From a virus: 29,878 bases of DNA. The notes beneath the pieces are model-generated. The model did no database searches. It was not told where the DNA came from and was given only the letters and a program-made list of their open reading frames with translations. This document shows, piece by piece, positions 1 through 29,878 of this stretch. Made by a program: the position numbers and the translations under genes. The first letter of the stretch is position 1. Each line of letters starts with the position of its first letter. The stretch spans positions 1-29,878 of the IMG/VR virus record IMGVR_UViG_3300035228_001669. One strand, written 5' to 3'.

Positions 1-590
1 TAAATTTATATAACTCTGCAAAAGATGCATATAGTGATTATCAAAAAGGAGATTATAAAAGTTTAGGAAAAAAAGCTGCCACGGAACTTGCGTTAAATCT
101 TGTGCCTTATGGTCTTGGTAAGGCAGTTAAACCTGTGATGAAAGCTGTAAAAAAAAGTGTGAAAAATATTAATCCTAACCAGATATTAGATGGTATAGGT
201 CCAGGAGCTTTAAAAAACGACGGTACACTCAAGAGAGGTGTTAATGAAGCTGGGTATATTGATTTTAAAAATACTGGTATTGTTAGATCAAAGCAGGGTG
301 GAGTAAGTGAAAAATCTGGAGGTTTTGAGCTAGGCAAAGATTTTAGTAAAAACAATGCCACTTACGCTGGTCCAAAAATAGATGTAGCCAAAGACAGCAA
401 ATATTATGGGCCAGGTGGAGCTATTTACGGTATAACAAATCCAAACATTAAATTTAAAAAGAAATATGTACAAGATAACTGGAGTATGGTTACGACAGAT
501 CAAATAACAAAACCAGATGTTAAAGTATATAAAAATATTCCAATTTTAGGCTTTAGAGATAAAGATACTTTTAAGAATTTGTTAAAATAA
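1..590 (+). CDS. C-terminal part of an unrecognised protein (5' truncated by the window)
   Basis: The frame is open from base 3 to the TAA at 588-590. The first possible start inside the window is a GTG at 102, but the coding frame continues upstream of it without a stop (visible residues begin NLYNSAKDAYSDYQKGDY), so this is the end of a longer gene whose start lies outside. The early part is a Lys/Ala-rich helical stretch (KKAATELALNL, then KAVKPVMKAVKK). The last 110 or so residues look globular and Gly/Tyr-rich, with DFKNTGIVRSKQGG, YYGPGGAIYGITNP and a C-terminal ILGFRDKDTF. The helical linker followed by a compact C-terminal domain resembles the pretoxin-plus-tip layout of polymorphic toxins, but I recognise no catalytic motif. 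It ends 9 bases before the amidase gene and so probably shares its transcript. A virion protein is equally possible. Confidence 0.7.
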   Translation, partial: NLYNSAKDAYSDYQKGDYKSLGKKAATELALNLVPYGLGKAVKPVMKAVKKSVKNINPNQILDGIGPGALKNDGTLKRGVNEAGYIDFKNTGIVRSKQGGVSEKSGGFELGKDFSKNNATYAGPKIDVAKDSKYYGPGGAIYGITNPNIKFKKKYVQDNWSMVTTDQITKPDVKVYKNIPILGFRDKDTFKNLLK

Positions 591-599
591 ATTATCATT

Positions 600-1013
600 A
601 TGAGAAGTATAAACGAAATTATAGTACATTGCTCCGCAACTAGAGAAGGACAAGACATACCAGTAGAAACTATTAAGAAGTGGCATACTGAAGGTAGAGG
701 ATGGACAGATATAGGTTATCATTTTTACATAGAATTAGATGGCACCATTAAAAAAGGTAGAGATATAGATAAAACAGGAGCTCATTGTAAAGGGCACAAT
801 AGAAATTCAATAGGGGTGTGTTATTGCGGAGGCGTAGAAGCTGACGGTAAGACACCGAAGGATACTAGAACAGAAATACAAAAAGAAAGCTTGTTACACG
901 TCCTTAAAACGTTAATGGCGATGTTTCCGCTTGCTACTATTTATTCACACAATGAGTTTGCTAATAAAGCATGCCCGTCATTTGATGCTACTAAAGAATA
1001 TGAAAATATCTGA
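600..1013 (+). CDS. N-acetylmuramoyl-L-alanine amidase (T7 lysozyme-type endolysin)
   Basis: This is a 137-residue amidase_2 family protein. It should hydrolyse the bond between N-acetylmuramic acid and L-alanine in peptidoglycan, acting as the endolysin. The three zinc ligands of the T7 lysozyme pattern are visible: H10 in IIVHCSATR, H117 in SHNEF and C125 in NKACPSFD. The catalytic tyrosine equivalent is Y40 in GWTDIGYHF, and K123 matches the active-site lysine next to the Cys ligand. The length is close to the single-domain T7 enzyme (about 150 residues), and no cell-wall-binding domain or signal peptide is present, so a holin would be needed for access to the wall. The ATG at 600 follows the previous stop by 9 bases and has no Shine-Dalgarno sequence. 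The 3' end overlaps the next gene by 14 bases. In T7 this family also binds RNA polymerase; nothing here tests that. Confidence 0.93.
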   Translation: MRSINEIIVHCSATREGQDIPVETIKKWHTEGRGWTDIGYHFYIELDGTIKKGRDIDKTGAHCKGHNRNSIGVCYCGGVEADGKTPKDTRTEIQKESLLHVLKTLMAMFPLATIYSHNEFANKACPSFDATKEYENI

Positions 1014-1401
1014 AAACACTGAGTTTAAAATTGATATAAAAACTGTAATTGGAATAATAATGTTTACCACTACGGTAGTAGGCATGTACTATACTTTACA
1101 AGAAGACATAGCAGAAGCTAAAACTTTACCACCAGTTGAAGTATCTCGTTTAGAGTATGAACTAAAAGAAGAGTGGAACGAAAAAATGATTAATCAGCTA
1201 ATAGACCAAGTAGATATGCTAGAGCAAACTCAAAATATACTAAAAGAAGAGGTTAGTATAACTGCTAGCATGATTAAAGATGGCACAGAAGCTGATGGTA
1301 AGCTAGAAGAGCTTAACAAGCAGTTGGAAGCATTACAAAATAAGAGACCTAAAGTAATAGTTAAAGAAGTTAAGGTAGATAAAAAAGGTAGAAAAATATA
1401 A
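1000..1401 (+). CDS. Membrane-anchored coiled-coil protein (spanin-like candidate)
   Basis: This 133-residue protein has a short N-terminal tail, one hydrophobic segment at about residues 14-32 (TVIGIIMFTTTVVGMYYTL) and then a charged, helical region at about 50-116 rich in E, K, L and Q that should form a coiled coil. It ends in a basic tail (VKVDKKGRKI). The frame extends upstream to 931, but that start would lie deep inside the amidase gene. I chose the ATG at 1000, which overlaps the amidase end by 14 bases and begins MKISENTEF, an N-terminus I associate with a widespread marine-phage family next to lysis genes. An inner-membrane spanin has this topology (one membrane segment plus periplasmic coiled coil) and is encoded beside the endolysin, so that role is plausible. 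No outer-membrane lipoprotein partner with a lipobox is visible nearby. Confidence 0.8.
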   Translation: MKISENTEFKIDIKTVIGIIMFTTTVVGMYYTLQEDIAEAKTLPPVEVSRLEYELKEEWNEKMINQLIDQVDMLEQTQNILKEEVSITASMIKDGTEADGKLEELNKQLEALQNKRPKVIVKEVKVDKKGRKI

Positions 1402-1405
1402 GATA

Positions 1406-1540
1406 ATGGAAAAGAAATTTAAACCTCACCCAATGTATAAAGACTGTAAAGTTAAAATGGCTTTTAAAAAAGAAGATCATGACAAACTTGAGAAAAAAGG
1501 ATATAGTCACAAAAAAGATAAATCTTGTAAAAAAAAGTAA
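1406..1540 (+). CDS. Small Lys-rich protein with two Cys, unknown function
   Basis: A 44-residue open frame runs from the ATG at 1406 to the TAA at 1538-1540. The product begins MEKKFKPHPMYKDCKVKM and ends in KSCKKK. Roughly two fifths of the residues are lysine, and it has two cysteines (C14 and C41) and three histidines. It starts 4 bases after the previous stop and ends 3 bases before the next start, a spacing that fits a translated gene in this operon. The repeated His/Cys spacing could allow metal binding, but that is only a suggestion. It heads a run of very basic small proteins that continues to 1947. I do not recognise a family. Confidence 0.65.
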   Translation: MEKKFKPHPMYKDCKVKMAFKKEDHDKLEKKGYSHKKDKSCKKK

Positions 1541-1543
1541 ATC

Positions 1544-1687
1544 ATGGCCAAGAAAAAAACTAAAAGAGGAGATACTTGCTGGAAAGGCTACGTGGCTAAA
1601 GGTAAAAAGAAATCCCCAAGTGGTAAAAAAGATAAAAACGGTAAACCTAAAATGGTTAATAACTGCGTGAAGATTAAGAAAAAGTAA
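1544..1687 (+). CDS. Small Lys/Cys protein, unknown function
   Basis: A 47-residue frame starts at the ATG at 1544 and ends with TAA at 1685-1687. The protein begins MAKKKTKRGDTCWKGYVAKG, has a central low-complexity KKKSPSGKKDKNGK stretch and closes with MVNNCVKIKKK. Two cysteines (C12, C41), a single Trp and the phrase GKPKMVNNCV give it a recognisable composition that I associate with small proteins in marine phage genomes, where it has no known role. The last base of the stop codon is the first base of the next ATG (TAATG), which indicates translational coupling. The charge suggests nucleic-acid contact or virion packaging; nothing in the sequence proves either. Confidence 0.7.
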   Translation: MAKKKTKRGDTCWKGYVAKGKKKSPSGKKDKNGKPKMVNNCVKIKKK

Positions 1688-1947
1688 TGGCAATAAGAAA
1701 AACTACAAAAGGTAAAGGTCGTAATTTTAGAAGCACTAAAGAAGGTGCTGGCATGACTGCTAAAGGCGTTAAAGAATATAGAAAGAAAAACCCTGGCAGC
1801 AAGTTAAAAACAGCCGTGACTAAATGTGATGTTAAAGTAGGTACTAAGGCTTACAAAAGACAAAAAGCATTTTGTAGTAGATCAAAAAGCTGGGATGGTG
1901 AAAGAGGAAGAGCTGCTAGAAAAAGATGGTGTTGTTCAAGATTTTAA
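1687..1947 (+). CDS. DUF6321-like small basic protein
   Basis: This 86-residue, very basic protein contains EGAGMTAKGVKEYRKKNPGS followed by KLKTAVT, then KVGTKAYKRQKAFCSRSKSW and a C-terminal ARKRWCCSRF. This pattern is one I recall from the uncharacterised DUF6321/DUF5872-type families found in many marine phages, usually near structural genes. The family has no established biochemical role that I know. The conserved Cys residues (C48, C63 and the CC near the end) and the Arg/Lys clusters are compatible with a small metal-supported nucleic-acid-binding fold, which is inference only. The ATG overlaps the previous TAA by one base. The assignment to the exact DUF number is from memory. Confidence 0.8.
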   Translation: MAIRKTTKGKGRNFRSTKEGAGMTAKGVKEYRKKNPGSKLKTAVTKCDVKVGTKAYKRQKAFCSRSKSWDGERGRAARKRWCCSRF

Positions 1948-1959
1948 AAACTAAATATT

Positions 1960-2121
1960 ATGGAATCAAAAGGATTAGGAGATACAATAGCTAAGTTTAC
2001 AAAAGCTTCAGGTATAAAAAAATTAGCAGATTCTATACCTGGTGGCTGTGGATGCAAAAATAGGCAAAATATATTAAACTATTATTTTCCATACAAAAAC
2101 AAGCAAGACAATGGCGTTTAA
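1960..2121 (+). CDS. Small CGCK-motif protein, unknown function
   Basis: A 53-residue frame runs from the ATG at 1960 to the TAA at 2119-2121. An amphipathic N-terminal helix (GLGDTIAKFTKASGIKKLAD) leads into a conserved-looking core with GGCGCKNRQNILNYYFPYK. The combination of a short helix with a CGCxxR motif followed by hydrophobic and aromatic residues occurs in small proteins of Bacteroidota and marine phages that I remember as uncharacterised. The two closely spaced Cys (C30, C32) might bind metal or form a disulfide. Its 3' end overlaps the start of the next gene by 11 bases, in a different frame, which supports it being translated and coupled. Confidence 0.7.
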   Translation: MESKGLGDTIAKFTKASGIKKLADSIPGGCGCKNRQNILNYYFPYKNKQDNGV

Positions 2122-2479
2122 ACTAAAAGCACCTTACAATACTAGTATAACTCCAGTTTACCATGTAGAAGAGGAAGATGGTGTTTTAGGTAGAGCTAAT
2201 AATAATTGCACCATTACGGTTAATAACAAAATAAAAGATCCTAAACAGATGGAAGAAGTTATTAGCCATGAAGAAGTTCATATTGAACAGTTTAAGAAAT
2301 TTGACAAATCTAACGGTAAAAAAGGATTAAATTATAATGATAAATACGTTACGTGGAATGGTAATAAATACCCACGTAAAAACGGAAAAATAAAATACAA
2401 TGGTAAGTGGATTATAGAAGGGTCTAAAATGTTTCCTTGGGAAAAAGAAGCTTACTCTAAAGAAAATAAACAAAAATAA
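2111..2479 (+). CDS. Small HExxH protein (putative zinc metallopeptidase)
   Basis: This 122-residue protein has a textbook zinc-metallopeptidase helix motif, ISHEEVHIEQF, with H53, E54 and H57 as the predicted two His ligands and catalytic Glu. A downstream MFPWEKEAYSKE segment (about 108-118) supplies glutamates, E111 or E113, which could be the third ligand; this arrangement of HExxHxxQ followed by PWExEA is seen in minimal peptidase-like domains. The N-terminus (MAFKLKAPYN) has no signal peptide or membrane segment. A role in trimming virion proteins, in peptidoglycan crosslink cleavage or in a structural non-catalytic fold are all possible. It sits in the mini-protein cassette between amidase and holin. 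The ATG overlaps the previous gene by 11 bases. Confidence 0.82.
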   Translation: MAFKLKAPYNTSITPVYHVEEEDGVLGRANNNCTITVNNKIKDPKQMEEVISHEEVHIEQFKKFDKSNGKKGLNYNDKYVTWNGNKYPRKNGKIKYNGKWIIEGSKMFPWEKEAYSKENKQK

Positions 2480-2489
2480 AACAAATATT

Positions 2490-2924
2490 ATGCCAGAAGA
2501 AAGAAAAATTACAATAAAAGGCAAACCAGCAACTGTACAAGGTACAAGCGTATTTAAAAACGGTAAATATGTTGGACAAGTTGGTACAGAAAATCTTGTT
2601 CCAGATAAAAATAATTTAAAACCTAGTAAAGCTGATTTAAGAGCAGATGCTAAGAAAAAAGCTATTACGACTAAAAAAGGTCCTATTTATAAAGAATCTA
2701 GCAAACAAGAAGAAAAGAATTTACTTATGGAAGATCCAGTAGATAATAGAGCTGCAACAATGAAAAAAGGTCCTTTTTATAAAACAGACGCTCGTATAGC
2801 TAGAGATTACGCTGCCAATGCCGTTTACGACACTAAGCATGGTAAAAAAAGCGAAGCTAAGTTTGAAAAGAAAAAACTAATGCATATAGTAAATAAAATT
2901 GCTGGACCAAGAAGTAGAGGGTAA
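2490..2924 (+). CDS. Basic protein with an internal KKGPxYK repeat, unknown function
   Basis: The 144-residue product is highly charged. Its N-terminal part (residues 1-40) looks beta-rich, with ITIKGKPATVQG and VFKNGKYVGQVG. The middle carries a near-repeat, TKKGPIYK at 61-68 and MKKGPFYK at 91-98. The C-terminus is helical and basic (SEAKFEKKKLMHIVNKIAG). I recognise no family. It starts 10 bases after the HExxH gene stops and its TAA shares a base with the next ATG at 2924, so it is co-translated with the next gene. The lack of membrane or secretion signals points to a cytoplasmic or virion protein. Confidence 0.75.
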   Translation: MPEERKITIKGKPATVQGTSVFKNGKYVGQVGTENLVPDKNNLKPSKADLRADAKKKAITTKKGPIYKESSKQEEKNLLMEDPVDNRAATMKKGPFYKTDARIARDYAANAVYDTKHGKKSEAKFEKKKLMHIVNKIAGPRSRG

Positions 2925-3562
2925 TGGCTTTTAAAATGTCACCAATAGGTAAAAAGAAATGTTCTTACACGCCTATGCAGAAAAAAGGTTTAATATCACC
3001 TATAGCTTTAAAAACTAAATACTATGGTGGGCCAGGTGAAGGCGAAACTCAGTTTTCTTCTTATACTGAAGGTAAAGAAAATGTTAGCACTCATAAAAGT
3101 GTTGACTTTGCTAAGCATGGTTTTAATAGCTTTTCTGACGCTGTAAAGTATAGAGACGAAATGAAATCAGCAAACCCATCAAATTGGAGAAGTAAGCCAG
3201 GTATGGAAGCTTTACAAGCGGATATAAATACAAGGTTAACTAGGCCAAATGCAGAACAAAGTGTTCCTGTAGAGCAACTTAAAATGGAAAGAATTGAATC
3301 CAAAGGTATAAAGCAAATTGATCCTATACTTCCAAACCTTAGAACTATAGAATCTACTCCAGCTACCCCTTCATTAATAGATCCAATTACCCCTGAAAGA
3401 CCAGATCCTGAAAAACCTGATTTTATTAGAAAAGTAGTTGAAGCTGTAGGAAACATAGATATAAACTTACCTACTAGAAAGCCTAAATCAAAGTATTTAA
3501 GAAATGGGAAGTTTATGAAAAATTCTAAGACTAATAGAAATTTTCAAGGTAGACGTAACTAG
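2924..3562 (+). CDS. Unrecognised basic, Pro-rich protein with MAFKM start
   Basis: This 212-residue protein begins MAFKMSPIGKKKCSYTPMQK followed by KGLISPIALK. I remember similar short N-terminal blocks (FKM, SPxxxK, SPMQKKGLISP) from several unrelated-looking proteins of crAss-like and marine phages. The centre (about 60-115) is probably helical. Residues 125-165 are Pro-rich (PILPNLRT, TPATPSLIDPITPERPDPEK), which suggests an extended linker, and the last 35 residues are strongly basic (RKPKSKYLRNGKFMKNSKTN). No enzymatic motif is visible. The architecture fits an extended virion protein or a DNA-contacting protein, but neither is shown. It ends in TAG, 5 bases before the holin gene. Confidence 0.75.
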   Translation: MAFKMSPIGKKKCSYTPMQKKGLISPIALKTKYYGGPGEGETQFSSYTEGKENVSTHKSVDFAKHGFNSFSDAVKYRDEMKSANPSNWRSKPGMEALQADINTRLTRPNAEQSVPVEQLKMERIESKGIKQIDPILPNLRTIESTPATPSLIDPITPERPDPEKPDFIRKVVEAVGNIDINLPTRKPKSKYLRNGKFMKNSKTNRNFQGRRN

Positions 3563-3567
3563 TAAAA

Positions 3568-4020
3568 ATGGAAAATAAAAAAACATTTAAAGAGACTAAA
3601 ATAGGGGCTTTTCTTTCAAGCAAAGCTCCTAAAGTTTTACAAGCATTAGGTGACGTGTTACCTGATCAAGGCACACTAGGCGTAGTAAAAAATCTTATAA
3701 CAAGTGATAATAAGATTAAGGCAGTTGATAAAGAACAAGCTATGAAACTTATAGAGCAAGATATAGCTGAAATGAAAGAAGTTTCTAGCAGATGGAGAAG
3801 CGATATGAAAAGTGATTCATGGCTTTCTAAAAACACACGACCGCTAGCTTTAATATTCTTAACTGCTTCTGCAGTTTTTATGATGGCTGTAGATTCTTTT
3901 CATTTACAATTTGACGTAGATGATGCTTGGATAAACTTATTAAAAACATTACTGGTAACAGTTTACGTAGCATACTTCGGAAGTCGTGGTGCTGAAAAAA
4001 TTACAAAAATAAATAAATAA
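3568..4020 (+). CDS. Holin, 3TM superfamily type
   Basis: The 150-residue product has a charged, helical N-terminal half (about 1-85) ending in SSRWRSDMKSDSWLSKNTRP. Two hydrophobic segments follow, at about 91-109 (RPLALIFLTASAVFMMAVD) and 122-138 (INLLKTLLVTVYVAYFG), and then a short basic tail (SRGAEKITKINK). The WLSKNTRPL motif just before the first membrane segment and the closing YFGSRGAEK are the pattern I associate with the holin family described for gene transfer agents (Holin_3TMs). Such proteins let the endolysin reach the wall, and the amidase lies 2.5 kb upstream on the same strand. Only two clear membrane segments are seen; a third would have to come from the amphipathic helix near residues 22-44. 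Confidence 0.85.
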   Translation: MENKKTFKETKIGAFLSSKAPKVLQALGDVLPDQGTLGVVKNLITSDNKIKAVDKEQAMKLIEQDIAEMKEVSSRWRSDMKSDSWLSKNTRPLALIFLTASAVFMMAVDSFHLQFDVDDAWINLLKTLLVTVYVAYFGSRGAEKITKINK

Positions 4021-4024
4021 AAAA

Positions 4025-4381
4025 ATGGCAGCAGGAATAACAAAAATAGACATAGCCGGTTTAGAAGGAAATACAGCAGCTCAACCTAGAGTATTTGCTC
4101 ATAGTGCTTATCAAATACCAACCCCAGCAGCAACTGGTACAGAAAATACATATCCAGCAAATACTGTAGATGATTCTCAAGTAACAGTATCAAGAGGAGC
4201 TTGTATATACGTTGGCGTACAAGGCAATGTTAAAGTAACTATGGAGAGTGGAGAGATTATACTATTTAAAGGTGTAACGGCTGGTTCATTTTTACCTATA
4301 TTAGCTTTAAAAATACACGGAGCAAATGTTGGTGGTACAGCCGCTGGAACAACAGCAACAGACTTAGTAGCTTTATTTTAA
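4025..4381 (+). CDS. Small beta-rich virion protein, spike-base-like
   Basis: This 118-residue protein is Gly/Ala/Thr/Val-rich and looks all-beta. Its core, SRGACIYVGVQGNVKVTM then FKGVTAGSFLPILALKIHG, and the end GTTATDLVALF, follow the pattern of small phage proteins known as spike base proteins of the RCAP_rcc01079 type and related decoration proteins (alternating strand, YVGVxGxVxV, G(S/V)xLPIxxxxV, GTTATxIxAL). In the gene transfer agent these sit at the head spike. Placement just before the LamG-domain protein supports a surface role: it may be the base on which that protein is mounted. The start codon is 4 bases after the holin stop. The family link is from memory, so the exact position on the virion is uncertain. 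Confidence 0.7.
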   Translation: MAAGITKIDIAGLEGNTAAQPRVFAHSAYQIPTPAATGTENTYPANTVDDSQVTVSRGACIYVGVQGNVKVTMESGEIILFKGVTAGSFLPILALKIHGANVGGTAAGTTATDLVALF

Positions 4382-4383
4382 CA

Positions 4384-5100
4384 ATGAGTATGGGCATGGG
4401 GTTAACTACCTCTAAAATAAGTAATTTACCCGGTCAAAAGGGCGGAGGAACACCTCCTGCACCACCTTTTTCTAACACAAAAAGTTTGTTGCTCAATGGT
4501 ACATCTGGCAGAGGTTTTACAACCCACAGCGGTTGGGGGGCAAGTTTTACTTGGTCAGCATGGGTAAAATTAGCGTCGTCATCTTTTTATAGTGGTATCT
4601 ATTTTGCAGCTGATGGTGTTACAAGTGCTACACCTTTTTGGGTATTTCTTGAAAATGCAGGTACAACAAAACTTTATTACGGGGGTGCTCAAATGGACTT
4701 CACCTCTAATACAACAATAAATACTGGCTCTTGGAATCATGTTTTACTTAGAAAATCATCAGGAGTTTTAAGCTTTTTTATAAATGGTGTAAAAGATACT
4801 GCCACAGCAACTGACTCAGACAGTTATCCAGATGGCGATGCTATAATTGGAAATTTATCTCCAATTTATGGTGATCTTTTTGGAGTGGATGGTAACATTG
4901 ATGAACTTTCTTTGTTTAATTATGCTTTGTCTGATCCTGAAATTGATAGCATTTGGAATAATGGAACTCCAGCAGACGTTTCAAGTTTAAATCCAATTAA
5001 TTGGTGGAGATTTGAAAATAATGGAAATGATTCAGGCTCAGGAGGTGACACAGCAACATTAAGTGGAACCGGTGCTACCTACTCAACAACAACACCATAA
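4384..5100 (+). CDS. LamG/concanavalin-like domain protein (candidate surface or receptor-binding protein)
   Basis: A short N-terminal block (residues 1-31: MSMGMGLTTSKISNLPGQ, then a Gly/Pro-rich linker) precedes a concanavalin A-like LamG_3 domain at about 32-200. Diagnostic parts are LLLNGTSG, FTWSAWVKLASSS at 55-67, TGSWNHVLLRKSSGVLSFFI and NGV at 114-136, and GNIDELSLFNYALSDPEIDS followed by IWNNG at 170-194. The tail contains NPINWWRFENNGNDSGSGGD, a motif common after LamG domains in marine phage and bacterial proteins. These domains bind carbohydrate or protein ligands. The short anchor plus sugar-binding-like domain suggests a head or tail surface adhesin attached to the preceding small beta protein. 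Base composition (C-rich runs near 4440-4470) differs somewhat from its neighbours, which could reflect acquisition. Confidence 0.85.
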   Translation: MSMGMGLTTSKISNLPGQKGGGTPPAPPFSNTKSLLLNGTSGRGFTTHSGWGASFTWSAWVKLASSSFYSGIYFAADGVTSATPFWVFLENAGTTKLYYGGAQMDFTSNTTINTGSWNHVLLRKSSGVLSFFINGVKDTATATDSDSYPDGDAIIGNLSPIYGDLFGVDGNIDELSLFNYALSDPEIDSIWNNGTPADVSSLNPINWWRFENNGNDSGSGGDTATLSGTGATYSTTTP

Positions 5101-5110
5101 ATTAATAAAT

Positions 5111-5143
5111 AATAAAATCAAATAAAATCAATAAAATCAAATC
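5111..5143 (+). repeat. Short tandem AT repeat in the leader of the coiled-coil gene pair
   Basis: Two exact copies of AATAAAATCA (5111-5120 and 5121-5130) are followed by a shortened copy (ATAAAATCA, 5131-5139) and a partial one (AATCAAA) that runs up to the ATG at 5146. It fills the only intergenic space between the LamG gene and the next operon segment. It may simply be slippage in an A-rich untranslated leader; a role as enhancer of translation or protein-binding site is unproven. Confidence 0.75.
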
Positions 5144-5145
5144 AA

Positions 5146-5394
5146 ATGGCAAAAGCAAAATCAAAAGCAAAAAAAGTAACAAAAAAAGAACTAGAAGAAG
5201 TTTCTGAAATAACTAGAAGAGTAACCAATATAACTCAAGAAATAGGATCAATGGAAGTAACTAAACTAGAATACGTAGAGTTACTTAAAAATGCTAAATC
5301 TGAAGAAGTTATAGTTAGAGACGCGTTAGAGAAAAAGTATGGTAGTGTTAATATAAACATAAGTACAGGAGAGATTTCAGAAATAGAAAATTAA
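5146..5394 (+). CDS. Small coiled-coil protein A (paralogue of the next gene)
   Basis: The 82-residue protein begins with a Lys/Ala-rich tail (MAKAKSKAKKVTKKELEE), continues as a predicted long helix or coiled coil (about 14-64) and ends in a short beta-like block, KKYGSVNINISTGEISEIEN. The closing YGxxNxxxxTGE signature also ends the next protein, so the two are tandem paralogues. Small proteins with this helix plus (Y/K)G-N-TGE ending are common next to terminase genes in marine phages; their function is unknown to me. The ATG is preceded by a tandem A-rich repeat, with no Shine-Dalgarno sequence. Confidence 0.8.
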   Translation: MAKAKSKAKKVTKKELEEVSEITRRVTNITQEIGSMEVTKLEYVELLKNAKSEEVIVRDALEKKYGSVNINISTGEISEIEN

Positions 5395-5404
5395 ATTAAA
5401 TAAA

Positions 5405-5650
5405 ATGAAAATTAAAGAAGAAGAATTAAAGCTTATAAAAGAACAACAAAAGAATCTTAGTAAGTTGGTTAATGAAATAGGTTTAATAGAAACTCAAAAA
5501 CATGGACTACTTCACGAAATAGCTGTTGTAAACAAAGATATAAGAGATTATAAAGAAGTATTAGAATCAAGCTATGGACCTATAAATGTAGATCTTGAGA
5601 CTGGAGAATATACAAGCGTTGAGAAAGATGTCGAAGATAAGAAAGATTAG
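5405..5650 (+). CDS. Small coiled-coil protein B (paralogue of the preceding gene)
   Basis: This 81-residue protein is a long helix (about residues 2-58, rich in E, K, L and I: KLIKEQQKNLSKLVNEIGLI) followed by SSYGPINVDLETGEYTSVEK. The ending matches the preceding protein in position and motif (YG, N, TGE), and the helical part has the same length and a similar NEIG/QEIG segment. Divergence is high, so the duplication is old, or the two were recruited separately as hetero-oligomer partners. The gene ends in TAG at 5648-5650 and overlaps the following start by 23 bases. No function is known to me. Confidence 0.8.
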   Translation: MKIKEEELKLIKEQQKNLSKLVNEIGLIETQKHGLLHEIAVVNKDIRDYKEVLESSYGPINVDLETGEYTSVEKDVEDKKD

Positions 5651-5852
5651 TATAGGTGCTGATTATAAAAATGAAGCTATGCATTACTCTACAGGTCAAG
5701 AGGTTTATGGTGGTCACATAATTAGCGATATTCTTTTTGAAGGTAAAGATAATTCTTACAATATTTTTATAAAAAAAAATAATGAAGTTCTTCCTTGGAA
5801 AAAGTTTAATTCTAACATGGCTGTTTCTGTAGAATACGATCTTAAATATTAA
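5628..5852 (+). CDS. Small conserved protein upstream of the GroES-like gene, unknown function
   Basis: The frame is open from 5595, but the ATG at 5628 is preferred. It is preceded by GAGAAAG, gives the N-terminus MSKIRKISIGADYKNEAMHY and keeps the overlap with the previous gene to 23 bases. The 74-residue product reads as beta-rich, with QEVYGGHIISDILFEG, YNIFIKK and a C-terminal LPWKKFNSNMAVSVEYDLKY. I remember this short family (RKISIGxDYK at the start, PWKxFNxNMPVSVEY at the end) beside terminase genes of marine phages, without assigned function. The TAA at 5850-5852 shares a base with the next ATG, which indicates translational coupling to the GroES-like gene. Confidence 0.78.
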   Translation: MSKIRKISIGADYKNEAMHYSTGQEVYGGHIISDILFEGKDNSYNIFIKKNNEVLPWKKFNSNMAVSVEYDLKY

Positions 5853-6445
5853 TGAAAAGTTTATACCATTTTGTCATTAAACCATTAGATAAAAGATATG
5901 AAAATATTAAAAAGGTTGATGATAAAGAGTTAATTATTAATTCAAGCATAGAAAATCATATTTTTGTAAGTAAAAAAGCAGTTGTAGTCTCGATTCCAGC
6001 TGCTTATAAAACAAAAATTAAAGTTGGTGATGAAGTTTATATTCATCACAATATCTTAAGAAGATATTACGACGCTAAGGGAGTTGAAAAAAATAGTGGT
6101 ACTTTTTTTAAAGACAATTTATACTTTTGTGCTCCTGAGCAAATTTATATGTATAATGCTAAACCTCATTTAAACTATTGCTTTATAAAGCCAATTAAAA
6201 ACCAAAGCTTTTTAAGTAATAGAAAAGAACAGCCTAATGTTGGTATAGTGAAATACACTAACAGCACCCTAGAAGCGCTAGGAATCACTCCTGGAACACT
6301 TATTACGTTTACACCTAACTCTGAGTTTGAGTTTATAATAGATGGTGAACGACTTTATTGTATGAAATCAAATGATATAGCTTTAACTCATGAATACCAA
6401 GGAAACGAAAAAGAAAATAATCCAAGCTGGGCAAAAAGCGGTTGA
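5852..6445 (+). CDS. Tandem GroES-like (co-chaperonin fold) protein
   Basis: The 197-residue product appears to contain two copies of a GroES-type beta-barrel. The first (about 4-101) has FVIKPLDKRYENI at the start, KAVVVSIPAAYKTKIKVGDE then VYIHHN at 42-66, and FFKDNLYFCAPEQIYMYN at the end. The second (about 108-183) repeats the scheme: NYCFIKPIKN, then EQPNVGIVKYTN and LGITPGTLITFTPNSEFEFI then IDGERLYCMKSNDIALTHEY. The order of R/KP near the start, a V/I-rich strand, KVGD-type turn and a closing (D/N)I strand is that of GroES and of T4 gp31. A phage co-chaperonin could adapt host GroEL to fold a large capsid protein, and the gene sits just before the packaging and head genes. The key mobile loop is short in the first half, so it may instead be a structural use of the fold. 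Confidence 0.55.
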   Translation: MKSLYHFVIKPLDKRYENIKKVDDKELIINSSIENHIFVSKKAVVVSIPAAYKTKIKVGDEVYIHHNILRRYYDAKGVEKNSGTFFKDNLYFCAPEQIYMYNAKPHLNYCFIKPIKNQSFLSNRKEQPNVGIVKYTNSTLEALGITPGTLITFTPNSEFEFIIDGERLYCMKSNDIALTHEYQGNEKENNPSWAKSG

Positions 6446-6665
6446 GGAACTTATTAAGGTAGCAAAAGAAAAGATTGTTGACTCAGACGACGATGTAAGC
6501 GCTGATAGATTAAAGAATGCTGCCGCAACAAAGAAGCTAGCTATATTTGATGCTTTTGAAATACTTAATCGTATTCAACAAGAGGAAGACATACTAAATG
6601 AAAAACCTAAGGAAGTTAAAGTAGAAAAAACTTTTAAAGGCTTTGCAGAAGGGAGAAGTAAGTGA
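6390..6665 (+). CDS. Probable terminase small subunit
   Basis: This is a 91-residue helical protein directly before the large terminase. It has the pattern ETKKKIIQAGQKAVEELIKV, an acidic turn (VDSDDDVSADRLKNAAATKK) and a second helix, KLAIFDAFEILNRIQQEEDI, then a conserved-looking end, FKGFAEGRSK. I associate this arrangement (QAGQKAVEEL, DRLKNAAATKKLAI, GFAExRSK) with the small protein that precedes the large terminase in marine phages. A small subunit recognises the packaging site and regulates the large subunit. The ATG at 6390 overlaps the previous gene by 56 bases in another frame; no later ATG keeps the first helix. The stop TGA (6663-6665) overlaps the next start (GTGA). No canonical helix-turn-helix is obvious. 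Confidence 0.65.
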   Translation: MNTKETKKKIIQAGQKAVEELIKVAKEKIVDSDDDVSADRLKNAAATKKLAIFDAFEILNRIQQEEDILNEKPKEVKVEKTFKGFAEGRSK

Positions 6666-8887
6666 GTTACGAGCAAACTCTTTGGAAAGAGATTAAAGAT
6701 GTTATAAATCCTAAAATTTTATCTAAACAAAATAGATATAAAAAATGGGAATATGGTTATAATAAAGAATATGATTTCATAGTAATAAGTAAAACTGGAC
6801 AAATTGGACAAATCATTGAAATACAGAATCTCAGGATTGCTTTACCAACAGCAGATGAACCGTTTAAACGAAGTAAAGAAAAAACGGAACAACGTTGGGA
6901 AAAACAAGAATATCCAAAAGAGTTAAGTAGAATTAAAAGTAGATTTGACTGGGAGGAATATCCAGCTGAATTTAAAGAAAAGTGGTATGATTATATCGAC
7001 GAAGAATTCAAAAGAAGAGAACAAGGTTACTGGTTTTATAATAACAATATTCCTACTTATATTACTGGTACACATTACATGTATCTCCAATGGTCAAAAA
7101 TTGACGTTGGAGCGCCAGATTACAGAGAAGCAAATAGATTGTTCTTTATATTCTGGGAAGCGTGTAAAGCAGACGCAAGGTGTTACGGCATGTGCTATCT
7201 TAAAAACAGACGATCTGGATTTTCATTTATGTCATCAGCCGAGCTTGTCAACCAAGCTACAATATCTAGTGATGCTAGATTTGGAATACTTTCAAAGTCT
7301 GGTTCTGATGCAAAGAAAATGTTTACCGATAAAGTTGTACCTATATCAGTCAACTACCCTTTCTTTTTTAAACCCATTCAAGATGGTATGGATAGGCCAA
7401 AGACTGAATTGGCATATAGAGTTCCAGCATCGAAACTTACTAGAAGAAAGCTTGAAAGCAATGAGCAATTAAGAGAGTTAGACGGGCTTGATACAACTAT
7501 TGACTGGAAAAATACTGGTGATAACTCTTACGATGGTGAAAAGCTAAAGCTATTAGCTCACGATGAAAGTGGTAAATGGGAAAGACCTGATAATATATTG
7601 AACAACTGGAGAGTTACAAAAACTACATTAAGACTAGGATCTAGAATTGTAGGCAAATGTATGATGGGCTCAACTTCAAACGCATTAGATAAAGGTGGAA
7701 ACAACTTCAAAAAATTATACTATAATTCAGACGTTACAAAAAGAAATCGTAACGGACAAACTTCTTCTGGACTCTATTCTCTGTTCGTCCCTATGGAATG
7801 GAACTACGAAGGATTCATGGATACTTACGGATCACCTGTTTTCATTAGAAAAGAAAATCCAGTCAAAGGAGTCGACGGTTTTGAAATTACAACAGGCGTT
7901 ATCGAACACTGGCAAAATGAAGTTGAAGGTTTAAAAAATGATCAAGATAGTTTAAATGAATATTATCGACAGTTCCCAAGAACTGAAATGCATGCTTTTA
8001 GAGACGAGTCAAAACAAAGTTTATTTAATTTGACTAAAATATATGAGCAAATAGATTATAATTTAGAAATTAATAACTCAACTAATGTTACTACAGGTAG
8101 CTTTCAGTGGGTTAGAGGTGTTAAAGATACTAAAGTGGAATTTTATCCTAACAAAAATGGGAGATTTAAAATATCATGGGTGCCACCTGTTAGTTTACAA
8201 AATAGAATAATATTAAAAAATGGAACTAAATATCCAGGCAACGATCATATTGGAGCTTTTGGCTGTGATAGTTACGACATTAGCGGTACTGTTGATGGTA
8301 AAGGCTCTAATGGATCTTTACATGGATTAACTAAATTTTCTATGGAAGATGCGCCACCTAATCACTTTTTTTTAGAATACATATCAAGGCCTCAGACAGC
8401 TGAAATATTCTTTGAGGATGTTTTAATGGCTTGTGTATTTTATGGTATGCCAATATTAGCTGAGAACAATAAGCCTAGATTATTATACTATTTTAAACGT
8501 AGAGGTTATAGAGGATTTTCAATGAATCGTCCAGATAAAATTTGGAACAAGCTTTCTACAACTGAAAAAGAAATAGGTGGAATACCTAACTCAAGTGAAG
8601 ATATAAAGCAAGCTCACGCGGCAGCTATAGAGTCTTACATAGAAGAGTACGTTGGTATTACAAAACAAGGTTTTGGAGATATGTATCATCAAAAAACATT
8701 AGAAGATTGGGGTGTTTTTAATATCAATAACAGAACAAAGCACGATGCTACAATAAGCTCTGGTTTAGCTATAATGGCATGTAATAAAAATAGATACAGG
8801 CCAAATCCTGAAAAAAAATATCAACCTATAAAATTAGGTATTAAAAAATACAGTAATGATGGGGTAATTTCAAAAATAATAAAATAA
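6662..8887 (+). CDS. terL: Terminase large subunit (packaging ATPase and nuclease)
   Basis: At 741 residues it is at the long end for large terminases, as in crAss-like phages. An N-terminal extension (1-120) precedes the ATPase. The P-loop is degenerate (LKNRRSGFS, 180-188), with the lysine displaced to K181 and F187 where a classical Walker A has lysine. Walker B is LKLLAHDES (D301, E302) and the coupling motif is GSTSN at 336-340. The RNase H-like nuclease has three acidic positions: D536 in FGCDSYDISG, E601 in PILAENN and D695 in KHDATISSG. It drives DNA into the prohead and cuts the concatemer. The start is a GTG at 6662 that overlaps the preceding stop; the first internal ATG is far downstream (residue 140), so the GTG is preferred. 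A portal gene follows after 4 bases. Confidence 0.95.
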   Translation: MSYEQTLWKEIKDVINPKILSKQNRYKKWEYGYNKEYDFIVISKTGQIGQIIEIQNLRIALPTADEPFKRSKEKTEQRWEKQEYPKELSRIKSRFDWEEYPAEFKEKWYDYIDEEFKRREQGYWFYNNNIPTYITGTHYMYLQWSKIDVGAPDYREANRLFFIFWEACKADARCYGMCYLKNRRSGFSFMSSAELVNQATISSDARFGILSKSGSDAKKMFTDKVVPISVNYPFFFKPIQDGMDRPKTELAYRVPASKLTRRKLESNEQLRELDGLDTTIDWKNTGDNSYDGEKLKLLAHDESGKWERPDNILNNWRVTKTTLRLGSRIVGKCMMGSTSNALDKGGNNFKKLYYNSDVTKRNRNGQTSSGLYSLFVPMEWNYEGFMDTYGSPVFIRKENPVKGVDGFEITTGVIEHWQNEVEGLKNDQDSLNEYYRQFPRTEMHAFRDESKQSLFNLTKIYEQIDYNLEINNSTNVTTGSFQWVRGVKDTKVEFYPNKNGRFKISWVPPVSLQNRIILKNGTKYPGNDHIGAFGCDSYDISGTVDGKGSNGSLHGLTKFSMEDAPPNHFFLEYISRPQTAEIFFEDVLMACVFYGMPILAENNKPRLLYYFKRRGYRGFSMNRPDKIWNKLSTTEKEIGGIPNSSEDIKQAHAAAIESYIEEYVGITKQGFGDMYHQKTLEDWGVFNINNRTKHDATISSGLAIMACNKNRYRPNPEKKYQPIKLGIKKYSNDGVISKIIK

Positions 8888-8891
8888 ATAA

Positions 8892-11312
8892 ATGAATCAA
8901 ATTACTTACGATAACAATAGTTCATTTCCAAGTCAGGTAGTACCTGACGCTGAGAAAGCTACTTTAGAATATGGTCTTGCTGTGGGTAGAGCTATAGAAG
9001 GGGAGTGGTTTAGAAACTATAGAAGTGGAGCTAATTTAAATGGCTATGCTACTAATTTCACTAACTATCACAATTTAAGATTATATGCTAGAGGCGAGCA
9101 GAGTGTTCAAAAATATAAAGATGAGTTAGCAATAAATGGTGATTTGTCTTATCTTAATTTAGATTGGAAGCCGGTTCCTGTAATATCTAAATTTGTAGAC
9201 ATTGTTGTTAATGGCATGTCTCAAAGAAATTACGAAATAAAAGCATTTGCAGTAGATCCATTTTCTACAAAAGCTAGAACTAAATATGCGGAAGACCTAT
9301 TAAGAGACGTTCAAGAAAGAGAGTTAATGCAACAAATAAATCAAGCTACTGGTTTAGATTTAACTTCTCCACAATATAAAAGATTACAATTAGAATCTGA
9401 AGAAGAAATAAAGCTACACTTGCAGTTAGACTATAAGCAGTCTGTAGAAATAGCAGAGGAAGAAGTAATAAACGATGTATTAAACAAGAACAAATACGAA
9501 TTAACTAAAAGAAGGTTTTGCGAAGACTTGACAGTGTTGGGTATTGGTGCGGTAAAAACAAACTGGAATAGAGCTGAAGGTGTTGTAGTAGATTATGTAG
9601 ATCCTGCTTCCTTAGTGTATTCATATTCTGAAGATCCTAATTTTGAAGACTTGTATTACGTTGGTGAAGTAAAAGCTATAAGTTTACCAGATTTAAAAAT
9701 GCAATTTCCAAACCTTACGGAAGAAGAAATGATACAAATACAAAAGTATCCTGGAAACACAGAGTATTTAAGAAACTGGAGCGGAAGAAGTGATCAACAA
9801 ACTGTTCAAGTAATTTATTTTGAATACAAAACTTATTCAGATCAGGTTTTTAAAATTAAAGAAACAGCTTCTGGTTTAGAAAAAGCTTTAGAAAAAACTG
9901 ATACATTTAACCCACCTCCCAATGACGGTTTTGAAAGAGTTTCTAGAACTATAGAAACTTTATATAGTGGAGCTAAGATACTAGGGCATCCTATGATGCT
10001 TAAGTGGGGATTATCTGAAAATATAACTAGACCTATAGCAGATACAACTAAAGCTAAAATGAATTACAATATATGTGCACCTAGAATGTACAAAGGACGT
10101 ATAGATTCATTAGTTAATAGAATAACTGGTTTTGCTGATATGATTCAGTTAACTCATCTTAAAATACAACAAGTGTTGTCAAGAGTAGTTCCAGACGGTG
10201 TGTTTTTAGACATGGATGGATTAGCAGAAGTTGATTTAGGTAATGGAACTAATTACAACCCAGCAGAAGCTTTGAATATGTATTTTCAAACTGGATCTGT
10301 AGTAGGTAGAAGTTTAACTCAAGATGGTGATCCAAACAGAGGTAAAGTTCCAATACAAGAACTACAGACTGGATCTGGTGGTGCTAAGATACAAAGTCTC
10401 ATACAAACTTATCAATATTACTTACAAATGATAAGAGATGTAACCGGACTTAATGAAGCTAGAGATGGTAGTCAACCTGATAAAAATGCTTTAGTAGGTT
10501 TACAAAAACTAGCTGCTGCTAATTCTAACACAGCAACAAGGCATTTGTTACAGGCAATGCTATACTTAACATCAAGAACTTGTGAAAATATTGCTTTAAG
10601 AATATCAGATTCACTAGAGTTTCCTTTTACTAGAACAGCTCTAGAGCAAAGCATATCAAGATATAATGTTTCAACATTAGATGAATTATCAGAATTAAAT
10701 ATACATGATTTTGGTATATTTTTAAATTTAATGCCTGACGAAGAAGAGAAAGCAGTACTAGAACAAAACATACAAATAGCCTTAAAAACTCAAGCTATAA
10801 ATTTAGAAGACGCTATAGATCTTAGAGAAGTTAGCAATATAAAGCTTGCTAATCAAATGCTTAAAGAAAGAAGAAAAAGAAAGCAAGCTGACGATCAAAG
10901 AAAACAACAAGCTAATATACAAGCTCAAGCTCAAGCAAACGCTCAAACTGCTGAAAAAGCTACTTTAGCAGAGATGCAAAAACAACAAGCGTTGGCTGAA
11001 ACTGAGGTAAAAATAGAACAAGCTAAGTCGCAGTTTGAAATTAACAAAATGCAACAAAAAGCTGAAATAGATAAACAACTACTTCAAATGAAGTATGGTT
11101 TTGATATTCAATTAAAAGAAATGGATATTAGACAAGGGTCTAATAAAGAAAAAATGATTGAAGATCGTAAAGATAATAGAACAAGATTAGAAGGAACGCA
11201 ACAAAGCGCTATGATAGATCAAAGAAAAAAAGATCTAGCTCCTATTGATTTTGAAAGTCCACAAGTAGAGAATACTCTAAACACTGGAGATAGTGCTGAG
11301 ATGCCTATGTAA
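8892..11312 (+). CDS. Portal protein, crAss-like type
   Basis: The 806-residue product forms the dodecameric ring at the head vertex through which DNA enters and leaves. Its N-terminal region carries ARGEQSVQKYK at 66-76 and LNLDWKPVPVISKFVDIVVN then GM at 88-109, the pattern I associate with portals of crAss-like phages and related marine podoviruses. The wing and crown continue with a long helical segment (VSRTIETLY, PRMYKGRIDSLVNRITGF), and a conserved GLNEARDGSQPDKNALVGLQ lies near residue 520. The last 150 residues are a Gln/Ala/Lys-rich coiled coil (from about 655), as expected of a barrel that projects into the head. The ATG at 8892 follows the terminase stop by 4 bases and has no Shine-Dalgarno sequence; scaffold and capsid genes follow. 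Confidence 0.92.
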   Translation: MNQITYDNNSSFPSQVVPDAEKATLEYGLAVGRAIEGEWFRNYRSGANLNGYATNFTNYHNLRLYARGEQSVQKYKDELAINGDLSYLNLDWKPVPVISKFVDIVVNGMSQRNYEIKAFAVDPFSTKARTKYAEDLLRDVQERELMQQINQATGLDLTSPQYKRLQLESEEEIKLHLQLDYKQSVEIAEEEVINDVLNKNKYELTKRRFCEDLTVLGIGAVKTNWNRAEGVVVDYVDPASLVYSYSEDPNFEDLYYVGEVKAISLPDLKMQFPNLTEEEMIQIQKYPGNTEYLRNWSGRSDQQTVQVIYFEYKTYSDQVFKIKETASGLEKALEKTDTFNPPPNDGFERVSRTIETLYSGAKILGHPMMLKWGLSENITRPIADTTKAKMNYNICAPRMYKGRIDSLVNRITGFADMIQLTHLKIQQVLSRVVPDGVFLDMDGLAEVDLGNGTNYNPAEALNMYFQTGSVVGRSLTQDGDPNRGKVPIQELQTGSGGAKIQSLIQTYQYYLQMIRDVTGLNEARDGSQPDKNALVGLQKLAAANSNTATRHLLQAMLYLTSRTCENIALRISDSLEFPFTRTALEQSISRYNVSTLDELSELNIHDFGIFLNLMPDEEEKAVLEQNIQIALKTQAINLEDAIDLREVSNIKLANQMLKERRKRKQADDQRKQQANIQAQAQANAQTAEKATLAEMQKQQALAETEVKIEQAKSQFEINKMQQKAEIDKQLLQMKYGFDIQLKEMDIRQGSNKEKMIEDRKDNRTRLEGTQQSAMIDQRKKDLAPIDFESPQVENTLNTGDSAEMPM

Positions 11313-11319
11313 CAATAAC

Positions 11320-11336
11320 AATTATTATATTATATT
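11320..11336 (+). promoter_or_regulatory. ATT-repeat leader of the scaffold gene
   Basis: The 24-base gap between portal and scaffold ends with AATTATTATATTATATT directly before the ATG at 11337. The same string, with one more TTATA unit, stands before the ATG at 14498. It is a pure A/T leader that cannot form a stable hairpin, so it may act as an unstructured ribosome-standby site of the kind used by Bacteroidota. A promoter function is not shown: the -7 box (TAnnTTTG) of Bacteroidota is absent. Confidence 0.5.
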
Positions 11337-12476
11337 ATGTCAGAAACAATTCAAGATAAAGAGAAGGCACCTCTTAAAGTTAAAAAACCAAAAAATTTAA
11401 GTAAAAAAATACAAGAAACTATTAAAGTTGATTTAAGTAAAAAACAAGAAGATGCCATTCAAACACAAAAGACAGATGATAGCAATGCTGTTGTCGAAGA
11501 AAAGAAAGACGAGACAAGTGGCAAAGAAGTGGTTGAAGAAGTACGGGCCGCCAAAGAGGAAGTAGAAACACCTGTTATAGAAGAAATAAAAGAAGAAGTA
11601 GAAGAAACTACTAAAGAATTAAAGGAAGCTATAAGAGATGAAAAGGTTGTTGGAAAACAACTACCTGAAAACATAGAAAAACTAGTAACTTTTATGGAAG
11701 AAACTGGTGGTAACGTAGAAGACTATGTTAGATTAAACGCTGACTACTCTAAACTAGCAGATGATGCTTTACTTAATGAATATTACAAAAGAACTAAACC
11801 ACATCTAAACTCAGAAGAAATTAACTTCATGTTAGAAGATAATTTTACATGGGATGAAGAAGTGGAAGAAGAGCGAGATATAAGAAAAAAGAAACTTGCT
11901 CTAAAAGAAGAAATTGCAAAAGCCAAAAACTTTTTGGAAGATACCAAGAGTAAATATTACGACGAGATCAAGTTGAGACCGGGCGTTACTCAGGAACAAC
12001 AAAAAGCTATGGATTTTTTCAATAGATACAACAAAGAACAACAAATAGCAGAACAACATCACGAGTCATTTAAAAATAAAACTAATAATCTTTTCACCAA
12101 CGAATTCAAAGGTTTTGAGTTTAATTTAGGAGAAAAAAAATTTAGATATAAAGTTTCAAATACTAGCGATGTTGCAGAAAGACAGTCTAACTTAAATACA
12201 TTTGTTAAGAAGTTCTTAAACAATGAGGGTGAAGTTGTTGATACTGTAGGTTATCACAAAGCTATTTACGCTGCTGAAAACGTAGATACTATTGCTAATC
12301 ATTTTTATGAGCAAGGTAAAGCCGATGCTGTTAAAGATGTAATGGCTAAATCTAAAAATATAAACACAGAAAGTAGGCCACAAGCCAATGGAGACATGTT
12401 TATTAATGGATTAAAAGTAACTGCTGTTAATGGCGTTGATAGTTCTAAGTTGAAATTTAAAAGTAAAAAACAATAA
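11337..12476 (+). CDS. Putative head scaffolding protein
   Basis: The 379-residue product lies between portal and major capsid genes, the usual site of the scaffold. It is highly charged. Residues 1-110 are low-complexity Glu/Lys/Val with many EE and KE pairs (KDETSGKEVVEEVRAAKEEV), probably disordered or coiled. Residues 111-150 hold LPENIEKLVTFMEETGGNVE and DYVRLNADYSKLADDALLNE, an ordered helical segment typical of scaffolds in this phage group. A further coiled coil lies at about 175-215. The C-terminal part (SRPQANGDMFINGLKVTAVN, then KLKFKSKKQ) is basic and would contact the capsid protein. No protease triad is seen, so it is unlikely to be a maturation protease. Scaffolds guide shell assembly and then leave or are degraded. 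Confidence 0.8.
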   Translation: MSETIQDKEKAPLKVKKPKNLSKKIQETIKVDLSKKQEDAIQTQKTDDSNAVVEEKKDETSGKEVVEEVRAAKEEVETPVIEEIKEEVEETTKELKEAIRDEKVVGKQLPENIEKLVTFMEETGGNVEDYVRLNADYSKLADDALLNEYYKRTKPHLNSEEINFMLEDNFTWDEEVEEERDIRKKKLALKEEIAKAKNFLEDTKSKYYDEIKLRPGVTQEQQKAMDFFNRYNKEQQIAEQHHESFKNKTNNLFTNEFKGFEFNLGEKKFRYKVSNTSDVAERQSNLNTFVKKFLNNEGEVVDTVGYHKAIYAAENVDTIANHFYEQGKADAVKDVMAKSKNINTESRPQANGDMFINGLKVTAVNGVDSSKLKFKSKKQ

Positions 12477-12494
12477 TAACTAAAAAATAAAACT

Positions 12495-14015
12495 ATGAGT
12501 TTATCTGGTGGGGCAGTTCCCCCAAGTTTAGTTCCTTCTCAAAAAAGAATGACATTAAGAGATAATTATTTAACTTTTGATGGAGCTGGAGGGAGCTTTG
12601 CACAACAATATCTACCTGAGCTTTACGAAGCAGAAGTAGAAAGATACGGAAACCGAACAATTGGTGGTTTCTTGAGAATGGTAGGCGCTGAAATGCCTAT
12701 GACATCTGATCAAGTAATTTGGTCTGAACAAAATAGATTACACATTGCTTATGATACCGCAGTTGGAGCTAACGCTGCTAACGGTAACGCTAATGCTACT
12801 ATAACTATTGATCTAGCCGGAACAAGCACTACTAATGCTGCTGTAAGAGTTGGTCAAACAGTTTTATTATCTGATGCTGCTACTGGTTTAGTTACTGCAA
12901 AAGGTTTAGTACAATCTTTAGGTGATGCTACTGTAAATACTGTTGCCTATACTAACAACGTTCTTAAAATTGCTGTTTACGGTGATGTAGGAGCTACTCC
13001 TTTACCATCTGCGTTAGTAGGAGCTGTTAAGCTTTTTGTATATGGTTCTGATTTTGGAAAAGGTACTATAGGTATGGAAGGTTCTATTGAGCCATCTTTT
13101 ACTCAATACCAAAACTCTCCAATAATCATAAAAGATAACTTCCAAATCAACGGATCTGACGCTGCTCAAATTGGCTGGGTTGAAGTTGCTACTGAAGACG
13201 GAACATCTGGTTATTTATGGTATTTAAAATCTGAGTCTGAAACAAGATTAAGATTTGAAGATTACCTAGAAATGGCAATGGTTGAAGGTAAGTTTATGAA
13301 TCCTGCTAACACAACTGCTGCTAACTTAGTAGATTATGATTTTGGTGGACCTGGTGCTACACCTGCTGGAGGGCAAGTTGTAAACGGTACTGAAGGTTTA
13401 TTTGCTGCTATCGAAGATAGAGGTAATATATATTCTGGATTTGCTGGTGCTGCTGCTCCTGGTTCAGGTGCAATTGCTGACTTCGATGAGATCTTAAAAA
13501 ATCTAGACAAGCAAGGAGCTATTGAAGAAAACATGTTATTCTTATCAAGATCTACGGCTCTTGATTTTGACGATATGATTGCTGCTCAAGCTGGTGGAGG
13601 TTTTGCTTCTACCGCTGCTGCTTCTTACGGTTTATTTGATAATGATGGAGATATGGCATTAAATTTTGGATTTTCAGGTTTTAGAAGAGGTTCTTATGAC
13701 TTCTACAAAACTGATTGGAAATACTTAAATGATGCTTCTACTAGAGGATTATCTAATGAGATTGATGGTGTAATGGTTCCTGCTGGAACAACTACAGTAT
13801 ACGATCAAATGTTAGGATCTAATATTAGACGTCCATTCTTACATGTAAGATATAGAGCTTCTGAAACTGAAGATCGAAGAATGAAGTCTTGGATTACAGG
13901 TTCTGTAGGCGGTGCTTACACTGACACTTTAGATGCTATGACTGTAAGTTTCTTATCTGAAAGATGTTTAGTAACTCAAGCTGCTAATAACTTCGTGTTG
14001 TTCAAAGGAGCTTAA
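12495..14015 (+). CDS. Major capsid protein, HK97 fold, crAss-like type
   Basis: This 506-residue shell protein has LTFDGAGGSFAQQYLPELYE at 26-45 and the signature NSPIIIKDNFQINGSDAAQI then GWVEV at 207-231, followed by SGYLWYLKSESETRLRFEDY at 238-257 and LEMAMVEGK. The same order (MxxGDHxxVNGSDxAQIGWVEV, GYLWYLK) is what I recall from crAss-like capsid proteins. Residues 95-185 are a Thr/Ala-rich beta segment (ANATITIDLAGTSTT, VRVGQTVLLSD) that looks like an insertion and could be a surface domain. The C-terminus (ETEDRRMKSWITGSVGG then FLSERCLVTQAANNFVLFKG) is well ordered. No N-terminal cleavage domain is evident. Codons such as GCT, TTC and AAC are favoured more than in neighbours, as expected for abundant expression. 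No Shine-Dalgarno sequence precedes the ATG. Confidence 0.93.
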   Translation: MSLSGGAVPPSLVPSQKRMTLRDNYLTFDGAGGSFAQQYLPELYEAEVERYGNRTIGGFLRMVGAEMPMTSDQVIWSEQNRLHIAYDTAVGANAANGNANATITIDLAGTSTTNAAVRVGQTVLLSDAATGLVTAKGLVQSLGDATVNTVAYTNNVLKIAVYGDVGATPLPSALVGAVKLFVYGSDFGKGTIGMEGSIEPSFTQYQNSPIIIKDNFQINGSDAAQIGWVEVATEDGTSGYLWYLKSESETRLRFEDYLEMAMVEGKFMNPANTTAANLVDYDFGGPGATPAGGQVVNGTEGLFAAIEDRGNIYSGFAGAAAPGSGAIADFDEILKNLDKQGAIEENMLFLSRSTALDFDDMIAAQAGGGFASTAAASYGLFDNDGDMALNFGFSGFRRGSYDFYKTDWKYLNDASTRGLSNEIDGVMVPAGTTTVYDQMLGSNIRRPFLHVRYRASETEDRRMKSWITGSVGGAYTDTLDAMTVSFLSERCLVTQAANNFVLFKGA

Positions 14016-14046
14016 TTAATTATTAATATTTAAAAAAAATAAGAAA

Positions 14047-14433
14047 ATGAGTTATTTAAAATTAAAAAAAGCAGATGGAGATGTTGATTTAATTCCAGCT
14101 GATGGAATTATTCACGTAACTGGCACAGCTGGTGTGGATACAACTTCTAGACCAACTGTTAAAATTGCATATAACACTGTGGCTTTTGGAGCAACTGGTG
14201 CTTCTGAGTACTTAGAACTAAATGTTCTAGTTGGTGGGCTATTCGCTCAACCAGCCTCTGGAGCTGCTGATTTATTGCGAAAAGCAATTAACGATGCTGT
14301 TATAAAAGCTGCTTCACAAATGGAGCCAGTTGAAGTTGTGTTTTCTAATACTATTGGAGCTAGTACAGCTACTGCCGCTGATGGTGGTGTAGTACACTCT
14401 GTGGCTATTGGAGAAGCTACTGCATCTGTTTAA
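14047..14433 (+). CDS. Small capsid-associated protein candidate
   Basis: This 128-residue, beta-rich protein follows the capsid gene by 31 bases and is the last gene before a strong terminator, so it is made from the same message as the shell protein. It starts MSYLKLKKADGDVDLIPADG, continues with alternating beta strands (RPTVKIAYNTVAFG, EYLELNVLVGG), one helix (ADLLRKAINDAVIKAASQM) and a final strand block (PVEVVFSNTIGAS, VHSVAIGEATASV). I recall small proteins of this type (opening with Y-KLKKA-G-DLIP) directly downstream of capsid genes in marine phages. A decoration or cement protein is plausible. It is Ala/Thr/Gly-rich like the capsid protein and shares its codon use. Confidence 0.75.
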   Translation: MSYLKLKKADGDVDLIPADGIIHVTGTAGVDTTSRPTVKIAYNTVAFGATGASEYLELNVLVGGLFAQPASGAADLLRKAINDAVIKAASQMEPVEVVFSNTIGASTATAADGGVVHSVAIGEATASV

Positions 14434-14447
14434 CATTACAGAATAAT

Positions 14448-14475
14448 AAGATCCCGCTTCGGCGGGGTCTTTTTT
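14448..14475 (+). terminator. Rho-independent terminator after the capsid block
   Basis: An 8-bp GC-rich stem, GATCCCGC (14450-14457) pairing with GCGGGGTC (14462-14469) with one G-U pair, closes a UUCG tetraloop (14458-14461). Two A-U pairs extend it at the base, and a run of six T residues follows (14470-14475). The UUCG loop and T-tract make it a textbook intrinsic terminator. It ends the transcript of the capsid gene and the 128-residue protein and separates them from the next gene. Confidence 0.95.
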
Positions 14476-14497
14476 AATTATTATATTATATTATATT
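14476..14497 (+). promoter_or_regulatory. ATT-repeat leader of the isolated conserved gene
   Basis: Immediately after the terminator comes AATTATTATATTATATTATA followed by TT, ending at the ATG at 14498. The first 17 bases repeat the leader at 11320-11336, with an extra TTATA unit here. Because it lies behind a terminator, any transcription of the next gene must come either from read-through or from a promoter located in or before this leader. There is no -7 box of the known Bacteroidota type. Confidence 0.5.
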
Positions 14498-15265
14498 ATG
14501 GAAACAAAAGAAAAAAAGACTCAAGTAAAAAAAGATACTTGGGAATATAAAGATAGAAATTACTACTTAGTAAAAGGTGAACCTTTAACATACACCTTAC
14601 CAAGTAGACACTCCGCGAGGTATCCACTAGTTTGGTTTGATCCAGAAGCTGGATATGAAAGAGAGTTAAGATATGCAACTAACCACAAGTCTATTTTTGT
14701 AGACGAACAAAAAGGTGCAGTTACATTAAAACATATTATTTTTGAAAAAGGCCATTTAAGAGTTCCTAAAGAAAAAAGAAACTTACAAGAATTCTTAATA
14801 AAACATCCTCATAAAAATTTAATATTTAAAGAGCATGATCAAGTTGTTGAAGCTGAAGATCACTATGATTATTTAGAGCTTGAAATAGCCGCTTTAAATA
14901 TAGCTTACGACATGGACGTCGACAAAGCTGAAGCAATATTAAGAGTAGAAAAAGGATCGTCTGTATCTCAATTAAGTTCTAAAGAATTAAAAAGAGATTT
15001 ATTAATATTTGCTAAAAAGAACCCTAAGTTACTTATTGACTTATCTGAAGACGAAAATATAGAGTTAAGAAACTTTGCTATAAGAGCTGTTGAAACTCAA
15101 ATAATAAGTTTAGATTCAGATCAAAGAACATTTAAGTGGACTAGTAATGGGCGTAAATTAATGACAGTGCCTTTTGAAGAAAACCCATACTCAGCTATGG
15201 CTGTTTGGTTTAAGACTGACGAAGGACTTGAGGTTTATAAGTCTGTACAGAAAAAACTAAAATAA
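14498..15265 (+). CDS. Conserved structural-region protein, unknown function
   Basis: The 255-residue product has an N-terminal block with YYLVKGEPLTYTLPSRHSAR, PLVWFDPEAGYERELRYATN and FVDEQKGAVTLKHIIFEKGH, then LRVPKEKRNLQEFLIKHPHK at 87-106. A mainly helical C-terminal half follows, with AALNIAYDMDVDKAEAILRV, SSKELKRDLLIFAKKNPKL, and the end RTFKWTSNGRKLMTVPFEEN then PYSAMAVWFKTDEGLEVYK. I recognise this as a conserved protein found just downstream of capsid genes in marine and Bacteroidota phages but know no biochemical role; a head-completion or DNA-contact function is a guess. It has no catalytic motif that I can identify. Unusually, it is fenced by terminators on both sides (14448-14475 and 15281-15307), so its dosage can be set apart from the capsid and tail genes. 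Confidence 0.75.
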   Translation: METKEKKTQVKKDTWEYKDRNYYLVKGEPLTYTLPSRHSARYPLVWFDPEAGYERELRYATNHKSIFVDEQKGAVTLKHIIFEKGHLRVPKEKRNLQEFLIKHPHKNLIFKEHDQVVEAEDHYDYLELEIAALNIAYDMDVDKAEAILRVEKGSSVSQLSSKELKRDLLIFAKKNPKLLIDLSEDENIELRNFAIRAVETQIISLDSDQRTFKWTSNGRKLMTVPFEENPYSAMAVWFKTDEGLEVYKSVQKKLK

Positions 15266-15280
15266 CAAGTGATTATAAAT

Positions 15281-15307
15281 AAGGGTGGTTTATTCCACCC
15301 TTTTTTT
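15281..15307 (+). terminator. Rho-independent terminator before the tail genes
   Basis: An 8-bp stem, AAGGGTGG (15281-15288) with CCACCCTT (15295-15302), closes a TTTATT loop and is followed by at least five more T residues (15303-15307). It lies 15 bases after the preceding stop and overlaps the upstream end of the next reading frame, whose real start (ATG at 15321) lies just behind it. It closes the single-gene unit and marks the boundary to the tail operon. Confidence 0.92.
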
Positions 15308-15320
15308 AAAAAATATTAAA

Positions 15321-16403
15321 ATGGCAATAAACGTAAACACGGTATATACAACGGTATTAAGTATATTAAACAAAGAGCAGCGGGGGTATTTAACTCCTGA
15401 TGAGTTTAATAAAATAGCTACTCAAGTACAGTTAGAGATATTTGAAAAGTTCTTTGAGGACTATAACCAGTATTTACGAATGCCTAAAACAGATGTTGAA
15501 TTTGCATCTAGAGTTGATCACATTTTACAAGAGTTTCAAGTGTTTGAAGAAACAGAAAATGCATCTGATCAAACAAGTAATGTTTATACTCAACCAACTG
15601 GATTACATAGATTTGGATCTGCTTCATGGAATAAAGGTACTAATTCACCGCCTATAGAAATTCTAAGCAATAGAGATTACAACGAATTAAAACTATCCCC
15701 ACTAACGCAACCAACAAATAATTTTCCTGTTGCTAAATATCAAAAAGATAAATTAACTGTATTTCCAAGTGAATTAGCCTCTGATAAATCAGATGTTACG
15801 TTTAACTATATTAGAAAACCTAAAGACCCTAAATGGGGTTTTACAGTAGGCTCGTTAGGTCAATACATATATGATCCAAATCCTCTAATAACTTTTACTG
15901 GTATTCTTAAAACAAATCAAGACTTATTTAACACAACTGTTGGAGTACAAAATGGTTTAGTAAACTGTGCAATTGCTAGTGGAAGTTCTACTATTCCAAA
16001 TACTGATATAACTTCTTTTGTAAACGTTGCACCAACGGGTGGTGCAGGAGCTGCTGCTGATTTTACTGTAGACATAGATCCTAACACCGGGAAAGGACCA
16101 CTTAAATCTTTTACTATAACAAGTGGAGGAACCGGATTTAATATAGGTGATCAAATAGCGCTAGGTGATGGTAATTCGTTTGCTGGTAGTTCTGCTGGCG
16201 TTACAGTTTTTACATTACAAGCATCTAACTTTGTACAAGTTGTTCCGTCTGCAGGATCTGTTGATTTTGAAATAAGTGATAGCCAACAAAACGAAGTCAT
16301 ATTAGAAATACTAAAATATGCAGGTGTTGTGATAAGAGATCCAAGCATAGTACAAGCCGCGTCGCAAGAACTTGCTCAAGAAGAAAATAATAATAAAAGA
16401 TAA
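15321..16403 (+). CDS. Head-tail connector / tail ring protein with inserted Gly-rich beta module
   Basis: The frame begins earlier at a GTG (15285), but that start would place the terminator inside the gene; the ATG at 15321 gives MAINVNTVYTTVLSILNK. The N-terminal region (1-75) has LNKEQRGYLTPDEFNKIATQ then VQLEIFEKFFEDYNQYLR, a pattern I associate with the adaptor or ring proteins of crAss-like phages and relatives. Residues 105-170 include PIEILSNRDYNELKLSPLTQ and a strand-rich FNYIRKPKDPKWGF. Residues about 209-303 look like an insertion: Gly/Ser/Thr-rich with FTITSGGTGFNIGDQIALGD. The frame returns to conserved-looking sequence (ISDSQQNEVILEILKYAGVV then IRDPSIVQAA) at the end. The product would form part of the collar between portal and nozzle. 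It is 360 residues long from this start. Confidence 0.78.
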   Translation: MAINVNTVYTTVLSILNKEQRGYLTPDEFNKIATQVQLEIFEKFFEDYNQYLRMPKTDVEFASRVDHILQEFQVFEETENASDQTSNVYTQPTGLHRFGSASWNKGTNSPPIEILSNRDYNELKLSPLTQPTNNFPVAKYQKDKLTVFPSELASDKSDVTFNYIRKPKDPKWGFTVGSLGQYIYDPNPLITFTGILKTNQDLFNTTVGVQNGLVNCAIASGSSTIPNTDITSFVNVAPTGGAGAAADFTVDIDPNTGKGPLKSFTITSGGTGFNIGDQIALGDGNSFAGSSAGVTVFTLQASNFVQVVPSAGSVDFEISDSQQNEVILEILKYAGVVIRDPSIVQAASQELAQEENNNKR

Positions 16404-16406
16404 TAA

Positions 16407-17837
16407 ATGGGACTAATAGAACAAAACTCTTCTCAATACTACACAGGTAGTCAGTCGTATACGCCTGATGGCACTAACTCTAATGCCTTAACTTGGCCTA
16501 GTGTAATGACTCCACTTATATGGGATGCTACTGCAACCGCAACTTCTTTTAATAACTACAAAGTATTTATAGACAATGTAGAGCAATACCCAACTTTATC
16601 TCCATACTACATAACTCAATCACTTGCCACAACTATGGTAGGCGGTGTTCAAACTCAGATTTTAACTTTAAATTCACAACCACTTGGTGCAACAGCAACT
16701 CAAACAATAGCTGGAACTGGCTATAGTGGTACACCAGCAAATCCAGTTACATATACTTTAATTGGAGGTAATAATGACGCTGTTATAAGCGTTGTGGGTG
16801 CTAGTGGAACAGGTACTTTAACAAGCCCAGGCACAGGATACTCTGATGGAGTTAGTTATAATCTTCCATCTGGAATTGGCCAAACAGCCGCCGTATACAC
16901 TTACAATTCAGTTGCAACACCTATACCAACTAGCTCTATAATAACTGTAAAATTAACAAATCCATCTCTTTGGGATAATTATAAAAGCTATCAATATGTT
17001 AATTTAAAAGATATAGTAAATAACTTTATGGTTGCTTATGTAGGTGTTGATAAAATTATACCTAGAGTAAAAAGATCTGATGTTATATTCCATGCTAAAA
17101 GAGGTTTACAAGAGTTTAGTTATGATACTTTAAGAAGCGTTAAATCACAAGAATTAACTATACCACCTAGTCTTTCGCTAGTGTTACCACAAGACTACGT
17201 AAACTATGTTCAGTTATCATGGATAGATGGTTTAGGTGTTAAGCATGTGATATATCCAACTACTTTAACAAGTAATCCAAGTCAAGTACCACTTCAAGAC
17301 AACAGCGGATTGCCAATGCAAGATATTTATGGTAATCTCGCTCAATCTACTCAGTCTTTAACTAATGACAGATGGAGACACGCTGATCAAACAGCCTTAA
17401 ATGGTCAACTAGATGTTAATAATTTCACTGATGCTAATGTTTATAATTGGGGTTGGTGGAAAATGGCTTATGGACAAAGATTTGGTTTAGATCCAGAAGT
17501 TTCACAAAAAAATGGATGGTTCACTATAGATGAAAGAAGAGGAGTTCTAGCTTTTAGTAGTGACCTAGCTAATCAATTAATCATCTTAGAATACGTATCT
17601 GATGGTTTAGCATACGATGAAGATACTCATGTTCCTAAACTAGCTGAGGACGCTTTATATACGCATATAATGTATAGTATATTATCTACTAGAGCTAATT
17701 TTCCAGAGTACATCGTACAAAGATACAAAAAAGAAAGATCAGCTAAATTAAGAAATGCTAAAATAAGATTAAGTAATATTAAACTTGAAGAATTTACTCA
17801 AGTAATGAGAGGTAAATCTAAATGGATTAAACATTAA
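16407..17837 (+). CDS. Tail ring/connector protein with inserted Gly-rich beta module
   Basis: The 476-residue protein begins with a unique part (1-94) and then a Gly/Thr/Ser-rich segment at about 95-172 (TQTIAGTGYSGTP, TLTSPGTGYSDGVSYNLPSG). A conserved core begins near residue 200: LKDIVNNFMVAYVGVDKIIP, RVKRSDVIFHAKRGLQEFSY, TIPPSLSLVLPQDYVNYVQL, then SWIDGLGVKH. I associate this core with the T7 gp11-like and crAss-like ring proteins that follow the first adaptor. The C-terminal part has NWGWWKMAYGQRFGLDPEV, a WFTIDERRGVLAF strand pair and a final helix with EYIVQRYKKERSAKLRNAK. The gene starts 3 bases after the previous stop and ends 2 bases before the next, so the tail genes are co-translated. 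It probably contacts the nozzle. Confidence 0.8.
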   Translation: MGLIEQNSSQYYTGSQSYTPDGTNSNALTWPSVMTPLIWDATATATSFNNYKVFIDNVEQYPTLSPYYITQSLATTMVGGVQTQILTLNSQPLGATATQTIAGTGYSGTPANPVTYTLIGGNNDAVISVVGASGTGTLTSPGTGYSDGVSYNLPSGIGQTAAVYTYNSVATPIPTSSIITVKLTNPSLWDNYKSYQYVNLKDIVNNFMVAYVGVDKIIPRVKRSDVIFHAKRGLQEFSYDTLRSVKSQELTIPPSLSLVLPQDYVNYVQLSWIDGLGVKHVIYPTTLTSNPSQVPLQDNSGLPMQDIYGNLAQSTQSLTNDRWRHADQTALNGQLDVNNFTDANVYNWGWWKMAYGQRFGLDPEVSQKNGWFTIDERRGVLAFSSDLANQLIILEYVSDGLAYDEDTHVPKLAEDALYTHIMYSILSTRANFPEYIVQRYKKERSAKLRNAKIRLSNIKLEEFTQVMRGKSKWIKH

Positions 17838-17839
17838 TA

Positions 17840-20800
17840 ATGGCAGAAGTAAGGAATACTTTTATAAAGTCTAAAATGAATAAAGACCTTGATGCAAGAA
17901 TATTGCCAGCAGGGGAATATAGAGACGCAGTAAACGTTACAGTTAGTACTTCAGAAGGTGCAGATGTAGGTGCTTTAGAAAACATATTAGGAAATAAACT
18001 TTTACCAAATTTCGGCATAAGCGGTAGCGATATTGGTGTTGAATTAATAGGTGTTAAAGAAGAACCTGGAAAAAACAGAGTATTCGCTTTTTTTACTAAT
18101 TATGTAGATGCTTCTAATGATAACTTAAGTAATAAAGCCCCTAAAAACGCTTATTGTTCTATAGTTGTTTATGATATAACAACCGGAAACCAAGTGTCTT
18201 TAGTTGCGGGTAGTTTTTTAAACCTGTCTAAAACACACCCTATATTTGGCATAAATATAATAGAAGACTTATTGTTTTGGACTGACAACAGGAATCAACC
18301 AAGACAAATAAACATAGAGTTAGCTACTGCAAATCCTTCAAATAATGCAAATCCTTACTACACTATAGAAGAAAATATTTCTGTTGCTAAGTATTATCCT
18401 TTTGAAACGCCTACTGTTTACAGTGAAGAAACTATAACAGTAAGTGTATCAACCAAAGCTACAGCTTGGGGTTCAGTTAGTACTCCTACTAATTATCCTC
18501 AAATGCTTTTTGAAAGTACTTGCACTATAACTAGCGGAACACCTACCATGAAATTACACCCTGGTTTAAAATTTGAATTAGTTTCAACGGTTGAAGATCC
18601 TAATTATCCAGATCCAGTTAATCCAAGTCTTAATTATCCTTACCAAAACGAAATTAAAAAATACTTATTTCAACCCTTTATTCAGAATAATCCATCATCT
18701 TCAAACATATCTGGCTTAGGCCATTCTGAACCTCTTTGGTTTGTAAACCCATGGAATAGTACTGATCAACCTAGCTACAATCCACCTAATCCATTAAAGT
18801 TCATAAGTAATATACCTTTTCATTACATAGACGGAAGTGGAGTACAACAGTTTTGGAATGGTACTGCTACTTTAAAACTAATTCAACAAGAGGCTGTAAG
18901 CGTTACTGAAAAATGGTTAAAACCTACTTATAGATTTGTTTTTACAGATTATGCAGAAGCGGATACAGTTACAAATCCTGATCACTTAACAAGTCAAGGA
19001 AAAGCAGGATTAACTAGTAACCATAATTTACCTGTGCCTTTCATGTGGCCTAACTCTGCTGCTCCAACAGATCAAGATGCAGAGGATTATCAAAAATCTA
19101 TAGGTTGTCGAGGGTTAAAATTAACTACAAACTCTGTAAATGCTTATGGAGTTGGCAATACTTCTAGTGATTATTACTACAGAAGGTATTTTATCAACTA
19201 TCTACAACCAGGCATGAAAATAAGTTGGCCTGGGATGTCAGAAGATGATGATGATTATATTATAGATCAAATACTCGCAAGTGATGGGCCAACTACAGGA
19301 GTTCCATCAGGTTCGGGAGATCCACTTAGTCATAACTCTTTAGTTATAACCGTTAGGAAAATTGATAAAAACGGAAAACCTGTTAAAGAGTGGACTTGGC
19401 CTGTATTTAACAATCTTATAAGTGGTTCTTTTGTTGATGGAGCAGCAGTTCCTTTATTGAGTTTTTCTTTTGAAAATCCTTATTATGAAGAAGAGTTTGG
19501 TGGAAATGAAACATTTTTTGAAGAAAAATTTTGTAGATTAGCATATAGATTTATATACGACAGTAATGAAACTTCTTTAATATCTCCTTTTACTCAATCA
19601 TTATTTAAACCAATGCAAGAAGGTTTTTATTTGTATAGCGACAATTATGCTGGTTTTCAAGATCTTGGAGATGTAGCTTTTGTAACAGCTGGAACACCAC
19701 CTGAAACTGACGCTAATAGAGTAGGTATAAGTACTAGTAATTATTTATATGAAAACTCTATTAATAAAATAAATGTAAACATACCTATGCCTGTTGTTAA
19801 TAACAACACGCTTCAAGTAGGTGAAATAAATAGTGTTTTAAAAATAAAACAAATAGATATAATATACGAAGATTCTGCATCAACAAACTTATTAGTTTTA
19901 AAAAGTATTTCAGTTGACGACCCATCTGTTGTAGGTAATAGTGATACTAGCTATACATATAAATGGGAGGGTGATAAACCTTTTAAAGTATTACCAACTT
20001 CAGAAGCTACAAGAACATCAGATAAAGTACCCATAAGAGCTTTGGGACAAGAGGTTTCAGGAAATAGAATTATATATGGTAACTTTGTTAATAGACATAC
20101 TTCCCCTGAATTTTTAGATTATAGTGTTGGTATTAGTGGAAAATATACGGTTCAACAGAAGTTTTCTGAAAAGTCTGGTGTAGAATACCCTAACCATACT
20201 TTAAAACAGAATAGAATATATCAAGTAGGGGTTGTGCTTTCAGATAAGTACGGTAGACAGTCTGATGTTATACTAGCTCCACCTATATTTTCTACAGACG
20301 TAAAAGACAATAGTATATTTAGTGGAGACACTTTCTTTTCCAGATATTTTAAAAGAAGTGAAGTTAGTGGGCTAGTCACTTCTAGCTCAAGTAATATAGT
20401 CAACTGGATAGGTAGTAGTTTAAAAATGTTGTGGAATTCCACTATACCTAAATCAATTCCTGGGCTACAAGGCTATCCAGGTTTATATACTTTATTAGGT
20501 AGTGTTAATAGTTTTAATACTTTTTCTTCAAACACTAATGCTGGTTATAAGACTTCAAAAGATGTTGCTACAACTAATGTGCTAGGCTCTGGGTCTGGGT
20601 TAACTGTTGATATAGTCGCAACCCCAATAACGACTGGCCCTGCTGGCGGGCAAATAACAAGTGTTAATATAAATAACTCAGGCATGGGTTATGAATTAGG
20701 TGATATTTTAACTATTGACGGTGGTACAACTTTAACTCAGCTAACTATAGCTGGAGTTAATGAAGCTAACGACTTGGGATGGTATAGTTTTAAAATTGTT

Positions 20801-22564
20801 GTTAAGCAACAACAACAACAGTACTACAACATATACATGCCTACTATTATAAACGGTGAGCCATTACTTCCTAATCAAGGTGCGGTAACAGATCAAATTT
20901 CTGGCATAGCTCCTAGCACAAACAATTTAGCCTCTTTTTCTTTAATAGGTGATAATATTAATAAAATACCAACAGTAGTAACGGAATCTAATTCTCAAAT
21001 AGCTTATTCTTCTAGTGAAATTAAGTTATATCCTAGAGTTTCACAGTTTGGAAAATTATACTACGATTCTGATCAAAATGATCCCGGTTGGAAAAATTCT
21101 GATACTGGGATAGGTACTGGAGTTGTTGATTTAGGCAATAATTATGATAGTGTTGTATACGTTGGTAATATTCAAGATTTATACAATGAAAAAGGTAGGC
21201 AAGATATAAATACATCTGTAGGTGGTTCCACAGCCATAATTAATACAGTTTACACTACTGCTTTATTCAAGCAGCCAGATAATCCATATAGTGTAGTATC
21301 TGAAAATGCAACTTCAAGAAGTCCTTTTACTTATTTTGATATAGACTCTTTAAGAAGACCAATTGGTGGAGGATCAACACCAGGAGCACCGTACGCAGCT
21401 GTAAGTGATTTTTATGGATACAACGTTAATACGGGTATGGGAATAAATATTTACCACAGTCAAATAAATTATACTGAAGGTCTTTTTGCTGGTAGTTATT
21501 TAGCTCCTAACAATATATCTGTAGTAGAAGTAGAAGCTTTTGAATCAGATTTAGAAATATTTTGGGAAACCTCCACTACAGGTTTAATTGACAGATTAAA
21601 TTATTTAATTGAAAACAACAAAGATGAAGGTCTTCCTGCTAGTTTTCTAAGGCAAGATAATGATTTTACAGAATCTTCTCCAACCACTTTGTTTGAAGGT
21701 TATTGGTTAGCCGGTGGAACTATTCCTGTTAACAACCTAGTGCCAACAACTGCAATTGATCCATATATAATATCTTTAATACCCATAAACGCAGTAAACC
21801 AACCAGTTTCTTTAAATAGAATATCATCAGTTGTTATGACAGTTATGGACAGCAACGGGACAGATGTTAGCAGCAATTTTTTAATATCTAATGATGCCAA
21901 CGCATCAACTGCTCAATATAAAATATACTTATTAAACAATCCTCAAACTTTTCTTGAAGAATCTTCTATAAGAAATTTTACATGTTCAATCACAATAACA
22001 TCAACACCTGCATTTGTTGGAGGTACTTCTGTTGTAAATACTTTTTTTGAAACATTAACACTTCAAAATAAAATACCTCAACGTGTTAGCTCTGGAAGTA
22101 ATACAGGTATAGTTACTATTGTCAGTGGTGTTGGGGGAACTTTCTGGGGTAATGATGGTACTTCTGCAACTACTAATGCTAGTAGCCCAGGATATAGAAA
22201 TGGAGGATATATAAATCCAAGTGCTGGAACTGTTGATGGTTACCTTTCAAGAGGAGCGTCTATTGAAGTTACTAAAGAATTAAAATGGAGTTTTGTTAGT
22301 TGCATAGAAACAACCACAGGTGCTGATATTTCTAGCTCTGTTGGCTTAGGGTATGGAGCTTACGGAAATGTAATAGATTTAAACGCGGGAGTTGTAGGCG
22401 CTATACCTCTTTATACTAATCAAAATTATTTTGTTGCAGACAGTAATGCTGCTGCTGGTCAATATGAGCTTATATATAGAGTCACAGATGCTAATGGCAC
22501 TGGTATGGCTTATGAATATCCAACAAGCGAAAACTTGACAAGCTTAATATTCAATATAGCATAA
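17840..22564 (+). CDS. Large tail nozzle (muzzle-like) protein
   Basis: At 1574 residues this is the largest complete gene. It opens with FIKSKMNKDLDARILPAGEY at 8-27, then RDAVNVTVSTSEGADVGALE and NILGN, the N-terminal signature I know from nozzle and stabilisation proteins of short-tailed phages of Bacteroidota and marine hosts. Propeller-like blades follow, such as LLFWTDNRNQPRQIN near 144-158, KFCRLAYRFIYDSNETSLIS near 563-583 and YQVGVVLSDKYGRQSDVIL near 794-812. The segment at about 913-972 is a Gly-rich beta insert (SGMGYELGDILTIDGG), directly before the nozzle motif WYSFKIVVKQQQQQYYNIYM at 979-998. Later come VEAFESDLEIFWETSTTGL near 1232-1250 and Ig-like or beta domains to the end. 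A tail tip with a DNA channel is implied. The neighbour may complete the propeller. Confidence 0.85.
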   Translation: MAEVRNTFIKSKMNKDLDARILPAGEYRDAVNVTVSTSEGADVGALENILGNKLLPNFGISGSDIGVELIGVKEEPGKNRVFAFFTNYVDASNDNLSNKAPKNAYCSIVVYDITTGNQVSLVAGSFLNLSKTHPIFGINIIEDLLFWTDNRNQPRQINIELATANPSNNANPYYTIEENISVAKYYPFETPTVYSEETITVSVSTKATAWGSVSTPTNYPQMLFESTCTITSGTPTMKLHPGLKFELVSTVEDPNYPDPVNPSLNYPYQNEIKKYLFQPFIQNNPSSSNISGLGHSEPLWFVNPWNSTDQPSYNPPNPLKFISNIPFHYIDGSGVQQFWNGTATLKLIQQEAVSVTEKWLKPTYRFVFTDYAEADTVTNPDHLTSQGKAGLTSNHNLPVPFMWPNSAAPTDQDAEDYQKSIGCRGLKLTTNSVNAYGVGNTSSDYYYRRYFINYLQPGMKISWPGMSEDDDDYIIDQILASDGPTTGVPSGSGDPLSHNSLVITVRKIDKNGKPVKEWTWPVFNNLISGSFVDGAAVPLLSFSFENPYYEEEFGGNETFFEEKFCRLAYRFIYDSNETSLISPFTQSLFKPMQEGFYLYSDNYAGFQDLGDVAFVTAGTPPETDANRVGISTSNYLYENSINKINVNIPMPVVNNNTLQVGEINSVLKIKQIDIIYEDSASTNLLVLKSISVDDPSVVGNSDTSYTYKWEGDKPFKVLPTSEATRTSDKVPIRALGQEVSGNRIIYGNFVNRHTSPEFLDYSVGISGKYTVQQKFSEKSGVEYPNHTLKQNRIYQVGVVLSDKYGRQSDVILAPPIFSTDVKDNSIFSGDTFFSRYFKRSEVSGLVTSSSSNIVNWIGSSLKMLWNSTIPKSIPGLQGYPGLYTLLGSVNSFNTFSSNTNAGYKTSKDVATTNVLGSGSGLTVDIVATPITTGPAGGQITSVNINNSGMGYELGDILTIDGGTTLTQLTIAGVNEANDLGWYSFKIVVKQQQQQYYNIYMPTIINGEPLLPNQGAVTDQISGIAPSTNNLASFSLIGDNINKIPTVVTESNSQIAYSSSEIKLYPRVSQFGKLYYDSDQNDPGWKNSDTGIGTGVVDLGNNYDSVVYVGNIQDLYNEKGRQDINTSVGGSTAIINTVYTTALFKQPDNPYSVVSENATSRSPFTYFDIDSLRRPIGGGSTPGAPYAAVSDFYGYNVNTGMGINIYHSQINYTEGLFAGSYLAPNNISVVEVEAFESDLEIFWETSTTGLIDRLNYLIENNKDEGLPASFLRQDNDFTESSPTTLFEGYWLAGGTIPVNNLVPTTAIDPYIISLIPINAVNQPVSLNRISSVVMTVMDSNGTDVSSNFLISNDANASTAQYKIYLLNNPQTFLEESSIRNFTCSITITSTPAFVGGTSVVNTFFETLTLQNKIPQRVSSGSNTGIVTIVSGVGGTFWGNDGTSATTNASSPGYRNGGYINPSAGTVDGYLSRGASIEVTKELKWSFVSCIETTTGADISSSVGLGYGAYGNVIDLNAGVVGAIPLYTNQNYFVADSNAAAGQYELIYRVTDANGTGMAYEYPTSENLTSLIFNIA

Positions 22565-22598
22565 CTCGTAAAAAACAATAAAACTAAGTAATAATTAT

Positions 22599-24446
22599 AT
22601 GGGAGCGATATTAGAAATTAAATACTTTAACGCGTTTTGGACTAAAAAACTTAAAACAGGAATACCATATGTTGGTGATTCAAGCAGTGGAACAAATCCA
22701 GGCCCAGTTCAATTTGGCGATGCAGTACAAGGTTTAGGTAATCAAGGTTTAAATGGTACTACTGGAACATATTTTTACCAAGACTTTAGTAACATAGCAG
22801 CTGACACTTTGAGATATAATTATTATATAGAAGATTCTACTATAAGGGGCGGTTATGGAAATACTAGTGTTGACTATGGCGTAAGAGCTTATTTAGATGA
22901 AGAAAATCCTATTCAAGAAGTAAGGTTTAATTCTTTAATATATTCTGGTGTTTATAACTCTAGAACATCTGTTAATAATACTAATATTTTTTCTATAGCA
23001 GAAAACATTACTAGATCTTTAGATCCAGCAAGTGGAGCTATACAGAAGCTTTATGCTGAAGACACTAACTTAATTATATTTCAAGAAAATAAAGTTAACA
23101 GAGCTTTAATAGATAAAGATACAATATATACAACTGAGGGTGGTACAAGCACGTTGCCTCCAGGCGTTGTTATTGGTCAAATAGTTCCTTATTTAGGTGA
23201 ATTTGGTATAAGCCAAAATCCTGAGTCTTTTGCGGTATACGGCTTTCAAAAATATTTTTCAGATAAAGATAGAAGTACAATTTTAAGATTGTCTAGAGAC
23301 GGTATTACGCCAATAAGTAAATATGGTATGACTAGCTTTTTTAGAGATGAGCTAAAGAAAATAGATAATAATTTTAAAGATTATTATATTCTTGCTAGTA
23401 GGTCTAAAAACTCTGGTGGAACTTTTAAAGATATTAATATTACTACATCTAGTATACAAGCTTCAAATGGAGAGACAGGAAATATACAGATAGGTAGTGG
23501 ATTTCAATACTCAAGTAATGGAGTAAATTTCTTGCCAGATCCGACTGATCTTTATATAGTAGATATACAAAGCCCAGCAGTAGGTGTTCCTAACGATACT
23601 ACTATAACTTTAAATAAACCAGTTACTTTATATAATGAAACTAAATTTAGATTTACAACTCCTGATAGAGGTAGAATACAAGGTGGCTACGATGTTCACT
23701 CTTTAGATTATTTAGTTTCTTTACAACAAAACTCTGCTTTTGTAAGTAATAATGTTTCAACTTATCAAACACTAAACTTTAACGAAAGTATAAATGGTTG
23801 GACAAGTAGATTTTCATTTAAACCTACTAGAATATTTAGTGTAGAAAATACATTTTTTACTGTCAATATAAAAGATCTTTATATTCACTATGATGAAACA
23901 ACGGCTAACAATAGAGGTTTTTGGTATACACAACCTTATAATTCCTCTAGTGTAACTTTTATATTTAACAAAGAACCTTTAGCTAGTAAAAACTTTAATA
24001 CCGTAAGTTACGAAGGCGCTAGTGGTTGGTCTATAAATTCTTTTGATGGTGATTTTGAAGGTGAAGACTTTATGAAAACTATAAATAGTCAAAACTTATA
24101 TGAAAGTTTTCAAGATAAAACAGATGTAGTTTATAGTTATTTACAAGGTAGATATGAATCTTACGCACCTAATAACACTGGTCTTTTAGCTACACAACCC
24201 CCTTACGAGTATGCTGGCTTTAATAGAAAAGAAAATAAGTATGTTGCTGCTTTAGTACAAAAACAAACTGACACATCAGATACATCGACTTATCCGCCTA
24301 GACCAGGAGAAGTAATATTTGGTAATCAAATGAGTGGTATAAAAGGTTATTTTGCAACTGTTCAAATGTCAACAGACACAATTACACAACCTGGTGGTGA
24401 AAAAGAAATATTTTCTGTAGCATCAAATGTTATTAGAACATCTTAA
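22599..24446 (+). CDS. Second tail nozzle protein (beta-propeller part)
   Basis: The 615-residue protein starts with MGAILEIKYFNAFWTKKLK and a Gly-rich patch at 24-57. A block I associate with nozzle proteins follows: YYIEDSTIRGGYGNTSVDYG at 75-94, FNSLIYSGVYNSRTSVNNTN at 110-129, QKLYAEDTNLIIFQENKVN at 149-167 and VIGQIVPYLGEFGISQNPES then FAVYGFQKYF at 191-220. Next is SDKDRSTILRLSRDGITPIS then KYGMTSFFRDELKK. Such repeats (tyrosine, aspartate, kelch-like) fit a beta-propeller. The last 200 residues are beta-rich with SFKPTRIFSVENTFFTVN and QGRYESYAPNNTGLLATQPP. It is separated from the 1574-residue protein by 34 bases, whose N-terminal part lacks these motifs, so the two probably together do the work of one nozzle protein in other phages. 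The leader is A-rich, with no Shine-Dalgarno sequence. Confidence 0.82.
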   Translation: MGAILEIKYFNAFWTKKLKTGIPYVGDSSSGTNPGPVQFGDAVQGLGNQGLNGTTGTYFYQDFSNIAADTLRYNYYIEDSTIRGGYGNTSVDYGVRAYLDEENPIQEVRFNSLIYSGVYNSRTSVNNTNIFSIAENITRSLDPASGAIQKLYAEDTNLIIFQENKVNRALIDKDTIYTTEGGTSTLPPGVVIGQIVPYLGEFGISQNPESFAVYGFQKYFSDKDRSTILRLSRDGITPISKYGMTSFFRDELKKIDNNFKDYYILASRSKNSGGTFKDINITTSSIQASNGETGNIQIGSGFQYSSNGVNFLPDPTDLYIVDIQSPAVGVPNDTTITLNKPVTLYNETKFRFTTPDRGRIQGGYDVHSLDYLVSLQQNSAFVSNNVSTYQTLNFNESINGWTSRFSFKPTRIFSVENTFFTVNIKDLYIHYDETTANNRGFWYTQPYNSSSVTFIFNKEPLASKNFNTVSYEGASGWSINSFDGDFEGEDFMKTINSQNLYESFQDKTDVVYSYLQGRYESYAPNNTGLLATQPPYEYAGFNRKENKYVAALVQKQTDTSDTSTYPPRPGEVIFGNQMSGIKGYFATVQMSTDTITQPGGEKEIFSVASNVIRTS

Positions 24447-24487
24447 AATTAAAATATGTTATTAAAAAATCTTAAAATAAAAAAATT

Positions 24488-25324
24488 ATGGCAATAGGAA
24501 TCGCTTTAATGGCTATAGGCGCAGGAGCTCAAGTTATAAATGGGTTAATTGCTACTAAAAAAGCCAATGACATGACATCGGATAATGAAGCTCTTTTAAG
24601 TAATATAGAAGACTTTGAAAGACAGCCTATAACAAATCCATATAGTGATGTACAAGCTTATGAATTTGAAGATCTTTCTGACACATTTGATAATCCATAT
24701 AACAATTTAAAAGTAGCAACTCAAGCTGCTGAGTTTCAAGCACAACAAACTGATCAAGCTTTAGCAAATACTTTAGATACACTAAGATCTGGTGGTATGG
24801 GAGCTGGTGGAGCTACAGCTTTAGCTCAAGCAGCTGCACAAAGTAAACAAGGTATATCAGCTAGCATAGAGCAACAAGAAGTTCAAAACCAAAAATTAAG
24901 AGCACAAGGAGAAGAAATGCTACAACAAAGAATTGTGGCTGAAAAATCAAGAGTTCAAGCAGGTGAAGCTGCTGAAGCTGGTAGAGTTCAGCAATTAGTA
25001 GGTAGAGGAAAAGAGCTAATGTTTAACGCTCAAGAAGATAGAGATAATATAGAACTAGATAGAATGCAAGGGTTGTATGACAATGCTCAAGCTCAGCAAC
25101 AACAATATAGAAATAATGCAGCGCAAGCATTTACTGGTGCAATTAGTTCTTTAGGTAGTATTGGTGGATCCATGATGGCACAAGATCAGTTTAATGCTCA
25201 ACTTGATGCTGGAATGTTCAACACCCCTGTTAACAATACGTCAAACTTTCAGTTTGGTAATAATAATTATGGTGGTTATAGACCTCCTCTTGGGTCTACA
25301 TCAACACTTTTAAATCCGAAATAA
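24488..25324 (+). CDS. Internal virion (ejection) protein candidate
   Basis: The 278-residue protein has a hydrophobic N-terminus (IGIALMAIGAGAQVINGLIA, about 3-22), a proline-containing turn (ERQPITNPYSDVQAYEFEDL, 44-63) and then an Ala/Gln-rich helical body: AAEFQAQQTDQALANTLDTL then RSGGMGAGGATALAQAAAQS at 80-119, followed by coiled coil to about 210. It ends in a Gly/Asn-rich tail (GAISSLGSIGGSMMAQDQF). This layout is one I associate with the T7 gp14-like inner-core protein of marine short-tailed phages, which is released through the tail and inserts into the outer membrane. Gene position after the nozzle supports it. No enzyme motif is present, and the low-complexity composition makes homology by eye uncertain. 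Confidence 0.72.
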   Translation: MAIGIALMAIGAGAQVINGLIATKKANDMTSDNEALLSNIEDFERQPITNPYSDVQAYEFEDLSDTFDNPYNNLKVATQAAEFQAQQTDQALANTLDTLRSGGMGAGGATALAQAAAQSKQGISASIEQQEVQNQKLRAQGEEMLQQRIVAEKSRVQAGEAAEAGRVQQLVGRGKELMFNAQEDRDNIELDRMQGLYDNAQAQQQQYRNNAAQAFTGAISSLGSIGGSMMAQDQFNAQLDAGMFNTPVNNTSNFQFGNNNYGGYRPPLGSTSTLLNPK

Positions 25325-25325
25325 T

Positions 25326-27194
25326 ATGGGAACTTATAGACAACCAGGATTAGTACTAGATAAGACACATGAAATTGTTAATGAAGGTATAGATGAAACT
25401 GTAAAAGGCTTAGCTAAAAGTATGGAGCTTAATAGGCAAAATGCTTTAAAAATGAAAAAAGAGTCAGAGAAAAGAAGAATAAAAGACAGAAAGTTACAAT
25501 TAAAAGGTGAAAAAGAAGTTCTTGAAGCTAGAACTAGTATTGACCAAATGGGTAACGTTTTTACTGGAGATAGACAAAAGACCCCTGAAGGACAAGTTTT
25601 TGCTCTTGATGTTAATACTGGTAAAGCAGGTTTAACTAATAAAAAAGAGTTAACAAACCCTGAGAGTCCATACTATTTAGGTGCATATATGGAAAACCAA
25701 CACTTAAATGACGAAGAGTTGGGAAAGCTGGCCGATAACTACGTTGGAGAAGGTGGTATAGAGTGGTCTATGAAAACTGATTTAACTTTTGCTGTAGACC
25801 AAATGGCAAAATGGCCTTATGAGTCTCCACAAAGAGACTATTATAGATCATTGGTTAAACAAATGACTGAAGAAATGCCAATACTCACTGGTGTTATAAA
25901 TAATGAAGCTCAATCAAGTATTAAAGCTTATAAGTTTAATGGTGAAATATTACCTAATGTGGCTGGTCAAGAAGGATTACTTCTATACGATGGTAAGCCT
26001 AATTGGGATTTAAGAGCTAAAATGGATAGAGATGTAGCTTTTAGCACAAACCCAGGTAGATTTACATCTATAATGCCTAATGATTTAACAGGTGATGGTA
26101 CTACATCTATTAGATATACAAACAATGGTCAATCTTTAGACGTATCTTACAAAGAATATAAAGAATTATTAGAACAAGGTGGTACTTTAATGGGTGTTAC
26201 TAAAAGAAAGCCTTACACGGAAATGATAAAGCTTGTATGGAATGAAAACATTAAAGCTGGTTATGGAAGTATTAAAACATACGACAGTAAAGCGGTAAAT
26301 AAAGATGGTTCTAAGGTTACTACAAAGCAAACTGTAACAAGCTATGAACAAGCTAATGAAAATGCTAAAGAACAAATATCAAACTGGATAGAAGCTGGAG
26401 GTATTGAAAATACTAGAGGTAGCATATCAGGTTATAATTATGCTCAAAATAACTGGCAAATGATGGGTGGGCCAAATGATGATCCAAAAATGCGATTATG
26501 GACTGGAAGTGACGAACAAAAAGCTAGAGCTAAAGAATTAATGTGGGAAGATACTAAAAGACAATTTGGTAAAGAAACGTCAATAACTAATTATGGCATT
26601 AACGAATCTGAATACAAAAAATCTAAACCAACAAAACCTGAGGTAGCTGCAAAAAAAATAGCAGAAGAAGATGGTATAACTCTCTACCCTTTTGCAGCAG
26701 GAGGTAGCGAAGATGAAAAGAAAGCTATCAAAAAGAGAAAACTTAAAGAAATAAATGTAGCTTTAGGACTACCGGAAGACAATGTAAAAATAGACTTAAA
26801 AGATGTAAAAAAGAATTTTAGTAAGTTACACGCAGATAATAACTTATTAGCTGTAAACTTATTAAATTCAATGAATGCATCTCCAGGTACAAGTGGAAAA
26901 CTATATTACCAAGGTCTTGAAATAGCTGACAGTCTACCAGAAGGAGCTGACTTAGATGCTACTTGGAAAAAAGTTGGAGCTTCATACGAATCTATAGACC
27001 TTCTTGATTACCCAGCTTTAGAAAAAGAGTTATTAAATGCTATAACCGCTTCTAAGCAATATCAAGGTATTAAACAGTCGAGCGTAACACCGTATACAGA
27101 CGAGTACGATTTAGGATCTGTAGATAAATTAAACGAAATAGATTTTTCAAATCCAGAAGCTTTAAGAAGCTATTATCAATCTAATCAAACATAA
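25326..27194 (+). CDS. Large unrecognised protein of the ejection/cargo region
   Basis: The 622-residue product begins with MGTYRQPGLVLDKTHEIVNE and then a highly basic coiled coil at about 30-70 (MKKESEKRRIKDRKLQLKGE). Mixed alpha/beta sequence follows (GAYMENQHLNDEELGKLADN, PILTGVINNEAQSSIKAYKF). A long polar and charged part (about 425-520, KPTKPEVAAKKIAEEDGITL, KKAIKKRKLKEINVALGLPE) may be a flexible linker. There is no signal peptide, membrane segment or catalytic motif. It starts 1 base after the previous stop and ends 2 bases before the next, so all three last genes are coupled. In short-tailed phages this slot is for proteins packed inside the head and injected with the DNA; that role is inferred from position and charge only. 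Confidence 0.7.
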   Translation: MGTYRQPGLVLDKTHEIVNEGIDETVKGLAKSMELNRQNALKMKKESEKRRIKDRKLQLKGEKEVLEARTSIDQMGNVFTGDRQKTPEGQVFALDVNTGKAGLTNKKELTNPESPYYLGAYMENQHLNDEELGKLADNYVGEGGIEWSMKTDLTFAVDQMAKWPYESPQRDYYRSLVKQMTEEMPILTGVINNEAQSSIKAYKFNGEILPNVAGQEGLLLYDGKPNWDLRAKMDRDVAFSTNPGRFTSIMPNDLTGDGTTSIRYTNNGQSLDVSYKEYKELLEQGGTLMGVTKRKPYTEMIKLVWNENIKAGYGSIKTYDSKAVNKDGSKVTTKQTVTSYEQANENAKEQISNWIEAGGIENTRGSISGYNYAQNNWQMMGGPNDDPKMRLWTGSDEQKARAKELMWEDTKRQFGKETSITNYGINESEYKKSKPTKPEVAAKKIAEEDGITLYPFAAGGSEDEKKAIKKRKLKEINVALGLPEDNVKIDLKDVKKNFSKLHADNNLLAVNLLNSMNASPGTSGKLYYQGLEIADSLPEGADLDATWKKVGASYESIDLLDYPALEKELLNAITASKQYQGIKQSSVTPYTDEYDLGSVDKLNEIDFSNPEALRSYYQSNQT

Positions 27195-27196
27195 GA

Positions 27197-29878
27197 ATGA
27201 CCCAACAAGAATATGCTAATGATTTATTAAGACAAGGAGTATCAGAAGATGATTTTGTTTTAAAAATGCAAGAATATAAACCTGAAGACAATTTTGTTGT
27301 TGAAGAGGAAGAAGTTGTTGATGGAGACGAGAAGACTAAAAAGGAAAAAAGAAAAGAAAAAAGAAAAAATAAAAAGCTAGAAGTAGAAGAAATTATACAA
27401 CCAACACCAACTGGTTTTGATGCTTATGAAATAGAAACTGTTGAAGATGCTACGGGTAAAACTATGCTTAATATTTTAGACGTAACTCCTTCAGCTGCTG
27501 CAATAGTATCAGAAGCTCAAGGAGATTTAGAAGATATAAATAAATTTAATAATATTAAAGATTTTGTAAAAAGGTCTGACTCTCTTGATAAAATGCTAGG
27601 TCACAAAAAAAGACCTGAGCTAATAGAATCAACTTATGGTACTTTAGACGCTTCTGGTGATGATTTAAAAGACTCTGAGGACACTTTTGAAGATTTTATG
27701 TTTAGTACTATAGAAGCTAATAAAACTTCAACAGACGCTGAATTAGTAAAAATAATTTCAGATCAACTAAATAGAAAAAATCTAGGTGATTATCAATTTC
27801 TTAGAAAAGAATTTAATTCTATTGATAAAAACAAAGAGCAAGTAGCAAAGGGCATTTTAAGAAGCTACAAAATAGACAAAGGTGGATATAAATTAAGTAA
27901 AATAGCCCAAATAAAAACAAAAGATCCTATTGCAAAAGTAGAGGTTAGTGATGAAGACTCTAAAGAGTTAGGCATTTATAATAAACCTACAAAATACAAA
28001 AGAACTATAGTAAACCTTGATCCAGGTGTAATGGTTCCTGAGGGATTTAAATCAACAGCTGTTCCAAACCAGTATGAGATAAAGCAAATAGTACCACAAG
28101 AAGAGGCTAAACGATACGTAAATCAATATGTTAATGATGAGGGTGACATTATTATGGGCGATCCATATGATATGAACACCAACTTGAAAGATGTTAATAA
28201 ATTTTTGCAAGGAGATAGAGCTATATCAGCTGAGCAAGCTGAAGTAGATATAATGGAATCTCAATCATATTATTCTGACAGACTAGAAAATTTAAACTCT
28301 GAATTAGAAGCTGCGCAAACTACAGAAGAAAAAAATAAAATACAAGAATCTATTAATCAAGCTCAAGAAGATCAAAACAAGTCTTTGATTAAATATAATA
28401 CTTTAGTTAACACTTTGGGAATGACTAGAGCGGGTGAGTTATCACGTGAAGATTTTTTTGAGCTAATTAACCAGTTTCAAGGTAGAGTAGGAGATGCATA
28501 TAAAGATCCAAATTGGTATAGTAACAACTGGAATAATGCAGGAGCAGGTTTTGCAAATAAAACCTTTAAAAAGAAAATACAAAGTTTAAATGATAATTTT
28601 TCTGCTTATGGATTTGGTTTTGAATATTCTAATAGAAATTTTTCGTCAGGTAGAAAGAACAGCACTAGAGTTGGTGACAGTATAATAGCAGTTAAAGATC
28701 CACTTTACTTAGATGGTAAAATTGACTTTGTTGAAACAGCAAAAGCACTTGGATACAAAGATGAAAAAGGTTCTTCAATTAATAGAGAAGGTAGAGCTTT
28801 AGACTGGTTAAGTCAAAATAACTTTTTAAAAGCTGTAGAAGTAGACAAAGGTGTAGGTAGTGTTTTTAGACACTTAAATAACGATCCTGATTCTTATATA
28901 CTTGGTGAAGACCCGTCTAGAACTAGAGATGAAGTTATAGACATGATGAATTGGGTTAATAAAAATAAAGGTGAATATAGTACAGAGGTAAAAGCTTCTC
29001 CTAATTCTTCTGGTATAGTATCAGAAAAAAATGCATCAGCTACAGGTCTTGCTCAGCAAAAAGAAACTAATGCTGTTGTTGCCACAGTGCAAAAAACTCT
29101 TAAAAATAGTGCTAAACAACTTCCTAACCTCACTAGTAAGCTACAGAAAATACAACAAACTATAAGCGAAAAACAAGAAGGTATAAAAGGTTTAGAAATT
29201 GATGTTGAAAACAGAAAGTTAAATTTAGAAACTACCGCGGGTAATATTGAAAAAACAACCGCATCTTTAGAAGCTGATTCAAAAACAATAGAAAGTGAAT
29301 TTTTACAAAAAGAATCTTTAATTAGAGATGAAATAAAAGAATTACAAAACTCTTATCAAAATTTAATAGATAAAGCTAAAACTGAAACTGAACAAAAAAT
29401 ATTAATTGGAGAGTTTAATTCTAAACAGCAGCAAATTGTTGACAATTTTGAACCAGAATACAAAGATTATTTATCTAAAATAAAAGATTGGGAGCAAAGA
29501 AGAGAAGTTGTTGCTGAAGAATATGAAAACTATAAAGTTCAATTTGCAGAAGACGAAGTTGAATTTAACAAATTAAACGAAAAGTATAAAGATTTAAATG
29601 TATCTATAGCTGATTTTAAAAATACAAGATTAACTCTTTTAAACATGTTCGATAATATAGAAGCTAATCAGCTAGCCGCTTCTATACTTAATACAAGAAC
29701 TATGTTTGATTTAGATCAGCAAGCTAAATCTATGGAAAAAGCAGAAGGCTCCGGTAATTGGTTTAAAGCTATAAGAAACTCTTTTATAAATGACTTTATG
29801 ACAACAACCGCTGGTAGAGTAATTGGTTGGGGTAATGTTGCTTCTTATTTTTTAGAAGCAGAAAAAGCTATTAAAGAA
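27197..29878 (+). CDS. N-terminal part of a very large internal virion/cargo protein (runs off the window)
   Basis: From the ATG at 27197 (MTQQEYANDLLRQGVSEDDF) the frame stays open for 894 codons to the last base of the window, so the gene is at least that long. The first 80 residues contain an acidic stretch and then a strongly basic run of Lys/Arg/Glu (KTKKEKRKEKRKNKK). Residues 85-650 look mixed and mostly soluble, and from about residue 630 there is a long coiled coil (KLQKIQQTISEKQEGIKGLE, IRDEIKELQNSYQNLIDKAK), after which the sequence turns more hydrophobic near the window end (MTTTAGRVIGWGNVASYFLE). Giant proteins in this position of crAss-like and other short-tailed phages are virion RNA polymerases or ejected cargo. 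No polymerase or lysozyme motif lies in the visible part, so only a general ejection role can be proposed. Confidence 0.75.
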   Translation, partial: MTQQEYANDLLRQGVSEDDFVLKMQEYKPEDNFVVEEEEVVDGDEKTKKEKRKEKRKNKKLEVEEIIQPTPTGFDAYEIETVEDATGKTMLNILDVTPSAAAIVSEAQGDLEDINKFNNIKDFVKRSDSLDKMLGHKKRPELIESTYGTLDASGDDLKDSEDTFEDFMFSTIEANKTSTDAELVKIISDQLNRKNLGDYQFLRKEFNSIDKNKEQVAKGILRSYKIDKGGYKLSKIAQIKTKDPIAKVEVSDEDSKELGIYNKPTKYKRTIVNLDPGVMVPEGFKSTAVPNQYEIKQIVPQEEAKRYVNQYVNDEGDIIMGDPYDMNTNLKDVNKFLQGDRAISAEQAEVDIMESQSYYSDRLENLNSELEAAQTTEEKNKIQESINQAQEDQNKSLIKYNTLVNTLGMTRAGELSREDFFELINQFQGRVGDAYKDPNWYSNNWNNAGAGFANKTFKKKIQSLNDNFSAYGFGFEYSNRNFSSGRKNSTRVGDSIIAVKDPLYLDGKIDFVETAKALGYKDEKGSSINREGRALDWLSQNNFLKAVEVDKGVGSVFRHLNNDPDSYILGEDPSRTRDEVIDMMNWVNKNKGEYSTEVKASPNSSGIVSEKNASATGLAQQKETNAVVATVQKTLKNSAKQLPNLTSKLQKIQQTISEKQEGIKGLEIDVENRKLNLETTAGNIEKTTASLEADSKTIESEFLQKESLIRDEIKELQNSYQNLIDKAKTETEQKILIGEFNSKQQQIVDNFEPEYKDYLSKIKDWEQRREVVAEEYENYKVQFAEDEVEFNKLNEKYKDLNVSIADFKNTRLTLLNMFDNIEANQLAASILNTRTMFDLDQQAKSMEKAEGSGNWFKAIRNSFINDFMTTTAGRVIGWGNVASYFLEAEKAIKE

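Follow-up and report, generated by a model that had tools for sequence, protein, structure and literature searches.

Gene order of the locus and the proteins that carry the inserts

The window, by which we mean the whole stretch of DNA analysed, is a virus record of 29,878 bases from an uncultured marine crass-like phage whose cultured relatives include Maribacter phage Panino, the Flavobacterium elemo phages, and Cellulophaga phages such as phi38:1. Its genes run from the large terminase through the portal, the capsid protein, the connector, and a conserved structural protein to a muzzle that is spread over two genes. The capsid protein (12495-14015) is about 50 residues longer than the phrog profile, and its residues 198-262 give a sub-threshold match to CBM77 (E 0.12).

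P0001 (15321-16403, plus strand; 360 aa; phrog_14543) was modelled by AlphaFold with a mean pLDDT of 80.9, the region of the insert described below being lower (mostly 56-79). Comparison of the P0001 core with the phicrAss001 tail barrel (7qoj_E) by VIA-align gave a Z of 13.1 and an rmsd of 5.9 over 202 residues, well above unrelated structures, and the SU10_adaptor profile matched 40 of 116 P0001 homologues. The modelled fold, helices together with a beta-sandwich, places P0001 among the crass-type tail-barrel ring or connector proteins, and since the core matches this known ring, the P0001 insert can be read as an addition to it. In two relatives, an apparent second, paralogous connector gene lies just upstream of the usual one (L091:5412-6095 and L050:6377-7366).

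P0002 (16407-17837, plus strand; 476 aa; phrog_13977) is a conserved structural protein of the virion, encoded in the tail block. Searches by tblastn linked it to structural proteins of Maribacter, Flavobacterium, and Cellulophaga phages through residues 190-475 only; the homologues there are 286-290 aa long and lack the N-terminal 189 residues. From the shorter homologues, the model, and VIA-align, residues 1-189 (16407-16973, plus strand) appear to form an extra N-terminal beta domain, which bears the insert. The model of this domain has pLDDT values mostly of 60-89 over residues 13-186, and on its own, it resembles podovirus tail complex and T4-like baseplate chains (VIA-align Z 4.7-6.7), while the whole P0002 model gave no significant match to the PDB with Foldseek/VIA. 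Because the domain is missing from cultured relatives and resembles tail-complex chains, the insert is nested inside another addition. The conserved C-terminal half of P0002 is poorly modelled and not usable because its alignment is shallow.

P0003 (17840-22564, plus strand; 1574 aa; phrog_14478) and the gene that follows it (22599-24446, plus strand; C part of phrog_14478) are identified by their profile matches as the crassvirus muzzle, the second gene scoring 35 bits against a gathering score of 27 for the muzzle C-terminal domain (PF25729, crAss_MUZ_C). The muzzle is split in the window: the profile phrog_14478 (1474 aa) aligns with the beginning of P0003 and then with part of the protein encoded after it, whereas in an elemo phage the muzzle is a single protein of 1470 aa. 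A long segment of P0003, residues ~194-545 (18420-19475), is not common to more distant relatives; several relatives have, in the matching part of the muzzle, a copy of the module described below instead. A preliminary description of this DNA had named the three proteins connector, ring protein, and nozzle; the fold upholds the first name and the muzzle assignment the third, while the naming of P0002 as a ring protein was not confirmed.

Three adjacent tail genes carry inserts at fixed loop sites

The preliminary description reported a Gly/Thr-rich stretch in each of these proteins, interrupting otherwise conserved sequence. All three stretches are present where it had placed them, and we refined their boundaries against relatives, of which an IMG/VR scan with P0002 supplied the first 30. 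Alignment of the homologues revealed that each stretch is an insert at a fixed loop site: close relatives have clean empty sites that align on both sides and hold short linkers only.

The P0001 insert spans residues ~187-312 (15879-16256, plus strand), as judged from the alignment and the insert census, and its core, placed by hhalign, HMM, and motif coordinates, occupies residues 235-303 (16023-16229, plus strand) with the motifs GGAGA (16038-16064) and GGTGFNIGD (16125-16154). The empty site reads GQYVYEPT-NTGTGVIP-TTGSVNFEIS. In P0002, the insert covers residues 91-172 (16677-16922, plus strand; alignment and six predicted strands). The closest relatives L011, L012, and L013 have a short linker in place of these ~82 residues, and L011 is 92-93% identical to the window in DNA on both flanks of the empty site. 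The P0003 insert, delimited by alignment and hhalign, lies between the anchors YPGLY and GWYSFK (residues 883-977; 20486-20770, plus strand) and contains GSGSGLTVDI (20585-20614) and GMGYELGD (20681-20704); the empty site reads YPGLYDL-TNPLGWYS.

The three inserts belong to one module family

Comparison of the insert alignments by hhalign gave a score of 55.9 (probability 96.6) for P0001 with P0003, 46.3 (95.6) for P0002 with P0003, and 36.8 (88.9) for P0001 with P0002. Scores over the three pairs ranged from 36 to 58, and the highest score in the column-shuffle control (200 shuffles per direction, five directions completed) was 18.8. Each window copy also scored above its own shuffled sequences when compared with modules of other sites: 104 for P0001, 90 for P0002, and at least 97 for P0003, against maxima of 71, 80, and 79 in 300 self-shuffles. 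In other relatives, the P0003 site is taken by an unrelated cassette; this matched the module with a probability below 1, and hence the hhalign comparison is specific. The P0002 window copy is the weakest and most diverged; it drops from the iterated HMM and escaped a profile whose training set had no P0002 modules. The P0003 window copy was likewise missed in its own leave-one-gene-out profile test.

The profile-profile comparison that the preliminary description had proposed thus finds one module family, beyond what shuffles produce, and the three stretches are homologous inserts of that family. Could unrelated low-complexity loops have come to look alike by convergence? The stretches are rich in Gly, Thr, and Ser, and the P0002 copy is diverged, as convergence would allow; against it, neither shuffled profiles nor shuffled sequences reach the observed scores, the same muzzle site can hold a cassette without any such match, and long similarity extends across host proteins at both the protein and the DNA level (below). 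We regard convergence as extremely improbable.

The module is most likely a six-stranded beta-barrel

The model of the P0002 module has six strands over residues 92-170 with pLDDT values of 80-89. Among the solved barrels listed, none exceeded a Z of 3.5, with a weak match to the domain 3 barrels of EF-Tu/eIF2 (Z 3.2-3.5). From this model, the module is most likely a six-stranded beta-barrel of ~70-110 residues with two glycine loops, GxG(Y/F)xxGD and GxGxGL, and these two motifs are conserved across diverged copies. Scans of 16 modules against Pfam and NCBIfam found no family at cut-off, and neither database has a model for the module. Ig-like, Big, and BACON profiles were among those below cut-off, the best being Big_7 with an E of 0.11 for a single module. 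A MoeA_C match in one module (2.5e-4) was judged to be chance, and a PDB sequence search with the module profile returned only chance antibody matches with E of 0.13 or worse.

The module occurs at many sites, is gained and lost, and moves between genes of different viruses

With two more scans, the set grew to ~185 loci, of which some overlap. The iterated profile gave 187 domain matches, distributed over 171 proteins, and 143 modules remained once identical copies were removed. They occur in the connector, in P0002, at no fewer than two muzzle sites, in the second muzzle gene, and in the gene after the capsid gene. The preliminary description had drawn attention to three neighbouring tail genes, an arrangement that proved not to be special, since relatives have modules in five or more genes, at sites of seven or more classes, and among these genes are a head gene and the second muzzle gene. 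The latter carries the module in L002, L010, L015, and L030 and has none in the window. The gene after the capsid gene encodes module-bearing proteins of 206-218 aa in L013 (5369-6022), L022 (5285-5935), and L012 (5413-6030); in the window, it encodes a 128-aa protein without the module (14047-14433). The cultured relatives considered for this, Panino and elemo, carry no module.

At the connector site of P0001, the module is present in 52 of 140 genomes and absent from the other 88. Mapped on a tree of 125 genomes, this site shows a minimum of 16 changes of state and the P0002 site a minimum of six, counts that are approximate because the tree is a quick one, built from protein cores without inserts on a sample chosen by similarity to the window. 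The window's muzzle insert site was empty in 22 of 49 proteins (not deduplicated), held the module in nine, and held another insert in 18; among the latter, those of L040, L134, and L137 resemble modules that have diverged.

Other inserts were seen along the way. In other relatives, the muzzle loop that bears the P0003 insert holds a second, unrelated beta cassette of the SLDPNIAVGDII type. It was found in 17 proteins and at that site only (loci L010, L017, L023, L025, L028, L034, L044, L051, L061, and L133); the hhalign result given above led us to reject it as a form of the module. The P0002 inserts of L077, L094, and L097 were also considered as the same module, which was not supported; the muzzle cassette matched these, too, with a probability below 1. 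The connector has a second site, after residue 86 of P0001 homologues, with inserts of 72-92 residues in L050, L074, L077, L094, L097, L099, L102, L105, L107, L108, and L112, and only that of L050 is the same module.

The clearest case of transfer joins two unrelated host proteins. The connector insert of L048 and the muzzle insert of L152 share 59.5% amino acid identity over 111 columns (score 324; shuffles 90 at most) and 82% DNA identity over 95 bp, between flanks that are unrelated. Similarly, a P0002 module, that of L002, has its nearest counterpart in a muzzle module of L050. The nearest relative of a module lies at a different site for 23 of the 143, although a few site labels, such as that of L012, are approximate; for the other 120, it lies at the same site in another genome. 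With the same module in non-homologous host proteins and empty sites in relatives, this is a mobile inserted virion module, and its movement between genes occurs between viruses.

Three related inserts in three adjacent genes might suggest a recent duplication within this genome, from one tail gene into its neighbours. The window copies, however, score 46 and 64 with each other and 90-360 with modules in other viruses. As they are not mutual nearest relatives, they entered separately or long ago. Together with the predominance of same-site nearest relatives, this makes recent duplication highly improbable, and we rejected it. The earlier proposal that one small domain was copied therefore stands in that there is one family, mobile between genes, and falls in so far as it implied recent copying within the genome.

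The module resembles domain I of the T4 tail sheath protein

A tblastn search with the P0003 module reached virion proteins of cyanophages as well as tail sheath proteins of Rhizobium/Agrobacterium phages; searches with the window P0001 module and the L004 and L030 modules found no match in phages. In cyanophages S-RIM2, S-BM1, and S-E7, the same module (tblastn, HMM) is found in a large protein encoded just before the neck protein gp13, a long fibre-like or YadA-type protein in which it has not been named as a domain. The sheaths of Pootjesviridae carry the module with HMM E values of 1e-10 and 3e-9, and hhalign aligned sheath and module with a probability of 97.5 and a score of 59.8 over 43 columns (shuffled maximum 20.9).

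When this sheath was aligned with T4-like sheaths, the module fell on domain I of T4 gp18 (PF22639, Gp18_dom_I; residues 98-188), so that the Pootjesviridae copy connects the two at the sequence level. In T4, this domain is an outward-protruding insertion in the sheath protein and folds as a six-stranded barrel (PMC3004832). As is predicted for the module, it is a small beta-barrel within a virion protein, and like the module it has a GxxYxxGDxI hairpin and an SSGL motif. Domain I of ten T4-like phages matched the module profile with a probability of 93 and a score of 38.9 (shuffled maximum 15.7), the match spanning 21-25 columns only; the unrelated-cassette control gave a probability of 1.2. 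PF22639 is also the second most frequent family among the connector homologues, as a weak, sub-threshold match in 5 of 116. No module reached its gathering score of 27 bits: the L048 module came closest with 16.0, the P10VF sheath scored 15.1, and the window copies gave no match. We leave the module outside this family. The two differ in motif order, the GY-GD hairpin coming first in T4 and GxGL first in the marine module, and in behaviour: in T4-like phages, domain I belongs permanently to the sheath and was not seen here to hop between genes, in contrast to the mobile module. The module looks like a distant relative of domain I, and the sequence comparisons make a good, though not proven, case for common ancestry.

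Domain I binds the retracted long tail fibres, and the substitutions G106S, S175F, and A178V block this binding (PMC3004832). Numbered without Met1, G106 is the first Gly of the GSNY hairpin, and S175 and A178 lie in the SSSSGLAAV loop. All three fibre-retraction mutants therefore map to the two motifs that are conserved in the modules.

Discussion

Small beta domains inserted in phage virion proteins were already known, mainly with Ig-like folds. Ig-like virion domains, including that of T4 Hoc, are, like the module, beta domains added to virion surface proteins and exchanged between phages, and they are thought to adhere to carbohydrates (PMC10385173, PMC9230969); the module differs in its sequence motifs and, as noted, matches no such family at cut-off. 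The BACON repeats of crAssphage tail proteins are also tail-associated beta domains and owe part of their spread to the horizontal transfer of individual domains (PMC6949934), but they form tandem arrays in a tail-associated protein, and the module matches no BACON profile. phicrAss001 shares crass-type ring and muzzle proteins with the window, and the portions of its published account considered here describe length variation of the muzzle arising from insertions; they mention no single module that is common to ring, muzzle, and head proteins and moves from one to another (PMC10172136).

We hypothesize that the module is a mobile surface cassette in loops of virion proteins that probably acts as an outward, weak, multivalent docking or adhesion knob. 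As a small exchangeable surface domain of ~70-110 residues, it would insert into loops of unrelated virion proteins that fold and assemble without it, so that phages could gain, lose, and swap it by recombination across genes and viruses. Crassvirus rings are dodecamers and the muzzle is a hexamer; the module would project outward from the tail in many copies at once. It may then act much as T4 gp18 domain I docks the retracted fibres, with glycans of the cell surface, fibres of the phage itself, or adjoining parts of the virion as candidate partners. The preliminary description had suggested an exterior decoration, perhaps one that binds polysaccharide or interlocks the rings, and we consider the exterior position plausible because the same module occurs in contractile sheaths at the outward place of domain I. 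By that analogy, and by analogy with the Ig-like domains of phages (PMC10385173, PMC9230969), a docking or adhesion role is favoured, since domain I protrudes and the T4 mutants fall in the module's conserved motifs.

Placement inside the tail would give the inserts another task, the handling of DNA or of stored cargo proteins. The lumen has room for this, as the phicrAss001 tail barrel stores cargo proteins (PMC10172136). Against this, T4 domain I lies outside, and the other carriers of the module include head-gene products, fibre-like proteins, and tail sheaths, for all of which one would expect it on the outer side; a luminal role is, in our judgement, highly improbable. The modules could instead be structural cement that bridges neighbouring rings or subunits and stiffens the tail with no host contact. 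Their presence in successive tail proteins fits such a role, and added sheath beta domains have been proposed to cement tails (PMC9230969). Since domain I makes no inter-subunit contacts (PMC3004832), and close relatives lack one or another module at otherwise conserved sites, we think cementing unlikely. Much the same low probability attaches to ornaments that have no selected function and persist because the loops tolerate them: frequent gain and loss, and the use of the same muzzle loop by an unrelated cassette in other relatives, are what this would predict, but the conservation of both glycine motifs across diverged copies is not.

The docking or adhesion knob can tentatively be taken a step further. 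The T4 sheath knob and the exchangeable marine knobs of rings, muzzles, fibres, and head proteins might form one unnamed domain family, with the two loops as a common docking site that either holds fibres or grips the host. This wider reading is possible, and we hold it with clearly less confidence than the knob itself.

The present case is a module of a different kind, with clear empty sites and direct transfer between unrelated host proteins, which makes its gain, loss, and swapping countable. If the link to T4 domain I is true, the three published T4 mutants would mark the candidate binding site of the module, and the glycine-rich segments of marine phage proteins, a large class that is so far anonymous, would become open to tests of function.
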